DNA of 64,000 nucleotides from Brucepastera parasyntrophica (GTDB taxonomy: Bacteria; Spirochaetota; Spirochaetia; Treponematales; Treponemataceae), in contig NZ_CP084606.1 in assembly GCF_022376835.1 (NCBI RefSeq), positions 372,001 to 436,000 of the forward strand, given 5' to 3'. The translations under genes were made by a program, and so were the position numbers. Every line of letters starts with the position of its first letter. Positions within the stretch are counted from its first letter, which is position 1. The notes under the pieces are model-generated. The model saw nothing but the letters and a program-made list of their open reading frames with translations, did not search any database and was not told the DNA's origin. Positions 1 to 64,000 of the stretch are shown in pieces.

Positions 1-796
1 CTCCGACAGCCAAAAGCCGGTCCATTGTTCCGGTACGGACAAATTCAAACCAGGCGTCGGGCGCCTCGCTTCCCGGAAGATCATTCAGTCGGCTTACTCC
101 CAGGATTTGATTTTCCAGAATTGAAAGCCTGCAGGACCCGAGTTCACGTTTCCATAAAACACGCGACGGAAACAGCAGGTCAAGATGAATATTCGAGGAA
201 AAAACAGACCCGTTTCCGGAGATCCTGTTCATGCAAAGCCTGGACACGAGAATGGACGAGTCAAAACACTTTCCGTTAAATGAAACAAAAACAGGATTTG
301 TACCGATAATTGCGCACATTTTTTCAAGCAATTCAGGCTCGCCGGGGTAATCGGAAATCAGCAGCTGGTGAACCGCCAGGATTCCGGGTTCAGTAAACCG
401 GGCAAACCCGACCATAAAGGCAATTGTTCCCGCGCCGTGGGAGAGGCCGGTTGTTTCAATATCGAAAAAAACAAGGTTCCGCAAAAAAGAATAAGAGGTC
501 TCTTCATCTGATTGGTCCGGTAAGAAGACGGGAAACTTTTCAAGCAGTTTTTTTTCACGCGGAAACAAAAGCGGCAGGGATGCGGAAAAACCGGAGCGGA
601 AACAGGGGATATTTGCGTAATGGATCCGCTCATAGAGAAAGGGCGCAGTGTTTTCCCAGCCGGGCAAATAAGGCGAAGCGAAACCGGCAACGGTCTCCGC
701 TTCCCCGCTTACGATGACATTCTGCAATTCCGCGCCGTTTTTTCGCTCTTTTTCCCTGATCCGGTTAAGTCGGCCGGAAAGACGGGAGTTCGCCAT
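1..796 (-). CDS. MrfB (YprB)-like RNase H-fold exonuclease, partial at window edge
   Basis: The frame opens at an ATG that overlaps the stop of the upstream helicase gene (ATGA overlap) and stays open through base 1, so the C-terminus lies outside the window. About 265 residues are visible. The motif DIETTGLSHGAGT near residue 112 is an exonuclease-type Exo I motif. It is followed by NGKCFD near residue 179 (Exo II-like) and HLDLLFPSR near 206, the typical order of the YprB/MrfB family, predicted 3'-5' exonucleases of the RNase H-like fold. In Bacillus subtilis MrfB works with the helicase MrfA in repair of mitomycin-type DNA damage. The overlapping pair here suggests the same partnership, which is an inference. 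The family call is firm; the substrate is not visible from sequence. Confidence 0.8.
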   Translation of the reverse strand, partial: MANSRLSGRLNRIREKERKNGAELQNVIVSGEAETVAGFASPYLPGWENTAPFLYERIHYANIPCFRSGFSASLPLLFPREKKLLEKFPVFLPDQSDEETSYSFLRNLVFFDIETTGLSHGAGTIAFMVGFARFTEPGILAVHQLLISDYPGEPELLEKMCAIIGTNPVFVSFNGKCFDSSILVSRLCMNRISGNGSVFSSNIHLDLLFPSRVLWKRELGSCRLSILENQILGVSRLNDLPGSEAPDAWFEFVRTGTMDRLLAVG

Positions 797-3143
797 CAGT
801 TTTTATCTCCCGGAGAACCGGAGACAAGGTTCTTCAAAAGTCCGGCGGCGGAAGATTTTATAAGAGGATTTTCCGAATGAACTCCGATACAGGACGGGCA
901 GCCATATTCACAGGGACAGTTTTGGATTTGATCAATGGACGCCTGTATAATTGCCGGCAGACTTTCATTAAAAGCGTCAGCCAGACCGGAACCTCCGGGA
1001 ACTCTGTCAAAAAAGTATAAAACAGGTCCCGAGAAATGAAGGTCACGGATACGCGGCCAGACCCCAATATCTCTGCTGTCGCACAGCAAAAAGACCGGGG
1101 CGACGGAACGCATCAGAGTCCCCATACCTGACAGAATTTCACCCAGGTCTGCGTCATCAAGCCCCGAACCTTCCATATCATGAAGCGGAAAAAAACGGTT
1201 ATCCAAAAGAAGCATAACGCCCCTGGTTTCCATTTCTTCGGCATCAAGCGCTATTTCACCGAACCCTATGTTTTCATGTGTATGAAAACGCAGTTTCTTG
1301 AATTTTGCCACCTGGGTCCGGACCAGTATATCGCCGACAGCGATTGAAAGTTTTTCCGGAAGATAGGAAACAATGGAATCTTCCGTCAAAACCTGTATGT
1401 CGGTTTTAACCACACCGTCGGTAAAGTAATTGATTTCAACCTCGGTTACTTCAGCCCGCCTGTTCGGAATATCAAGCAGGGTAACCATATACTGCCGTCC
1501 GAGGTGAATATACACGGCATTCGGAAACAGCATTTCCTTTGCCGAAGGACGGTCCATTTCTCCTATTACGGTATTCCTTCCCTCTGTTATATCAACAATT
1601 ACAACATTATCAGCCGTTGCGGAACGGAGACTGATTCCTTCGGAAGGAAATGACCGGTCAGACCAGTGCCACCTTCCGGCCGTATGCCTGACAATACCGT
1701 CTTCCTCAAGCGCGGACAGTATTTCCACTGTTTCAGGCGGAAAAGCAGCCTGCACGTGAGGCGACGTGAGTTCCGCATCGGTAAAGGGCAGCTCAAAAGC
1801 GGCGCATTTTACATGATCAGTCAGCACATAAGGATTCTCGGGGTCAATCTGTGCGGTTTCATGCGGGCGGTCAAAAAAGTAATCGGGATGTGTAATAATA
1901 AACTGGTCCAGAGGTGATGAGGAGGCGATAAAAACAACCACCGATTCGGTCTGCCTGCGTCCGGCCCGGCCCGACTGTTGCCAGAATGAGGAAAAAGAAC
2001 CCGGAAACCCCGCAACAATCGCGGCGTCAAGTCCGCCTATGTCAATGCCCAACTCAAGCGCATTTGTGGAAACAACCCCTGAATGGTTCCTTCGCGCAAA
2101 CCTTTTTCAATTGTTCTGCGTTCCAGAGGGAGAAGCCCTCCCCGGTACGGGACTACAGTAATCCCCTCATTACCGGTATACATATTTTCCAGGGAGTCAT
2201 TTATATACGAAGCTATTACTTCAGTCTTTATTCTCGAATGGGCAAAGAGAATTGTTTTTACATTTTTTCTGAGAAAGGCAAGGGCCCATCTCTGGCTTTC
2301 ATTAATAACGCCCCGTCTGATCCCCTGAACGGCGTCGATAAGGGGCGGATTATACAAAACAATGGTCTTTTTACCGGAAGGAGCGCCGTTTTCATCAATA
2401 AGTTTAACGGGTGCGCCTATCAGTTTTTGCGCAAGTTCAGCAGGATTTCCTATTGTAGCGGAACACAGGATAAAGGTTGGTTTTGAACCATAAAAATCCG
2501 CGACACGCATAATCCGCCGGATGAGATTGGCCATATGGCTTCCGAATATGCCGCGGTATGTATGCATTTCATCTATAACAATATATTTCAGATTGACAAA
2601 AAAATGGGTCCATTTTGTATGGTTCGGGAGAATTCCGGCGTGCATCATATCAGGATTCGAAATAACAATACGGCCCTTGTCCCGTGCGTCCGCGCGTACA
2701 GACTGGGGCGTATCGCCGTCATATATGCAGACACGCAAGGGCGTCTGTTCCGCTGAATTTTGAAAATAACCGAACAGATCATTAATTTCACTCTGCTGGT
2801 CCTGGCTCAGGGCCTTTGTCGGAAAAAGATACAGGGCCCGCGCATTGGGATCCTCAAGAAGGGCCTGGATAACAGGCAGATTATAACACAGGGTTTTCCC
2901 TGACGCGGTGGGCGTAACTATTACCGTATGCCCGCCCGTACGGGCTGAAACATAGGAAGCCGCCTGATGTGAATAGAGGCTGTTTAATCCCCGGGAACGG
3001 CAGGCCGCCAAAAGGCGGGGGTTCAGGTCAGCAGGAAAAGGCACATACTGTCCTTCTCTTTCAGGGATAACCCTTACTACCGGAATATAGGGCGCAAAGG
3101 CGGGATCTTTGATAATCCCGCCGGTAATCTCAGAACTGTTCAT
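796..3143 (-). CDS. MrfA (YprA)-like DEAD/DEAH-box DNA helicase, frameshifted
   Basis: A superfamily 2 helicase in two overlapping frames. The N-terminal half has Walker A TPTASGKT (about residue 80) and the motif II variant DEMH. The C-terminal half has GIDIGGLDAAI, QSGRAGRRQ and a terminal Cys cluster CPCEYGCPSC typical of the YprA/MrfA DUF1998 region. The frames join at positions 2076-2079, where a C run of four (G in the coding strand) is one base short. Adding one restores GVVSTNALELGIDIG and gives about 782 aa, normal for the family. The start at 3143 is preferred because a promoter-like TTGCAT-16-TATACT lies just upstream, leaving almost no leader. It overlaps the MrfB-like gene by an ATGA. 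A consensus error is more likely than a true pseudogene. Confidence 0.8.
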
Positions 3144-3151
3144 TATGTTCG

Positions 3152-3179
3152 AGTATATCATAAACGAAGCGCTATGCAA
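3152..3179 (-). promoter_or_regulatory. Promoter of the mrfA-like gene, near-leaderless
   Basis: Minus strand: TTGCAT (3174-3179), 16-nt spacer, TATACT (3152-3157), then 8 nt to the ATG at 3143. No Shine-Dalgarno sequence is visible. Confidence 0.5.
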
Positions 3180-3300
3180 AATCTTATTTTATATTCATAT
3201 TGACATAACGGAATTTTATGCCGATACATTAATCAAAGAGATAAAATTCAGGCGCGGGGCTGTCAGACATTTTAGCCGCGCTTAACTCCGAGGATGTAAC

Positions 3301-3741
3301 ATGCTGCAGAATATTGTGTTTCAGGATAACTTATATCAGTTGTCCCAGTCACTGGACACGCTGTCAGAAGGACTTATGCTTGAACTGCAAAAAGAATACT
3401 TTTTTGATAAAATCGTTGATGATATTCTTTTTTTTGATAACATAATACAGAAAATGTACAAGCAAATTCAAATGAACCCGAACCTGGGGGAATATACCCG
3501 GCTGCTCCGCAATTTATATTCATGCCAGGAACGGTATATAAAAATTATTGATTCCATACTGCAGGGACAGACAGCCATGAAAGAAAGTTTTATACCGCTT
3601 ATGCCCAAACTCCAGACAATCAGAAATCTCCAGCGCTCAATAAGAGAACAAATACTTAAGGAAATGCAAAAAGGCGCTAAAAATACCGATGCAAGAGACA
3701 TAGTATCGAGCAATGAGTTGAATGAACTTCTCAACTTCTGA
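3301..3741 (+). CDS. Conserved-looking hypothetical protein, helical
   Basis: A 146-aa soluble protein of unknown function, rich in Leu, Gln, Glu and Ile with heptad-like spacing, so probably mostly alpha-helical. There is no signal peptide, membrane segment or recognisable catalytic motif. GAGG lies 8 nt before the ATG, and a TTGACA sits at 3200-3205 upstream as a possible -35. The gene ends 12 nt before a flavoprotein gene that appears to have its own promoter inside this gene's 3' end. I do not recognise the family. A role tied to the flavoprotein cannot be claimed from position alone. Confidence 0.7.
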   Translation: MLQNIVFQDNLYQLSQSLDTLSEGLMLELQKEYFFDKIVDDILFFDNIIQKMYKQIQMNPNLGEYTRLLRNLYSCQERYIKIIDSILQGQTAMKESFIPLMPKLQTIRNLQRSIREQILKEMQKGAKNTDARDIVSSNELNELLNF

Positions 3742-3747
3742 TACTAT
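3718..3747 (+). promoter_or_regulatory. Promoter giving a leaderless mRNA for the flavoprotein gene
   Basis: TTGAAT (3718-3723), 18-nt spacer, TACTAT (3742-3747), then exactly 6 nt to the ATG at 3754. That puts the predicted +1 at or next to the start codon. No Shine-Dalgarno sequence is present. Confidence 0.45.
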
Positions 3748-3753
3748 GTATAT

Positions 3754-5037
3754 ATGAAATACGACTGTCTTATCGTCGGTTCCGGACCCGCCGGACTCGG
3801 CGCGGCTTTTGAAATTCTTTCAGTTAAACCTGATGCAAAAATCCTGCTCCTGGAACGCGAAAAAATATCCTCGGGCGGACTCCGCAATGACTGTAAAATG
3901 AACTTCACCTGGCCGACAGGTTTTCCCGAAGAATACTGGGATAAAGATACCGCGGGGTCCTATTTGTCCCGGGTTGAATCCTTTCTGAACCCGGAAATTC
4001 TGCCCCAGAAAAATCTCTCTACCTATGAAAAACGCGCGGGCAGGATAGGTGTGGAACTTATACTCATACGTCAGTCCCATCTCGGTACCGACGGGGGACT
4101 CAAACTGATCAGGGAATTGCTGGAACGCCTTGAAAAGGCCGGAGTTGAAATCTGTCTTCAGGAAGCGCTCGTATCGGTTGATAAAAAAAACAGCATAGCC
4201 AGGACGGATAAACGTGAAATTGCATATAAACAGATGATTGTCGCGCCCGGACGGCATGGTTTTGATTTTCTGCGCAAGTTCATGAAGGAAAATGATATTC
4301 CGTATACGGACAACAGTATTGATGTCGGAGTCCGGGTTGAAACAAAAATAGAAAACTACCCTATTGTCAAAGACTATTATGATCCGAAATTTCTATTTCC
4401 CGAACGCACCCGGACATTCTGTACCAATTCGGGAGCGGCCCACGTGGTTCAGGAAAAATACACCACATCAACCGGACAGATATATTACAGCGTAAACGGT
4501 CACGCCTTTTCCAATGAGAAAGCAGCAAACGGGTTAGTTAATTTTGCCGTTCTGCGCAGTGTTGAGTTCACCCAGCCCCTTGCCTCGGGACAGGATTACG
4601 CGGAATTTCTGGCGTCACTTGCCATGCTCACGGGAGGCGGACATCCTATTATGCAGAGGATAGGCGATTTCAGACTCGCAAAGCGAACGACAAAAGAAGG
4701 ACTAAACGGTGATCTGTACGACTTTAAACCCTCCCTGCCGACCTGTACTCCGGGAGATATAAGCCTGGCAATCCCGGCCAAATTTCTGCGTTCAATCTGG
4801 AGAGCATTAAAGCAGCTTGATACTATAGTTCCCGGTGTTCTGCATCCCGCGACTATTATGTACTATCCGGAAATCAAACTGTATGCGAATAAACCCCATT
4901 TTCTGGACCGGTATTTCCGGGCTACCGAAAACATATATCTGATTGGCGACGGCGCGGGAACATCCCGGGGAATTACCGGCGCGTGGGCGTCGGGAATCCG
5001 GGCAGCAGACGGTATAAAACTGCAAATGGGCTGGTAA
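3754..5037 (+). CDS. FAD-dependent dehydrogenase, COG2509-like
   Basis: A 427-aa flavoprotein. The N-terminal dinucleotide-binding motif GSGPAGLGAAFE at residues 9-20 binds FAD. The C-terminal segment YLIGDGAGTSRGITGAW contains the GDG(A)G motif that closes the FAD site. The length and the YSVNGHAFSNEKAANGLVNF-type middle resemble the uncharacterised COG2509 dehydrogenases found in many anaerobes. There is no membrane segment, so it should be cytosolic. No specific substrate can be assigned. Its stop is one base before the rsmD start, so the two are probably co-transcribed. Confidence 0.75.
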   Translation: MKYDCLIVGSGPAGLGAAFEILSVKPDAKILLLEREKISSGGLRNDCKMNFTWPTGFPEEYWDKDTAGSYLSRVESFLNPEILPQKNLSTYEKRAGRIGVELILIRQSHLGTDGGLKLIRELLERLEKAGVEICLQEALVSVDKKNSIARTDKREIAYKQMIVAPGRHGFDFLRKFMKENDIPYTDNSIDVGVRVETKIENYPIVKDYYDPKFLFPERTRTFCTNSGAAHVVQEKYTTSTGQIYYSVNGHAFSNEKAANGLVNFAVLRSVEFTQPLASGQDYAEFLASLAMLTGGGHPIMQRIGDFRLAKRTTKEGLNGDLYDFKPSLPTCTPGDISLAIPAKFLRSIWRALKQLDTIVPGVLHPATIMYYPEIKLYANKPHFLDRYFRATENIYLIGDGAGTSRGITGAWASGIRAADGIKLQMGW

Positions 5038-5038
5038 A

Positions 5039-5566
5039 ATGAGAATAACCGGTGGAAGTCTGTGCGGCAGAACAGTGGAATGTCCGGCAGGAATTATCCG
5101 GCCCGCTATGGACAGAATGAGGGAATCCTTCTTTGCCATTCTGGGAGATTTAACCGGAAAATCTTTTCTCGATATGTTCAGCGGATCGGGAATCTGCGCG
5201 CTTGAAGCTTCATCGCGCGGCGCTGATCCGGTATATCTTGTTGAAAAAGACCCTCTCAAAGTTGAAACAATTCTGAAAAATGTATCAATGGCTCCCCGGA
5301 GAATAGAATGCAAATTCCAGCCCGTGGAACTGTTTCTCAAACGCTCAAAAATGCAGTTTGATATAATCTACTTTGATCCGCCCTTTCCCTACCGTTTTCA
5401 TGCGGAAATGATCGCGCGCTGCGGAGAACTGGCTGTTTTAAAACCGGGCGGACTCGCAATAATTCACCGGCCAAAAGAATGTATCCTTCCCGATACGATC
5501 GGTGTTATGAAGAGGAGAGATCAGCGTGAATATGGACGGTCAATTCTTGACTTTTATGGTAAATGA
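5039..5566 (+). CDS. rsmD: 16S rRNA (guanine966-N2)-methyltransferase RsmD
   Basis: A 175-aa SAM-dependent methyltransferase. It starts MRITGGSLCGR and has the RsmD-type segment RPAMDRMRESFFAIL. The SAM-binding FLDMFSGSGICALEASSRGA (about residues 43-62) and the catalytic DPPFPY (about residue 115) are both present. RsmD methylates N2 of G966 in helix 31 of 16S rRNA on the small subunit. Its length is normal for the family. It begins immediately after the flavoprotein stop (TAAAATG) and probably depends on that transcript. The assignment is secure. Confidence 0.88.
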   Translation: MRITGGSLCGRTVECPAGIIRPAMDRMRESFFAILGDLTGKSFLDMFSGSGICALEASSRGADPVYLVEKDPLKVETILKNVSMAPRRIECKFQPVELFLKRSKMQFDIIYFDPPFPYRFHAEMIARCGELAVLKPGGLAIIHRPKECILPDTIGVMKRRDQREYGRSILDFYGK

Positions 5567-5622
5567 TAATTTTACACTAAATCATTTTTTCTTGCTTGAA
5601 AAATATAGTAAAGTTTCTTATT

Positions 5623-5976
5623 ATGAATGATGGGGGACTCTTGAATTCAAAAAATTTGGATGAATTTTCACGCTTCACAAATGAAGGTTTGATCAAATCA
5701 ACTGATTCCCCCCTGCAAGGGCTGACATCAGAACAAAAAGCACTTCTAAATAGAAAAGGTAATGAACTTTTTAACCAAGGGGAGGTAGAAAGCGCAAAGA
5801 GAATTTTCATTACAACCGGTTATTCAGACGGATTAACGCGGGTCGGGGACTTTTATACTGAAAAGGACAAACCGATTGATGCGCTGAAAATGTACTGGTT
5901 GGCCCATAATAAACGTAAGGCAGAGCCAATAATTGAAAAGTTAGCTTTGATGATAGAATCAATTATTTCAATATAA
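5623..5976 (+). CDS. Small hypothetical protein, single TPR-like unit
   Basis: A 117-aa protein counted from the ATG at 5623; a TTG at 5596 in the same frame would add nine residues. The N-terminal 45 residues are low in hydrophobics. The remainder (LNRKGNELFNQGEVESAKRIF and the DALKMYWLAHN segment) resembles a short alpha-alpha repeat of TPR character. It lies 11 nt before the larger TPR protein, suggesting a two-gene unit. TATAGT at 5604-5609 could be a -10 box. No enzymatic motif or export signal is seen, and the function is unknown. Confidence 0.6.
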   Translation: MNDGGLLNSKNLDEFSRFTNEGLIKSTDSPLQGLTSEQKALLNRKGNELFNQGEVESAKRIFITTGYSDGLTRVGDFYTEKDKPIDALKMYWLAHNKRKAEPIIEKLALMIESIISI

Positions 5977-5987
5977 AGAGGTTAAAA

Positions 5988-7130
5988 ATGGTAGATTTAT
6001 TGTCCGACATGCCGCCGATACCCGAACCGACGGCAGGAATTACGGAAGAAGAAAAGAAATTCAACGAAATCGCTGAATTATCAAAAAACGGGTACCTGCT
6101 CCTCAAAGATAGTCATGTCGATGAGGCGGAAAATGCATTCCGGAAAATTCTGGATCTTGAAACCGATAATAATTATGCCCTGGTAGGGCTCGGTGACGCG
6201 GCCAGAAAACGCAATCATTTCCGGGAGGCGGTAGACTATTATACAAAATGTCTATCGTATCATCCTGGAAATAATTACGCACTTTTCGGACTTGCAGACT
6301 GTTACAAGGCTTTGAACCAATACAACAAAGCCATCGAGATTTGGGAACAGTATCTCCAGCATGATGACCGGAATATTACTGTTCTTACCAGAGTTGCGGA
6401 CGCTTACCGGAAAATCCGCGACTTCAAACAATCCAAAATTCTGTATCTTAGAGTTCTCGACGTGGAAGATAACAATCCCTATGCGCTTATAGGATTGGGA
6501 CATCTGCATTATGACTTTAAGGAGTACCGTGACGCGCTGTATTACTGGCAGAAAATGCTTGACCTGAATGATGATGCCATCGATATCCGCGTACTCACGT
6601 CAATCGGAAACTGTCACCGAAAACTGAAAACCTATGATCAGGGAATCTACTATTTCCAGCGGGCGCTCAGGATGGATCCGAATAACTTTTATGCTCTTTT
6701 CGGCTTGGCTGACTGCTACAGGGGAATGAACCAGCAATTCCGTTCCGTGGAATACTGGAACAAAATCCTCGAAAAAGACCCGAATAATAAAGTTATTCTT
6801 ACCAGAGCCGGAGATGCGTACAGGAATTTAGGTGATTATGAACTTGCACAGGATTATTACCAGCGCGCCTTCGATATTGAATTTGATGTATATGCAGTTC
6901 TCGGACTTGCAATGATCAGCAAAATTCAGGGGAAATATGATGAGGCCGCGGTAAGTCTTTCAAGATTGCTGCAATCTGATCCGCGTAACTACCGTTTGTA
7001 TCTTGAACTTGCAGAATGCCATTCAAATTGCGGAGATAAAAAGAAAGCAATTGATATTCTGCAGGAATTCCAGAAATTCGGCATCAGAAATCAGTTAATT
7101 TCCGAAATGCTTGAAAAGTTAAGGGAATAG
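5988..7130 (+). CDS. Tetratricopeptide-repeat protein
   Basis: A 380-aa protein made almost wholly of TPR units. The phrase NNYAL(F/V)GL(A/G)D recurs every 68-70 residues or so, for example near residues 61, 95, 164 and 233. Pro/Asp-rich turns such as DPNN occur between helices. The first 20 residues (acidic, with PPIPEP) look disordered. There is no signal peptide or membrane segment, so it is probably a cytosolic scaffold. GAGG stands 6 nt before the ATG. It follows the small TPR-like protein closely and is followed by rlmN after 10 nt. Binding partners cannot be inferred. Confidence 0.8.
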   Translation: MVDLLSDMPPIPEPTAGITEEEKKFNEIAELSKNGYLLLKDSHVDEAENAFRKILDLETDNNYALVGLGDAARKRNHFREAVDYYTKCLSYHPGNNYALFGLADCYKALNQYNKAIEIWEQYLQHDDRNITVLTRVADAYRKIRDFKQSKILYLRVLDVEDNNPYALIGLGHLHYDFKEYRDALYYWQKMLDLNDDAIDIRVLTSIGNCHRKLKTYDQGIYYFQRALRMDPNNFYALFGLADCYRGMNQQFRSVEYWNKILEKDPNNKVILTRAGDAYRNLGDYELAQDYYQRAFDIEFDVYAVLGLAMISKIQGKYDEAAVSLSRLLQSDPRNYRLYLELAECHSNCGDKKKAIDILQEFQKFGIRNQLISEMLEKLRE

Positions 7131-7140
7131 TTTATATTTT

Positions 7141-8178
7141 ATGTGTTCACATTCACATATGGAAAAGGCTCTCTCAGGGATGCTCCCTGAGGAGCTTTTT
7201 TCTTTTATGCAGTTTGATAAACCCTTCAGAGCCCGGCAGATATTCAAATGGATTGCCGCCGGAGCGAAAACCTTTGATGAAATGACAAATCTTTCCCTTG
7301 CGGACCGGACCGGTTTTGACGGAAAGTATAGTATATATTCAACAAAGGTTTCCCGGACAGAAAAGGATCCTGACGGTACAGTAAAGCTGCAAATCTCGCT
7401 TGCAGACGGAACCGCTGTTGAAACAGTCCTGCTTACGGACGCGGCTGGCAGAAAAACCGCCTGTGTTTCCTGCCAGGTGGGGTGCCCCCTGCACTGCGCC
7501 TTCTGCAGAACAGGAGATATGGGATTTTCAAGGAATCTCAGTACCGGCGAAATTGTCGAACAGTTTCTCCATCTGGAAGCAATTGCCGGCAGGCTCGACA
7601 ACATCGTCTTTATGGGCATGGGAGAACCGATGCTCAATCTGCCTGCAATCAGAAAAACTGTGGAAATTTTAACGCATCCTGAAGGCCGGGGGCTGTCCCG
7701 CAAACGGATAACTGTCTCTACCGCGGGGATTTGCGAAGGTATTTATTCCCTCGCCGATGAGGGACCTGATATACGGCTGGCTGTCTCGCTCACCGCTGCG
7801 GACGACGGACTCCGGTCAGAATTGATGCCGGTAAATAAGGCCAATCCCCTTTCGGCACTCAAAGAGGCGGTCAAGTATTACAATGAAAAAACAGGCAGAC
7901 GGGTGACCCTTGAAATACCATTGCTTGGAGGAATAAACACAGACCGGAAGATGGCCGGAAAGCTTGCGGTTTTCTCGGAAAACCTGAATGTCCATATTAA
8001 TGTAATTCCCTGGAATTCCGTGCCGTCTTTGCCGTTTACTTCACCTCCGTCAGCCGAAACGACCGCTTTTGTTAAAACGCTTGAGGAATATGGTCTGAAC
8101 ATAACAGTCAGAAAAAAGCGCGGAAAAAAAATAGGCGGGGCCTGCGGACAGCTTGGAATCAGCAGGGCGCCTGATTAA
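7141..8178 (+). CDS. rlmN: 23S rRNA/tRNA adenine-C2 methyltransferase RlmN
   Basis: A 345-aa radical SAM enzyme. It has the CxxxCxxC cluster motif as C115-PLH-C119-AF-C122, the downstream MGMGEPMLN motif (about residue 160), and the conserved C-terminal Cys in GGACGQL that forms the methyl-transfer intermediate. RlmN methylates C2 of A2503 in 23S rRNA and A37 of some tRNAs. The length fits the family. No clear Shine-Dalgarno sequence precedes the ATG; TATATT lies only 2 nt upstream. It converges on the small lipoprotein gene with 24 nt between the stops. Confidence 0.9.
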   Translation: MCSHSHMEKALSGMLPEELFSFMQFDKPFRARQIFKWIAAGAKTFDEMTNLSLADRTGFDGKYSIYSTKVSRTEKDPDGTVKLQISLADGTAVETVLLTDAAGRKTACVSCQVGCPLHCAFCRTGDMGFSRNLSTGEIVEQFLHLEAIAGRLDNIVFMGMGEPMLNLPAIRKTVEILTHPEGRGLSRKRITVSTAGICEGIYSLADEGPDIRLAVSLTAADDGLRSELMPVNKANPLSALKEAVKYYNEKTGRRVTLEIPLLGGINTDRKMAGKLAVFSENLNVHINVIPWNSVPSLPFTSPPSAETTAFVKTLEEYGLNITVRKKRGKKIGGACGQLGISRAPD

Positions 8179-8202
8179 CAGGATGCCTTCCGATTTTTCC
8201 GG

Positions 8203-8573
8203 TTACCGGAGAAGTTCGGCGGCTGTCTGGGCCTGTTCATAATTCGAATATAAGTGCACTGAAGGCCCGGGGATCCATCCATCATCAATATTTATCCAGA
8301 TTATCTGTGAATTTCCCGATTTCAGGATTCTTCTCCCCTTAACTTCGAAAATACTTCCGCGTCTGCCGTGGGAAACAGTTATCCCGTCTTCTCCCGGTTT
8401 ATCCCGGATTGAGATGTAGGGATCCACAATAAGGGCAAACCGCGCGCTATCCGAAACAGCGGAAGTTTCGGGTAAGGTGATTGTTCCTATTGTATCCTTT
8501 TTTTGCATGAACCCAAGGCTGCGGCGGACAGAAAAATACACAGGAATATAAAAAAAATAAAACGGTATTTCAT
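8203..8573 (-). CDS. Small SH3-like lipoprotein, frameshifted in a poly-A tract
   Basis: Read from the ATG at 8573, the frame begins MKYRFIFFIFLCIFLSAAAL and then GSC, a signal peptide with a lipobox LGSC. It hits a stop eight codons later. The body of the protein (PETSAVSDSARFALIVDPYISIRDKP onward) lies in the neighbouring frame. The junction is a run of seven T at 8498-8504 (A in the coding strand) directly after the lipobox Cys. An eighth base would fuse them into a 123-aa lipoprotein beginning C-KKKDT. The mature part has an SH3-like look (SIRDKPGEDG, IWINIDDGWIPG). It is last in the five-gene minus-strand cluster. Either the consensus is short by one base or the tract switches expression. 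Confidence 0.6.
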
Positions 8574-8575
8574 TT

Positions 8576-8962
8576 TCAATGTAAATCCTTCAAAAAAGGA
8601 AAAAGCTTGCGGTCGGAATCAACAAAGGGCATCTTTTCAATTTCTTCAAGCGTCGCCCACTTTATTTCGGAATGTTCTGTCAGTTTGACGGCGGAATCAT
8701 CGGCAATCCTGACAGTAAAGGCAAGCAGGCGGACCGGGCCGTTTTTATTGGAAAAATCAATGGAGGCTATATACTGTTCGGGGACGGCCTCAATTCCCAT
8801 TTCCTCCCGGAGTTCGCGGACTATCGCTGACTCGGGAGTTTCGCCTTCATCAACCTTTCCTCCGGGAAATTCCCAGCGTCCCCCCATTTCGCCCTCAGGC
8901 AGCCGGTGTCCGATAAGAAATTTGCCGGAAGAACACATTATTGCCGCAACAGACTCTCTCAT
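8576..8962 (-). CDS. Nudix hydrolase, MutT-like
   Basis: A 128-aa protein with a complete Nudix box around residues 33-55: GGKVDEGE, then RELREEMG with all catalytic Glu residues. Preceding residues GRWEFPGGK are typical of MutT-type enzymes that hydrolyse oxidised or non-canonical nucleoside triphosphates. The start at 8962 is chosen because AAGGA lies 6 nt upstream; a longer frame to 9055 would run into the upstream gene. Its stop is 2 nt from the lipoprotein start. The Nudix fold is certain; the substrate (for example 8-oxo-dGTP) is an inference. Confidence 0.82.
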   Translation of the reverse strand: MRESVAAIMCSSGKFLIGHRLPEGEMGGRWEFPGGKVDEGETPESAIVRELREEMGIEAVPEQYIASIDFSNKNGPVRLLAFTVRIADDSAVKLTEHSEIKWATLEEIEKMPFVDSDRKLFPFLKDLH

Positions 8963-8976
8963 AAGATCCTTGCGGA

Positions 8977-9393
8977 TTAAATAAACAGTACTTGCGGGAA
9001 AAGAAGATGAAGAACCGCTGCAGCAAGCATTACATAACCGACATACTGCTTCCATGATATGATTTTCTGAGCAAAATTCGGCAGGGGCTTTTCATCCGTA
9101 GTTTCGGGGCGGCTCTTGTAATATTCATATACCAGAATGAATCCGCCGACCAGACCGGCACAGGCAGGGAAAATATCGCCGATAACGGGAACATCCCCGC
9201 GGACTACCGTCACGAGCTTGAGGAAACCTGTTATCATGGTTAAAAGGCCGAGAACAAATCGGAAAGTTCTATTCTGTACAATTACTAAAAGGCCTTCCTG
9301 GACCGGCGAACCGGAGGACAATTTATCGGAAAAAACAAGGACCAGACCGGTAATTGCATTAAAAAGAACGGAAAAGAAATAAAACTGCAGCAT
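8977..9393 (-). CDS. Small integral membrane protein of unknown function
   Basis: A 138-aa protein with about four hydrophobic segments: residues 3-22, 45-65, 75-92 and 117-135. Charged residues fall between them, including a soluble patch YEYYKSRPETTDEKPLPNF. This indicates an inner-membrane protein without a cleavable signal. AGGAG lies upstream of the start. It lies in the middle of the minus-strand cluster between a single-span protein and the Nudix gene. I do not recognise the family. Confidence 0.65.
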   Translation of the reverse strand: MLQFYFFSVLFNAITGLVLVFSDKLSSGSPVQEGLLVIVQNRTFRFVLGLLTMITGFLKLVTVVRGDVPVIGDIFPACAGLVGGFILVYEYYKSRPETTDEKPLPNFAQKIISWKQYVGYVMLAAAVLHLLFPQVLFI

Positions 9394-9429
9394 TTTTTCA
9401 CTCCTGTAAGATTAAGAATATAAAAAAGT

Positions 9430-9999
9430 TTAACTCCGGTCAACTGTTACCGTTATTGACACATCCTCATCATTGATTGAGACATTTGCATGGACTCTTT
9501 TTATTTCATAATCTCTCATTGTTGTCCTGACTACCAGTTCCTGTCCGCTGTATGCTTCGACAGTTGTTTTTTCCAGAACAACCAAACCATCGGTATCAAG
9601 ACCCTGGAAAACTGCTATCAGAGGCTGTGTTTCATTATTATACGATGAATTTCCGGAACAGGAAAGCGTAATATATATTGTTTCATCATATAAAAAAGCT
9701 TTGAGCTTAAAAGAAGTCCCGGACAGCGCGGCCGTTCCTTCCGGATCAGAAAACAGTGCAATTCCGGCAATAACAATGCATAAAATAATGATTACTGTTA
9801 AAATACTCCGGAGACCGCGGTTTGCCGTAAGCCCCTTTATAAAACCTTTGTTGGGCGTATATCCCTCGGTATATATCTTCTGCACGCTTTCCGGTGCGTT
9901 TTTCAGCCGCTGTTCACGGTTATAATGGAAATGGAGCCTTTCGGCGTCCGATTCCATATCAGCGGAATCCGTGTTTTTTTTATCATCTTCAGATTTCAC
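9430..9999 (-). CDS. Single-span membrane protein, hypothetical
   Basis: A 189-aa protein with a charged cytosolic N-terminal part of about 65 residues (KSEDDKKNTDSADMESDAERL), one strong membrane span near residues 68-88 (ILTVIIILCIVIAGIALF), and a C-terminal extracytoplasmic domain of about 100 residues rich in beta-prone Thr/Val/Ile. There is no signal peptidase site, so it is probably anchored. It overlaps the upstream lipoprotein gene by 4 nt, implying translational coupling. Function unknown. Confidence 0.65.
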   Translation of the reverse strand: MKSEDDKKNTDSADMESDAERLHFHYNREQRLKNAPESVQKIYTEGYTPNKGFIKGLTANRGLRSILTVIIILCIVIAGIALFSDPEGTAALSGTSFKLKAFLYDETIYITLSCSGNSSYNNETQPLIAVFQGLDTDGLVVLEKTTVEAYSGQELVVRTTMRDYEIKRVHANVSINDEDVSITVTVDRS

Positions 10000-11225
10000 C
10001 GTCTTATTTCTCCGATCAGTGAATCAGTGCGCCACCAGACAACGGAGGCATTTGAAGGAGTCGCAAGCAGGGCGGAAAGTATTCCGTCGCTGGAAAGCAT
10101 AAAGGCATTGTAGGCCTGTTCTTCCCTGGGGATGGAAAGGGTCCTTCTCTGGACATTCCGGGAACGGATATCCATAATTTCAAGGGCATAGCCTTCCTCA
10201 TTGGGTGTATAGAGGAAAATATTTCCGTTTGCCGTAATTCCGAGAAAATCAAAGGGCCTTGTATATATGTTTTCGGAATTTGCATTACCCTCATCATAGG
10301 CCGGAATATCTATTTTTTCGCCATAACGGCCCGCCTTAACATCCAGGGGATATATGCAGCTTCGGTCATACGAAATACCGGCGTTTGCTCCGGTTTCGGA
10401 ATCGATTATTTCAGGAAAATAATCCAGCTTAATATACAGGACCTGTCTTACCGGATCGGGAATAACCCGCTCAAGGGAGATATGAATAGTGTCGGCTGCC
10501 TCAAAGGGAGTCGGCAGGTTTTTGTACCTTACGGGAATTTTATACATTAGGTTTCCCTCGGCGTCATACCAGAAAACCTGTATTTCAGTCATGGTTTTTG
10601 TAATGACTATTATTTCATTTCTTACATTTGTATACAGACCTGTTACCGGAGGAAAGGGTGTCCCTCCCAGTCCTTCCTGTCCAAGATAATCAATATACCT
10701 CCCGTCCGATGTAAAGCGCAGAATCACATTCTTTAAAATAAGCTGCTGGTCAGCATCAAATTCATAACGTGATTCCGGCAGCTGATCGGCAACGAGAAGC
10801 CGTTTATCCATATCAACCGCCAGATAGTTCGGATGGTTAAAAGGATACGGTATGGCCTTGCGGGTAGCAGGGCTGACAACGCCGTTTACCGGCGCGACCT
10901 GGTCGGCAAAGGACGGAACAGGGTTTGTTTCAGGATTGTAATAAACGGATAACAAATCGCCGAAAGATGTCAGCTGCAGTATTTTCTGGGCTCCCGGATT
11001 CGCAATATAAAACATTCCGTCTCTCATATATATCTGGGTATCAGGCACGGAAAAAGCCGACCCAAGCTGGAAAAGATCTATTTCGTCTTCAAAACGTCCA
11101 TAGGAAAGTGTAAACAATTTTTCGCGTTCCAGACTTCCGGCCGCCTCTTTTTTGCAGGAAACAAAAGAAAAGGCCGTACAAAAAAACAGCAGCGTAATAA
11201 TTACATGACTTCCGTGATGCCTCAT
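9996..11225 (-). CDS. Lipoprotein, probable beta-propeller-like, spirochaete type
   Basis: A 409-aa lipoprotein. The signal peptide ends at FSFVSC (lipobox, Cys about residue 24) followed by KKEAAG. The body has short beta-rich segments resembling NHL/propeller blades, e.g. GMFYIANPGAQKILQLTSFG, LAVDMDKRLLVADQ and FLGITANGNIFLYTPNEEG. It may belong to the spirochaete lipoprotein family annotated after Leptospira LIC_12708, but I rate that link as moderate. GGAGG precedes the ATG at short spacing. It heads the five-gene cluster and is divergent from secA, with a 15-bp palindrome between them. Confidence 0.7.
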   Translation of the reverse strand: MRHHGSHVIITLLFFCTAFSFVSCKKEAAGSLEREKLFTLSYGRFEDEIDLFQLGSAFSVPDTQIYMRDGMFYIANPGAQKILQLTSFGDLLSVYYNPETNPVPSFADQVAPVNGVVSPATRKAIPYPFNHPNYLAVDMDKRLLVADQLPESRYEFDADQQLILKNVILRFTSDGRYIDYLGQEGLGGTPFPPVTGLYTNVRNEIIVITKTMTEIQVFWYDAEGNLMYKIPVRYKNLPTPFEAADTIHISLERVIPDPVRQVLYIKLDYFPEIIDSETGANAGISYDRSCIYPLDVKAGRYGEKIDIPAYDEGNANSENIYTRPFDFLGITANGNIFLYTPNEEGYALEIMDIRSRNVQRRTLSIPREEQAYNAFMLSSDGILSALLATPSNASVVWWRTDSLIGEIRR

Positions 11226-11236
11226 ACATCCTCCAA

Positions 11237-11275
11237 GCAGCGCTGATTAAGTCGTCATGGCTTAATCAGCGCTGC
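11237..11275. repeat. Perfect 15-bp inverted repeat between divergent lipoprotein and secA genes
   Basis: Arms 11237-11251 and 11261-11275 are exact reverse complements (GCAGCGCTGATTAAG), with a 9-nt loop. No T run follows on either side. It lies just upstream of the lipoprotein ribosome-binding site and about 30 nt from the secA -35 box. Operator or 5'-UTR hairpin are both possible. Confidence 0.8.
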
Positions 11276-11303
11276 CCTAACAGGTTAGAATTCATTCCTG
11301 CGC

Positions 11304-11332
11304 TTGTCAACACTGTTTACTTTTAGTAGAAT
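11304..11332 (+). promoter_or_regulatory. secA promoter, leaderless arrangement
   Basis: TTGTCA (11304-11309), 17-nt spacer, TAGAAT (11327-11332), then exactly 6 nt to the ATG at 11339. Predicted transcription begins at the start codon. No Shine-Dalgarno sequence is visible. Confidence 0.55.
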
Positions 11333-11338
11333 GTACTA

Positions 11339-14104
11339 ATGTTAACAGACTCAATTATTCGTTTTTTCTTTGGTTCACAGCACGAACGGGATATTAAAGC
11401 CCTGCTTCCTGTATTACATAAGGTAAATGAAAAAGAAACCTGGGCCATGTCTTTGCCCACGGAGGAATTTCCGAAAAAAACCGCTGAATTCAAGAAAAGA
11501 TATGCCGGAGGAGAATCCCTCGATGCTTTTATTCCGGAAGCCTTTGCTCTGGCCCGGGAAGCGGCTCGACGCATTCTGGGAGAACGTCCCTATGATGTAC
11601 AGATACTCGGTTCGCTTGTTCTGCATTCCGGCCGGATTGTAGAAATGAAAACCGGTGAGGGAAAAACCCTTATGAGCGTTGCCGCTGCTTACCTGAACAG
11701 CCTTACCGGCAAGGGTGTGCATATAGTCACCGTAAATGATTATCTTGCCGAGCGCGACGCAGACTGGATGCGTCCGGTATATACATATCTTGGTCAGACC
11801 GTGGGTTCCATTCTGTCCAACATGGATAACGAGGCCCGTCGGCTCGCATATAACTGTGATATTACCTATGGCACAAATAATGAACTCGGTTTTGACTATC
11901 TCCGTGACAATATGAAATGGGATATGTCGGAGCGTACCCAGCGGGAATTTTCCTTTGCAGTCGTAGACGAAATAGACTCAATTCTGATTGATGAGGCGCG
12001 GACCCCTCTTATTATTTCAGGGTCCGCGGAAGACGATACGGCCCGTTTTTCCGAAGTGGACAAACTGATAGGCCAGCTCAAGGAAGTTGAAAAAAAACCG
12101 GGGACAAACGATTATCCCGATGAAACAAAGGGTGAGTCCGTTGTCGGCGATTACAAGCTTGATGAAAAAAGCCGGAGAGTGTCGTTTACCGGCGACGGTA
12201 TGCTGCATATCGAGGAAATCCTGCAAAAGCGAAGTCTGATCAGCGGAAGTCTCTTTGAAGAAGAAAATTTTGAATTTATTCATTATTTCACACAGGCAGT
12301 CAGGGCGCACGAGCTGTATCATATTGATGTAGACTATGTTGTCAAGGAAGGGGCCGTTCAGATTGTAGATGAATTCACCGGACGTATTCTTGACGGCAGG
12401 CGGTACTCCGACGGGCTGCATCAGGCTATTGAAGCAAAAGAACATATCCGTATTGCCCAGCGCAACCGGACAATGGCGACTATAACCTTCCAGAATTTTT
12501 TCCGCATGTATGACAAACTTTCAGGAATGACCGGGACGGCTGATACAGAAGCGGTTGAATTCAACAAAATATATGGCATGGAAGTTGTTGTCATTCCGAC
12601 AAACCTTCCTGTTGCCCGCAAAGATGAAGATGATGTTGTCTATCTGAATGAAAAGGAAAAATGGAACGCGCTGTGTAATGAAATTTCCGATGCATATACA
12701 AGGGGCCAGCCGGTACTGGTCGGAACCGTTTCCATAGAAAAATCCGAGCATATCTCCAAACTGCTCACCAAAAAGGGTGTCCGTCATGAAGTCCTTAACG
12801 CGAAAAACCACGCGCGCGAGGCCCTGATTATTGCCGAGGCCGGCGCAAAAGGTTCTATAACGATCGCGACGAATATGGCGGGCCGCGGTACGGATATCAA
12901 ACTGGGAGGGAACCCGGAATTCCGCGCCAGAAAACGGGCCGGGACAAATGCGACACCTGAACAGTATGCGGCCATTTATGAAGAAGAATTCGGGAAATGG
13001 AAAAAAGATGAGCAGGAAGTAATAAACCTCGGCGGGTTATATGTAATAGGTACCGAACGCCATGAAAGCCGGCGTATTGATAATCAGCTGCGAGGGCGTT
13101 CCGGACGTCAGGGAAATCCCGGACGGTCCCGTTTTTTCATTTCACTTGATGATGATCTGATGCGGCTCTTCGGCGGAGAAAACCTCAAGCGCATGATGTC
13201 AAGGATTGGGATGGAACCCGGAGAACCGATCTTTCATCCCTGGCTGAACAAAAGTATTGAAAAGGCGCAGAAAAAAGTAGAAGAAAGAAACTTTGAAATA
13301 AGAAAGCACCTGCTTGAATATGATGATGTATTGAATGAACAGAGAACCTTTATTTATAAACAGCGGAATGATATTCTTGCCGATGAAAACCTTATAGGCC
13401 GTATTCTGGCCACCGCGGAAGAATACATAGACGAATATATTGGCGAATTTACTGCGGCGAGCAGGAAAAACCGGGACGCCTCGACAGCTGATCTGAAAGA
13501 TCATTTTTATTCGAAATTCGGCTACACTATAACGGAAGAAGAAATAGCCGGAATTACGAAAAACGCTGGAGACACAAAAGCAAACCTGCTGAAGAAATTC
13601 CGGGAAGATCTGGAGCAAAAAGAGTCGCTGGCCGGGAAAGAAAACCTTAATACATTTATCAAATACCAATACCTGCAGGCCATTGATAAAAAGTGGCTCG
13701 ATCATCTTGAAAATCTGGAATCACTCAGAGAAGCGGTTTATCTCCGTTCCTATGGACAGAAAAATCCTCTTACGGAATATAAGCTTGAAGGGTTTGATAT
13801 ATTTTACCAGATGCTGGACGAAATCCGGCTTGAAATTGCGTCGCGGGTATTCCTTGTCAAGATAAAGGTCGACGGGGCTTCCGCGCCAAGACGGGGTTAC
13901 CGCACGGTTTCGGGCAATGCGCAGCATAATGCCATAGGCTCGTTCAGTTCCGCGGCGGCGGCCGCCCCGGGGAAAAATTCAGGCCCCATGAGCGCAAGCA
14001 CTCCCGAAAATGCGCAGGTGGTACGGACAATGCCGAAAGTAGGACGGAACGACCCCTGCCCCTGCGGCAGCGGCAAAAAGTACAAATTCTGTCACGGCGC
14101 ATGA
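11339..14104 (+). CDS. secA: Preprotein translocase ATPase SecA
   Basis: A 921-aa motor protein that drives export through SecYEG. Visible features are Walker A KTGEGKT (about residue 105), the DYLAERD segment, motif [23 protein letters not shown], the [14 protein letters not shown] helicase motif, and [13 protein letters not shown]-terminal zinc-binding SEC-C motif [14 protein letters not shown] in the last 16 residues binds SecB or ribosomes. Length and domain order are complete. An insertion around residues 245-285 ([23 protein letters not shown]) is of the variable type seen in some bacteria. It has its own promoter, apparently leaderless, and no partner genes adjacent. Confidence 0.95.
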
Positions 14105-14111
14105 CAGTACC

Positions 14112-14155
14112 GGCCGGAAAATAAGTCAAAACCGGACTGGTTTTCTTTTTCCGGC
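14112..14155 (+). terminator. Possible secA terminator
   Basis: Nested inverted repeats: GCCGGAAAA with TTTTTCCGGC outside, AAAACC with GGTTTT inside, and a T-rich stretch CTTTTT. It lies between secA and the convergent diacylglycerol-kinase-like gene. Confidence 0.4.
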
Positions 14156-14187
14156 ACTTACTTGCACGCAGTTATATTATCCGCCGT

Positions 14188-15200
14188 CTAAATTCCCTCA
14201 GGGCGTAATATGCGGATAAAGGGTTCGGTAAGTTCCATGGTTAAGGGAAAATCTTCTTTAGTGAGAAGATGGGATTCTCCGTCAAGCTGGACAAGGATTT
14301 TTTCATTGTAATCAAATTTCAGTATATCTGCCGTATACAGTAATGTTTCGGAAAAACTGGCGTGAGTCCCGTTAAGAAAGTGCTTTTTTATTTTCAGCTT
14401 TCTCAAAAGGCTCATATCCCGTACACCGCAGATATTATTATCGTCAGAAAGGATTTTCTGTCCGGAACCGTATGTCCGGTGGCCTGAAACGCCCATCAGA
14501 TACAGAAGCATTTTTTCCTGATGGTTCATGACCACAGTCCCGTCTTTGAGTTCAGCCTGAACGGAAAGGTCTCCTACGCGATAAATCCGGTCATAAAAAA
14601 CACAGGCAAGGTCAACCCATATTTTATAAAAATCACCGGGAAATAAATGTTTTACACGGTTTGTCATATGGGTTACAAAGGCATCAAGCCCGATACTCGC
14701 AATATTAAACGCATACCAGCAATCATCCTTTTTGCCTGCGGGATATACCCGGACTGCGGGCTGCATAACATAATGGACCGGCTCGGTTAAAAGTTTCAGG
14801 GATACATCAATGGTCCTGCCGTCCGCGCCGTCATTTCCTGTTCCGAAGGGCAGACGCAAAAAACAAATCCTGTCCGTTATTTCCTTCTTACCGTTTTTCA
14901 GCACAACCTCGGCAAACGCGGTCTGCACTTCCAGGCTTGTCCCGTCTCCGCCTGCGGTGACAATTAAATACAGCGCATCCGGATCCGTATTTTTCTCAAT
15001 ATTCCTGTATAATTGAGCGGCAATTACCTGGGCATGGGCAACCCATTCCGAAGTATGCAATACGGCGGTACATGATTTTGTCTGTACAGGACGGTCTTTG
15101 ACTTCCAGAACCGCCGCCTCGATAAACCGACGGTTCTGTTCAATTCTTTTTTTAATACAAAGCCGCCGGAAATAGGGTTCGCTATTATTGCCAGGTGCAT
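14188..15200 (-). CDS. Diacylglycerol kinase-family lipid kinase, frameshifted
   Basis: Two frames make one protein of about 337 aa. The N-terminal piece begins MHLAIIANPISGG (15200; GGGGA ribosome-binding site 6 nt upstream). The C-terminal piece carries the catalytic-domain motif TAGGDGTSLEV and the later PFGTGNDGADG. These match the DAGK/YegS/sphingosine-kinase family, which phosphorylates lipid alcohols at the membrane using ATP. The join is a run of seven T at 15147-15153 (A coding). One more base restores LKKRIEQNRRFIEAAVLEVK, leading straight to LHTSEWVAHAQ. It follows the SPOR-protein gene closely. The exact lipid substrate is not determinable, and sequence error is the likely cause of the split. 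Confidence 0.75.
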
Positions 15201-15269
15201 ATTTTTTCCCCGGAAAATAGGCATACGCTCTACCAGTGTAATCAGCTCATTAACATATTCCATACAGAA

Positions 15270-16634
15270 TTACTGTCCTTTTCTTACAAAGGCATCCTTG
15301 AACCCGTCTTTTTTAAAGTGTTCCAGTACAGCCCCATATTCAGTTTTGTCGAGCGGACCAACCAGGACCTTCATTACATCAGCATTATTCTGGACCGCAA
15401 GCGGATATTTTTTTCCGTATGTATCAATTACTTTCAGAGTATTGCGGACATCGGAATAACTCGCCAGCTGTATATAATACCTGTTTTTTACGAGATCGGA
15501 TATAGTCAGACCCGAAATATCGGAAGTATAAATTTCTTCTATATGAATGGCTTTGAGTCCCGTACTATTTTCGGCTTGAGGCCTGCCCGGAATTTCGTCT
15601 ACCTGTTTTATGGGCTGCTGGGCAAGTTCCGTGGTCTTTTGCGGAGGAATTATTTCCGGCACAGTGGGAATGGGGTCCTCAACTGTCTGCTCCCCTGAGG
15701 GTTTATCTCCAAGCGCTATTTCCTGAACTACCGGGATTGTTTCATCCTTTTCCTGATCGGGTACTGCTTCCGGCGGTTTTGGTCCAACAGGGACCAGAGT
15801 AATTTCCGTTGTTTCAGGGTCGGGAATTTCATCGGAAGCGCTCACATGCACAGTTTCTTCTTCCGGTTCAGGTTCCGTTTCCACAATAGCGACCAAAGGT
15901 TCATCATAATAAATATTGAGAGCATCACTTCCCGGTTCGGGCACTTCCTCTGAAGCAGTAAGAGAAACGGCTGGTGATTCATCAGGGTTGGCTTCTGCGA
16001 TAGCCTCTCCCGGCACATCGGTATTTTCAGTGTCCGGTATTTCAGCAACCTGGGTATCCGGTTCGGGTTCGGTTATTACATATGTCTCTTCGCCGATAAT
16101 GGGATCAGCCTCAATAACCACTGTTTCAGTGCCGGATTCATCGGGATTGTCAGTATAGGCAACCAGCGGGTCAGTCTCAGGTTCAGCAACGGTTTCCAGC
16201 GGAATTACGGGATTTGTATTTGCGGCTACCGCGGGATTAACATCAGGATCCTGATTTTGTGTATTTGTGGTATTGGCGTATGTTCCGTCCGCGGGGCGTT
16301 CCGCAACAACCGATGGCACGGAAATACGCACCCTGCTTACTGATCCCGAGCGGATATTCAGCGCGGCCGCCGTTTCCGGCGATAACAGAGCTACCAGACC
16401 GGGAACATCGGAAGTACCGGTAATAACGGCGCGGACAGTAATATTGGTTTCAAGATTCTGTATTTCCACAATCGTATTTCTGGGAAACATATTGCTCAGG
16501 GCATACATTCCGCCTTTTGGAAAATTATAGTCGGCGGCAATTCCCGCATTTCCTTCCCAAACTGCCCACACGGAGAGAGCAGGAATACACAGCAATAAAC
16601 ATCCGATAAGGAAAACACCTATTTTATGCTTCAT
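15270..16634 (-). CDS. Secreted DPBB-like/SPOR-domain protein with acidic linker
   Basis: A 454-aa exported protein. A signal peptide (residues 1-24, ending ALSVWA) is followed by a beta-rich domain about residues 30-110 (NMFPRNTIVEIQNLETNITV, LVALLSPETAAALNI) that resembles the double-psi beta-barrel of RlpA-like proteins. A long linker of about 240 residues is rich in Glu, Pro, Asp and Thr. The last 75 residues form a SPOR domain (RYYIQLASYSDVRNTLKVI, MKVLVGPLDKTEYG) that binds denuded septal peptidoglycan. The arrangement suggests a periplasmic cell-wall or division protein. It is preceded 16 nt upstream by another secreted protein gene and followed by the lipid kinase-like gene. Confidence 0.75.
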   Translation of the reverse strand: MKHKIGVFLIGCLLLCIPALSVWAVWEGNAGIAADYNFPKGGMYALSNMFPRNTIVEIQNLETNITVRAVITGTSDVPGLVALLSPETAAALNIRSGSVSRVRISVPSVVAERPADGTYANTTNTQNQDPDVNPAVAANTNPVIPLETVAEPETDPLVAYTDNPDESGTETVVIEADPIIGEETYVITEPEPDTQVAEIPDTENTDVPGEAIAEANPDESPAVSLTASEEVPEPGSDALNIYYDEPLVAIVETEPEPEEETVHVSASDEIPDPETTEITLVPVGPKPPEAVPDQEKDETIPVVQEIALGDKPSGEQTVEDPIPTVPEIIPPQKTTELAQQPIKQVDEIPGRPQAENSTGLKAIHIEEIYTSDISGLTISDLVKNRYYIQLASYSDVRNTLKVIDTYGKKYPLAVQNNADVMKVLVGPLDKTEYGAVLEHFKKDGFKDAFVRKGQ

Positions 16635-16650
16635 TTATTTCCCCCTGATC

Positions 16651-17157
16651 CTACTTACAATATTTGAGCAAATCCACGGTTATCTGTTTTGCCAAAGTTT
16701 TCGCGTTTTTGTACGGGTCAAAATTATTTTTCTGACCAGCCTGTATTTCAAGTTTTTTTTCCGTTATAATTTCCGCATTCCGGACACGGACCAGTCTCCA
16801 GTTAACTGATTTCAGCTCAGCATAGGTGCTTTTTTTATCCGAAGATTCTATTTTATTGACACCATACTGCAGAAAAACAACAACCAGATAGTCAGAATAC
16901 CCCAGAGCGGCATCTTTCAGGCCGTAATTTTTTTCCGGAAAACGGTTTCCGTTAGATTTTATCGGTTCATTTGAAACTATATGACCGGCGTCAAAAAACT
17001 GCATCATTATTTCATTTTCGACTGTTCTGCTTATTTCGAGAGCAACTTCAGGCGCCTGTTCATTCTGTACCACTGATATGGTAACAGTTGCGGCCGAAAT
17101 TCCGCCCAGACACAGAGTCAGCAGAATGATGACAAAAAATAGCCTGTTTTTATGCAT
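16651..17157 (-). CDS. Secreted hypothetical protein
   Basis: A 168-aa protein with a clear signal peptide (residues 1-22, LLTLCLGGISA-A) and a compact mature domain with mixed alpha/beta character (ALEISRTVENEIMMQFFDAGHIV, YLVVVFLQYGVNKI, LVRVRNAEIITEKKLEI). GGTGGAG lies upstream of the ATG. It resembles small periplasmic proteins of spirochaetes, but I cannot name the family. It appears to be the first gene of the minus-strand unit with the SPOR protein and lipid kinase-like gene. Confidence 0.65.
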   Translation of the reverse strand: MHKNRLFFVIILLTLCLGGISAATVTISVVQNEQAPEVALEISRTVENEIMMQFFDAGHIVSNEPIKSNGNRFPEKNYGLKDAALGYSDYLVVVFLQYGVNKIESSDKKSTYAELKSVNWRLVRVRNAEIITEKKLEIQAGQKNNFDPYKNAKTLAKQITVDLLKYCK

Positions 17158-17265
17158 ATTTACTCCACCTCTTCATACAATATCGGAAAAAATTAATGCG
17201 GTATGAGAATTTTCGTCGGAAATAAAGTATTTTCTTTTTTTATTTCCTGTGGTATTGTTCATACT

Positions 17266-17787
17266 ATGAGTTATTATGCCCTACAGGTTAAAACACGCGG
17301 CGAAGAAATGTTTATCAAACGGGCATTATTATCTGTATTAACAAATGACTTTGATCCCGTCACTATTGTTTTTCTGAAGAAAAAACTGCCAATCCGGAAA
17401 ACAGGGAAAATGATCGATCAGATTTCTCCCATTTTTCCGGGATATGTATTTCTAGAAACAGGGGATTTTCCCGAACCATTATACTGGGCAATCCGCACTA
17501 CTCCCGGCTTTTACCGTTATCTTCCTGAAAATAAAAATCCGCTGCCGCTTTCGGGAAAAGACCTGTCTACAATAAAGCATTTTCTTTCTTTTGGAGAAGT
17601 TGCGGACATTTCAAAAGTGCAGTTCGATGAAAATAACCGTATTATTGTTGTTGAAGGACCTCTCAAGGGGCTTGAGGGGAGTATTATAAAAGTCGACAGG
17701 AGAAAATGCCGGGCAAAGGTAAAACTGGATATGTATAATGATTCCTTTCCTGTTGATCTCGCCTTTGAAATTCTGGGAAAAAAGTAA
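17266..17787 (+). CDS. NusG-family antiterminator paralogue (LoaP/RfaH-like)
   Basis: A 173-aa protein from MSYYALQVKTRGEE, the beta-strand that opens the NGN domain of NusG proteins. The N-terminal domain includes PIFPGYVFLET, and the C-terminal KOW segment is EGPLKGLEGSIIKVDRRKCRAKV (about residues 128-150; quoted in parts: EGPLKGLEG, RRKCRAKV). Specialised NusG paralogues such as LoaP, RfaH and UpxY keep RNA polymerase going through long polysaccharide operons and usually sit at their 5' end. Here it directly precedes a nucleotide-sugar dehydratase (TAA then ATG with no gap) and an aminotransferase, fitting that role. The ATG at 17266 is chosen because the longer frame adds an unrelated hydrophobic stretch. 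Confidence 0.75.
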   Translation: MSYYALQVKTRGEEMFIKRALLSVLTNDFDPVTIVFLKKKLPIRKTGKMIDQISPIFPGYVFLETGDFPEPLYWAIRTTPGFYRYLPENKNPLPLSGKDLSTIKHFLSFGEVADISKVQFDENNRIIVVEGPLKGLEGSIIKVDRRKCRAKVKLDMYNDSFPVDLAFEILGKK

Positions 17788-19301
17788 ATGCCGGAAAACA
17801 ATGCTGCAACAAGTATCTATATCATCGGGGCCGGGATTGCCGGGACAATGCTTGCCCATGAAATCCGGGAAAAGGATATCTTCGGGACTGTTATAGCCTT
17901 TCTCGATGACGATGTGAACAAGATAGGAAAGACTATAGATGGTATACCTGTCATCGGACCCATACAGCAAACCGCGAGCTTAATCAGAATAGGGCCCAAG
18001 GACGAGGCCCTTATTGCTATTCCAAGCGCGGGGCCCGAATTACTCAGCGGCATTTATTCCGTCCTGAAAAAGGCCGGATTCGCGAAAATCAGGCTTTTGC
18101 CGAATATCGCACAGATTCTTGAGGGAAATGCCCATCTTGTTCAAACCAGGGAAATCGACCCGCAGGATTTACTGGGAAGGGCGCCTGTTGCGATAAGCCT
18201 GAAGGAAAGTCTCGCCTACCTCAGGGAAAGAGAGTCCTGATTACCGGGGCGGGAGGTTCAATAGGAAGCGAGCTTGCCCGGCAGCTTCTTTCGGGCGGGG
18301 CTGAACGCATTTTTCTGTTCGGGCACGGTGAGAATTCCATATACCAGATTGATCATGAGCTGCATCTTCTTCAGGAAGGCGGTGTAGGAGAAAAAGCAAC
18401 TATTGTACCTGTGATCGGAGAATTGAAAGACCGGGAATATATGCGGTATATCATTAAAAAACTGCGGTGCGACGCCGTATTCCATGCCGCGGCCTATAAG
18501 CATGTTCCGCTTATGGAAGAAAACCCTGTTGCGGCAATTGAAAACAATGTATTCGGTACAAAGAACCTTCTGGAAGCCTGCCTTGCCGCCGGAGTTAAAA
18601 GATTTGTTCTCATTTCAACCGATAAGGCGGTAAATCCCGTTTCGGTATACGGGGCCTCAAAATTCATCTGCGAAAAAATGGTTATGGAGTGCGCAAAAAA
18701 AGCCGCCGGAAACCTGGACAAATCATCTGAACAGGATGACGCGCAGGCGTACATGGTTGTACGTTTTGGAAATGTGCTGGCTTCCCGGGGATCAATACTT
18801 CCCCTCTTTATTGACCAGATTCATAAAGGCGGTCCGGTAACGGTTACCGATCCGGCAATGACGCGGTATTTTATGACCATACCCGAGGCCTGTTCGCTGG
18901 TACTTAAAACAGGCGGTGTCGGAATTAACGGAGAAGCGTACCTCCTCGACATGGGGGAACCGCTGAAAATTCTTGATGTAGCCGAGCAGCTGATCCGCTT
19001 TATGGGGTACCGGCCGGAAGAGGATATACAGATTTCTTTTATAGGCAAACGTCCCGGGGAACGCTGTGATGAGATTCTCTGGTCTGAAGAAGAAAAGCCC
19101 GAAAAAACCGAATACCCCAAGATATTGCGGCTGGTTAACGGTAATCCGGCGGCGGATATAAAGCTGTCCCTTCTATTGGAAAAACTAGCGCCGGTTTGTT
19201 TTTATGAACAGGGAAGAAAAGAAGAATACCGTAACAGGGACAGTCTCATCGCTGTTCTATGCGAAGCTATTCCTTCTCTGGGAGAAATATATAATGAATG
19301 A
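17788..19301 (+). CDS. Nucleotide-sugar 4,6-dehydratase, CapD/FlaA1-like, frameshifted
   Basis: One gene of about 504 aa in two frames. The first 147 residues form a Rossmann-like domain (IYIIGAGIAGTMLAHEI), as in the N-terminal half of WbpM/CapD-type enzymes but without their membrane spans. The second part is the SDR catalytic domain: VLITGAGGSIGSELA, HAAAYKHVPLME, STDKAVNPVSVYGASK with the YxxxK pair. The frames join at 18224-18226, where a G run of three should be four, restoring LRGKRVLITGAGG. Enzymes of this type make UDP-4-keto-6-deoxy sugars from UDP-GlcNAc. The downstream aminotransferase, overlapping by 8 nt, would then aminate the keto group. Sequence error is the likely cause of the split. 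Confidence 0.78.
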
Positions 19302-20517
19302 AAAACCGCCGGCAGAGAAGAATATCCCTTTTTTTAAGCCTTCTTTTTCAGAAAAAGAAGAAGAAGCCGTAATACGGGTAATCCGGTCGGGCTGGCTGAC
19401 AACCGGAAAAGAAACGCTCGATTTTGAACGGGAATTTTCCGGATACACGGGAAGCCCCTTTTCCCTGGCCGTTAACAGCGCCTCGTCAGGACTTCTTCTG
19501 GCCATGGAGGCTTTCGGAGTCGGATCCGGAAAAAAAATCCTGACGACGCCTTACACCTTTGTATCAACCGCGACAAGCGCCCGCCACCTTAATGCAGAAA
19601 TAGTGTATGCGGACATTGAACCGGATTCATATAATATTGATCCGGAAAAAATAGAAACCGTTCTCAGGAAGGATTCTTCAATTGCGGCAATTGTGCCGGT
19701 ACATATCGCGGGCGAAGTATGCAATATGAGAGCGATCAATGAAATAGCGAGCAGATTCAATGTGCCGGTTATTGAAGATTCCGCCCATGCATTTCCCGCC
19801 CGGACTCCTGACGGTTTAGCGGGTACCCTTGGCGACGCCGGTGTTTTTTCGTTTTACGCTACAAAAACAATAACTACAGGTGAAGGCGGGATGGTTTGCG
19901 TAAGGGACAGTGAAAAGGCGGATCGGATAAAAATAATGCGCTCAAACGGCATAAACAGAATCGTGTGGGACAGATATACGAATCCCGACGCTTCATGGAA
20001 ATATGATGTTGTGGATGAAGGCTGGAAATGCAATCTTCCCGATATTCTTGCCGCGATCGGAAGAGTCCAGCTCACAAAGGCCGACACTTTTTTTAAGGAA
20101 AGAAAAGCTCTTGCGGAAATGTTCAATACCGCGTTCAGCCGGTGCGAATTCTTTCAGCTGCCTCCTGACAGTCCTGGAAACGCCTGGCATTTGTATCTGC
20201 TGCGGATTGTTCCGGAAAAGCTGACTATTGACCGGGATGATTTTATGCAGATTCTCAGGGAAAAAGGCCTTGGGGTTTCCATGCACTTTATTCCGCACTT
20301 TGAAATGAGTTACTTTAAAGACAGATACGGTCTCAGTAAAAAAGATTTTCCTGAGGCCGATAAAAAATATAGAACAACGATTTCCCTTCCCTTTTGGCCC
20401 GGTATGCCTGAACAAACAGCACGCCGCATTATTGACACGGTTATAGAAACAGGGAACAGTATTACAGGCGGTGCGTATGACCGGAATAAAAAAAACAAAA
20501 AACAGATTTTGCAGTGA
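19294..20517 (+). CDS. DegT/DnrJ/EryC1/StrS sugar aminotransferase
   Basis: A 407-aa PLP enzyme starting MNEKPPAEK. The ATG overlaps the dehydratase stop, and GGGAG lies 9 nt upstream. Characteristic features are PFFKPSFSEKEEEAV, SGWLTTGKETLDFEREFSGY, NSASSGLLLAM, the ED-SAHAFPA segment, and FSFYATKTITTGEGGMV, in which the Lys forms the internal aldimine. These enzymes transfer an amino group to 4-keto (or 3-keto) nucleotide sugars. With the adjacent dehydratase it should form a UDP-4-amino-4,6-dideoxy sugar for surface glycan or flagellin decoration, which is an inference. Its 3' end overlaps the next gene by 41 nt. Confidence 0.82.
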   Translation: MNEKPPAEKNIPFFKPSFSEKEEEAVIRVIRSGWLTTGKETLDFEREFSGYTGSPFSLAVNSASSGLLLAMEAFGVGSGKKILTTPYTFVSTATSARHLNAEIVYADIEPDSYNIDPEKIETVLRKDSSIAAIVPVHIAGEVCNMRAINEIASRFNVPVIEDSAHAFPARTPDGLAGTLGDAGVFSFYATKTITTGEGGMVCVRDSEKADRIKIMRSNGINRIVWDRYTNPDASWKYDVVDEGWKCNLPDILAAIGRVQLTKADTFFKERKALAEMFNTAFSRCEFFQLPPDSPGNAWHLYLLRIVPEKLTIDRDDFMQILREKGLGVSMHFIPHFEMSYFKDRYGLSKKDFPEADKKYRTTISLPFWPGMPEQTARRIIDTVIETGNSITGGAYDRNKKNKKQILQ

Positions 20518-22584
20518 TATAGATCTGGCTGGCCAGTATTACGGTTTGCTTGTCAGGGCAGAGATTGAACATGGCATTCTCATACAGATTCAGACACCGG
20601 TCCTCCCTGCAGGTTATTTTTTTACACAGCTTCGGATATTCCGGGGGAAAAGGTTTTAACGGTAATTGATTCATCGGTACCAATTTTTGCTTCGCATGAA
20701 ATCAGTTATTTCGGGGAGCCGGTCGGAATACTTGTGGGACCTGATCCCGAGATAATCAGGAAAATCGCACAGGACATTAAAATTGAAACTGAAGAAAACC
20801 GGCCTTTCTTATTTGATGATGATTTTTCTGAACAGCAGATAATAGGCAAGAGAATTATCTCTTCAGGCAATCCTGATCCGGTCTATGCGAGGGCAAAAAC
20901 AAAATTTGAAACAGTAACATCCATAGGTCCGCAGGATCACTTTTATGCGGAACCCCTTTGCACAACGGTAAATTATTCCAAGGAAAAGATTGAAATATAT
21001 ACGGCTACCCAATGGCCTTTCCATGTCAGGGAAACAGTTGCCGCCGTACTCGGCCTCGATAACGAAAAAGTAAGGGTCATACCAACAGTGACAGGCGAAG
21101 TCCTTGATGGAAAAATATGGACACCGTCAATCCTGTCGGCGCAGGCGGCGCTCGCGTCGTACCTGTGCAAAAAACCGGTAAAAATATCTTTTTCCCGGTC
21201 AGAAGATTTTTACTACACGACCAAATCAGCTCCGATAAAAATTACCCACAAAACAGCAATAAACAGCAAGGGAAAGATAGAATCAATAATAATAAAGATT
21301 CTGGTTAATTCAGGGGCCTATAGTCCGCTCATACACGAGATCATTGACCGGATGGCTGTTTCCGCTACAGGTTTTTATACAGCGAAAAACCGGAAAATCG
21401 AAGTCTATGCGGTAAAAACCAGTATGCCTCCAATGGATGCCCTTGCGGGCTTCGAAGAATCATCCGTATTGTTCGCATTGGAAAATCATCTTAATGAGAT
21501 TATCAAAAAATCAGGCTTTTCTCCGGTTGAATGGAAACTTGCAAATTTAGTATCAAGGGGCGAAAAGCTGTTTTACGGTGCGATTATGGAAACCGATTAC
21601 CACTTTAAGGACCTGTTTGATTCGGTTTGCAGGGCCAGCGATTTTCACCGCAAATACGCGGCCTATTCGAGCCTCAACAAAACCAGAAACGGATACGGAG
21701 ACGGCCCGTTCAGGGGAATCGGAATTGCCTGCGGATTCCAGGGAAACGGATTTATAAGTAAAACCCTGAATAATTCAAAATATGAAGTTGAAATGACTAT
21801 GGACACAGACGGAAATGTATATATCAAATCAGGTTTTTATTCAAAATCAATGAAAAATATACTGGGAGCTATTGTTGCTACTTCTTTCGGAATCGGAAAA
21901 GAACTTATTTATTTTGCGGGAACTGATACTGACGACATGAGTATAAGCGGTCCCGAAACCCTTTCCAGTAAGATTGCCATCCTTGCTCCGCTCATCATCA
22001 GATGCTGCTCAACAATCCAGAAACTGCGTTTCAGACAGCCGCTTCCCATTACGGTAAAAAAAATATACAAGCCCGGGAAAAAAGAAATATGGGATTTTTC
22101 GCAGATGACCGGCAAACCCTTTATTTCGCTCACCCCGGCTGTTTGCGTGCTTGAAATGGAACTTGATCCAACCGCCTTTGAAGTGCATATCCGGTCAGTC
22201 TGGCTGGCCTGTGACGCCGGACAGATTTATAACAAACAGGCGGCCATTTCCACAGTGAATAAAACCATAGCGGAGGCAATTTCTAAAGTAAGTATTGAAC
22301 AGATAAAAATAACGGACGGGAAATTCCATCCGGCGGACGGGAATCTGTATAATATTATTTCTCCTGTGCAGGTTCCGAAAACCCACATTATTTTTGCGGA
22401 CTCCGCCTTCGTTCCGCGCGGGCTGGATTCAATCGCACACACCCTTATTCCCGCAGCTTATACAACAGCCCTTGCCCAGATTACCGATTCGTTTACGGAA
22501 ACAATTCCTGTTAATGCGGAAATGATATTTGAAAAGCTGGAAAGCAAATTTTCACAGGAACCACAGGAGGAAACAGCTGTATGA
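20477..22584 (+). CDS. Xanthine dehydrogenase-family large subunit, degenerate, frameshifted
   Basis: About 702 aa once a run of seven T at 20617-20623 is extended by one. The start is MTGIKKTKNRFCSDIDLAGQ, and the join restores GYFFYTASDIPGEKVLTVIDSS. The order is the a/b-hammerhead region, then EPLCTTVNYSKEKIEIYTATQWPF, then the molybdopterin-binding domains of the XDH family. Key residues are altered. The usual glycine-rich GFGGK is VLDGK here, the Arg of the RGFG motif is Ala (LAGFEES), and the C-terminal GEP motif with catalytic Glu reads GLDSIA. It may therefore not be a working hydroxylase. It overlaps the aminotransferase gene upstream and the 2Fe-2S subunit downstream (ATGA). Confidence 0.7.
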
Positions 22585-23060
22585 TTGTCCCGTTTACACT
22601 GAACGGCAGCACGGTGTTTATAGACGCAAACTCTGGAGAGCGGCTGGTTAATATTCTGAGGAAGCGCTTTAACCTGACAGGAACAAAAGAAAGCTGCGGC
22701 GCGGGACATTGCGGCTCCTGTACCGTACTGATGAATAATAAGCCGGTTCCGTCCTGCATAATTTCAGTTTTCCAGGTCCGGGACGCGGAAATCGTAACAA
22801 TAGAAGAATTCAGCAAAACCGCGGATTACCAGGACATCATTCAGGGTTTTGAACAGGCCGGCGCAATAATGTGCGGTTACTGCAATGCGGGCAAAATCTT
22901 CATTGCGCAGAGAATACTTGAAAAAAATATGAAACCTGCAAGGGATGAAATAAAGGAAATGTTCGCGGGAAATTTATGCAGATGCACCAGTATTGAAAAT
23001 ATAATAGCGGGTGTAAAACTCGCAGGCGCGATAAGGCGGAAACGGAAAAATGTCAGATAA
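22581..23060 (+). CDS. 2Fe-2S subunit of xanthine dehydrogenase-family enzyme
   Basis: A 159-aa protein with two [2Fe-2S] sites. The N-terminal plant-ferredoxin-like domain has Cys in CGAGHCGSCTVL and a fourth Cys after 11 residues. The C-terminal helical domain has MCGYCNAG and CRCTS. This is the standard small subunit (CoxS/XdhC type) that carries electrons from the molybdenum site to FAD. CGYCNAG differs from the usual CGYC(T/S)PG. The ATG overlaps the large-subunit stop (ATGA), and the 3' end overlaps the FAD subunit by 11 nt. The fold is secure; the enzyme's substrate is unknown. Confidence 0.85.
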   Translation: MIVPFTLNGSTVFIDANSGERLVNILRKRFNLTGTKESCGAGHCGSCTVLMNNKPVPSCIISVFQVRDAEIVTIEEFSKTADYQDIIQGFEQAGAIMCGYCNAGKIFIAQRILEKNMKPARDEIKEMFAGNLCRCTSIENIIAGVKLAGAIRRKRKNVR

Positions 23061-23889
23061 GGCATCCACTATTTACTACGCATCATCAATCTCTGAAGCA
23101 CAGCTTATAATGAAAAATATTTCAGGTATTTCCATTGTAGCGGGAGGGACAGAGATTGCCCGGAAACAGACAGGCCCGCTTATTTCTCTTCCGCCGGATG
23201 TGCTCGCGATAGCAAAAGTCCCGGAACTGAATACGGTAAACAAGACAGAACGGTATATTGACTTCGGCTCCTGTATGACAATGAATGATCTGATCAAACT
23301 GGGACGGAAAAATGTGCCGGAAGTTTTATTCAGGGCAATACGGGGAATCGGAAATCCGGCGATAAGATCCATTGCGACAATCGGGGGAAATATTTCATCA
23401 AAAGACCGCAGGCTTTCAACTTTTGCGCCGCTTCTGGCCCTTGACGCGCGGCTTGAAATACGGACAAAGGACGAAGCCGACTGGATACCGATCGGGCGTT
23501 ATTTTTCCAACGTCGAACAATTGCGGCCGGCCGAAACTGAATTGATAAGCAAGATACGTATTCCGACAGAAAACTGGGACATATCCTATTACCGGAGACT
23601 TGGAAGACCCGGTATTATTGAAGAAACGACAGCTTCCTTTGTCTGCCTTGTAAAATCCCAAAAAGACATTCTTTCCGACATACGGATAGCCTGGGCAGGG
23701 AGAAAATTTTTCAGGAACCGCGAATTTGAAAATCTCTTAATAGGAAGGGGCCTCCCGCTCAGCGAAAAGGAAATAACCAATGTACTCGAAAAAGCCGAAC
23801 CTTTTTTCAGCCCTTCCTTCTTTGCAAGTCCATACGAAAAAAAATGCCTGTTCAATCTTCTTGAAGTCGCGCTCCGGATGCTGACCTGA
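23050..23889 (+). CDS. FAD-binding subunit of xanthine dehydrogenase-family enzyme
   Basis: A 279-aa medium subunit (CoxM/XdhB type). It has the FAD phosphate-binding segment ISIVAGGTEI near residue 30 and the conserved SIATIGGNISSKD near residue 110. A C-terminal CO-dehydrogenase-flavoprotein-like domain follows (RLGRPGIIEETTASFVCLV). The usual N-terminal region is present and the length is close to the family norm. It completes the three-subunit set and is the last gene of this plus-strand run, ending 17 nt from the convergent queA. Confidence 0.82.
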   Translation: MSDKASTIYYASSISEAQLIMKNISGISIVAGGTEIARKQTGPLISLPPDVLAIAKVPELNTVNKTERYIDFGSCMTMNDLIKLGRKNVPEVLFRAIRGIGNPAIRSIATIGGNISSKDRRLSTFAPLLALDARLEIRTKDEADWIPIGRYFSNVEQLRPAETELISKIRIPTENWDISYYRRLGRPGIIEETTASFVCLVKSQKDILSDIRIAWAGRKFFRNREFENLLIGRGLPLSEKEITNVLEKAEPFFSPSFFASPYEKKCLFNLLEVALRMLT

Positions 23890-23905
23890 TTTCCGGATCA
23901 TCCGA

Positions 23906-24958
23906 TCAGCATTGAATCGCCGTATGAAAAAAACGGTATCCTTCGCGGATTGCATGTTCATAGGCGTCCATTACCAGACTCTTTCCGGCAAAGGCAGACA
24001 CCAGCATAAGCAGCGTTGATTCGGGAGTATGGAAGTTGGTAAAAATCCGGTCAACGGCCCTGAAAGAATATCCCGGATAAATGAATATATTGGTGGCATA
24101 TTCCCCGGAACGTAGAATATTCTCTTCATTATTCCAGGCTGACTCAAGGGTCCGCACGCTTGTTGTCCCGACCGCCAGTACCGGACGTTTTTCCCGTTTT
24201 GCCGCCGTAACTTTTGCCGCAGTATCCTGTGTTATTGTATAAGTTTCAGTATGCATCACATGGTCTTCAATATGTTCAGCGCGGACCGGCAAAAAAGTCC
24301 CAAGTCCCACGTGCAGGGTTACGGCTGTCCGTTCAATCCCGCGGCTGTCGAGAGCGGAGAATATTTCCTCGGAAAAGTGCAGGCCTGCCGTGGGAGCCGC
24401 GACCGAACCGATATTTTCTGCATACACAGTCTGGTAGCGGTCGGCGTCGTCAGCTTCGTCTTCACGGCGAATATAGGGAGGCAGCGGCAAGTGTCCGAAT
24501 GTTTCAAGCCAGGTATCATCAACCGGACGGCTGAACTTCAGGAGGCGGAACTCAGGAGTCAAGGCTGAAGCTTCCTGCGCTGTAATAATTTCAGCTCCCG
24601 TCCCGTCATCAAAAAAATACGTCCTGCCCGGTTTTTGCCGCTTTGCGTTTTTCGCCATAACCTTCCAGACTGTTCCCGGTTCACAGCCGGCAATCAGGTA
24701 CGGGGCTATCAAAAGAAATTCCGTTTTATTTCCGCTTGATTCAGCAGTCGCAAAAATACGGGCGCGTCGGACCTTTGAATCATTGAAAACCATAAGTGTT
24801 CCCGGTTCAATAAGTTCAGGCAAGTCCTGAAAGAGATGATCCGAAAAAATATGTTTTTGCCTGTCAAGAAAAAGAAGCCGGTCCTGTCCGCGCACTGAAC
24901 TGGGTTTTTGCGCTATGAGTTCTTCCGGCAGATTAAAATAAAAATCCTTCGTTTGCAT
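23906..24958 (-). CDS. queA: S-adenosylmethionine:tRNA ribosyltransferase-isomerase QueA
   Basis: A 350-aa enzyme of queuosine biosynthesis that adds an epoxycyclopentanediol from SAM to 7-aminomethyl-7-deazaguanine at tRNA position 34. Diagnostic segments are [47 protein letters not shown] and VGLGTFLPV(R), and near the end [18 protein letters not shown]. The start at 24958 (MQTKDFYF) is chosen over a longer frame because the family begins this way. It overlaps the end of ruvB by 26 nt, so the two are probably translated from one message. The partner enzyme Tgt is encoded at 58.3-59.4 kb. Confidence 0.93.
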
Positions 24959-25979
24959 CGTCCGTTTCTCTGCTTTTTTTATATTGTTCCATTCCCAGAT
25001 GGGCATACGCCCGTTCCGTCACAATCCTGCCGCGCGATGTCCGCTGAAGCAACCCGGACTGGATAAGGTAGGGTTCGTAGTAATCCTCAAGAGTGTCGAG
25101 CGGCTCGCCCACGGAAATAGCAAGGGTTTCCGCGCCTACAGGCCCTCCGCCGTAATTGGTGATTATTGAAGCGAGTATTTCCCTGTCATGGCGTTCAAGA
25201 CCCAGGCTGTCGATTTCCAGTTTCGTTAATCCGTCATTCACGACTTCACAGGTTATAACCCCTTCGCCAAGGATCTGGGCAAAATCACGCATTCTTCGCA
25301 GCAGCCGGTTCGCAACGCGCGGAGTACCGCGTGAACAGTGGGCGAGAGCCGCGGCCGCATCAGAAGGAATACTGACTTCCAGAATCTGCGCCGACCGGCG
25401 TATAATGGTCGCGAGTTCTTCTTCCGTATAAAAATTGAAGCGGTGAACAATTCCGAACCGGCTTATAAGAGGACTGGAAACCATTCCCGCGCGCGTTGTC
25501 GCCCCGATAAGGGTAAAGGGAGGGAGCGGAATACGGACAGACCGCGCGCTGGCGCCCTGCCCGATAATCCAGTCGAGTTCATAGTCTTCCATCGCAATAT
25601 ACAGCATTTCCTCTATAGCAGGTTTCAGCCGGTGTATTTCATCTATGAAAAGAACACTCCTTTCCGATATTGATGTAAGGATACCGGCAAGGTCTTTCGG
25701 CTTTTCCAGAGCGGGAGCGCTCGTTACCTTGAATTCCACTCCGAGTTCATTGGCTGTGATCTGGGCCAGGGTCGTTTTTCCGAGGCCGGGAGGGCCGATA
25801 AGAAAAACATGGTCCAGACTTTCCTGCCGGGAACATGCGGCCCTGACAAAAACCGATAAATTTGATTTTATCTGCTCCTGACCGTGAAAATCAGCGAGCA
25901 GCCGCGGACGCAGAGCCCTGTCTTTTTCATCATCAGGCATAAAAGCCGGACGGACAATCCCCTGATTACCTGTTTCCAT
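24933..25979 (-). CDS. ruvB: Holliday junction branch-migration ATPase RuvB
   Basis: A 348-aa AAA+ motor. It has Walker [13 protein letters not shown], Walker [11 protein letters not shown], sensor GATTRAGM, arginine-finger region SRFGIVHR, and the C-terminal winged helix ending [15 protein letters not shown]. It works as a hexamer on RuvA-bound Holliday junctions. It is encoded 19 nt after ruvA in the same direction, and its 3' end overlaps queA. All motifs are present and the length is normal. Confidence 0.95.
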
Positions 25980-25998
25980 ACTTGGTCCCTACCCCGCT

Positions 25999-26631
25999 TC
26001 AGCTCAGGGAAACAATTGCAATTCTGAAAACTTCTTTTTCAAAACCGGCAGGATCCTTTTCAGGGTCCGGTCCGCCGGAGGAAGACTTCGCCTTTGCAAT
26101 TACTTCCGTAGCGGCGTTTTCCACCGCATATACTGAGGCCTTTCTTTCATATCCCATTTCAACTAAGGCGTTGATAATATCTTCATATTTGCTTATTCCG
26201 GTTTTTATATGCAGCGCGCCCTGATTGTCGCGGACAAGATTTCCTTTCAGGGCAAGGATCATTTTCTGGGCGGTCTTTTTCCCGATGCCGGGGACCCTTT
26301 CAAGCTGGGCAAGGTCTTCCCCGTCAACGGCTTCTTCAAAGGCGTTAACCGATATGTGGGAAAGTATTTTTACCGCCTGTTTCGGGCCAATACCTTCAAC
26401 CTTCATCAGATTAAGAAAAAGGTCCCGCTGGGCCGGGCTGAAAAACCCGAAAAGCCGCATCGAATCTTCTTTATGATACAGCCAGGTATAAACCCGGACC
26501 TCGGCGCCTACCGCCCCGAAGGAATCAATGGCAAGAGCAGGGACCATTATATCCCATTCTATACCGTTATTTTCGAGAAAAACCGATGCCGGAGTTTTTG
26601 CGGTAATAATACCGGAAATGCTGTTAAACAT
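25999..26631 (-). CDS. ruvA: Holliday junction DNA-binding protein RuvA
   Basis: A 210-aa protein. The N-terminal OB fold begins MFNSISGIITAKTPASVFLENNGI. A tandem helix-hairpin-helix follows in the middle (VEGIGPKQAVKILSHI, LERVPGIGKKTAQKMILALK). The C-terminal three-helix domain contacts RuvB (YEDIINALVEMGYERKASVY). RuvA forms the tetramer that holds the junction open. AAGGAG lies about 10 nt before the ATG. The AT-rich gap to ruvC upstream may hold the ruvAB-queA promoter. Confidence 0.95.
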   Translation of the reverse strand: MFNSISGIITAKTPASVFLENNGIEWDIMVPALAIDSFGAVGAEVRVYTWLYHKEDSMRLFGFFSPAQRDLFLNLMKVEGIGPKQAVKILSHISVNAFEEAVDGEDLAQLERVPGIGKKTAQKMILALKGNLVRDNQGALHIKTGISKYEDIINALVEMGYERKASVYAVENAATEVIAKAKSSSGGPDPEKDPAGFEKEVFRIAIVSLS

Positions 26632-26792
26632 ACCTCATTATCTCCTTTTTGGCGCGGAAATTCAATATGTCCGGGGACAGTCCGGCCCGGCCACAGGACA
26701 CTGCCTCCGCTGTCTGAAAAGTATACCGCATAATCAATATACCATAATGCGATATATCATAGAGTGATATAGTATAATATGATAGTATACTG

Positions 26793-27293
26793 TTATAGTA
26801 TTGAAAAATCACTGGTGTGTATTCTGGTAATCGCGGCTGCCAGCGCGTCGGCCGCGTGGTCCGGCTCCGGCGTTTCGCACAAGCCAAGCAGAAAACAGAC
26901 CGCTTCCTGCACCTGTTTTTTATTTGCCCGGGTGATACCGGCGACAGCCTGTTTTATTCCGTTCGGGGTGTATTCCCCCAGTTTTATACCCCGGAGCCCC
27001 AGCGCAAGAGTAACAACGCCCCGGGCTTCGGCAACCCCCATAGCGCTGGAAACATTTTTCGCAAAGAAAAGGGTTTCCATGCCGGCTTCATCAGGTTTAT
27101 ATCTGTCGAGAACTTCATTAATTTCATTGAATATTTTGACTATTCTGTCCTGGCGGGCAAAAGCAGGGGTCGTTTCAATAACACCGTGGGCGATATACTG
27201 GAGATGGTTTGAGCTGGCCCGGACTATGCCGTATCCGGTTGAGGCAAGGCCGGGATCGATCCCAATTACAATCCGTTCAGTCTTATTAATCAC
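26793..27293 (-). CDS. ruvC: Holliday junction resolvase RuvC
   Basis: A 166-aa endonuclease. The first catalytic Asp is in VIGIDPGLASTGYGIV. ETLFFAKNVSSAMGVAEARGV carries the Glu, and PDHAADALAAAI near the end carries the remaining acidic pair. RuvC cuts the junction that RuvAB moves. The GTG start at 27293 is chosen because a longer frame from 27344 would translate the yebC terminator hairpin. The gene order yebC-ruvC-ruvA-ruvB is common in bacteria. Confidence 0.9.
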   Translation of the reverse strand: MINKTERIVIGIDPGLASTGYGIVRASSNHLQYIAHGVIETTPAFARQDRIVKIFNEINEVLDRYKPDEAGMETLFFAKNVSSAMGVAEARGVVTLALGLRGIKLGEYTPNGIKQAVAGITRANKKQVQEAVCFLLGLCETPEPDHAADALAAAITRIHTSDFSIL

Positions 27294-27310
27294 GGATACC
27301 AGTGTACCCG

Positions 27311-27341
27311 AAAAAAAAGGCCTCCGCAAGCGGAGGCTTTT
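27311..27341 (-). terminator. Intrinsic terminator of yebC
   Basis: Minus strand: GCCTCCG, short loop, CGGAGGC, then eight T. It lies 16 nt after the yebC stop and before the ruvC start. On the plus strand a shorter T run follows the hairpin, so it may work both ways. Confidence 0.85.
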
Positions 27342-27356
27342 CATAACAAAGAATGA

Positions 27357-28097
27357 TTATTCTTCTTCAAATCCCTCAGGGATATCAATGTTTGAGTATA
27401 CATTCTGCACATCTTCATCTTCTTCGAGTTTATCAATGAGCTTGAGAACCTTGCGGGTCGTTTCAGCATCAAGAGTGCTGTAGGTATCGGGAACCATGGA
27501 TACGGACGCGGAAACTGACTCAAAACCCTTTTCCTGGAGGGCTTCGAGCGCGGATTCAAAACTGGCAGGGTCGGTGTATACAGAGATTACTCCGTCTTCA
27601 TTTGAAACATCATCGGCGCCGGATTCAAGGGCAACCTCCATGATCGCATCCTCATCGGCAGTTTCAGCATCATATTCAATTACGCCCTTGCGCGCAAACA
27701 TATAGGCAACCGAGCCGGTAGCGCCCAGATTTCCGCCGTTTTTCGAGAAGAGATTGCGGACATTTGCAGCGGCACGGTTTTTGTTGTCGGTCAGAACCTC
27801 GACAAGGATCGCGACTCCGCCCGGACCATAGCCTTCATAGAGCAATTCCTCATAGTTCGCGGCGCCGAGTTCACCGGTACCCTTTTTTATAGCCCTTTCA
27901 ATGTTATCCTTGGGCATATTTGCGGCGCGCGCTTTAAGAATCGCGGTGCGGAGCCGGGGGTTTGAAGACGGATCACCGCCTCCCATACGCGCAGCGATTG
28001 AAATTTCCTTTATGAACTTGGTAAACATCTGTCCGCGTTTCGCGTCAGCTGCTCCCTTGGCATGTTTAATTGTGGCCCATTTACTATGTCCTGACAT
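27357..28097 (-). CDS. yebC: YebC/PmpR-family transcriptional regulator
   Basis: A 246-aa protein beginning MSGHSKWATIKHAKGAADAK, the hallmark N-terminus of the family. It continues with NPRLRTAILKARAANMPKDN and YEGYGPGGVAILVEVLTDN. YebC proteins bind DNA or, in newer work, assist ribosomes at proline stretches. In many genomes they sit next to ruvC as here. AAGGAG lies upstream, with a strong promoter further out. A good intrinsic terminator follows, so the gene is probably transcribed alone. Confidence 0.93.
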   Translation of the reverse strand: MSGHSKWATIKHAKGAADAKRGQMFTKFIKEISIAARMGGGDPSSNPRLRTAILKARAANMPKDNIERAIKKGTGELGAANYEELLYEGYGPGGVAILVEVLTDNKNRAAANVRNLFSKNGGNLGATGSVAYMFARKGVIEYDAETADEDAIMEVALESGADDVSNEDGVISVYTDPASFESALEALQEKGFESVSASVSMVPDTYSTLDAETTRKVLKLIDKLEEDEDVQNVYSNIDIPEGFEEE

Positions 28098-28137
28098 GAT
28101 GTCTCCTTTACTTCAAATACAAATTAAATATCTTCAT

Positions 28138-28166
28138 ATTGTATAAAAAAGAAAAAAGCATGTCAA
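28138..28166 (-). promoter_or_regulatory. yebC promoter
   Basis: Minus strand: perfect TTGACA (28161-28166), 17-nt spacer, TACAAT (28138-28143). The start codon at 28097 follows after a leader of about 35 nt with AAAGGAG. Confidence 0.7.
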
Positions 28167-28255
28167 CAGATGGAAAAACCGCCACTTTTTCGCATTAGGC
28201 ATCTTTTTCCGCATTTGACACGCTTTTCTACGATTCAAATCTGATAACAGTAAAA

Positions 28256-28498
28256 TCAGGGACGGTTTGCCCTTATTCCGGCGTTTATAAAATCAACAAA
28301 CTGCTGTTCATACCATTCCGCAGAATAGGGAAAATGATTGCGGAGTACGGGGCGCAGACGGACATCGATGACATCCTTGCAGGGTTCGCAGATTATATAT
28401 TCCCGGTAATGAAAAAAGGGCATCTCGGCGGGGTTTTCCCCTCCGGGTATGGGTGAGACAATCACCTTTTTGCATATATCGCAGTGTACCGTTTTCAT
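28256..28498 (-). CDS. Small protein with two Cys pairs (zinc-ribbon-like)
   Basis: An 80-aa cytosolic protein. CDIC at residues 5-8 and CEPC near residue 37 form a likely zinc site or ribbon. The rest is helical (EWYEQQFVDFINAGI). The start at 28498 is chosen because GAGGAG lies 7 nt upstream of MKTVHCDIC. It stands alone between yebC and the divergent gadB. Function unknown. Confidence 0.65.
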   Translation of the reverse strand: MKTVHCDICKKVIVSPIPGGENPAEMPFFHYREYIICEPCKDVIDVRLRPVLRNHFPYSAEWYEQQFVDFINAGIRANRP

Positions 28499-28650
28499 GT
28501 ATGTCTCCTCTCGTGATAACAATATTATGTATAATAATACCTCATGGCAGGCATTTTGTCGAGTATGTTTTTATCAATGCAGGGAACTTTAGCGGAAGCG
28601 CCGCTATTACGCGGGAGGAAACAGTCCGCCATTCCGCGGATGTATGTAAT

Positions 28651-28680
28651 TTGTTACTCGGCTGTAAAATAGTGTATATT
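28651..28680 (+). promoter_or_regulatory. Possible gadB promoter
   Basis: TTGTTA (28651-28656), 18-nt spacer, TATATT (28675-28680). It is followed by a 47-nt leader with AAGGAG before the ATG at 28728. Confidence 0.4.
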
Positions 28681-28727
28681 TTAATTATCCAAAAATAAAA
28701 AAATCAAAACACTTAAGGAGACTCTCT

Positions 28728-30116
28728 ATGGGATTGCATGAAAGAATGCAGGAATCGCCTTATGACGATCTTTTCGACAAAAAATCGGCGGAACGTCCGC
28801 TTGGCAGGTTCAAATTACCTGAAAACGAGTCCGATCCTGCTGAAATTTATCAGTTGGTCAGGGATGAACTGATGCTTGACGGAAACGCCAGGCAGAATCT
28901 GGCGACATTTTGCCAGACATGGGCTGATCCCGAAGTGCGTCATCTTATGGATGACTGTATCGATAAAAACATGATCGACAAAGATGAGTATCCGCAAACC
29001 GCTGAAGTGGAAGCACGCTGTGTGAACATTATAGCGGACCTCTGGCATGCCCATGAGTCAAAAAATGCGGTAGGGACATCGACAACCGGTTCTTCGGAAG
29101 CGGCCATGCTGGGAGGCATGGCAATGAAATGGCGCTGGCGGGAGGCGCGCAAAAAAGCGGGGAAGGATACGGACAAACCGAATATGGTCTGCGGTCCGGT
29201 CCAGGTTTGCTGGCATAAATTTGCCCGGTATTGGGATGTTGAACTCAGGGAAATTCCCATGGACAGGAGCCGGTATATCATGAATGCGGAGGAAGTGCTG
29301 AAACGCTGTGACGAAAATACTATCGGCGTCGTTGTAACTCTTGGTATAACTTTTACCGGTCAGTATGAGCCGGTAAAGGAAATAGCGGAAGCCCTCGACA
29401 GACTTCAAAAGGAAAAAGGCTGGGACATTCCCATCCATGTTGACGGAGCGTCCGGAGGTTTTCTTGCTCCGTTCTGCGCGCCGGCCCTTGAATGGGATTT
29501 CAGGGTTCCCCGGGTAAAGTCGATAAATGCTTCAGGACATAAATTCGGGCTTGCGCCGCTCGGCTGCGGCTGGGTTGTATGGAGTGAAAAAAAAGATATT
29601 CCCGAAGACCTTGTGTTCTATGTGAATTACCTCGGCGGCAATATGCCTACTTTCGCCATTAATTTTTCCCGGCCCGGCGGGCAGATTATAGCCCAGTATT
29701 ATAATTTTATCCGGTTCGGCCGCGACGGTTACCGGAAAATCCAGGATGGATGCTATAATGCGGGAAAGTTTCTTGTCAGAGGCCTCGAACAATTCGGGTT
29801 TTTCGAGTTTCTGTATACTCCGGATGAAAAAAAGGGAATTCCGGCAGTCACATGGAAACTGAAGGACAATGCCAATCTGCCTTTTACTCTTTTTGATCTT
29901 TCCGATAAGCTCCGTGAACGGGGATGGCTGGTTCCCGCCTATACCCTGCCCGCCCACTGTGACAATATCGCGGTGCAGCGTGTACTTGTAAAGCATGGTG
30001 CAAGTACCGATCTTATGGAACTGCTTCTTGAGGACATGAAACGCGCGGTCAGCGCTCTGGAATCGTATCCGCCTTCTCCAAGAAAAGATGCCAGAGGCAG
30101 CTTTAATCATTCATAA
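28728..30116 (+). CDS. gadB: Glutamate decarboxylase GadB
   Basis: A 462-aa PLP enzyme of the group II decarboxylase family. It has the N-terminal [20 protein letters not shown] region, [18 protein letters not shown], the [13 protein letters not shown] segment with the cofactor-binding Asp, and [17 protein letters not shown] with the Schiff-base Lys. It turns glutamate into GABA with consumption of a proton. Length and motifs match bacterial and plant GadB. AAGGAG lies 8 nt before the ATG. The antiporter gadC follows 11 nt later, giving the standard acid-resistance pair. The predicted role is intracellular pH control, which is an inference from the pair. Confidence 0.93.
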
Positions 30117-30127
30117 GGGAGACTGTT

Positions 30128-31594
30128 ATGGAAAAGAAAACAAAATCCTCAAAGGTTTCTACCACATCGCTCGCCTTTATGACCGCCGCCGGAATTATCA
30201 GCCTGCGCGGATTACCCATGATGGCAGCAGAAGAAATGACAATGTTTTTTTACATTGCCTTTGCGACTATTCTCTTTCTGATTCCCGCATCCCTCGTTTC
30301 CGCAGAGCTGGGAAGCGCGTACGCAGGAAAGAGTGGCGGCGTATATGATTGGGTCAGCGGAGCGTTCGGAAAGAATTTCGGTTTTTGCGCCATCTGGCTC
30401 CAGTGGATACAGAATGTGGTATGGTACCCCACTGTATTGGCATTTGCGGCCAGCGCAGTCGCATACGGAATCGGAAAGCCGGAGCTTGCCGGGAACGGAG
30501 TATATACCGGTCTGTTTATTATTGTTTTTTACTGGCTGGCGACATTTATTGCCTTCGCCGGAACAAAAATACTGTCCAAGGTAACCAGCTGGGGCTTTCT
30601 TGTGGGGACTATCCTGCCGGGAGCTGTGGTTATTATTCTTGCCCTTGTCTGGCTGATCCTGAAAAAGCCTGTGGGGTTTGAGGATATGGGAACAGCAGAG
30701 AATGCCGTTACGGTAATCAGAAACGGACACCCGTCGCTCCGCTGGTTACCTTCAGTGAGTAATATGAGCAATCTGTCTTTTCTTGCCGGGATTATTTTAT
30801 TGTTTGCCGGTGTTGAGGTTCAGGCCGTCCATGCTTCTGAAATGGAAAATCCGAGAAAACAGTATCCGGCGGCAGTTTTTCTTGCGGCAGTTATAGTCTT
30901 TGCACTGTTTACATTCGGATCGCTCGCGATTTCCATTGTTGTCCGCTCTTCCCATATCCAGATTGAATCGGGATTAATGCAGGCGCTTGATGTCATGCTT
31001 AGGGCAATAAATATGAAATGGGCCATCAGTATTCTGGCCGTTTGTATAGCCTTCGGAACGCTCGGCGGCGTTATGTCCTGGATTACCGGGCCGAGTCACG
31101 GATTGCTCCAGACAGCAAAGGACGGTCTTTTACCGGAAAAGATGACCGCTACAAATAAGAATGGAGCGCCTTTTATTATTTTAATAATACAGGGACTTAT
31201 TGTGACAGTACTCGCCTGTCTGTATTTTATCCTGAAGGATGTAAATGTGGCTTTCTTTCTTCTGTCAGCGCTTACCGCGGCCGTATATATAGTCATGTAT
31301 TTGCTGATGTATGCCGCGGCAATCCGGTTAAGGATATCGAAGCCTGATATGGAAAGACCGTATAAGGTCCCCGGAGGGATGACAGGAATGTGGCTGGTTG
31401 CAGGAATCGGTTTTCTTGCCGCCCTGTTTGTCTTTATTGTTGCATTCTTTCCGCCTTCACAGCTGCCTATCGGGAACCCGGCGTTCTATGTATGTATTGT
31501 CGCCGCAGGAACGATAGTGTTTACGGGCTTTCCGTTTGTGCTTGAAAGGGTACGGAGAAAAAAAATATCCGGTACCGGTAATCCGGCTCAGTAA
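30128..31594 (+). CDS. gadC: Glutamate/GABA antiporter GadC-like (APC family)
   Basis: A 488-aa inner-membrane transporter with about 12 hydrophobic spans. The opening segment FMTAAGIISLRGLPMMAAEE is the GadC/YjeM-type version of the APC TM1 region. SAELGSAYAGKSGGVYDWV and the ITGPSHGLLQTAKDGLLP loop follow. GadC imports glutamate in exchange for GABA made by GadB. Direct linkage to gadB supports this substrate over other amino acids. GGGAG lies 7 nt before the ATG. No C-plug can be judged from sequence alone. Confidence 0.85.
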   Translation: MEKKTKSSKVSTTSLAFMTAAGIISLRGLPMMAAEEMTMFFYIAFATILFLIPASLVSAELGSAYAGKSGGVYDWVSGAFGKNFGFCAIWLQWIQNVVWYPTVLAFAASAVAYGIGKPELAGNGVYTGLFIIVFYWLATFIAFAGTKILSKVTSWGFLVGTILPGAVVIILALVWLILKKPVGFEDMGTAENAVTVIRNGHPSLRWLPSVSNMSNLSFLAGIILLFAGVEVQAVHASEMENPRKQYPAAVFLAAVIVFALFTFGSLAISIVVRSSHIQIESGLMQALDVMLRAINMKWAISILAVCIAFGTLGGVMSWITGPSHGLLQTAKDGLLPEKMTATNKNGAPFIILIIQGLIVTVLACLYFILKDVNVAFFLLSALTAAVYIVMYLLMYAAAIRLRISKPDMERPYKVPGGMTGMWLVAGIGFLAALFVFIVAFFPPSQLPIGNPAFYVCIVAAGTIVFTGFPFVLERVRRKKISGTGNPAQ

Positions 31595-31674
31595 AAAAGG
31601 ACTTTGAGTTTCAGGCCAGGGGGATAAGCAGCAAATTACTATTTTATTGAAGCTGTCCTCTTTCCTGAATTAAC

Positions 31675-31717
31675 CTGCAGGAATATCGGCCCAAACTGCG
31701 GCAGGATATTCCTGCAG
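31675..31717. repeat. 13-bp perfect inverted repeat in a convergent gap
   Basis: Arms 31675-31687 and 31705-31717 (CTGCAGGAATATC and its complement), with a 17-nt loop, between convergent gadC and the outer-membrane-protein gene. No T run follows. It may act as a processing or termination hairpin for both. Confidence 0.7.
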
Positions 31718-31760
31718 TGACCGGAAAATAGTTTCAAAATGCGCCTGCACCTGAAATACT

Positions 31761-33158
31761 TTACCAATACATTTCAAGCTTGATATACACGCCATGAATT
31801 TCATATAGCAGGTCGGCAGGATCCGTACCTTTCTGTTTATATTTTATGACCGCGCCTTTGAGATTTTCAAGCAGGTAGTTCATGGCAATTCCCTGATTGT
31901 GTGCATATCCGAGAACCAATCTGCAGGTCGGAAAAAATTTTATTCCCGCATAGATTTCATATCCGAAATTGTCACGGAAGGAAAAAGTATGGTCATATCC
32001 GTTTCCGTCCTCCGCAATGAAATCAGGATTTGTTTCCCACCGGGCATCAGCAAGGGTTCCGGCGACAAATCCCGCTCCGATAAAATATATGTTACTGAAA
32101 GTAAGTTTGCCGTCTATAGATGCCCCGAACAGGGAAATCGGATCGCGGTAAATATGATTGATATGTGTATAGGAAAATCCCAGATTCAAATCTGCGGATA
32201 TGGTGTCCCCTGAATACCTTACGCCTGTTCCCAGCCCGGTCCGGAAGGTTTCCCTCATGTCGGTGGTAACATTGCCCGGATAATTTCCTACTGAATTGGC
32301 TGAAACATCGGTATTTTTTTCATAATACGCAAAACCTATTCCGAGAGGTATACGTAAATCCGGAGAGATATCTATACCGAGACCGGCAGATAAAGCCGCG
32401 TTGTGTCCCGTATTGAAACCTCCTGCGTTCAGTATATAGATACCTTCCGCGGAAAGCTTTCCGAAAGGAAGCTCAAGCTCCGCAAGATTCACGGACGCGA
32501 CAATCATGGGAGCATATTCGCCGTCTATATCATCCCCATGCATTTTGCCCGGTTCTATATCATCATCATACAGTTTCTGAACCGCTTCATTCAGCCGGTA
32601 ATTTGTAGCGAGCATTATTGAAAGAGTCTGTGTTTCTGACATCGGATAAACAGCCTGTAAATCTATAGTAAAATTAGTACTGGTTTCCATTTTTCCCGTA
32701 ACCGATTCCATTTTGTAACCCGATACATTCTGATATCCCATCGCCGCTATATTGTATCTTCCGGCCCTGATAAAAAAATCAACAGGCAAATCAAAATTCA
32801 GGGCCCGAAAAATATTTATCTTTCCATAGATGGTATCAACAGATATCTGAAAGTCCTGTTTGTCTACATAGATAAGCTGTAACGGAAGATAGGGCGCGCC
32901 GGGTCTGCTTTTCATCGTCGCATTAAAAAAAACTTCAAAAGGCGAAAAAGGTGTAAACAGTATGCCAAAATTGGATTCCAGATAATATCCGTTTTTTCTG
33001 TCATCATAGACACCGTCAGGAGCCCCGGGGATACTCTGCTCTTTGCCGGCTATTCCCATGGTTGCTATTCCCGTAACATTGCCGGTCAGACGTATTTCAG
33101 CATTTAATGCCGCTAAAACAGAAAACAAAACACATAACAGCGTAATTTTTTTTATCAT
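31761..33158 (-). CDS. Outer-membrane beta-barrel protein, hypothetical
   Basis: A 465-aa exported protein. The signal peptide covers residues 1-20 (LLCVLFSVLAALNA). The mature part is composed of alternating hydrophobic/polar strands rich in Gly, Tyr, Phe and Asn (FSNIYFIGAGFVAGTLADARW, YEIYAGIKFFPTCRLVLGYA). It ends in KLEMYW, the aromatic C-terminal residue typical of proteins assembled by BamA. GGAGG precedes the ATG. TATAAT at 33181-33186 upstream may be its -10. I cannot name the family; a porin-like or adhesin role is possible. Confidence 0.65.
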   Translation of the reverse strand: MIKKITLLCVLFSVLAALNAEIRLTGNVTGIATMGIAGKEQSIPGAPDGVYDDRKNGYYLESNFGILFTPFSPFEVFFNATMKSRPGAPYLPLQLIYVDKQDFQISVDTIYGKINIFRALNFDLPVDFFIRAGRYNIAAMGYQNVSGYKMESVTGKMETSTNFTIDLQAVYPMSETQTLSIMLATNYRLNEAVQKLYDDDIEPGKMHGDDIDGEYAPMIVASVNLAELELPFGKLSAEGIYILNAGGFNTGHNAALSAGLGIDISPDLRIPLGIGFAYYEKNTDVSANSVGNYPGNVTTDMRETFRTGLGTGVRYSGDTISADLNLGFSYTHINHIYRDPISLFGASIDGKLTFSNIYFIGAGFVAGTLADARWETNPDFIAEDGNGYDHTFSFRDNFGYEIYAGIKFFPTCRLVLGYAHNQGIAMNYLLENLKGAVIKYKQKGTDPADLLYEIHGVYIKLEMYW

Positions 33159-33379
33159 ATTATTTTCCTCCTTCCTTTAAATTATAATATTTTATTATGC
33201 AACTAGCTCTGCCGGTATTTTGTAATGTTATTTTGCCGGTTTCCATAATTCCAAATAAAATATGACAACTTTTCACTTTTACATATTGAGGGACAATAAA
33301 GGCAGTGTACCAGTTTCTGCAGGCTGCGGTTACGGAAACATTCCGGTACCGGTTTTAACCGGTATAGCGCCGAAAAAAA

Positions 33380-34336
33380 AATCCAACCCACGCGCTCGCA
33401 CGGAGCGCGACATAGTTTTTTGCGTGGAGAGGCGTCAGATGATGAGTTTCAATCCACGCGCTCGCACGGAGCGCGACGCGGAGACCGGAACAGTGGAGAC
33501 CGGAACAGTGGAGTTTCAATCCACGCGCTCGCACGGAGCGCGACTCTATGTAAATGATTTTTTTACAGCCGATATGCTGTTTCAATCCACGCGCTCGCAC
33601 GGAGCGCGACCAGATCCATTTTTCACGGTCGTGGCAATGGATGAGGTTTCAATCCACGCGCTCGCACGGAGCGCGACTGGCTTCCCTGGCAAGGTCCTGC
33701 TGTTTTTTTACTGTTTCAATCCACGCGCTCGCACGGAGCGCGACGTAATAGGAGCCGCCGGGGCGCTTCCTGGGTTTGTTTCAATCCACGCGCTCGCACG
33801 GAGCGCGACACAGGAAGCACAAATCTTGAACGGTCAATTGCGTTTCAATCCACGCGCTCGCACGGAGCGCGACATATTACCCTGCCGGAAGAATGGTGCT
33901 ATTCCAGGTTTCAATCCACGCGCTCGCACGGAGCGCGACGTTTTCCCGTTTTCTTATCGACAACAAGTTTTTTGTTTCAATCCACGCGCTCGCACGGAGC
34001 GCGACTACATACAGGCAATCCGGTTTTATACTGGCGATGTTTCAATCCACGCGCTCGCACGGAGCGCGACTTTACCACCCGTTTCATGGTCTACTCCTTT
34101 TTTGGTTTCAATCCACGCGCTCGCACGGAGCGCGACACAGGCAAGCGCATAGTCAATGTCTGTTTATTTTGTTTCAATCCACGCGCTCGCACGGAGCGCG
34201 ACCTTCATGAGCCTCGCGTCGATAAATTGTGTAATCATGTTTCAATCCACGCGCTCGCACGGAGCGCGACGCCCATGCCGTATGAATCGGTTCCGGGCTT
34301 AATAGTTTCAATCCACGCGCTCGCACGGAGCGCGAC
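33380..34336 (-). CRISPR. Type I-C CRISPR array, 15 repeats and 14 spacers
   Basis: The 32-nt repeat has palindromic arms CGCGCTC/GAGCGCG and, read on the minus strand, ends in GCGTGGATTGAAAC, the usual I-C 3' handle. Repeats begin at 33380, 33446, 33513, 33579, 33646, 33713, 33778, 33842, 33908, 33974, 34039, 34105, 34171, 34239 and 34305. Spacers are 32-36 nt. Fourteen repeats are identical. The one at 33380-33411 differs at four bases in its handle end and marks the old, leader-distal end. The leader side is therefore at 34336, next to cas2, and transcription is leftward, the same as the cas genes. One spacer (33478-33512) contains a 15-nt tandem duplication. Confidence 0.97.
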
Positions 34337-34466
34337 TCACCTCGTATTATATCCTTATTACATAAGAAGTTAAAGCCCCGAAATTGCGAAACGGAATAAA
34401 ATTTCCGGAAATGTAATTATTTTTCCTCCCCTCAATTATCAAAGATCTTATCCTGTAAGGAAATGC
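34337..34466 (-). promoter_or_regulatory. CRISPR leader with array promoter
   Basis: An AT-rich leader between the cas terminator and the first repeat. On the minus strand a perfect TATAAT (34346-34351) stands 9 nt from the first repeat. A weak TTTAAC lies 17 nt further upstream. Transcription should start 2-3 nt before the repeat. Confidence 0.6.
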
Positions 34467-34512
34467 AAAAAACGCGAACATCCCGGTATTTTCTGTATCT
34501 CTGACGTTCGCG
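34467..34512 (-). terminator. Terminator of the cas operon
   Basis: Minus strand: CGCGAAC (34506-34512), 26-nt loop, GTTCGCG (34473-34479), then six T (34467-34472). It lies 54 nt after the cas2 stop and separates the cas transcript from the array promoter. Confidence 0.6.
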
Positions 34513-34565
34513 ATTCCGAAATCCTGTTTACGGAAACTTTCTGAGAAAAAACATTGTAATGCAAG

Positions 34566-34856
34566 CTAGATAATCAGAGGACTGTCGACATCATATCCAG
34601 GCTTTGCACCAATATGCTCAACCCGGCGTTTATAATTCGCGCCGAGATAATAATAACGCAGACTGTCTGTTTTGCCGTCAATAATTGCTTCGAGCCTGTT
34701 TTTCAACTGTACCCACTGAGCCGGATCAACAACACATTCAAACACCGAATACTGTACCCGCTGGCCGTAATTGGTGCAGGCCTTCGCCACATGTCGCAGC
34801 CGTTTCGCTCCGCCCGGACTCGTAACCATCACATCATAGCTCACAAGAACCATCAT
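34566..34856 (-). CDS. cas2: CRISPR-associated endonuclease Cas2
   Basis: A 96-aa protein with the ferredoxin-like core and the N-terminal VLVSYDV strand bearing the conserved Asp. QRVQYSVFECVV follows in the middle, as in type I-C Cas2. With Cas1 it forms the integrase that inserts new spacers at the leader end. It is the last cas gene, 6 nt after cas1, and precedes the array leader. Length and motifs are normal. Confidence 0.95.
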   Translation of the reverse strand: MMVLVSYDVMVTSPGGAKRLRHVAKACTNYGQRVQYSVFECVVDPAQWVQLKNRLEAIIDGKTDSLRYYYLGANYKRRVEHIGAKPGYDVDSPLII

Positions 34857-34862
34857 CGTCCG

Positions 34863-35894
34863 CTACCTCCAGAAAAACGGCGGATATCCGTCGATATCAC
34901 CACGGATATGCCGGGCAAGCAAATTTGCCTGAACAAAAAACAGGAGTCCGATTTTGACAGTTTCCTCGATATACGGATGCAGAACTTCATCCTGTTTACG
35001 GTTCTGATATTCGGTGAGGACGGTTCTGCGTGCGCTGTCACTCATAGTCACCGCGCCATTCGCCGCCCGGCTGAAATCCTTTTTCCCAAGCTGACGACGG
35101 TTAATCAGTGATAATACCAGCCGGTCTGCAATTACCGGGCGAAACTCTTCCATCATGTCAAGTGCCAGCCCCGGCCGTCCCGGACGGTCACGGTGAAGAA
35201 AACCAACGGACGGGTCAAGCCCTACCGTTTCCAGCGCCGAACGCACATCATGGGTAAGAAGAGTATACACAAATGAAAGCAGGGCATTTACCTCATCCAA
35301 GGGAGGCCTCCGGCTTCTTCCGGTAAAAGCAAAATCATTCTTCTGGTCAATAATCAGATGATTAAACACCCTGAAATATTCCGCACCGGCATGGCCCTCA
35401 AAACCCCGTACCTCATCTGCATGTTTCGCGGAGGCGACCTGGTTCAGTATGCGTCCGATATGTTTGGACGCCGACTTCAACGCCTCCGCATCGGTCTTTT
35501 CTCCGTGATCGCGGGCAGTTCTGTTCAGCACTATACGACTATTGGCAAGTTTTCCGCTCACCATATTTGAAGCAATCGCCTTTGTCGCTTCAGCATCATC
35601 CGCCATCCGGTATTGCTGCCGGCGCAAAAGCACATTGCCGCTCACCGGCCCTCTGACTGAGGCCAGGAACTTTCCGTATTCGGTCAGGAATGAAATTGAC
35701 ACATCCCGTTCCGCACAGAACCCGAGAAGATATGGCGAACAAAGCACATTCCCAAAACAGACAATTCCGCCAATGGTGTGAATAGGCAATTGCAGGACTT
35801 TCTCCCGTTCCCGTTCGACAATCACCGTCTCACCATCCCGATGCAGGTACGAACCCTGGGAACTCACGTACAAGGTATTAAGCAGCTTCCTCAT
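34863..35894 (-). CDS. cas1: CRISPR-associated integrase Cas1, subtype I-C
   Basis: A 343-aa protein with N-terminal beta-sandwich (LLNTLYVSSQGSYLHRDGET) and helical catalytic domain. The metal-binding residues are found in the GFEGHAGAEYFRVF region (Glu), GFLHRDRPGRPGLALDMMEEFRP (His and Asp, given in part: GFLHRDRPGRP, LALDMMEEF). The NSRIVLNR and VNALLSFVYTLL segments are typical. It catalyses spacer integration together with Cas2, with Cas4 trimming PAM-containing prespacers in this subtype. It overlaps cas4 by 4 nt. Confidence 0.95.
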   Translation of the reverse strand: MRKLLNTLYVSSQGSYLHRDGETVIVEREREKVLQLPIHTIGGIVCFGNVLCSPYLLGFCAERDVSISFLTEYGKFLASVRGPVSGNVLLRRQQYRMADDAEATKAIASNMVSGKLANSRIVLNRTARDHGEKTDAEALKSASKHIGRILNQVASAKHADEVRGFEGHAGAEYFRVFNHLIIDQKNDFAFTGRSRRPPLDEVNALLSFVYTLLTHDVRSALETVGLDPSVGFLHRDRPGRPGLALDMMEEFRPVIADRLVLSLINRRQLGKKDFSRAANGAVTMSDSARRTVLTEYQNRKQDEVLHPYIEETVKIGLLFFVQANLLARHIRGDIDGYPPFFWR

Positions 35895-36604
35895 TCTTCA
35901 CTCCCGTATTCATCATCAATTTCATTAGCGGGCTCTTCGGGCTCTTCACATAATCTGTCTACATACCGAAGCTGTGCGCTGATATACCGGGAAACTTTTT
36001 TTCCGCCTGAACCCGCGTTCTGAGGCATACAAAGATCATACAGGGAACAGCTGTCACATTTTTTCTTTTCATATCGCGCTGAAGGAGTACGTCCGGATTC
36101 CCTCAGCTCCCTGATTCGTCCGATGAGGGCGTCGGTTTTCTCCCGCAAAGTACAATCGAGCGTCACATCCCGGCGTCGGTGTTCCTGCAGATAATAGAGC
36201 TGTCCTGACTCAACCGGAACCCCAAACATTTCCTCAAGGCACAACGCCTGGGCGCAGAGCTGGGCGCGGTCAACATCGCTCTCCTTTTTCCGCCCTCGCT
36301 TGAACTCCACCGGAGACACCTTCCGTACCGCACCGACCTCGTCAAACCATATTTCCACCAGATCACACTTTCCTGTCAACCCATACTCCAGAGAACGCAC
36401 AGCCATTCCGTATTCTTGACGGAACAACCTCCGCGATTCGTGGTGTTCAACATCGACCCGTTCATGCAGCACCTGTCCCTCGGCGGTAAAAAGGTTCTCC
36501 TCCCAGAGCTGTTCGAGATGAACGAGGGCATACCGCCGTTCACAATAAGTAACATGGGAAACAGCGGAAATAGGTATCAGATCATCTTCAGAATACATCT
36601 GCAT
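35891..36604 (-). CDS. cas4: CRISPR-associated exonuclease Cas4
   Basis: A 237-aa RecB-family nuclease with iron-sulfur Cys. One Cys lies near the N-terminus in VTYCERRYALVH. Three lie near the C-terminus in CDSCSLYDLC (about residues 190-200). Nuclease residues occur in GKCDLVEIW and SPVEFKRGR. In type I-C, Cas4 works with Cas1 to process prespacers and select the PAM. It begins 12 nt after cas3 ends and overlaps cas1 by 4 nt. Confidence 0.92.
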   Translation of the reverse strand: MQMYSEDDLIPISAVSHVTYCERRYALVHLEQLWEENLFTAEGQVLHERVDVEHHESRRLFRQEYGMAVRSLEYGLTGKCDLVEIWFDEVGAVRKVSPVEFKRGRKKESDVDRAQLCAQALCLEEMFGVPVESGQLYYLQEHRRRDVTLDCTLREKTDALIGRIRELRESGRTPSARYEKKKCDSCSLYDLCMPQNAGSGGKKVSRYISAQLRYVDRLCEEPEEPANEIDDEYGSEE

Positions 36605-36616
36605 GGCTCTCCATTA

Positions 36617-38812
36617 TTATACCACACATGCGCCGGGCTCAAAGGAGTTGAAGTTTTCTATCGGTAATATCCCTGCCATATAACCGATAAAATCATCATA
36701 CGGAAGATGCCATTCATATAAACCGTTCCGCAGCTCCGGCAGCCCGAGATAATCCGTTTTCGGTTTCCATACCTGAACCGAATTGAGCTGGATGTCCCGC
36801 CATGAAACTTTTTCATGTTTCTTTAACCTGGAAATAAGTTCCTTATCAGCAACTGCTATGCGGGTATCCGTATCGATAACCCTGAAATTAGCTTCAATAA
36901 ATTTAAAGCTGTGAACATTTTCCTGTTCGATAAGCTGCTTAAAAATCGACGAACTCCCCAACAGAATTATCTCTTCCATGATTGTATCGGTACACAACTC
37001 CGGTCTTATTTCTTTTCCGGAATCAAAATAACGGCGTAGTATTCCCGAGGCATGTTTAAATGCCGGATGCAGTTTGAGATTATCAACGGCAGCGATACAG
37101 AAAGACCATACTTCGGCATCCTGTACCCCTCCGTGCCGGTTTATCCGCCCAGCAAGTTGAAGAAGGGACATGAGGGAAGCCAATTCCCGGAAACCTGTTC
37201 TGAAAGACAAATCAACTCCCGCTTCCACACAGGAAGTCGCCACCAGAGTCCAGTCCGTATCATCGGAATCCAAAAGCCGGTCTTCTATGCGCTTCAGGAT
37301 TTTTTCCCGATCCTTCGGAGTCAGGGCCGTTGACAGGTGTTCAACTTTTTTACGACCAAAGGTCTTCGCGAAAAAGTCCGCCGCAACCGCCGCACTCTGT
37401 ACAGTATTGAGAATAAGCAACCGGGGTCCGGGGAAGGAAGTTACCCACTCCGCAAGTTCTTTTACCCTTTTCGGTTCCGGATGATAACGGTAGCGTACCC
37501 GCTGCACTTCATAAGCGGCAAGCTGATTCCGGAGGATATTGTCGGTAATTTCCGGGACCCTTCGTTTCGTTTCACTTATTTCATTTATTTCCCAGAAGCG
37601 GGTGAGCGACCCCGAGGCGAGTACCCAATAACAGCCCCACTCATCGGCATAACGCTGTATCCACCTCCAGGCAAGAGGCAGCAATTTTACCGGCAGCGCC
37701 GCGTGGGATTCATCAACAAAAACCGCGCTTCCGGGAAGCTGATGAAGCCGTCGAAGGGATGCCGGGGAATTGGCGGCAAGGGTCTCAAAGAAAGCGACCG
37801 CAGTAGTTACAATAATTGGAGCTTTCCATAAGGCCGTCAACTGCCGGGCATTCATACTCTGAAAATCAGCCCGATGGTGCAGCTCAGCCACCACCTGTTC
37901 AGGATTCTCACCGGGGAAAACCAGAGTTTCTCGGTATTTCTTAACCGACTGCCGGATGATATTCGTAAAAGGAAGAATAATAAAAATCCGGCGGAGGCCT
38001 CTTTTTTCAGCCTGGGCAAGCAAGTGAGCCATGACAGCCGTAGTCTTTCCTGACCCCACCGGACTGTCACAGGAATTGATTACCTCGCCGGTATCACTGT
38101 TACGGCAGGCATAATACATTTCAGTACGGAGCAGGGATCGTTCGTCTGTGTTGTTTCCAAAACCTGCAATATACTTATCAAGCCGGGCAAGCCGTTCCGC
38201 AGGCCGCAACGGAACAAGGGTATCCGGTTCGGCATATTCACCATAATGTATCGTCGTATCGGTGTGGTCCGCGTCGGCAAGGCATGAAAGGACAAGGCGA
38301 AGAAACAGGGATGCATCTCCGGAGGGAAGTACTCCCTTCTCTACGGGACAGTTCCGGAATTGTCCCTGATGAATTTCTACCAGACAGGGCAACACCGCGT
38401 TTACCTGTTCAAAAACCGTCTCGTCCCGAAAAGCTTTAGCGCCTTTTTTCCCTTCATCACAAAAATCGGGATATCCGGAATGGTGGGACTGTACCGCGAG
38501 GGCCGCAAACGAAATCCCCGACGGGTTTCCCAGAAGATACGCTGCCCCTGCGTCGGCATGGTGTACCGGCAGTTTTTTTGCCCTGACTTTGCCGGAAAGA
38601 ACCCGCTGATTCTCTCCATCCAGTTTCCCAAGGTCGTGCAACTCCGCCGCTGCCGCCACCGTATCGCAAAGCAACTTCCCGTCCCGGCGGGCATAAGGTA
38701 AAATCGCGGCGGCCGCTGCTTCCGACCGCCGCACCACCCCTGAAACATGATCAGCGTAGGTTTGGCCCCCAACACCCTTTTTCTCATCGGGACTGTGGGC
38801 ATAATATGTCAT
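36617..38812 (-). CDS. cas3: CRISPR-associated nuclease-helicase Cas3
   Basis: A 731-aa effector nuclease. The N-terminal HD domain has TYADH, AELHDLGKL, HHADAGAA and QSHHSGYPD (residues about 18-125). The helicase has Walker A SPVGSGKTTAVM (about residue 245), motif II VDESHAA, and motif VI QLAGRINRHG. It degrades DNA bound by the I-C Cascade. Its position between cas7 and cas4 differs from the usual I-C order, where cas3 comes first. Its 5' end overlaps cas7 by 4 nt, so it belongs to the same operon. Confidence 0.95.
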   Translation of the reverse strand: MTYYAHSPDEKKGVGGQTYADHVSGVVRRSEAAAAAILPYARRDGKLLCDTVAAAAELHDLGKLDGENQRVLSGKVRAKKLPVHHADAGAAYLLGNPSGISFAALAVQSHHSGYPDFCDEGKKGAKAFRDETVFEQVNAVLPCLVEIHQGQFRNCPVEKGVLPSGDASLFLRLVLSCLADADHTDTTIHYGEYAEPDTLVPLRPAERLARLDKYIAGFGNNTDERSLLRTEMYYACRNSDTGEVINSCDSPVGSGKTTAVMAHLLAQAEKRGLRRIFIILPFTNIIRQSVKKYRETLVFPGENPEQVVAELHHRADFQSMNARQLTALWKAPIIVTTAVAFFETLAANSPASLRRLHQLPGSAVFVDESHAALPVKLLPLAWRWIQRYADEWGCYWVLASGSLTRFWEINEISETKRRVPEITDNILRNQLAAYEVQRVRYRYHPEPKRVKELAEWVTSFPGPRLLILNTVQSAAVAADFFAKTFGRKKVEHLSTALTPKDREKILKRIEDRLLDSDDTDWTLVATSCVEAGVDLSFRTGFRELASLMSLLQLAGRINRHGGVQDAEVWSFCIAAVDNLKLHPAFKHASGILRRYFDSGKEIRPELCTDTIMEEIILLGSSSIFKQLIEQENVHSFKFIEANFRVIDTDTRIAVADKELISRLKKHEKVSWRDIQLNSVQVWKPKTDYLGLPELRNGLYEWHLPYDDFIGYMAGILPIENFNSFEPGACVV

Positions 38813-39693
38813 AGGGCCATTAAATCCACACAGGATCCAACCTTCGCCATAAGGTCCCCCGGTAAGACCGTCACATCCTCATAATCCTTCCAGGATACGG
38901 AAGGCTCGGCGGTGTCACCGATGCGTTTTGGAGTAAGGGCTTCAAAAAGGAGATAATCGGGGCAGCTACCAAGGACATTCTTGTGCTCAATGTACCAGGC
39001 GTGACGTATCCGTACATCGGGCCGGATGGCAGATTTTGTCTGATCATAAGCATAAGGGATGAGCCCTTTCAGCAGCTCGATATCCGCCGACGTACAGCCG
39101 GTTTTGCCTGCGTAATTCGGGTTGATGAAGAAGGGCATACAGTACACAGCGTGTTCAACAATCCGGTACGCCAGAGGCGCCATTCCCTGTTTTTTGTCCG
39201 CCTCGACGCCGGCTTTGTTCGTGTTCGTTTGACGCACAATACTTACCGGAGAAATAGAAACCCCCATCCCAAACTGGGCAACTCCGGTCTTGATAAAACC
39301 CTTGTCCGCCCCTGACTCCAGAAAGGTATTACCGAACAGGCGGGCATCCCAATATTTTTTTACAAAGGTACTGTTGAGAAATTTCCCCTGATCAAACTTC
39401 GAAACATCGTCGGACATTTCTTTTTGAATATCCCCACGAACCCTTCCTCGGGATTCCAGGATACGGTAATTTTCTGGGTCAAGTTTCAATTTCGCGCAGA
39501 GTTCTTGGAAAAGCGCGTTATCCCTGTCTTCAACAATATCCCGCAGTTTCCTTTTGAATGAAACAGGAGAAATTTCTCCCAGTCCGTTGGGCCGCTGCCG
39601 GGGATCGCTTTCCCGGTCGGGGTCTCCATTGGGATTTGAATTGACCGCCTCAATGACCAGTAGTCCTGTAGCGCGTTTGATTTCATCAGCCAT
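38809..39693 (-). CDS. cas7: Cascade backbone protein Cas7 (Csd2), subtype I-C
   Basis: A 294-aa RAMP protein. The N-terminal ATGLLVIEAVNSNPNGDPD and SPVSFKRKLRD segments are hallmark features of the Csd2/Csh2-type Cas7. Later parts include RLFGNTF and GVSISPVSIVRQTNTNKAG. It forms the crRNA-coating backbone of the interference complex. It sits directly after cas8c (8-nt overlap) and is followed by cas3 (4-nt overlap). Confidence 0.95.
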   Translation of the reverse strand: MADEIKRATGLLVIEAVNSNPNGDPDRESDPRQRPNGLGEISPVSFKRKLRDIVEDRDNALFQELCAKLKLDPENYRILESRGRVRGDIQKEMSDDVSKFDQGKFLNSTFVKKYWDARLFGNTFLESGADKGFIKTGVAQFGMGVSISPVSIVRQTNTNKAGVEADKKQGMAPLAYRIVEHAVYCMPFFINPNYAGKTGCTSADIELLKGLIPYAYDQTKSAIRPDVRIRHAWYIEHKNVLGSCPDYLLFEALTPKRIGDTAEPSVSWKDYEDVTVLPGDLMAKVGSCVDLMAL

Positions 39694-41833
39694 GATATTC
39701 CTCCGTAATTTTTTCTTCTTCTGTATTATTTACCGACCCTTCTGCCTTCGGTTTCTCACTTCTTGGAAGATCCGCAAGATACCCGATAAAGAGTTGCGCC
39801 TTTTCAAGATCGTCAAAACGTTTTGATGTAAAATCAGGGAGCTTTGCCGCCGTTTGGCTGTATACATTCAACAGCCATCCCACAAGTTTCCGGTTCTTCT
39901 CATTCTGCGGGGTAAATTGCTTTTCATTTCGTGTGTATTGCTTTGCCCACGAAATATACGGAACCATCCGCTTCCCCAGCTGGGCCATCACCTTATCCGG
40001 CATATCAAACGCGGCGGATAAAAGAGAAGCTCCCGCCAGCTGGGGCGGTACATTTCCGTCACGGACAACCTTACAGTAAAAGGCGTGAAGTTCATCAGAT
40101 ACTTTCAGTATCTGTCCGAACAGGTAGGGGATATTTTCCATATAGACCTCCTTATGGTACCCCTGTTTATACAGCAGCAGGCCGAAGAGGGGCATGAGTG
40201 AATTGACAATTTCCATATTGAAATTGTTTTTTAGCAGTTCCTGATTATGTTGAACAGAACCAAGATAGATAAGCAGTCCCGAAGTATTACAGAGCAGGGT
40301 GTTCAGGATATGGGCTTCCATTCCCAAAAGACTATCTTCAAAAAACAGCTCCACACCCTGGTAGTACTTTATTCGTTTCACCTCTCCGGAAGAAGATCCA
40401 TCCTGCTTCCATATTCTGTTACAGATTGAAGCGATCCTCAGGGGCATGGGCGTTTTTGATTCAGTAAAGCCGGGCTTCCCCTCCTCCTTATTCCATACTC
40501 TGAATCGTACCCGTGGGATATTGGCACAGCCCTTCTGCCATTCTTCTGCCGCGGCTATCAGCCTCTCGGCGCTGTAATTCCTGTTGAATACAATCTTCCT
40601 CCGGGCAGTGTCCATCTTCCTGATGGCAAAAACCTGAATATCAATTTCCTCCCGCCGGGTTCCCTGTAATCTTGTCAAAGCGCTGATCACATCGTCAGCA
40701 CAGCTTTCAAAGGTACCGGTGTTTGCCGTCTTAAGATCCTGTCCAGCGCCGGCACCGAGCAGGGCGGTCAGCATAACCGGCGCGTCGGGACGTTTTGAAG
40801 GATAAGCGAAAACCACCTCATCGCCGTCCGCGTTGCCCCAGGTCTTGCCCTGCCGGGAAGAATCGCTGAGCCACTCAAGAGCGCCCTTCATCCTGGCCCG
40901 GGTTTCCCTGGCTACAGGATAGGAAGCCCCTTCAATGAGATTATAGCGGTACTGGCAGAGGTGATCTTTAAACATGGAACGGAGAATCACCTTCGGAATT
41001 CCCCGGAGGTTTACACTGGGCAAGGGCTCGTCGATGGGAGTATAGGCAATTCCAAAGGCATCAACCATTTCAGCCGGAGCTTCCCAAGTCTGTCCACTCA
41101 GCAGGATATCATTCATCCAGTTCATGCTTTTTTCGTGGGCAACAGGATACCGAAAACACTGCCAGTCGGCAAGATCAAAAATGACGGAAACATCCTTCCC
41201 GGCGCTTCCCCCGAAAAGGAGACGTAACGCCATTCCGGCATCACCGCCTTTTTCGAGCTGAGTAAAAAGATACGTTTCAAGGACATCTTTCAGGACAGTC
41301 TTTGTTTTATCCCCGCTATTCCGTCCGCTTATTTCGAACCGGGAGAGGAGATCGATTAATTCCGTTACCGCGTTTTCATTCTGCACATCTGCGGCATTCC
41401 CGGTTTTTTCAAGAAACGCGACGGGAAGTTTATGCAGACAGTTGTCCAATTTTTTCAGGACCGTCCCCGTCCAGTTGTCCGTCTCCGCAGTACACCATTG
41501 TCGCACAAGGCTGACATCAACCGCCTCTTTCCCCCGTAACCAGCTATCCAGTTTTCCTTTTTGCTCGTCCGAATCAGCCCGGTATAGCGGTGGACAGTTA
41601 AAGGCGGGAAAAGACATCCCGTTACTGGTTTCCCATTTACGCAGAAAAAATGAATGATCTTCATCGGTGATTATAGTTATTTCGGTAATCCGGAGATCAC
41701 TGCCTATACATATCCGCAGGCAGGGAGATTTAATGCTCACCCTTGGAAGAGGCTTGAATTCCCGCTGCCATTTCTTGGGGTTAATCTTACTTTTTGTGAG
41801 AGCTTCGGAAACAGCGTACAATTCATTAATCAT
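39686..41833 (-). CDS. cas8c: Cascade large subunit Cas8c (Csd1)
   Basis: A 715-aa large subunit of subtype I-C. Features matching Csd1 are the start MINELYAVSEAL, FPAFNCPPLYRADSDEQKGK, the CLHKLPVAF region, NTGTFESCADDVISALTRL and the C-terminal helical part. It recognises the PAM and, in many I-C systems, an internal start supplies the small subunit (Cas11c). I did not try to place that start. The start at 41833 is chosen because AGGAGG lies 8 nt upstream; a longer frame lacks such a site. It overlaps cas5 by 8 nt and cas7 by 8 nt. Confidence 0.92.
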   Translation of the reverse strand: MINELYAVSEALTKSKINPKKWQREFKPLPRVSIKSPCLRICIGSDLRITEITIITDEDHSFFLRKWETSNGMSFPAFNCPPLYRADSDEQKGKLDSWLRGKEAVDVSLVRQWCTAETDNWTGTVLKKLDNCLHKLPVAFLEKTGNAADVQNENAVTELIDLLSRFEISGRNSGDKTKTVLKDVLETYLFTQLEKGGDAGMALRLLFGGSAGKDVSVIFDLADWQCFRYPVAHEKSMNWMNDILLSGQTWEAPAEMVDAFGIAYTPIDEPLPSVNLRGIPKVILRSMFKDHLCQYRYNLIEGASYPVARETRARMKGALEWLSDSSRQGKTWGNADGDEVVFAYPSKRPDAPVMLTALLGAGAGQDLKTANTGTFESCADDVISALTRLQGTRREEIDIQVFAIRKMDTARRKIVFNRNYSAERLIAAAEEWQKGCANIPRVRFRVWNKEEGKPGFTESKTPMPLRIASICNRIWKQDGSSSGEVKRIKYYQGVELFFEDSLLGMEAHILNTLLCNTSGLLIYLGSVQHNQELLKNNFNMEIVNSLMPLFGLLLYKQGYHKEVYMENIPYLFGQILKVSDELHAFYCKVVRDGNVPPQLAGASLLSAAFDMPDKVMAQLGKRMVPYISWAKQYTRNEKQFTPQNEKNRKLVGWLLNVYSQTAAKLPDFTSKRFDDLEKAQLFIGYLADLPRSEKPKAEGSVNNTEEEKITEEYHG

Positions 41834-42494
41834 CTTCCACCCTCCTTTCCGGGAAAACCAGAATCCCGTTTTCAATCCGCACGTTCTGGTCATATACAAA
41901 GGAAACCGGCGAACTATATCCTCGCGAAAAAACTTCCCTCAGGAGCGAAGGGATGGTAAAATTCAATTCACCCTGAACCTTCGTGTTTTCCCGAAAAGGT
42001 CCGAAGTATGAGGGGGTAAACTCCTTCCAGCCGAGGCAGGGAACTGCATGACACTGCCCCCGTTTGAGCCGGCGTTCGAATATGGCCTGATAAGCATGGC
42101 CCGGGGATGTTGTCTTTTGGTCCCAGCTTAAAGTGGCTTCGGAAACACCTGCCTTTTCTCTGTTCGGCATGGCCAGCGCATACAGCCGGTAGCACACATC
42201 AATCATAACCGTTGCCAATAACTGATAAGCATTTCCTTTCTTAACGGATTCCGCTTTTCTTAATGGGCCTCCGTAATTTGTGTAGTATGAATGAAATTGC
42301 AGGGGAGCACAGATTTCAACCTTTACCGGCACTATGGTTACCGCAGGTCCCCATAAAACCGACTCAAAAATCCCCTTCACCGCGGAATATGTCGGTACGG
42401 AAAAACTGACCGGGGAGTCGCCAGTATCCGGGCGGGTCCACATGGCCGTATTCCCGGCGATTTCCATCTGGACAGGATAGGCATTTTTTATCAT
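41826..42494 (-). CDS. cas5: crRNA-processing Cascade subunit Cas5c (Cas5d)
   Basis: A 222-aa RAMP protein. In type I-C systems it both cuts pre-crRNA at the repeat hairpin and caps the crRNA 5' handle, since no Cas6 is present. Typical features are NAYPVQMEIAGNTAMWTRPD, VPTYSAVKGIFESVLWGP with the conserved Tyr/Lys region, and the glycine-rich PCLGWKEF. It is the first gene of the cas operon, with AAGGAGG 4 nt before the ATG and a consensus promoter upstream that overlaps the match to the repeat-derived RNA described at 42548-42624. Confidence 0.93.
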   Translation of the reverse strand: MIKNAYPVQMEIAGNTAMWTRPDTGDSPVSFSVPTYSAVKGIFESVLWGPAVTIVPVKVEICAPLQFHSYYTNYGGPLRKAESVKKGNAYQLLATVMIDVCYRLYALAMPNREKAGVSEATLSWDQKTTSPGHAYQAIFERRLKRGQCHAVPCLGWKEFTPSYFGPFRENTKVQGELNFTIPSLLREVFSRGYSSPVSFVYDQNVRIENGILVFPERRVEDD

Positions 42495-42508
42495 GCAACC
42501 TCCTTAAT

Positions 42509-42526
42509 TTACAATTAATATTACAT
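42509..42526 (-). promoter_or_regulatory. Putative target site of the CRISPR-repeat-derived RNA in the cas promoter
   Basis: Minus strand ATGTAATATTAATTGTAA matches the guide ATGTATTATTAGTGATAA in 14 of 18 positions, with mismatches at 6, 12, 14 and 15 only. The three bases 5' of it are GTC, sharing TC with the type I-C PAM TTC. Binding of Cascade here would cover the -10 box and start site. Confidence 0.6.
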
Positions 42527-42546
42527 GACGATTTATTATCTGTCAA
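42518..42546 (-). promoter_or_regulatory. cas operon promoter
   Basis: Minus strand: perfect TTGACA (42541-42546), 17-nt spacer, TAATAT (42518-42523), predicted start near 42511, then AAGGAGG (42499-42505) and the cas5 ATG at 42494. The -10 box lies inside the segment matching the spacer-like part of the upstream RNA. Confidence 0.8.
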
Positions 42547-42547
42547 C

Positions 42548-42575
42548 AAAAAACACCTGTAAACAGGTGTTTTTC
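42548..42575 (-). terminator. Terminator between the crRNA-like RNA and the cas promoter
   Basis: Minus strand ACACCTG, loop TTTA, CAGGTGT, then a run of six T. Mirrored A and T runs make it work in both directions. It directly abuts the cas -35 box (42541-42546), so cas transcription must start from its own promoter. Confidence 0.85.
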
Positions 42576-42624
42576 TTATTTATCACTAATAATACATGTT
42601 TCAATCCACGCCCGAACGGACGAC
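42548..42624 (-). ncRNA. CreR-like crRNA-type regulatory RNA upstream of cas5
   Basis: A single repeat-like element occupies 42598-42624. Its last 14 bases, GCGTGGATTGAAAC, equal the array repeat handle. Its hairpin is shortened by five bases but still pairs (CGTCC with GGGCG, one G-U). A spacer-like stretch follows from 42597 and an intrinsic terminator ends the unit near 42548, giving an RNA of about 77 nt. A promoter places the start at the first base of the repeat. The guide matches the cas promoter in register. Known CreR RNAs use partly complementary guides so that Cascade binds without cutting and represses cas genes. No toxin gene is visible, so autoregulation rather than an addiction module is inferred. 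Confidence 0.72.
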
Positions 42625-42630
42625 AGATAA

Positions 42631-42659
42631 AATATACCCTGTCGTTTACAGATATACAA
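42631..42659 (-). promoter_or_regulatory. Promoter of the crRNA-like RNA
   Basis: Minus strand TTGTAT (42654-42659), 17-nt spacer, TATATT (42631-42636), then 6 nt to the repeat at 42624. The predicted start is the first G of the repeat. The -35 is weak (3 of 6), the -10 good (5 of 6). Confidence 0.55.
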
Positions 42660-42808
42660 TATTCCAAGAGGTTAAATTTCTTTCCGCTTTCATTTTTCCG
42701 TACATGTGCAATGTATTTCATCATTAATCCTGTTTTTTTATTACTGAATATTATACTATGTGTTTTACAAATAAAGTAATTTTTTATTCAAAATAACAAC
42801 AAATTTCT

Positions 42809-42842
42809 AAAATATTCAGGCCAATAATCCGGATGAATATCA
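42809..42842 (-). terminator. Possible pbpC terminator
   Basis: ATATTCA and TGAATAT flank a 15-nt loop, followed on the minus strand by a short T run. It overlaps the pbpC stop codon. Between it and 42659 (about 150 bp) the sequence is AT-rich with no gene. Confidence 0.35.
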
Positions 42843-45214
42843 GTCGGCCGCATCCAGTACGGTAAAACTCCGCCGGATCATATTTCCGTAATTGTCGATT
42901 AATGTAAGGGTGTGTGAACCCGGCGGCGGACGGGCTTCCATTTCATGGAACAGTGAAGTATCGCCAAGATATTTTCCGTCCAGATGCCAGTGAATTATCG
43001 CTGAATTATCACGGTGTGCAGCAAAAAAGACCATTTGCCCCGGGCTTCCGTCAATTTCTATCGGGATAAATATACCGGATTTTTCTTCCGGATTGAACAG
43101 GGCCATCGGAAAGACTGTGCCGGAAGAGTTGGCAGCCGGAGGAGGAACTTTATAATCAAGGTTCCATCGTCTGTGATACCATTCCTCCGCAGGAGGAAGT
43201 ATAAACCAGGTACGCTGTACGGTCTTTTCAGCTGTTTCTCCGCTGATCTGTATCTGTCTGTCTTCATTTTCATTGAGAACAATAATTTTGCAGTAGGGAC
43301 AGGGGGTGCGGTATGGAGCATTTTTCGGAATGTCCGCTATTCCGATTGATTCGCAGTTATGACCGGCCGGGAAACCGGACAGCGCACATATTTCAACCAT
43401 CTTAAGATCGCGGTATGGTTTCCAGAACCATTCCGATGGTTCCAGGAATGAAAATATTTCAAACAGTACAGGTGCCGCAGTTGTAGCGGCGCGCAGTTCC
43501 GCCCTGCCTTCTCCCGTGGCGTTTCCTACCCACACGGCCACTGTCCAACGGGATGTTGTTCCCACTGCCCAGCCGTCACGAAACCCGAAACTGGTGCCTG
43601 TCTTCCAGGCTATATTATGTGAGCTCGCGAAATTCTGCCAGGAAGCTTCTTCGGCCGGACGGACAACCGATGTAAGGGTCTCAAGAGTCAGCCAGGCAGC
43701 TCCGGGAGATATGGGGGAAGCGGCGGTACTGTCCGGGATAGCCCTGGAAAAGAAGGAAGGAGGAAAAAACTGAGAATGAGTTTCTTCAGGGTTCATGACA
43801 GTCCTGGACAGGCCCGCATAAATACCGCATATGTCCCACAAAGTTACTTCCGCTCCGCCGAGTATAAGGGGGAGTCCGTATTCTTCGGCCGGCCTGAACA
43901 GAGTAGTCAAACCAAGCTGCCGGAGCAGCCGGGCAAAGCGGTCAATGCCATAACGCCTCAATGCCCTGACCGCTGGAATATTCAATGATCTTGCCAGGGC
44001 CTGATCAGCCGGTATAACGCCGACATAGGTCCTTGTATTATTTTCCGGACGGTAACTTCCTACCCTGGTAGGAATGTCACTGACGAGTTCTGCGGGCATG
44101 AGTTCGCCGGCGTCAAGCATCGCTGCATACAGAAACGGTTTCAGAATACTTCCCGAACTGCGGGGCGAGGTAATAATATCCACGTTTCTGGCTACCGGAC
44201 TGTCGACGTTTCCTATGTAGGCAATTACCTCTCCTGTTTCCGTATCCAGTATAAGACAGGCCGCATTCAGTATGTCGTTTCCTGAAAAGCGGGAAGACCA
44301 GCGTTCAACAATAGCAGAAGCGCGGTCCTGTATTGATATATCGAGTGTAGTATTAACCGGCTGCGAAAAAAGACTATTCAGTGCTTTTTCTTTTCGTTTG
44401 CCGGACGGAACACTTTTTTCCTTTTCACTGATTATTCGCGCAAATAGATGGGGAGCCATTTGAGGAAGAGGCTTCGGTTCAAGAGGCAGAGGTTCCGCCA
44501 TTGCGAGATGAAGGGTTTCGTCATCAAAACAGCCTTTTTCCGCAAGCCGTTTAAGAAGCCCGTCCCGTTTTTCTTTCAGGATATTTCTGTTTTTTCCCGG
44601 ATGAACAAGAGCCGGACTGTTTGGCAGTACCGCGAGGGTTGCGGCCTCGCTCCAGGAGAGCTCATCTGATGTGCGTCCAAACCAGCGCCAGGATGCGGCT
44701 TCCAAGCCAACTACATTTCCCCCGAAAGGCGCATTGGCGGCATACAGGGCCAGAATATCCTTTTTTGAACGTCCGATTTCAAGTCTTAGGGCAAGTATTG
44801 CTTCAATTATTTTTTCCGGAAAGGTCCGTTTTTTATTTCCCCGCATCAAACGGACTGTCTGCATAGTAAGGGTTGAACCGCCTGATACAATTTTACCCGC
44901 CCTGAAATTCTGTATACCCGCCCGGGCTATTGCAGCCGGGTCAACCCCCGGATGATATTTAAACCGTTTATCCTCATATTCAATCAGCGCTATTGCAAAT
45001 TTTTCATTAACTTCCGGCTCCGGAGGAAAACGCCACTGTCCGTCAGATGCAACCCGGGCGCCGAGAAATTCTCCATTTTTGTCATACATAACCGGAGAAT
45101 AGGGAACATCAAAAAGAGGCTTCGGAAGAGAAAAATAAAAAGCAGAAGAAGCGCTATGCCCCCTGCAATGCAGAGGACATAGCGCATTCTGACCGGAAAA
45201 GAAAAACGTTTCAC
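42840..45214 (-). CDS. pbpC: Penicillin-binding protein 1C, frameshifted near the N-terminus
   Basis: About 791 aa from a GTG that overlaps the stop of the macroglobulin gene (TAGTG). The first frame gives a signal-anchor (RMRYVLCIAGGIALLLLFIF). The rest, from SLPKPLFDVPYSPVMYDKNG, is in another frame. One missing base in the A runs at 45131-45141 explains the switch. The glycosyltransferase domain has EYEDKRFKYHPGVD and GGSTLTMQT. The transpeptidase has SILK (active Ser), SLN and KTGTSFGFRDGWAVG. A C-terminal BiPBP_C-like domain follows. PBP1C is a bifunctional-type wall synthase commonly linked to bacterial alpha-2-macroglobulin, as here. Sequence error is the likely cause of the split. Confidence 0.85.
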
Positions 45215-48200
45215 TATTTTGGATTTGCCTGCCTTCCGGGAACAAGAGCCCGGATCGATTCATCATACATTGCATAGGCATGAATTGCGGGAAAGAAATA
45301 CGTTCCTCCGTATGCCTGATTTACCCGGAATGTAATTGTTTTGCTTTCACCCCTGTTCAGATCAAAATAAGTCATGATTCTGTCGTCACGCAGGTCCTGA
45401 TATTTAAAACCGGAATTTGCGTTTGATTTTCCGGAATCCTCAGTAAGCCTGGTGTTGATCAATTCCCAGGACGCAGGGAACACATGAACAACCGCTACTT
45501 CCTGCACAGGTGATGTCGTAATATTACCGACAGTCACACTGACTTCCATATCTTCACCGAGCGGCAGATCCGAAGGATTTATTAAATCTCCATCCATATC
45601 GCGGTACTGGACGCTGAGTGTAAGACCTTCGCGCAATGCAGGTTCCGAGCCTTCGGCGGGAAGTCCCGCTGCAATTATCCTGGCGTATGCGGGCACGGCC
45701 GACTTATTTGAAATATTGAGCTGGGCGGTATTGCCGCTGATATTTCCGAGTTCTACACGTATGACAGGCGAGTTGAACGAAACAGTCCGGGCATTTCCCT
45801 GAATGCTGCAGTCCACTGTAATCTGCCTGGAATCGCCGGAGCCCTGAACAAAAGGAATAACGGATATCAGTCCGTATGCGGTTTCCTGTGTGGAAAGCCA
45901 TTTCTCGGAAGAAAGTGTCGCAATTACATCTTCAAGCAGATTCTTTGATTTGCCTTCTTCACCCATGATTCCCAGCGTTTCCAGAATCATTGCCTTGTCA
46001 CGGAAAGTAGATCCGAAGGTTCCCGAGAGTTCCTTGTAATCGGAAACCGTCAGCGTTAAATTCCGGATCATTGAACGGGCGGCGTCACGCTGTCCTGCGT
46101 ACCAGTAGGCCGCCGCAAGGCGCCAGGCGGCAGCATTGGGAAGGTCGCCCCGTTCACGCAGCCGGTTCATTGAACCAATGTCGGCGCTTCCGCCAAGCGC
46201 AAGGGTATACAAACGGTACGCCTGATTCAGTATTGACTGTGAATCGCTGCCTGACCAGGAAGCGGCCCTGTTTTTCTGGAATTCGGTCCATTTATTAAGC
46301 AGAGTTTCCGGAACAGTGTATCCGGCCTGCTGTGCGCAAATCAGGAAATGACCGGCATAACTTGTACCCCATTCATTCGGATCAGCATTTCCGGGCCAGT
46401 ATGAAAGTCCTCCGCTGTATGTCTGGAATGTCGCTATCCGCTGAATACCGGCCGCAATATTTGTTCTGGTTTTGCTTATCTCATCATCAGTAAGCGTCAG
46501 AACCTTATCAAGGAAGAGCTGCGGGAAAACGGAACTGGTGGTCTGCTCAATACAGCCGTGAGGATAACTGATAAGGAAGCCAAGGCGTTTTTCAAGGCCG
46601 AGCGGAGGAATTCGGGACAGTTCAAGGACGGCCGTGTTTGTACCTGGTAATCCCGGCAAGGCAATGCTTTCATTCCATGTACTGCCCGAAGATAACAGCT
46701 TGGTAACAACGGTGGTTATGGGGGTCACAGTGGAACGGACATCAAGTTCAATATCACTTACCGCATCCTTTAAGTCCTTCGAAGTTGCAGTTATTCTGAT
46801 CCGCGCCCGGCCCGGAATATCAGCCGCTTTTACGCGGAATTCCACGATTTTGTCTCCCGGCTTGTCAAATCGGACAGCAGCAAAATTCGCGCTTCCTGGG
46901 ACCTGGGCAATACTTCCGTCCAGTGCAATTGAAACCCTGACAACACGAGCGCCTTCCGCATATGAAAAAACCGAAACCGGAATAACCACTTCATCGTTCG
47001 GGGAAAGCGTCCGGGGTACAGTTCCCAGTATCATCAGATCGCTTTTTACTGTTACCGACTGTTCCGCGACCCCGTAAGCCGCTTTTTTCGGAGCGGCTGT
47101 ACTATTCTGCTTTTGCACGGAAGAATCAGCTGCCACAACCATAATCCGGACAGCGCCGACGTATTGAGGCATATCAAATTCTTCAGTCCGTGATTCGCCT
47201 GCCCGCAGTTCATAGGGGCCAAAATATTCAACAACCGGTTTAAATCTGTCGGTCTTCTTTACGGTCGAATCCATATCATCATCACCGCCGCCGATTGCCA
47301 GAAGGGTTTCCAGTTTTCCTGAATACGCTCCCATAACGGAGGAATACATATCCCATGATTTGAGGAAAGAAGCCTCTCTTCTGTAAAAAGTATTCCAGGG
47401 GTTCGGCATCGAATATCTTGTCAGTCCGAGAAGGCCCTCGTCGACAACAACAGCTGTGTATGTCATGGGTTTGCCATTTGCTTCTTTTACAGTGAAAGAA
47501 GACTTTGTCATCGGCTCCCAGTTTTTCGGAGCTATAATCTGCGGATTAAGTTTTGTTTCGGGAGCGACAACCGAAACAGGAATAATGCCATACAGCCGGA
47601 TCGGAAGATCATTCATTGTCTGCAGATGCTGCTGCAGAAGGGTTATATGGACATAAACATTCGGGGCCATTGAAAAATCGGCGGGGAATTCATATTTCGT
47701 GGTCCCGTCAGTACAGGTTACCCATTCCTGTCTGATGATTTCTCCGCCCTTTTCAATTACCGCAAGCGCGCGCGCGTCCTTGTTCGACGGGAAACTTACG
47801 GAAACTTTTTCCCCCGTTGTATATGATTGTTTTTCGGTAGTCATATTCAGCATAAAGGCGGCGCCCTGCTGGCCTTCCTGTGCCCTGCCCGCCCAGCCAG
47901 GCCAGTCAATGTAGGCAATATTCGCGGCGGCATGCCCGCCCCTTGTGTCACGCACAATAATCAGATACCGTCCCCATGAAGGATAGTTTACACGGAAATT
48001 CCATGATCCTCCGCCATTGGATACGGTAACTGTTTCCTTCATTACAGGAGTCCGGGAAAGGGCGTTTGTAAAATCGGCGGATTCATTTCCACCCTTTTCC
48101 CACCACCAGCGCCAGTTCATCTGATAGACAGCGCATTCCACTTGGACATTTCCTTTAACGGGAACTCCGTCAGGATCAAGTATGACGATTTCTGCCTTAT

Positions 48201-50775
48201 GATCGGTGTCGGTCAAGAGCATATTTCTCGCGGCGTCACCCTTCGGCAGTTTAATACCGACATAACGTGTGTAAGGCGAAAAATCCATTGAAACCTGTTC
48301 GGAGGAGAAAACGCCTGAGGGTTCAAAAACCCGGGTGAGAAAACGCGCGTATAATTTACCGGGAACGGAAGTACCCGGAGAAAGCTGCACCGGGAATTTT
48401 GCCTTTCCCTTTTCATCAAGATTTCCGTTAAAAATCACATGCCGTTCCGATGATACCGACCGCGAAGGATCCCTGAACGTATAGTCGGTATAGGACGGGA
48501 AGGATGTTTCCCTGTCCGCAAATATAATAGAGATGTCGGCTTTGAGAGAGGGGGCCGGCGCACCATGCAGCCAGGTTACATCAAGCGTCATATCGGTACG
48601 GGAGGAATCAAGATATTTTTTCCCGCCGGAATCCAGGACCATTTTCAGACGGTTCGGCATTACGGTTTCTATTTTCAGGTTTTTTGTAAAAACATTGCCG
48701 CCCACACGGACACGGGCAATCCAGTCGCCGGTTGGAGCGGAATCTTTTGTTGTTACGGGAATCGGATAGAATCCGTTAACCGAAGAAGTAAAAGTTCTGT
48801 TCTCGATTATCCTTCCCTGAGGATCTTCGAGTTCAAACAAAACAGGATGATCAGGAGGAAGCGTATTCCGGGTGTCGGCCAGAAGGAAGGTCAGGTATAT
48901 GGTATCACCGGGACGCCACACCCCCCGGTCGCCGTATATTACGCCCTTCACTCCGTCGCTTGCCTTGTCGCCGGATATATCGAAATGGCTGGTTGCCAGC
49001 GTGAGCGAATCGTTCATACGCAGGAACGCGTGGTTTTTTCCGTCGCCGGCAAAAATAAACGCCGGATTTGCGGAAGATTTTATTGACGCGATTCCGTCTT
49101 TATCGGTTTTTAAACTCTCTATCAGCCTGCCCTGAAAAGCAAAGAGTTCAACATCAGCATTCGCTGCCGGCATTGCGGTGCGAAGATTTGTTACGGCAAC
49201 AAGCAAATCTCCCGAAACGGAACGTTTTGCAAGCATTCCAAGATCCGAAACAAGAACATTTTTTCCTATCGTTATATCATGATCGGAATAGGACATGTAA
49301 AAAGCCGGATGACAGGGATCAAACCGGTACCGGTACCAGTTATAATCGTACCGCGAATTACTGTAATAATCCCAGTAACTTGATTCACTGTTTGAGTTAT
49401 TCGCCGGATACGGCGGAAGCGTATCTCCGGGGAATTCGAGATCGGAAAAGCCGGAATGCCCGACAGTACATTCATACTGCACATGTTTCTTTCTGAAGGT
49501 AACGCGTATTCTGAACATACTGTCCGGGTGTTTTTGCGAAAGCTCCGATAAATCAAGCCCCTGGCGTATCCACTGGTTTTTTTTCGAGGCTGACCACGGC
49601 AGATCAAAGCTTTTTACCCACACCGGCTCGCCGACACGGTATAACTCCTTGGTTCCTGCTATATCATTAACCTGCAGAAACTGAATGATATTTTTATCAT
49701 ATATTTCAAAGGCTTCGACAATTACTCCGGAAAGATTTCTCGTCTCCAGAACCATTGTAGCACCCTGGGTTCCCGGAAGAATATTCCCTGACCCGGTAAA
49801 GCGGACTTCCGGCAGTTCCCATTTTTGCGGAACAGAATACTGCACGGGCTGGTACAGTGTTTCACCGTATTTATCCGATAAATCCTGAATGGATAATACC
49901 GAACCCGGCGGAATGGAATCGGTCCCGTAAATACGCGCGATATTGTCCTCTATCGAATATCTGATATTCGTATTTCCGGATAATGAAACAAACCCTCTTA
50001 AATCCTGATCTTTGCGAAGCGGTGATGAAAAAGTTACGAGAAGCGTATTATTATCTTCCGGATAAATTTCAAGCACCTCAAAGCGTTTTAATTCAGGAAT
50101 CTGAATGGAAACTTCGCCCTTCTCCTGTGAGTCAATTGCGCGAGCATCCCATTTTACCGCGACAGTCTGTATTGAGTTTTTACGCATAACAGGACTAAAA
50201 GTAAAACGGTGTGTTGTTCCTTCATGGATCCATTCAGGCGATCCCAGCTCCCTCGAGTTAATGACTTTCTCAACTTTTGAGGGATTTACCCCGGAATCAG
50301 TAAAAACAGTCCCGGCAATCCGGACTCCATCAGGATTATCTATTTTTACCGGGTCAAACCGCACCTCAAAAGGGGCAGATGCAGTTGCAAATCCGAATGA
50401 AAAAGGCACCGCATCAGAATTTGAAAAAGAAGCGGGTGTAATTACAGCTTCATAACGGGTTTTTGGCTTGAATGCCTTGGCCGGTGTAAAAACAAGCGTA
50501 TAGTCATTTTCCCAGGAAAGGGTTCCCGGGACCTGCGGGTTCAGCCGGAACGCGGACTGTGATACAGGTGTTGTCTTATCATGCGGCTTTGTAAAAACGA
50601 CCCTGATAGGCTCATATTGAGAAACAATACCGCCCGTATATGCCGCAACGACTTTCGGGTCAGGCCTCATGGCTGTGCTATTATTGCCGCAGGATAAAAA
50701 AAGTCCCGCCAGCAAGGCCGTAATCAATACCGCACATGAAAATCCCAAAAATCTGTCTTTGTAAATTACCTGCAT
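45214..50775 (-). CDS. Bacterial alpha-2-macroglobulin lipoprotein with thioester motif
   Basis: A 1853-aa lipoprotein. The signal peptide ends at LLAGLFLSC (Cys about residue 29). MG1-like and bacterial BIG-type domains fill the N-terminal half. The MG domains and the conserved GYIVPVSVVAP-like region lie in the centre (here YGIIPVSVVAPETKL). The thioester motif CIEQ occurs in YPHGCIEQTTSSVFPQ, followed by the alpha-helical TED domain. Proteins of this type trap proteases in the periplasm and are thought to act as a guard when the wall is damaged, with PBP1C repairing it. The genes overlap by one base, so they are co-translated. The family call is secure. Confidence 0.92.
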   Translation of the reverse strand: MQVIYKDRFLGFSCAVLITALLAGLFLSCGNNSTAMRPDPKVVAAYTGGIVSQYEPIRVVFTKPHDKTTPVSQSAFRLNPQVPGTLSWENDYTLVFTPAKAFKPKTRYEAVITPASFSNSDAVPFSFGFATASAPFEVRFDPVKIDNPDGVRIAGTVFTDSGVNPSKVEKVINSRELGSPEWIHEGTTHRFTFSPVMRKNSIQTVAVKWDARAIDSQEKGEVSIQIPELKRFEVLEIYPEDNNTLLVTFSSPLRKDQDLRGFVSLSGNTNIRYSIEDNIARIYGTDSIPPGSVLSIQDLSDKYGETLYQPVQYSVPQKWELPEVRFTGSGNILPGTQGATMVLETRNLSGVIVEAFEIYDKNIIQFLQVNDIAGTKELYRVGEPVWVKSFDLPWSASKKNQWIRQGLDLSELSQKHPDSMFRIRVTFRKKHVQYECTVGHSGFSDLEFPGDTLPPYPANNSNSESSYWDYYSNSRYDYNWYRYRFDPCHPAFYMSYSDHDITIGKNVLVSDLGMLAKRSVSGDLLVAVTNLRTAMPAANADVELFAFQGRLIESLKTDKDGIASIKSSANPAFIFAGDGKNHAFLRMNDSLTLATSHFDISGDKASDGVKGVIYGDRGVWRPGDTIYLTFLLADTRNTLPPDHPVLFELEDPQGRIIENRTFTSSVNGFYPIPVTTKDSAPTGDWIARVRVGGNVFTKNLKIETVMPNRLKMVLDSGGKKYLDSSRTDMTLDVTWLHGAPAPSLKADISIIFADRETSFPSYTDYTFRDPSRSVSSERHVIFNGNLDEKGKAKFPVQLSPGTSVPGKLYARFLTRVFEPSGVFSSEQVSMDFSPYTRYVGIKLPKGDAARNMLLTDTDHKAEIVILDPDGVPVKGNVQVECAVYQMNWRWWWEKGGNESADFTNALSRTPVMKETVTVSNGGGSWNFRVNYPSWGRYLIIVRDTRGGHAAANIAYIDWPGWAGRAQEGQQGAAFMLNMTTEKQSYTTGEKVSVSFPSNKDARALAVIEKGGEIIRQEWVTCTDGTTKYEFPADFSMAPNVYVHITLLQQHLQTMNDLPIRLYGIIPVSVVAPETKLNPQIIAPKNWEPMTKSSFTVKEANGKPMTYTAVVVDEGLLGLTRYSMPNPWNTFYRREASFLKSWDMYSSVMGAYSGKLETLLAIGGGDDDMDSTVKKTDRFKPVVEYFGPYELRAGESRTEEFDMPQYVGAVRIMVVAADSSVQKQNSTAAPKKAAYGVAEQSVTVKSDLMILGTVPRTLSPNDEVVIPVSVFSYAEGARVVRVSIALDGSIAQVPGSANFAAVRFDKPGDKIVEFRVKAADIPGRARIRITATSKDLKDAVSDIELDVRSTVTPITTVVTKLLSSGSTWNESIALPGLPGTNTAVLELSRIPPLGLEKRLGFLISYPHGCIEQTTSSVFPQLFLDKVLTLTDDEISKTRTNIAAGIQRIATFQTYSGGLSYWPGNADPNEWGTSYAGHFLICAQQAGYTVPETLLNKWTEFQKNRAASWSGSDSQSILNQAYRLYTLALGGSADIGSMNRLRERGDLPNAAAWRLAAAYWYAGQRDAARSMIRNLTLTVSDYKELSGTFGSTFRDKAMILETLGIMGEEGKSKNLLEDVIATLSSEKWLSTQETAYGLISVIPFVQGSGDSRQITVDCSIQGNARTVSFNSPVIRVELGNISGNTAQLNISNKSAVPAYARIIAAGLPAEGSEPALREGLTLSVQYRDMDGDLINPSDLPLGEDMEVSVTVGNITTSPVQEVAVVHVFPASWELINTRLTEDSGKSNANSGFKYQDLRDDRIMTYFDLNRGESKTITFRVNQAYGGTYFFPAIHAYAMYDESIRALVPGRQANPK

Positions 50776-51030
50776 AACTACACATCCTTTATTGTTTGTG
50801 ATTTATAGAAATAGACAACCGATTTTCTGTAGAAAAAGAAAAAAACATATACTTCCGCCCTGGAATCCCCTGTAATTATTTTACCCTACTCTTGTATATT
50901 CTTCAACAAAGAACTGCGTTTTTTACTCTGTTTATGCGAATTCTGATTTTAAAAAACAGGTTTCGAAAATATAAGGAGGAATAACAGGCCGGGCCTGCGG
51001 GCCTTTGAAACCGGCGAACAAGTGTTTATG

Positions 51031-51058
51031 TTGACAAATATAAAACGGGCTGTAAAAT
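51031..51058 (+). promoter_or_regulatory. neuB-like gene promoter, leaderless arrangement
   Basis: Perfect TTGACA (51031-51036), 16-nt spacer, TAAAAT (51053-51058), then 6 nt to the ATG at 51065. No ribosome-binding site lies between. An AAGGAGGAATAA further upstream (about 50972) is not followed by a convincing gene. Confidence 0.6.
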
Positions 51059-51064
51059 GGAAAT

Positions 51065-52207
51065 ATGAATTACGGAACAGTTACAATTGAGGGAAAAAAA
51101 TTTTCAGCTGAAAATAATGTCCTGATAGTAGCGGAAATCGGAACTTCACACAGGGGGAGCCTGGAACGCGCAAAAGAACTGATAGACGCGGCCTGCGATT
51201 CCGGAGCCGACTGCGCAAAGTTTCAGATCGTATACGCCGATGAAATTCTCCATCCTGAAACAGGAACAGTCAGTCTTCCCGGCGGCGAGGTACCGCTGTA
51301 TGACCGTTTCAGGGAAATGGAAGTGCCACTTTCCTTTTATCAGGAACTGAAGAGTTACTGCGAAGGCAAAAAGCTCATTTTTTTATGCTCTCCTTTCGGG
51401 CTCCGCAGCGCAAGGGAACTCCGGTCGCTGTCGCCTTCCTGTATTAAAATAGCCTCGCCTGAACTGAACCATTTTCCGCTGCTGAGGGAAACAGCGGGTT
51501 ACGGGCTGCCCCTTATCCTTTCGACAGGAGTGTCCCGGCTTTCCGACATTGAACGCGCACTGGAAGAAACGGAAGCGGCGAATGAAAAAGTTCTCCTTCA
51601 TTGTGTGACCAGCTATCCGGCTCCCGAGGAAGATTATAACCTGAATATTATTCAAAACCTGTCGGCAATATTCGGAATTCCCGTGGGAGTCAGTGATCAT
51701 TCTCTGGACCCTGTGCTGATTCCCGTACTGTCTGCTGCCTGCGGGGCATGTATTATCGAGAAACACATCTGCCTTTCAAGAAGCGATCCCGGGCTTGATG
51801 ATCCGGTAGCGCTTCCGTCCGAGCTCTTTGAAAAAATGACGCTGGCGGTTAGAGATACTCAGGGTAAAGACAGAGAATCCGTTCTGGAAGTGCTCGCGGG
51901 CAGGTATGGCAGGGAAAAAATAATTTCTATTCTTGGCTCCGGTCAAAAAAAACTTGCGGCTTCCGAAAGACAAAATTACGGCAGAACCAACCGTTCTATT
52001 CACGCTGTCAGAAATCTGAATGAAAATTCGGTCATTCAGAAAGAAGACGTAGCTCTGCTTCGGACCGAAAAAAAACTTAATCCCGGATTGTCGCCGGAAT
52101 TTCTGAATACAGTCATTGGGGCTCATCTTTCCAGAACTGTTCCAGACGGCGCAGGTATAGAATGGGCAGATATTATCTGTACACACGAGCCTCCCCTGCA
52201 GAGCTGA
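51065..52207 (+). CDS. NeuB-family nonulosonate synthase with SAF domain
   Basis: A 380-aa enzyme. The NeuB barrel starts VLIVAEIGTSHRGSLERAKEL and includes DCAKFQIVYADEI, FLCSPFGLRSARELRSL, KIASPELNHFPLL, LSTGVSRLSDIERAL and the metal-binding SDHSLD and EKHICL. The last 70 residues form an antifreeze/SAF domain (GRTNRSIHAVRNLNENSVI). The family condenses phosphoenolpyruvate with an amino sugar to make sialic, legionaminic or pseudaminic acid. Some relatives (SpsE) act in spore coat glycans, not relevant here. No neuA or neuC lies adjacent. With the dehydratase/aminotransferase at 17.8-20.5 kb it may belong to a nonulosonate route, which is an inference. Confidence 0.82.
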   Translation: MNYGTVTIEGKKFSAENNVLIVAEIGTSHRGSLERAKELIDAACDSGADCAKFQIVYADEILHPETGTVSLPGGEVPLYDRFREMEVPLSFYQELKSYCEGKKLIFLCSPFGLRSARELRSLSPSCIKIASPELNHFPLLRETAGYGLPLILSTGVSRLSDIERALEETEAANEKVLLHCVTSYPAPEEDYNLNIIQNLSAIFGIPVGVSDHSLDPVLIPVLSAACGACIIEKHICLSRSDPGLDDPVALPSELFEKMTLAVRDTQGKDRESVLEVLAGRYGREKIISILGSGQKKLAASERQNYGRTNRSIHAVRNLNENSVIQKEDVALLRTEKKLNPGLSPEFLNTVIGAHLSRTVPDGAGIEWADIICTHEPPLQS

Positions 52208-52362
52208 AAAGATTCAATCCTGATACTGAAAAAGCAGGAATCAAAATTCCGGTCAATGCATACGATACCCCATCGTATCTGCTATCGTATCGCGACAGGA
52301 TTGCGACTGCTCCGGAAGGGCCTTTCGAATTCTCAACGCAGCGGTATACCCCTTTAATGTAA

Positions 52363-52406
52363 GTTTCCGGTATAAAGGAATTAACTAATTCATTTATACC
52401 GGAAAC
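52363..52406. repeat. 14-bp inverted repeat with loop containing TTAACTAATTC (copy 1)
   Basis: Arms 52363-52376 and 52393-52406 (GTTTCCGGTATAAA and its complement). The 16-nt loop is itself near-palindromic (GAATTAACTAATTC). The surrounding 52208-52491 gap otherwise holds ATCGTATC-like repeats and no gene I can support. Confidence 0.75.
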
Positions 52407-52452
52407 ACTTATAATCGGAATTGTCAGATAATCCGGATTATTTGACTATACA

Positions 52453-52481
52453 TTGCATAATTTTTCATACTCGGATACTAT
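52453..52481 (+). promoter_or_regulatory. hisS promoter with very short leader
   Basis: TTGCAT (52453-52458), 17-nt spacer, TACTAT (52476-52481), then 10 nt to the ATG at 52492. The leader would be about 4 nt and lacks a ribosome-binding site. Confidence 0.5.
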
Positions 52482-52491
52482 ACTTTTTATT

Positions 52492-53798
52492 ATGGCACAG
52501 ATTATTGAACCCAAACATCTGAAAGGATTCCGGGATGTATTGCCTCCGGAAGAAATCGCGCGGGCTTTACTCATTGAAAAACTGACGGCTGTATTCCGTT
52601 CATTCGGTTTTGTTCCGATTGATACGCCGGCCCTTGAATATGCGGAAGTACTCTTGCGGAAAAGCGAGGGCGAGACGGAAAAACAAATATACAGGTTTGA
52701 AGATAACGGCGGCAGGGATATAGCGCTCCGTTTTGATCTGACCGTTCCCTTTGCGCGTTTCATTGCCGAACACAAGGATTCGCTGTATTTTCCTTTCAAA
52801 CGCTATCATATCGCCAAAGTCTGGCGGGGTGAAAAGCCTCAGTCAGGCAGGTACCGGGAATTTGTCCAGTGCGACTTTGATATAATAGGATCCGATTCAG
52901 CCGCATCAGATTTTGAAATACTTAATCTTATGAAGGTATCGCTTAATGCGATCGGGATTACCGACATAACAATAAAAATTTCACACCGGGGTATTTTAAA
53001 CCGTTTTCTCACAAACCGGGGACTTTCAGGAAAAAGCGAAGATATTCTGCGTACTGTTGATAAGCTTGCAAAAATTACGCCGCAGGAAATGGTCGCCCAA
53101 TTATCTGAAATCGCGGGAGAAAAAATGCGGAAGATATCCTTTCCTTCATAAAAGGCTCCGGAAATAAACCGGAGGATTTTAAAAAAACACTCACACTGAT
53201 GGAAACCATGGCGGGCGGTCCGGCGGAAGATACACAGCGGCTCAGGGAAATCCATACATATATTACAGCAATGGAAATTTCGCCGTCATTTGTTCTTGAT
53301 CCCTCAATTACCCGCGGTCTTGATTATTATACCGGCATAGTATATGAAACATTTCTGAACGGGCTTCCCGAAATCGGGTCCATCTGTTCCGGCGGGCGAT
53401 ATGATAACCTTGCCGGGCTGTATATGAAAGAAAGAATTCCCGGAGTCGGGTCTTCAATAGGTCTGGACCGCTTGCTTGCCGGACTTGATCAACTGGGAAT
53501 AACCCACAAACAGGCAAGCTTTACCAGGGCCGTTGTTTTTTGCCTGAACTCCGAACATATGCCCCAGTACCAGAAAATCGCCGGCTTTTTCCGCGACAGA
53601 GAAATAGCCTGCGAAGTATACCCTGACGCAAAAAAAATGTCCCAGCAGTATGCCTGGGCGGAAAAAAAGACAATTCCGTGGGGAATTCTGAAAGAAGACA
53701 TAATGGAAAATACAATTACACTAAAGAATCTTCTTACACGGGAAACTCTTATAGGCATTACACCTGAGGAAGCGGCGGAGAAAATTACAGGCAATTAA
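52492..53798 (+). CDS. hisS: Histidyl-tRNA synthetase, frameshifted
   Basis: A class II synthetase of about 435 aa split in two frames. The N-terminal piece has KGFRDVLPPEE, motif 1, ALRFDLTVPFARF and motif 2 SGRYREFVQCDFDIIG. The C-terminal piece has the histidine-binding RGLDYYTGIVYE, GGRYDNLAG, motif 3 GVGSSIGLDRL and an anticodon-binding domain. The frames meet at 53120-53125, where an A run of six should be seven, restoring EKNAEDILSFIKGSGN. HisS is essential and no other copy is in view, so the split is almost surely a sequence error. The start MAQIIEPKH at 52492 fits the family and sits 10 nt after a -10 box. Confidence 0.88.
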
Positions 53799-53832
53799 TC
53801 CTGCATTATTTGCCTGTTTCCTGTTCTAAGTA

Positions 53833-53872
53833 TTTCTGATGAAAACAGTTAACTAATTCTTTTCATCAGAAA
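53833..53872. repeat. 13-bp inverted repeat with loop containing TTAACTAATTC (copy 2)
   Basis: Arms 53833-53845 and 53860-53872 (TTTCTGATGAAAA and its complement), loop CAGTTAACTAATTC. The stem differs from copy 1 but the loop shares 11 bases. It lies after hisS and before the histidine kinase, with no T run. Confidence 0.75.
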
Positions 53873-53927
53873 CTTACATTAAAGGAGTATAACTGAAATA
53901 TTTCGGTTATATGGAGGTGATTTCAAA

Positions 53928-53990
53928 ATGTCAGATTTTGAAATTGACTCAATGAACTTGCATTTTATTCCTATCACTTGTTATATTTAA
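53928..53990 (+). CDS. Candidate 20-aa micro-ORF with strong ribosome-binding site
   Basis: ATG at 53928, stop at 53988-53990, coding for a 20-residue peptide beginning MSDFEIDSMN and ending with a hydrophobic tail containing one Cys. GGAGGTGA, a near-complete complement of the 16S 3' end, lies 7 nt before the ATG and is the best such site in the window. A 10-bp hairpin (53889-53910) stands just before it. It lies 33 nt before a histidine kinase gene. It could be a leader or signal peptide, or chance; an overlapping 14-codon frame from 53911 is an alternative. Confidence 0.3.
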   Translation: MSDFEIDSMNLHFIPITCYI

Positions 53991-54023
53991 AGAAATCCGG
54001 CTTTAAATAATAAAGAGGCTGCA

Positions 54024-55838
54024 ATGAAAAAGTTTTTCCAGAATAACTCAATATTACTGCTTTTTTTTGTATCAGCCGCTGTTGTTTTGATTATTTCCTT
54101 ATATTCAAGATCTCTCATGAATTCCGCGACTTCAATGCTCGAGTATAACACGGAACAGCGGCTGCTTGTACTCAGCAAAGCTGCGGCAAATCTCGTTAGT
54201 GTAGAGGAACTTGAACAGTTTAAAGAACCGGAGGATATGCAGAAACCGCTTTATTCTGAAATCCGCCGGCGGCTTGCGGATTTTGTTGAAGATTCCGATA
54301 TCCTGTTTGCCTATTATTTGCGGCCGAAAAACGGTATGCTCCAATTTGTAGTTGATAATGATTTTGATCAGGACTCTCAGGTCGGTCTGGACAGCGAACT
54401 GGTTGATTTTGAACCTGCGCCGACGCAGGCTTTTAACGGCATCGCTACAAGCAGCGGACTGGGTAATTATTCCCAAAACTGGGACGGAATTCTCGCGGCC
54501 TACGCTCCCGTTTATGATACAGACGGAAATATTTACTGTATAGCCGGGGTCGATATGTCTGATGAACAAATTGTTTTTGTCAAAAACAATATGGAGCTTT
54601 TAACGATCGTCCAGATCATCTCTCTGGCAATAGTAATAATAAGCGGATTTTGGGGACTCAAGCTGTTTCATAAAAAAGCGGTTCTCGCAGAAAGTGCAAG
54701 CAGGGCAAAGAGCGGTTTTCTTTCCCGCATGAGTCATGAAATACGGACACCCCTGAATGCAATCATTGGTTTCAGCCGGATGGCCGGAGAAACCGGTGAT
54801 ACAGAAAAAACAAAAGAATATCTGGACAATATCAACACCGCTTCGGGACATCTTTTAAATCTGATAAATGATATTCTGGATATTTCCAAAATAGAATCAG
54901 GAAAAATGTTTTTGGATGAATCATATACTAATACACAAAACGAAATAGACACCATAAGCAGCATGATTATTCCCCAGGTAGAGGCGAAAAAGCAGAATTT
55001 CACCCTTTCTGTTTCAGAAAATCTTCCGCAGTATGTATACTGTGACAGTACGCATATTAAACAGATAATAATAAACCTCCTTTCAAACGCCGTAAAATTT
55101 ACTCCGGAAGGCGGAAACATTTCACTGCATATAAAAGCGGCTGAAATAAAAAATGGTTTCTGCACTATGGAATGGCGGGTAAAAGACAACGGTATAGGGA
55201 TTGAACCGGAGTTTCTGGAAAAACTGTTCCAGCCCTTTGAACAGGGTGACGGGAGTACGACCAGAAAATACGGAGGAACAGGACTTGGCCTTGCCATTTC
55301 GAAGCAGCTTGCGGAAATGATGGGCGGCAGGCTCGAGGTCTTCAGCGCTCCGGGATCAGGCAGCGAATTTATTGTAACGATGAAACTGAGAACAGCCACT
55401 GCCGATGAATCTCAAAATGATGTATTTCCCACAACAAATACTGATCTTGATTTAAACGGAAAACACATTCTGCTCATTGAGGATTCTGAACTGAATCAGA
55501 TAATTGCAGAGAATGTTTTGACAGGCATGGGGGCCACGGTTGATTTTGCGGGTAATGGTTTAAATGGTCTTAATATGTATTTTGAACATCCTGAAAAATT
55601 CGATATGATTTTTATGGATATTCAGATGCCGATTATGGATGGCCATGAAACTACCCGAAAAATACGCGCGTCAGAACTCCCGAATGCCACTACAATACCT
55701 ATTATTGCAATGACCGCAAATGTTTTCAAAGAGGATATTCAAAAGGCAAAAGACGCGGGGATGAATGCGCATATCGGCAAACCTCTGGATATAGCCCAGG
55801 TGAAAAGAACAATAGCTTCAGTGTTATTTTCTGTTTAA
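54024..55838 (+). CDS. Hybrid sensor histidine kinase with receiver domain
   Basis: A 604-aa membrane protein. Transmembrane segments lie near residues 8-30 and 190-212. Between them is a periplasmic sensor of dCache type (WDGILAAYAPVYDTDGNIYCIAGVD near its end). Then come HisKA with the phospho-acceptor His in MSHEIRTPLNAIIGFS (about residue 237), the HATPase with NAVKFTPEGG, DNGIGI and GGTGLGLAISK, and a C-terminal receiver (HILLIEDSELNQ, phospho-acceptor Asp in MIFMDIQMP, conserved Lys in HIGKPLD). No separate response regulator or output gene is adjacent, so the downstream target is unknown. An AGAGG site precedes the ATG. Confidence 0.88.
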   Translation: MKKFFQNNSILLLFFVSAAVVLIISLYSRSLMNSATSMLEYNTEQRLLVLSKAAANLVSVEELEQFKEPEDMQKPLYSEIRRRLADFVEDSDILFAYYLRPKNGMLQFVVDNDFDQDSQVGLDSELVDFEPAPTQAFNGIATSSGLGNYSQNWDGILAAYAPVYDTDGNIYCIAGVDMSDEQIVFVKNNMELLTIVQIISLAIVIISGFWGLKLFHKKAVLAESASRAKSGFLSRMSHEIRTPLNAIIGFSRMAGETGDTEKTKEYLDNINTASGHLLNLINDILDISKIESGKMFLDESYTNTQNEIDTISSMIIPQVEAKKQNFTLSVSENLPQYVYCDSTHIKQIIINLLSNAVKFTPEGGNISLHIKAAEIKNGFCTMEWRVKDNGIGIEPEFLEKLFQPFEQGDGSTTRKYGGTGLGLAISKQLAEMMGGRLEVFSAPGSGSEFIVTMKLRTATADESQNDVFPTTNTDLDLNGKHILLIEDSELNQIIAENVLTGMGATVDFAGNGLNGLNMYFEHPEKFDMIFMDIQMPIMDGHETTRKIRASELPNATTIPIIAMTANVFKEDIQKAKDAGMNAHIGKPLDIAQVKRTIASVLFSV

Positions 55839-56030
55839 TTTCAAAAATATCTGTAATTCTTCCGGAATAACTGATATGTTTTTGTCTTTCGGCGTATATA
55901 GCCTTTACAATACCGGATGAATGGACGAAAATGTATATACAAGCTTTTTCAAAAAATGAAGTTTTGAAAAACATAAAATAAAAAACCGGCGCTTGTATCT
56001 TATGCCGGAATTAATAATCGGAAGGGCCTC

Positions 56031-56900
56031 ATGAAAACTCACAACATTCCAAAAAAAAACAAAGACTTTTTTGAAGGGTGGTTTTTTAAACACCAGAATA
56101 ATGAACAGGGCATAGCGTTTATTCCCGGAATCAATATAACAAAGGAAGGCGAAAAAAAAGTTTTTATCCAGATAATAACAAACACAGAATCATTTAATGT
56201 CGATTATGATGCTAATGATTTCTCAGTTGATAAAAAAGATTTATTTGTAAAAATTGGAAACAGTATTTTCAGTGACAGCGGTATAAAGATTGATATTAAT
56301 ACACCTGAAGTTATCTGTACGGGCGAATTGAACTACGGCCCGATAACACCGATTAATTACAATATCATGGGGCCGTTTTCTGTATTCCGTAATATGGAAT
56401 GCAACCATGGGGTTATAAGCATGCACCATTCAGTAAATGGAACTCTTACTCTTAATGGAACTGTCTTTTCTTTTGAAAATGCAAACGGGTACATTGAAAA
56501 AGACTGGGGTTATTCATTTCCGGAAACCTATACCTGGCTGCAATGCAATGATGACTGCTCTATTATGGTATCAATCGCGACGATACCATTCTTTGGGCTT
56601 TTTTTCCAGGGACTGATTTCAGTTATACGGTATAAAAACAAAGAATACCGGATCGCAACTTATAATGGCGGAAAAGTAATATACAATAATGAAAAAGGGC
56701 TTATGATAAAAAAAGGAACTTATACACTGAAAGCTGAATTCAGCGATACTGTATCACATCCGCTGAAAGCCCCTGATTCCGGAAATATGAGCAGAATAAT
56801 CAGGGAAAGTATTTCATGCAAAGTAAATTTTGAGTTTGCACGCGGAAAAACACTATTGTTTACTGCGGAAAACAGAATTGCCGGATACGAACGGGCCTGA
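56031..56900 (+). CDS. Tocopherol cyclase-like family protein
   Basis: A 289-aa soluble protein without signal peptide. FFEGWFFKHQ near residue 14, FRNMECNHGVISMHHSVNG in the middle and GYIEKDWGYSFPETYTWLQC near residue 150 match the bacterial proteins grouped with plant tocopherol cyclase (a lipocalin-like double fold). Bacterial members are not shown to make tocopherol, and a spirochaete is unlikely to, so the name marks family only. It stands alone between the kinase and a convergent HEAT-protein gene, 18 nt from the latter's stop. Confidence 0.7.
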   Translation: MKTHNIPKKNKDFFEGWFFKHQNNEQGIAFIPGINITKEGEKKVFIQIITNTESFNVDYDANDFSVDKKDLFVKIGNSIFSDSGIKIDINTPEVICTGELNYGPITPINYNIMGPFSVFRNMECNHGVISMHHSVNGTLTLNGTVFSFENANGYIEKDWGYSFPETYTWLQCNDDCSIMVSIATIPFFGLFFQGLISVIRYKNKEYRIATYNGGKVIYNNEKGLMIKKGTYTLKAEFSDTVSHPLKAPDSGNMSRIIRESISCKVNFEFARGKTLLFTAENRIAGYERA

Positions 56901-56918
56901 TACAAGTTGCCGGAAAAA

Positions 56919-58283
56919 TCAGTTTTCTGTCGTTTCTGATTCAGACGGATTATCAGAGGTGCTTTCCAAAACCCTTTTAGCGCGCCTCTGCAAAGCTCCC
57001 TGTTTTTCATCATCAGCTATTCTTTCTATTTGCGGAGTAAGGCCCGCATAGCGGTTCCTTTCATACATATCAATCCCTATACTTCGCGTCAGGGTATCGG
57101 AATGGGACAAATAAGCTGATGCAAGCGGCTCAATTTCACGGTTATCCCTTTTTGACAGCATTTTTCCGATTTCATAGCGGAGCCAGGTTTTCTTGTTATC
57201 CTGCAGCGTTTCCCGCGCGGCTTTTTCAACATCGGGATAATACAGGGAAAAGTCAGCGTCAAGCAAAACGGTCATTGCTTTCAGCCGGGTCTTGTCCGCA
57301 ATTCTGGTATTATTCATTTGCTCGAGGAGCCAGGCATTCGCATCAGGATCGTTAAAAACACCAAGCGCTTCAAATGCCCGCATTTTCACCGCCTCAACGG
57401 GATCAGTTTTTGCCCGGTGCAGAATAAACGGGACAGCCTCGTTGAGATGTCTTTTTTCGGCCGCCGCTATCGCCTCGATACGGATTTTATAATAGGAATC
57501 CCTGAAAGCGTCAAGAATAATTTCCGTTGCTTCGGGATCATCAAACGAAGACAGCGCTGTCACGGCAGCAGTCCTGATAATAGGATCAGTTTCATTGAAT
57601 AGATTCACCAGAACAGGGAGCGCTTCAGTTTTTTTCAGGTTACCCAGCGCAGTCGCTGCGGCCGCTCTTATAACAGCATTCTCGTCAGCGTTCTGCGCAA
57701 TTTCGGCAAAACGTTCCCATATTTCTTCAGCCTGTAATTCTCCCAGGGCAGTCATAACATTCTGGCGGATTATCAGCCGCTGTCTTTCATCCCCCGGAAG
57801 TTCCGCATCCATATATGCGATCAGAAATTGAGCATCTTCACTTGTGCCGATTTTTCCGAGAGCACGGATAGCCGAATCACGGTAATCACTGTTTTCATTT
57901 TCGAGAATCTTCCGTATCTGCGGCGCAGCGGAAGAAAGTTTCAAATCCGTGACATAGGCCAGCACAGATAATACAAGTGTCTTCTTTTCATCATAAGGAT
58001 CCTCAAGTATTTCGAGACAATAGTCTTCCAGTTCCGGATTTTTCTGGGCGCTGTACAGCCGGAGAATATGCTCCTTGATTGAAGTACTCTTTGTCTTATA
58101 GAAAAGTTCCGTTAATTCCGTATTATATTCTTTTGAATCTTCATTCTGGAGTTTTGTTATCAGTTCGGTTATTTCGCCTTCAAGTCCGTACTTAATAATC
58201 TCCCGGCGCTCTTCATGTTCCGACTTTTGTGCATATATGGAAAAGGAACACAGAAAAAAAATACAAAATAAAAACCGCTTCAT
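56919..58283 (-). CDS. Secreted HEAT-repeat protein
   Basis: A 454-aa exported protein. The signal peptide covers residues 1-18 (LFCIFFLCSFSIYA). About eight HEAT/PBS-lyase-type repeats follow, for example DSAIRALGKIG, AAATALGNLKKTEALPVL, RTAAVTALSSFDDPEA and MRAFEALGVFNDPDA. Such solenoids bind other proteins; the export signal puts it in the periplasm. It overlaps tgt by 4 nt (ATGA) and is the last gene of the minus-strand run from pnp. Function unknown. Confidence 0.78.
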   Translation of the reverse strand: MKRFLFCIFFLCSFSIYAQKSEHEERREIIKYGLEGEITELITKLQNEDSKEYNTELTELFYKTKSTSIKEHILRLYSAQKNPELEDYCLEILEDPYDEKKTLVLSVLAYVTDLKLSSAAPQIRKILENENSDYRDSAIRALGKIGTSEDAQFLIAYMDAELPGDERQRLIIRQNVMTALGELQAEEIWERFAEIAQNADENAVIRAAAATALGNLKKTEALPVLVNLFNETDPIIRTAAVTALSSFDDPEATEIILDAFRDSYYKIRIEAIAAAEKRHLNEAVPFILHRAKTDPVEAVKMRAFEALGVFNDPDANAWLLEQMNNTRIADKTRLKAMTVLLDADFSLYYPDVEKAARETLQDNKKTWLRYEIGKMLSKRDNREIEPLASAYLSHSDTLTRSIGIDMYERNRYAGLTPQIERIADDEKQGALQRRAKRVLESTSDNPSESETTEN

Positions 58284-59419
58284 TTTTTGCCTCCGGTAAA
58301 ACGTTCAAGAAATGATTTTCTGTAAACAAGGAAGGTGTCGGAGTTTATGGCCTCCCGTATTTCTTCCACCAGCCGGTTCATAAAAGCCAGATTATGATAG
58401 GTCGCGAGCATTGAACTCAGTATTTCATCATTTTTGTATAAATGTCTCATATAGGCTCTTGAATACTCCCGACAGACTCTGCAGGAACATTCAGGGTCTA
58501 TCGGCGAAAAGTCCGCCGCATATTTTTCTTTCTTTATCGCAATGGTACCGTCTCTTGTAAAAAGGGAACCGTTACGGGCATTTCTGGAAGGCAGCACGCA
58601 GTCAAAAATATCAATACCATTCATGACAGCATCAAGGATATAATCCGGCGTTCCTATTCCCATAACATAGCGAGGTTTATCATCGGGAAGATGTTCCGCC
58701 GATAATGCGAGAAATTCATTATACACATCAGCGGGCTCTCCTACTGAAAGACCGCCGATTGCTATCCCCGGCGTATCCAGTTCGACAACCCGCTCCACAC
58801 TTTCTGCCCTGAGATCCCGGTAAAAATTCCCCTGCACTATTGCAAATAATTTCCCCTGATATTCTTCGGGTGTTTCGAGCCAGGCTTTCTTTGCCCGCTG
58901 CGCCCAGCTGCTTGTTATTTCAAGCGCCTGCTTTGCTTTTTTCCATTCGGTCCCGTAACCTGTACAGACATCAAGCTGCATTTGGATATCGCTGTTCAAA
59001 CAGGCCTGTACCGAAACTATGTCTTCCGGCGTTAAAAAATGGGAAGAACCGTCAATATGACTGCGGAATTTAACTCCGTCAGAGGTAATCTTTCTGAATG
59101 CGGAAAGAGAAAATATCTGATATCCGCCCGAATCGGTTAAAAAATTTTTTTTCCAGCCGGAAAAACCATGGAGACCGCCGGCGGCACGTATAATTTCCGC
59201 CCCCGGGCGTAAATACAAATGATAGGTATTGGCAAGAATGATTTCAAAACCTATCTCATCAAGCCAGTCCTTTGTCATTGCCTTGACTGTCGCATTTGTC
59301 CCCACAGGCATAAACGCCGGTGTATTAACGGTTCCGTGAGGCAATGAAATACTCCCGGTACGCGCACCGCAGGAATTATCCCGGTGTTTTAAAGTAAAAA
59401 TTTTATCAGTTTTCTGCAC
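58280..59419 (-). CDS. tgt: Queuine tRNA-guanine transglycosylase Tgt
   Basis: A 379-aa enzyme that swaps guanine 34 for preQ1 in tRNAs with GUN anticodons. Features are NTPAFMPVGTNATVK, the LANTYHLYLRPG segment, the catalytic-Asp region FLTDSGGYQIFSL, IAIGGLSVGEP, and ERFT-type ending. The zinc site is in CSCRVCREYSRAYMRHL (three Cys and the His). The length is normal. Together with queA at 24 kb it shows that the cell makes queuosine-modified tRNA. It lies 14 nt after lptG and overlaps the HEAT gene. Confidence 0.95.
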   Translation of the reverse strand: MQKTDKIFTLKHRDNSCGARTGSISLPHGTVNTPAFMPVGTNATVKAMTKDWLDEIGFEIILANTYHLYLRPGAEIIRAAGGLHGFSGWKKNFLTDSGGYQIFSLSAFRKITSDGVKFRSHIDGSSHFLTPEDIVSVQACLNSDIQMQLDVCTGYGTEWKKAKQALEITSSWAQRAKKAWLETPEEYQGKLFAIVQGNFYRDLRAESVERVVELDTPGIAIGGLSVGEPADVYNEFLALSAEHLPDDKPRYVMGIGTPDYILDAVMNGIDIFDCVLPSRNARNGSLFTRDGTIAIKKEKYAADFSPIDPECSCRVCREYSRAYMRHLYKNDEILSSMLATYHNLAFMNRLVEEIREAINSDTFLVYRKSFLERFTGGKK

Positions 59420-59433
59420 TTTTTATGTCCTTG

Positions 59434-60486
59434 CTACCCTAAGAATCGCAACACTGGCTCCGAAAAAAATATTACCGGAACCCAGGCTCCGGCAAGCGGT
59501 GAAATATATTCCCATTTTGCAAGAATCATAGTAATCATCTGCATTACATAGTATAAAACCGCAATTGAAAGGCTTAGTAACAAACTCATAAGGAGAATAT
59601 TTTTCTTAAAACGTCCGCCCAGGGAAATCGAAAAAAACAAAACAATAAAAATTGTAAACGGAAAGGAAAACCGTCTGTAATAATTTGACAGCATCTCCGC
59701 GTAAGGAAGCCCTGCCCGCCGGGCATTCTCAATATATACTTTTGCTTCTTCGGCAGATAACTCATCCACAGACGTTACGTTTCTCTGGAAAATTTCCGGA
59801 GATTCTGTCAGTTCATAGGGAACTATATCTTCCTCTACGAGAACATCATCTTTTATAATATACGTTATCGGGGTTTCGAGAACCCATTCGCTTCCCGACC
59901 ATTTTCCCGAGGGGGCCTGAATAACGGCTTCGAGGTCGCCGTCCTCGGTCCTGATTACTACAATAAGAGAGTACAGCTTTTTATCTCCCGCCTGATAAAA
60001 ATCAGCGGTATATACCACTTTTCGTGATTCGGAAATAACAACAACATTACCGTTGTTCAATGATTCCTGCTGGTTAAGAAGAACCCTGTTTAATGCGTTC
60101 TTTTGCGCAAGGGAATGAATAACAACTCTGTCCTCAAAAAAGAACATGCCAAAGGAAAGTAAAAGACCGAGAACAAGGAGCGGTATAATCAGTTTATACA
60201 GGGGATAGCCTGCGGCAAATACCGAAGTCAGCTCATTTCTTGCATACATTGAACCCATTGTATATGCCGAAGCAAAAAGAACAGCCATCGGCATTGAATA
60301 GGAAATACATTTCGGGATATACAGGATCATTACCGTTATAACGGAACGTATCGGAGCCTCATTTGCAAGGTATCGCCATAAATTGGCAAATAAATCACCC
60401 AGCTCAAGCAGCAGGATAAAAAAAAGAAGGGCAAAAAAGCAAATTGGTATAAACTGCTGCAGCAGGTACCGCTGTAATAGCTTCAT
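59434..60486 (-). CDS. lptG: LptF/LptG-family permease, LptG-like
   Basis: A 350-aa inner-membrane protein with about six spans, three at each end (LLQRYLLQQFIPICFFALLFFILLL given in part: LLQRYLLQQFIP; LLLSLSIAVLYYVMQMITM near the end). A periplasmic beta-jellyroll of about 150 residues lies between them. This is the YjgP/YjgQ layout. LptF and LptG form the ABC transporter core that lifts lipopolysaccharide, or a related lipid, out of the inner membrane. The start overlaps the stop of the neighbouring family member by 4 nt. Which of the two is F or G is assigned by order and similarity and is not certain. Confidence 0.78.
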   Translation of the reverse strand: MKLLQRYLLQQFIPICFFALLFFILLLELGDLFANLWRYLANEAPIRSVITVMILYIPKCISYSMPMAVLFASAYTMGSMYARNELTSVFAAGYPLYKLIIPLLVLGLLLSFGMFFFEDRVVIHSLAQKNALNRVLLNQQESLNNGNVVVISESRKVVYTADFYQAGDKKLYSLIVVIRTEDGDLEAVIQAPSGKWSGSEWVLETPITYIIKDDVLVEEDIVPYELTESPEIFQRNVTSVDELSAEEAKVYIENARRAGLPYAEMLSNYYRRFSFPFTIFIVLFFSISLGGRFKKNILLMSLLLSLSIAVLYYVMQMITMILAKWEYISPLAGAWVPVIFFSEPVLRFLG

Positions 60487-61583
60487 TTGAAAAACCTTCT
60501 TCCAAGCGCGATAAGTCCAACCAGCAGAACAACCAGATTAGGCAGCCACATTGCCAGCGTCCCGTTAAAATCGAGACGGACGCTCAGCGTCTGCCCTCCA
60601 ATGAGCATCGCCCAGTATAACACAGCAATAATTAATCCGAAAATAAACCCCACACTTTGTCCGTTTGTTTTGGCAGTAAGTCCGAGCGGAAAAGAAAGAA
60701 TAACAAAAAAGAAGGCTCCAAAAGGTATGGTAAACTTTTTATGAAATTCCATTTTCCACATATTCAGAACCCTGGGGTTTTCCTGAATTTCCTGGCGCTG
60801 AATTTCCCGGTACAAGTCACGTGAAGTCATTTCCCGCGGAGTAACAGAACTCGAATAATTCGACAATAGATTTTTTGCGAGCATATTATATGAGATGGTC
60901 TGCGCCTCAATTATATCAAATTTTTTTCTGTCTCTTTTGTCAAAACTGGCGACAAGGGCATTCTGCATTTCCAGAGTCATGAGTATTGCGTAATCATTTG
61001 ATTTCAGTATCTTTGCATCGGGAGCGGCGACAACCCTTTTATTCCCCATATTGTCGGAATCTATCAGAAGAATGCTATCCATGGTTTCGTTTTTTATGGT
61101 TCCGGAAATTACAATTGCATTCTGGCTTCTTTTTATGGAATTTGACTCCAGCTCCAGAGCCGGGGTCGAGGTCAGGATTTTCCGGTACAGAGAATTGAAT
61201 TTTATGGTACCCAGAGGCAAAAGAATATCATTTGTCATAAAGGAAACCATAGAAACAAGAATACCTACAGCGAGTATGGGCAGAAAAATAAACCGGAGAG
61301 ATACCCCGAGAGCATTCATTGCAAGAATCTCCCGGTCACTTACAAGGCGTCCAACACCCATCAGGGTACCTACAAGAGCGGCAAACGGAGCGGAAGTCGC
61401 AATTATTGAGGGAAGCGCGTAAATAATCAGCAGCGCAACATCTTTAAATGGGGCCTTTTTTGAAAGAATATCTTCAGCCATAAGCAATATCTGATTAACA
61501 AAAAAATAAGAAAAAAGAAAAGAAAGCAGACAAAAAATAGAGAAGCATTTCCTTGGCAATGTACAAAAAAGCGTCTTTCGCAT
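60483..61583 (-). CDS. lptF: LptF/LptG-family permease, LptF-like
   Basis: A 366-aa inner-membrane protein with the same layout as its neighbour. It has hydrophobic spans at residues 10-35, 50-75 and 95-118, a periplasmic domain, then three C-terminal spans. The conserved PFGAFFFVILSFPLGLTAK segment lies near residue 290. It forms the LptFG heterodimer with the next gene. The ATG follows the dut stop directly (TAAATG). The presence of both permeases suggests an outer-membrane glycolipid is exported, although many treponemes lack classical LPS. Confidence 0.8.
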   Translation of the reverse strand: MRKTLFCTLPRKCFSIFCLLSFLFSYFFVNQILLMAEDILSKKAPFKDVALLIIYALPSIIATSAPFAALVGTLMGVGRLVSDREILAMNALGVSLRFIFLPILAVGILVSMVSFMTNDILLPLGTIKFNSLYRKILTSTPALELESNSIKRSQNAIVISGTIKNETMDSILLIDSDNMGNKRVVAAPDAKILKSNDYAILMTLEMQNALVASFDKRDRKKFDIIEAQTISYNMLAKNLLSNYSSSVTPREMTSRDLYREIQRQEIQENPRVLNMWKMEFHKKFTIPFGAFFFVILSFPLGLTAKTNGQSVGFIFGLIIAVLYWAMLIGGQTLSVRLDFNGTLAMWLPNLVVLLVGLIALGRRFFK

Positions 61584-62023
61584 TTATTTTCTTCCGGTTG
61601 AACCGTATCCTCCGGCGGAACGTTCCGTTTCAGAAAGAGCTTCCACCTGTATAAAAGAAGCATGATCGACCTTTGAAACAATCAGCTGGGCAATCCGGTC
61701 GCCATGTTCCACTGTGAACGGTTCCTTTCCGAGATTAATCAGTACAATGCCGATTTCCCCCGGTAATCTGAATCGATTGTTCCCGGAGTATTTAGTATTG
61801 TTATTCCGTGTTTCATTGCAAGCCCGGAACGGGGTCTTACCTGTATTTCATATCCCGGGGGAATTTCCGTACTGATCCCGGTCGGAATCAGACAGCGGTC
61901 AAAAGGGTCCAGCGTTACAGGTTTTTCAAGAAAAGCGCAAATATCAGCGCCGGCGGCGCCGGCGGTTTTATATTCAGGTGTTACCGCGCCTTTTTTAGCT
62001 GTAAAACGGATAACTGCGTCCAT
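61584..62023 (-). CDS. dut: dUTP diphosphatase, frameshifted
   Basis: About 146 aa in two frames. The first gives [12 protein letters not shown], motif 1 [10 protein letters not shown], motif 2 [12 protein letters not shown] and motif 3 [12 protein letters not shown]. The second frame continues [11 protein letters not shown] with motif 4 GDRIAQLI and motif 5 [10 protein letters not shown]. The join is a run of five C at 61757-61761 (G coding) that should be six. dUTPase removes dUTP and makes dUMP for thymidylate; it is usually essential, so a sequence error is the likely cause. The start at 62023 has GGGAG upstream and lies inside the M16 peptidase 3' end (29-nt overlap). Confidence 0.87.
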
Positions 62024-63278
62024 ATTTTTTACACTCCCTGAGGCATTTTTGTTTCGCATATACAACAAGATTCTTCTTTTTATCATCAAATGAATCAAGC
62101 GCCGTTTCAATATCAGACCCGTTTATATTGTTTATCATTTCCGCGGAATCTTCAACAGAAAGAATAGTCCCGTTGTAAAAGAACTGCCGGGCAAGCCGCT
62201 TCATTCTGTTTTCGGTATCATCGGCATTTAAAAGAAGTTCTCCCGATACATGGGATTTTGCCTCCTGAATTTCATCACTGCTGAAACCCTTCTCCCCGAT
62301 TTCAGTGATTTCGGATAACAGAACGCTCAGCGTTTCTGTGGTCTTTTCGGGAGGAACCGAAACCCCTGCCGTCCAAAAGGCAGAATCCCTGTTAAAGAGA
62401 TAAAAACTGAATACAGAATAACACAGCCCTCTTTTTTCTCTCAGATTCTGAAAGAGCCGGGAACTTACCATATCTCCGATTATAGCATTGATCACAGCCC
62501 ATGAATACCAGCCTGTATCCGTTTTTGATTCATTTATGGGATAGGAAAGATATATCTGTGACTGTGAAAAACGGGATTCCTCAAAAAAAACGCCGGACTT
62601 CCAAACCGGATGTATATCAGGGTTAAGCAAAGGATCGGTATTTTCAAACTCACTCTCGATAATTGAAACCAGCCTGTCCGTACACAGATTGCCGGCCGCC
62701 GTTATCAGCGGAGAAGTATTTTGAATAAAGAGGCGGTAATTTTCCCTGATTGTGTCTGAAGCGAGAGATTCAATGTCCCTGACTGTACCGGTTATCGGAT
62801 GTGATATCCGGTGATCAGGGTACATCAGAGAAAAAGCTTTTTCCATTCCGGATTCGTCGGGATCATCACACTGGGCGAGAATCTCACTGACTATAACAGA
62901 CCGCTCGCGTTCTATTTCCGCATCGGCAAAAACAGAACGCCGGACCATGGAGCAGAGAATTCTTAAAGCGTCTTCCGCATTCTGCGGCGGGACCAGGCAG
63001 TAGATACATATCATTTCCCTTTCGGTAAATGCGTTTACATATCCGCCGATCCTGTCAAAATAACGCGCAATATCAATTGAAGACAGAGTATCGGTCCCCT
63101 TAAAAAGCATATGCTCTATAAAATGCATAACGCCTGACGAACCCGCTCTTTCATCACGGGAGCCGGTCGGGAACCATATACCGATTGCCGCAGAATGGGC
63201 GGCGGCAATCGGTTCGCTTATAAAATGAACGCCGTTTTTAATTATTTTCCGGGTTAGGGGCATCATCTCCAATCGCAT
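61995..63278 (-). CDS. M16-family zinc peptidase (pitrilysin type)
   Basis: A 427-aa protein. The inverted zinc motif [11 protein letters not shown] lies near residue 48, with the distal Glu in the [10 protein letters not shown] segment. The C-terminal half repeats the fold without the site ([19 protein letters not shown] type, here [17 protein letters not shown]). Many bacteria carry this mlpA/ymxG-type gene just after pnp, as here. There is no signal peptide, so it is probably cytosolic. The exact start is uncertain: ATGs at 63278, 63266 and 63263 are all possible, the last two nearer a GGAG. It overlaps pnp by about 40 nt if the first is used. Confidence 0.82.
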
Positions 63279-64000
63279 CGATATAGGACAGATTCAGTCT
63301 GCCCATTTTATCTATTTCCAGAAGTTTGACAGGTATCTTCTGTCCCTCTTTTACCACATCGGAAACATGGGCGACCCGGGTCCGGGAAAGCTTTGAAATA
63401 TGGACCAATCCTTCCTTGCCGGGGAGAATTTCCACAAAAGCGCCGAAGTCCATTATTCTGCGGACAACGCCGTCATATATTCTTCCGACTTCGGGGTCTT
63501 CCACAATACCCTTTATAGCGTCACGGGCAGCAAGAGCGGCCTTTGAATTCTTACCGTAAATGGTAACAGTCCCGTCATTTTCAGTATTAATGGTGACCTG
63601 ATACTGTTCTGAAAGAGCCTTAACGGTCTTGCCGCCGGGGCCTATCAGGGCGCCGATTTTATCGGTATCAATTTTCATTACCTCTATGCGGGGCGCATAC
63701 TGGGAAATCTGTTCGGACGGTTTGGAAATTGTCTGGTTCATTATGCCAAGAATATGCAAACGTCCCCGCTTTGCCTGATCAAGGGCATTTTTCATGATTT
63801 CAGTTGAAACACCCGCAATCTTAATATCCATCTGGAAGCCGGTAATTCCGTTTTCGGTGCCTGCGACCTTAAAATCCATGTCGCCCAGATGATCTTCCTC
63901 ACCGAGGATATCCGAAAGCACTGCATACTTATCACCATCTGTAATCAGTCCCATTGCGATACCTGCTACAGGACTTTTCAGAGGGACCCCGGCATGAAGA
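63238..64000 (-). CDS. pnp: Polyribonucleotide nucleotidyltransferase (PNPase), C-terminal part
   Basis: The frame is open to the window end; about 253 C-terminal residues are seen. It begins LHAGVPLKSPVAGIAMGLI and SDILGEEDHLGDMDFKVAGT of the second RNase PH domain, with the catalytic Asp. A KH domain follows (DKIGALIGPGGKTVKALSEQ), then an S1 domain (VGRIYDGVVRRIMDFGAFVEI). PNPase degrades RNA 3'-5' with phosphate. It heads the visible run pnp-M16-dut-lptF-lptG-tgt-HEAT, whose genes overlap or nearly touch, suggesting one long operon. The N-terminal part lies beyond base 64000. Confidence 0.93.
   Translation of the reverse strand, partial: LHAGVPLKSPVAGIAMGLITDGDKYAVLSDILGEEDHLGDMDFKVAGTENGITGFQMDIKIAGVSTEIMKNALDQAKRGRLHILGIMNQTISKPSEQISQYAPRIEVMKIDTDKIGALIGPGGKTVKALSEQYQVTINTENDGTVTIYGKNSKAALAARDAIKGIVEDPEVGRIYDGVVRRIMDFGAFVEILPGKEGLVHISKLSRTRVAHVSDVVKEGQKIPVKLLEIDKMGRLNLSYIDAIGDDAPNPENN

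What the first reader, a model, noticed from the sequence alone, without database searches (positions are those of the whole stretch)
42509..42659. CRISPR-repeat-derived RNA that appears to target the cas promoter (type I-C CreR-like autorepressor)
Seen: upstream of cas5 stands one isolated, shortened repeat (42598-42624) with its own promoter, a spacer-like stretch and an intrinsic terminator. The cas promoter (TTGACA-17-TAATAT) follows at once. Starting exactly at the base after the repeat handle, the guide ATGTATTATTAG matches the promoter sequence ATGTAATATTAA over positions 1-12 with mismatches only at 6 and 12. Overall 14 of 18 match, and the match covers the -10 box. Known: type I Cascade flips out every sixth guide base, and CreR RNAs in other subtypes repress cas genes through partial guides that permit binding without cutting. 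The flanking GTC shares TC with the I-C PAM. The repeat hairpin keeps pairing despite the deletion. Inference: the RNA lets Cascade repress its own operon and senses free Cascade or crRNA shortage. The AT-rich context could give chance matches, but the exact register argues against that.
Basis: partly seen in the sequence, partly recalled or inferred. Interest (0 to 1): 0.92.

Follow-up and report, generated by a model that had tools for sequence, protein, structure and literature searches.

The report
CRISPR guide RNA targeting cas promoter
Just upstream of this bacterium's type I-C CRISPR-Cas genes sits a single shortened CRISPR repeat whose guide matches the promoter of those genes in the pattern expected of an RNA that makes the immune complex silence its own operon, and many other I-C systems carry a counterpart with a guide matched to their own cas upstream DNA.

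Summary
A 27-nt degenerate I-C repeat (42624-42598, minus strand) is the only near-exact handle outside the array in the 3.24-Mb genome. Its guide matches the cas5 promoter at 10 of 10 positions (1-5, 7-11; mismatches 6, 12) over the -10 box: chance about 1e-3, about 1e-4 with a TC PAM.

Related loci decide it. Of 61 I-C loci examined, 18 have an isolated repeat handle upstream of cas5; in 17 of 18 the guide, at exact register, matches its own cas upstream region at >=9/10 (15 of 18 with TC; at any other register at most 1 of 18 with TC). Across 18 loci mismatches fall at positions 6, 12 and 18, the Cascade period. A second sample repeats it: 16 of 25 handles, 0 of 84 scrambled controls. Guide and promoter change together in homologous loci.

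Best reading: a type I-C CreR, a crRNA-like autorepressor of cas genes. A review read here names CreRs for I-B, I-E and V-A; no I-C report was found, but the primary paper was not held. Against: GTC PAM, weak creR promoter, patchy distribution, no expression data.

The parts
42631..42659 (-). possible creR promoter, TTGTAT-17-TATATT; start would fall near 42624
   Evidence: read by eye; not among the sites of the strict scan; the TATATTTT stretch is conserved in the homologous element of G011
42598..42624 (-). degenerate CRISPR repeat (27 nt, array repeat 32 nt); hairpin 42622-42609, predicted 5' handle TGGATTGAAAC 42608-42598
   Evidence: 11-nt handle length recalled
42575..42597 (-). guide, ATGTATTATTAG then 11 more bases before the terminator stem
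42548..42574 (-). intrinsic terminator hairpin (11 bp) with U run
42518..42546 (-). cas promoter TTGACA-17-TAATAT
42510..42526 (-). guide-matching site (positions 1-17) over the -10 box; GTC at 42529-42527 in the PAM place; the RNA would pair with the + strand, the template strand of cas5
41826..42494 (-). cas5c, first gene of the operon; expected repeat-processing nuclease
34566..41836 (-). rest of the cas operon: cas8c, cas7c, cas3c, cas4c, cas1c, cas2c, all open frames
33446..34336 (-). CRISPR array, 14 perfect 32-nt repeats, spacers 32-36 nt

Best explanation
The element is a type I-C CreR gene. A short RNA starts at the degenerate repeat and ends at the terminator. Cas5c should cut below the repeat hairpin and leave the usual 5' handle; the terminator hairpin makes the 3' end. 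Loaded into Cascade, the guide pairs with the template strand of the cas5 promoter at positions 1-5, 7-11 and a few beyond, so the complex sits on the -10 box and start site and blocks RNA polymerase, while the complementarity is too short for Cas3 to cut. Cascade thus represses its own operon, and repression should lift when crRNAs or anti-CRISPRs take Cascade away. Shown here, by sequence: the parts, the exact-register match, the period-6 pattern across loci, the covariation. Inferred: transcription, processing, binding, repression, sensing.
For: 10/10 seed match at exact register over the -10 box, P about 1e-3, about 1e-4 with TC. Of 18 isolated handles chosen blind to guides among 61 loci, 17 match their cas upstream region at >=9/10, 12 at 10/10, 15 at >=9/10 with TC; at other starts from -12 to +18, 10/10 occurs only at +6 (7), +7 (1), +8 (1), and >=9/10 with TC in at most 1 of 18; swapped guides 5 of 306 at 10/10, 2 of 306 with TC. 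Matches per position in 18 loci: 18/18 at 1-5, 5 at 6, 16-18 at 7-11, 1 at 12, 17 at 13, 11-14 at 14-17, 5 at 18, background after; 6 and 12-30 were not used to choose targets. Second sample: 16 of 25 handles with >=9/10 and TTC, 0 of 84 scrambled-handle controls, same profile. Guide-target covariation. CreA RNAs pair at 1-5 and 7-11 beside TTC (PMC8501985, passages).
Against: PAM here is GTC; by best score TTC is used in 12 of 18 loci and GTC in 2. The creR promoter fails the strict scan and the repeat hairpin alone is not unusually stable. At positions 14-17 the window matches only 2 of 4. Most loci lack a detectable element: 43 of 61 have no isolated handle, among them the two nearest by Cas7 (L028, L029), which a looser search did not rescue. 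Without a PAM rule, >=9/10 is common by chance in this AT-rich DNA: 8 of 18 at shifts -1 and +1, 34 of 306 swapped pairs. The G011 homologue matches only 8/10. No RNA or binding data.
Confidence: 0.82

Rival explanations
1. A decayed remnant of a CRISPR array; the promoter match is chance in AT-rich DNA.
For: Degenerate single repeat; AT-rich intergenic DNA; GTC is not the usual PAM; many I-C loci lack the element.
Against: Chance about 1e-3 or less for the window alone; exact register and period 6 recur in 17 of 18 first-sample handles and 16 of 25 second-sample handles. A remnant would not keep handle, guide, terminator and promoter match together.
Confidence: 0.07
2. CreA of a CreTA toxin-antitoxin pair: Cascade guided to the promoter of a small toxin instead of, or besides, the cas genes.
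For: Same RNA design (PMC8501985, PMC9458426, passages). In some relatives the target lies far upstream of cas5 (L042 near -250, L044 near -192), leaving room for another transcript. A small ORF overlaps creR in the window.
Against: In the window the target is the -10 box about 25 nt upstream of the cas5 start, with no room for an ORF between. The small ORF lies upstream of that promoter and looks like a truncated Cas3 start.
Confidence: 0.05
3. A solitary repeat of the RNA anti-CRISPR (Racr) kind: a decoy that ties up Cas proteins.
For: Solitary repeat, possible promoter; an I-C Racr has been tested (PMC10651486, passages).
Against: Racrs are described in viral genomes and as not associated with cas genes; this one lies between a penicillin-binding-protein gene and cas5, and its guide matches the cas promoter.
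Confidence: 0.03
4. The guide and the promoter share a site for an ordinary DNA-binding regulator, or are both just -10-like sequences; no RNA is involved.
For: Both contain -10-like stretches (TATTAT, TAATAT).
Against: The match begins at the base after the handle and skips every sixth base in locus after locus; several guides elsewhere are not -10-like (L037, L042, L044).
Confidence: 0.03

Closest known systems
CreR, cas-regulating RNAs of type I-B, I-E and V-A systems (PMC13131331, PMC12737573: passages; primary paper not held)
   Same: crRNA-like RNA from a solitary or mini CRISPR next to cas genes, partial match to the cas promoter.
   Different: Type I-C, where Cas5 and not Cas6 processes the repeat (PMC10013973, passage); here GTC in the PAM place; single repeat with terminator.
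CreA of CreTA modules (type I-B; PMC8501985, PMC9458426: passages)
   Same: Pairing at guide positions 1-5 and 7-11; in H. hispanica one pseudo-repeat and a T-rich terminator.
   Different: CreA represses an RNA toxin gene; here the target promoter leads straight into cas5.
Racr, solitary-repeat RNA anti-CRISPRs (PMC10651486: passages)
   Same: Solitary degenerate repeat that Cas proteins would bind; I-C examples known.
   Different: Virus-encoded decoys; no promoter-matching guide described in the passages seen.
scaRNA of Francisella (PMC9458426: passage) and the type II tracr-L autorepressor (recalled)
   Same: Natural RNAs with limited complementarity that turn a Cas effector into a repressor; tracr-L also acts on its own cas promoter.
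   Different: Cas9-based; unrelated RNA.

Membership tests
CreR | Repeat-like element at the cas locus, outside the array | tested here: met
   42624-42598, 104 nt before cas5; only handle outside the array with up to 1 mismatch
CreR | Guide with limited seed complementarity to the promoter of its own cas genes | tested here: met
   10/10 at positions 1-5 and 7-11 over the -10 box
CreR | Functional PAM beside the target | tested here: inconclusive
   GTC; by best score 12 of 18 loci have TTC, 2 have GTC; PAM of this system unknown, no protospacers found in phages
CreR | Transcribed and processed into a Cas-bound RNA | not testable with these tools
   only sequence: handle, hairpin, terminator
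CreR | Cascade-dependent repression of cas genes, relieved by crRNA or anti-CRISPR | not testable with these tools
   inferred
Type I-C CRISPR-Cas | Cas8c, Cas5c, Cas7c and no Cas6 in the operon | tested here: met
   PADLOC Cas8c 1.8e-177, Cas5c 1.1e-26, Cas7c 8e-34 (a shared I-B/I-C Cas7 model scores higher, 4.6e-53), Cas3c, Cas4c, Cas1c, Cas2c; Cas5 and Cas7 are below NCBIfam's I-C cut-offs and Cas8 has no NCBIfam or Pfam match, so a divergent branch; no ORF of the operon was left over for Cas6 (by eye)
CreTA | Target promoter drives a toxin | tested here: not met
   -10 box is followed within about 25 nt by the cas5 start, no ORF between
Racr | Encoded by a virus or plasmid, away from cas genes | tested here: not met
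   neighbours are cas5 and a penicillin-binding-protein gene

The most novel reading that the evidence does not exclude
RNA-guided self-repression is a common, built-in feature of type I-C systems: over a quarter of the loci examined carry it, in spirochaetes, clostridia and others, with cas3 first, cas3 after cas7, or the element between cas3 and cas5, where it would brake Cascade but not Cas3. It works without Cas6, and repeat, guide and promoter co-evolve as a module that can stand before different I-C operons (window and G011). In some loci (L080) creR seems to lie in the 5' leader of the cas mRNA itself, so Cascade would cut its own message to make its repressor.
Probability: 0.5. Interest if true: 0.74.

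Novelty: new variant of a known kind. Interest (0 to 1): 0.62.

Why it matters
I-C is a widespread CRISPR subtype and is not among those named for CreR in the review passages read here (I-B, I-E, V-A). If I-C systems carry Cascade-dependent brakes, that explains how they hold expression down and how they could answer anti-CRISPRs, offers natural repression guides for I-C tools, and gives a clean period-6 signature by which such regulators can be found in other type I systems.

Tried and rejected
Rfam on the whole window: no match at gathering scores. Protospacers of the array in the phage collection: none, so the PAM could not be learned from spacers. Plasmids with Cas5: 42 records, all under 60% identity. 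Viral contigs with Cas7: one distant locus; with the small-ORF alignment: none. Solved structures: Cas5 matches known I-C Cas5 chains, Cas8 nothing credible. Pfam and PADLOC on the small ORF: nothing; plasmids with its peptide: none; its Cas3 likeness came from genome hits. A looser handle search added L060 and, among 30 scrambled handles, gave on average 0.67 loci against 14 observed.

Rows and counts: 68 loci (66, one viral contig, the window); 7 dropped before counting because the cas5 start was missing or too near an end (L045, L051, L053, L057, L069, L079, L089). L059 has a handle but no match (7/10) and stays in all counts of 18; the profile leaves it out and takes in L060. Target choice gave a bonus to TTC and TC, so the PAM tally is biased; the unbiased one is. 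Second sample: 62 Cas5c matches in 61 of 391 genomes; 59 stretches fetched, G402 (already held as L055), G589 and G418 not; several stretches end before the operon start (down to 591 bases), so 16 of 59 is a lower bound. L185 repeats L064, so 15 of the 16 are new. Isolation distance was 95 nt in sample one and 150 nt in sample two.

Full report
Observation. The window holds a complete type I-C locus on the minus strand, order cas5c-cas8c-cas7c-cas3c-cas4c-cas1c-cas2c, then an array with 14 perfect 32-nt repeats. Cas5 and Cas7 lie below NCBIfam's I-C cut-offs and Cas8 has no NCBIfam or Pfam match, but PADLOC's Cas8c model matches at 1.8e-177: a divergent I-C branch with cas3 after cas7. Upstream of cas5 stands one shortened repeat, 42624-42598; its handle (GCGTGGATTGAAAC, up to 1 mismatch) occurs nowhere else outside the array in the 3.24-Mb genome. 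The base after the handle starts the guide ATGTATTATTAGTGATAAATAAG, followed by an 11-bp terminator and at once the cas promoter TTGACA-17-TAATAT.

Chance. Scored at positions 1-5 and 7-11 the promoter site is 10/10. Permuted guides, guides from a local Markov model and AT-rich random guides reach 10/10 on either strand between the terminator and cas5 in 0.09%, 0.07% and 0.17% of 60,000 trials each, and with TC in the PAM place in 0.012%, 0.003% and 0.007%. Apart from the guide itself there is no other 10/10 site in the 64 kb. In the genome TCATGTANTATTA occurs once more, at the start of an ssb gene; the reversed control pattern also occurs once, so this may be chance.

Related loci. A scan of genome contigs with a Cas7 alignment gave 66 loci; with one viral contig and the window 68, of which 61 had a usable cas5 start. 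I chose isolated handles (at most 1 mismatch to GTGGATTGAAA within 600 nt upstream, no neighbour within 95 nt) without looking at guides: 18. With targets sought outside the element itself, 17 of 18 reach >=9/10, 12 reach 10/10, and 15 reach >=9/10 with TC. Moving the guide start by -12 to +18 gives 10/10 only at +6 (7 of 18, as expected if matches run on with a gap every sixth base), +7 and +8 (1 each); >=9/10 with TC never exceeds 1 of 18. Without the PAM rule >=9/10 is less telling: 8 of 18 at -1 and at +1, 12 at +6. Guides swapped among loci: 10/10 in 5 of 306, >=9/10 in 34; with TC 2 and 4. The one miss is L059.

Fingerprint. With L060 added (handle with 2 mismatches) and L059 left out, matches per position in 18 loci are 18,18,18,18,18 / 5 / 17,16,16,18,18 / 1 / 17,12,14,14,11 / 5, then background. 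Positions 6 and 12-30 played no part in choosing targets. This is what a type I complex that leaves every sixth base unpaired predicts (recalled), with complementarity ending near 17. By similarity of upstream DNA the 18 fall into 13 or 14 groups. PAM by best score in the 18 handles: TTC 12, GTC 2 (window, L080), four others once each. The pseudo-repeats often fold below the handle although their stems differ in sequence from the array's, but only 12 of 19 have z below -1.

Covariation. In L050, L054, L055 and L056, homologous over the region, guide and target differ between loci and change together. In the window genome's own family, G011 has a homologous element with a pseudo-repeat of the same 27-nt length, directly before an operon that begins Cas3c-Cas5c. 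Guide and promoter site there both differ from the window's at positions 3, 5, 8 and 9 in the same way, but 10 and 11 mismatch; two other sites nearby also score 8/10, so by itself that match is not significant. In the same order, G856 has an element before a Cas3-like start with 9/10 on the -10 region and TTA in the PAM place.

Replication. In 391 genomes of the class of G402, 61 had Cas5c; 59 upstream stretches were fetched. Of 25 isolated handles, 16 have >=9/10 with TTC within 600 nt (13 at 10/10): all 10 exact handles and 6 of the 15 with one mismatch. The nine others reach only 5 or 6 of 10 with TTC (L157 has 9/10 without it). Twelve scrambled handles gave 84 isolated hits and none matched. 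Profile, n=16: 16,16,16,15,16 / 5 / 16,16,14,16,16 / 4 / 15,15,15,13,10 / 5. Cas3 was found upstream of cas5 in 14 of these 16; the element lies before cas3 in 5 (L128, L135, L136, L151, L162) and between cas3 and cas5 in the other 9, where it would brake Cascade rather than Cas3.

Mechanism. Review passages describe CreRs as crRNA-like RNAs that guide Cascade or Cas12a to the cas promoter and compete with crRNAs (PMC12737573, PMC13131331, PMC12948488). CreA RNAs pair at 1-5 and 7-11 beside TTC, and the H. hispanica form has one pseudo-repeat and a T-rich terminator (PMC8501985, passages). In H. hispanica, spacers of 24 nt or less repress without interference (PMC10989794, abstract and passages). 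In I-C, Cas5 does the trimming (PMC10013973, passage). The window fits each sequence-level feature except the PAM. Transcription, processing, binding and repression are not shown.

Novelty. Literature searches turned up no I-C CreR; PMC13131331 names I-B, I-E and V-A. The primary CreR paper is not held, so priority for I-C stays open. I class it as a new variant of a known kind.

Origin. The codons just upstream of creR, in the window and in G011, read like the start of a Cas3 (M-YIAHVR): such starts were seen in long ORFs of G851, G1063 and G889, and the G889 ORF matches Cas3c at 3.2e-152. creR thus seems to sit in the truncated 5' end of an old cas3, before operons of different gene order. 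The 32 compared codons give dN 0.28 and dS 1.59, which hints at protein-level constraint but is very short and near saturation.

Noticed in passing
window 42539-42724 (-); L187, L192: A 62-aa ORF runs through creR. Its start looks like a Cas3 N-terminus, is shared with G011 and shows dN 0.28, dS 1.59 over 32 codons: relic or small kept peptide.
   Followed up: partly
L080, upstream of cas5: creR and cas5 seem to share one promoter with no clear terminator between: creR in the leader of the cas mRNA, targeting the shared promoter, PAM GTC as in the window.
   Followed up: no
L042 (target near -250), L044 (near -192): The guide targets lie far upstream of cas5, and L044 seems to have a second promoter near cas5 (by eye); another transcript, perhaps a CreT-like one, could lie between.
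   Followed up: no
L023 5211-6167 (same locus as L077): In a relative with 69% identical Cas7, a WYL/WCX-domain regulator gene stands directly before cas5 in place of creR: a possible protein alternative for cas control.
   Followed up: partly
G000:C1:220577-220589 (L214): The only other TC-flanked 10/10 seed site of the genome lies at the start of an ssb gene and shares 15 nt with the cas promoter site; possible second target or chance.
   Followed up: partly
window 33478-33512: One spacer of the array holds an internal direct repeat (CCACTGTTCCGGTCT twice in tandem).
   Followed up: no
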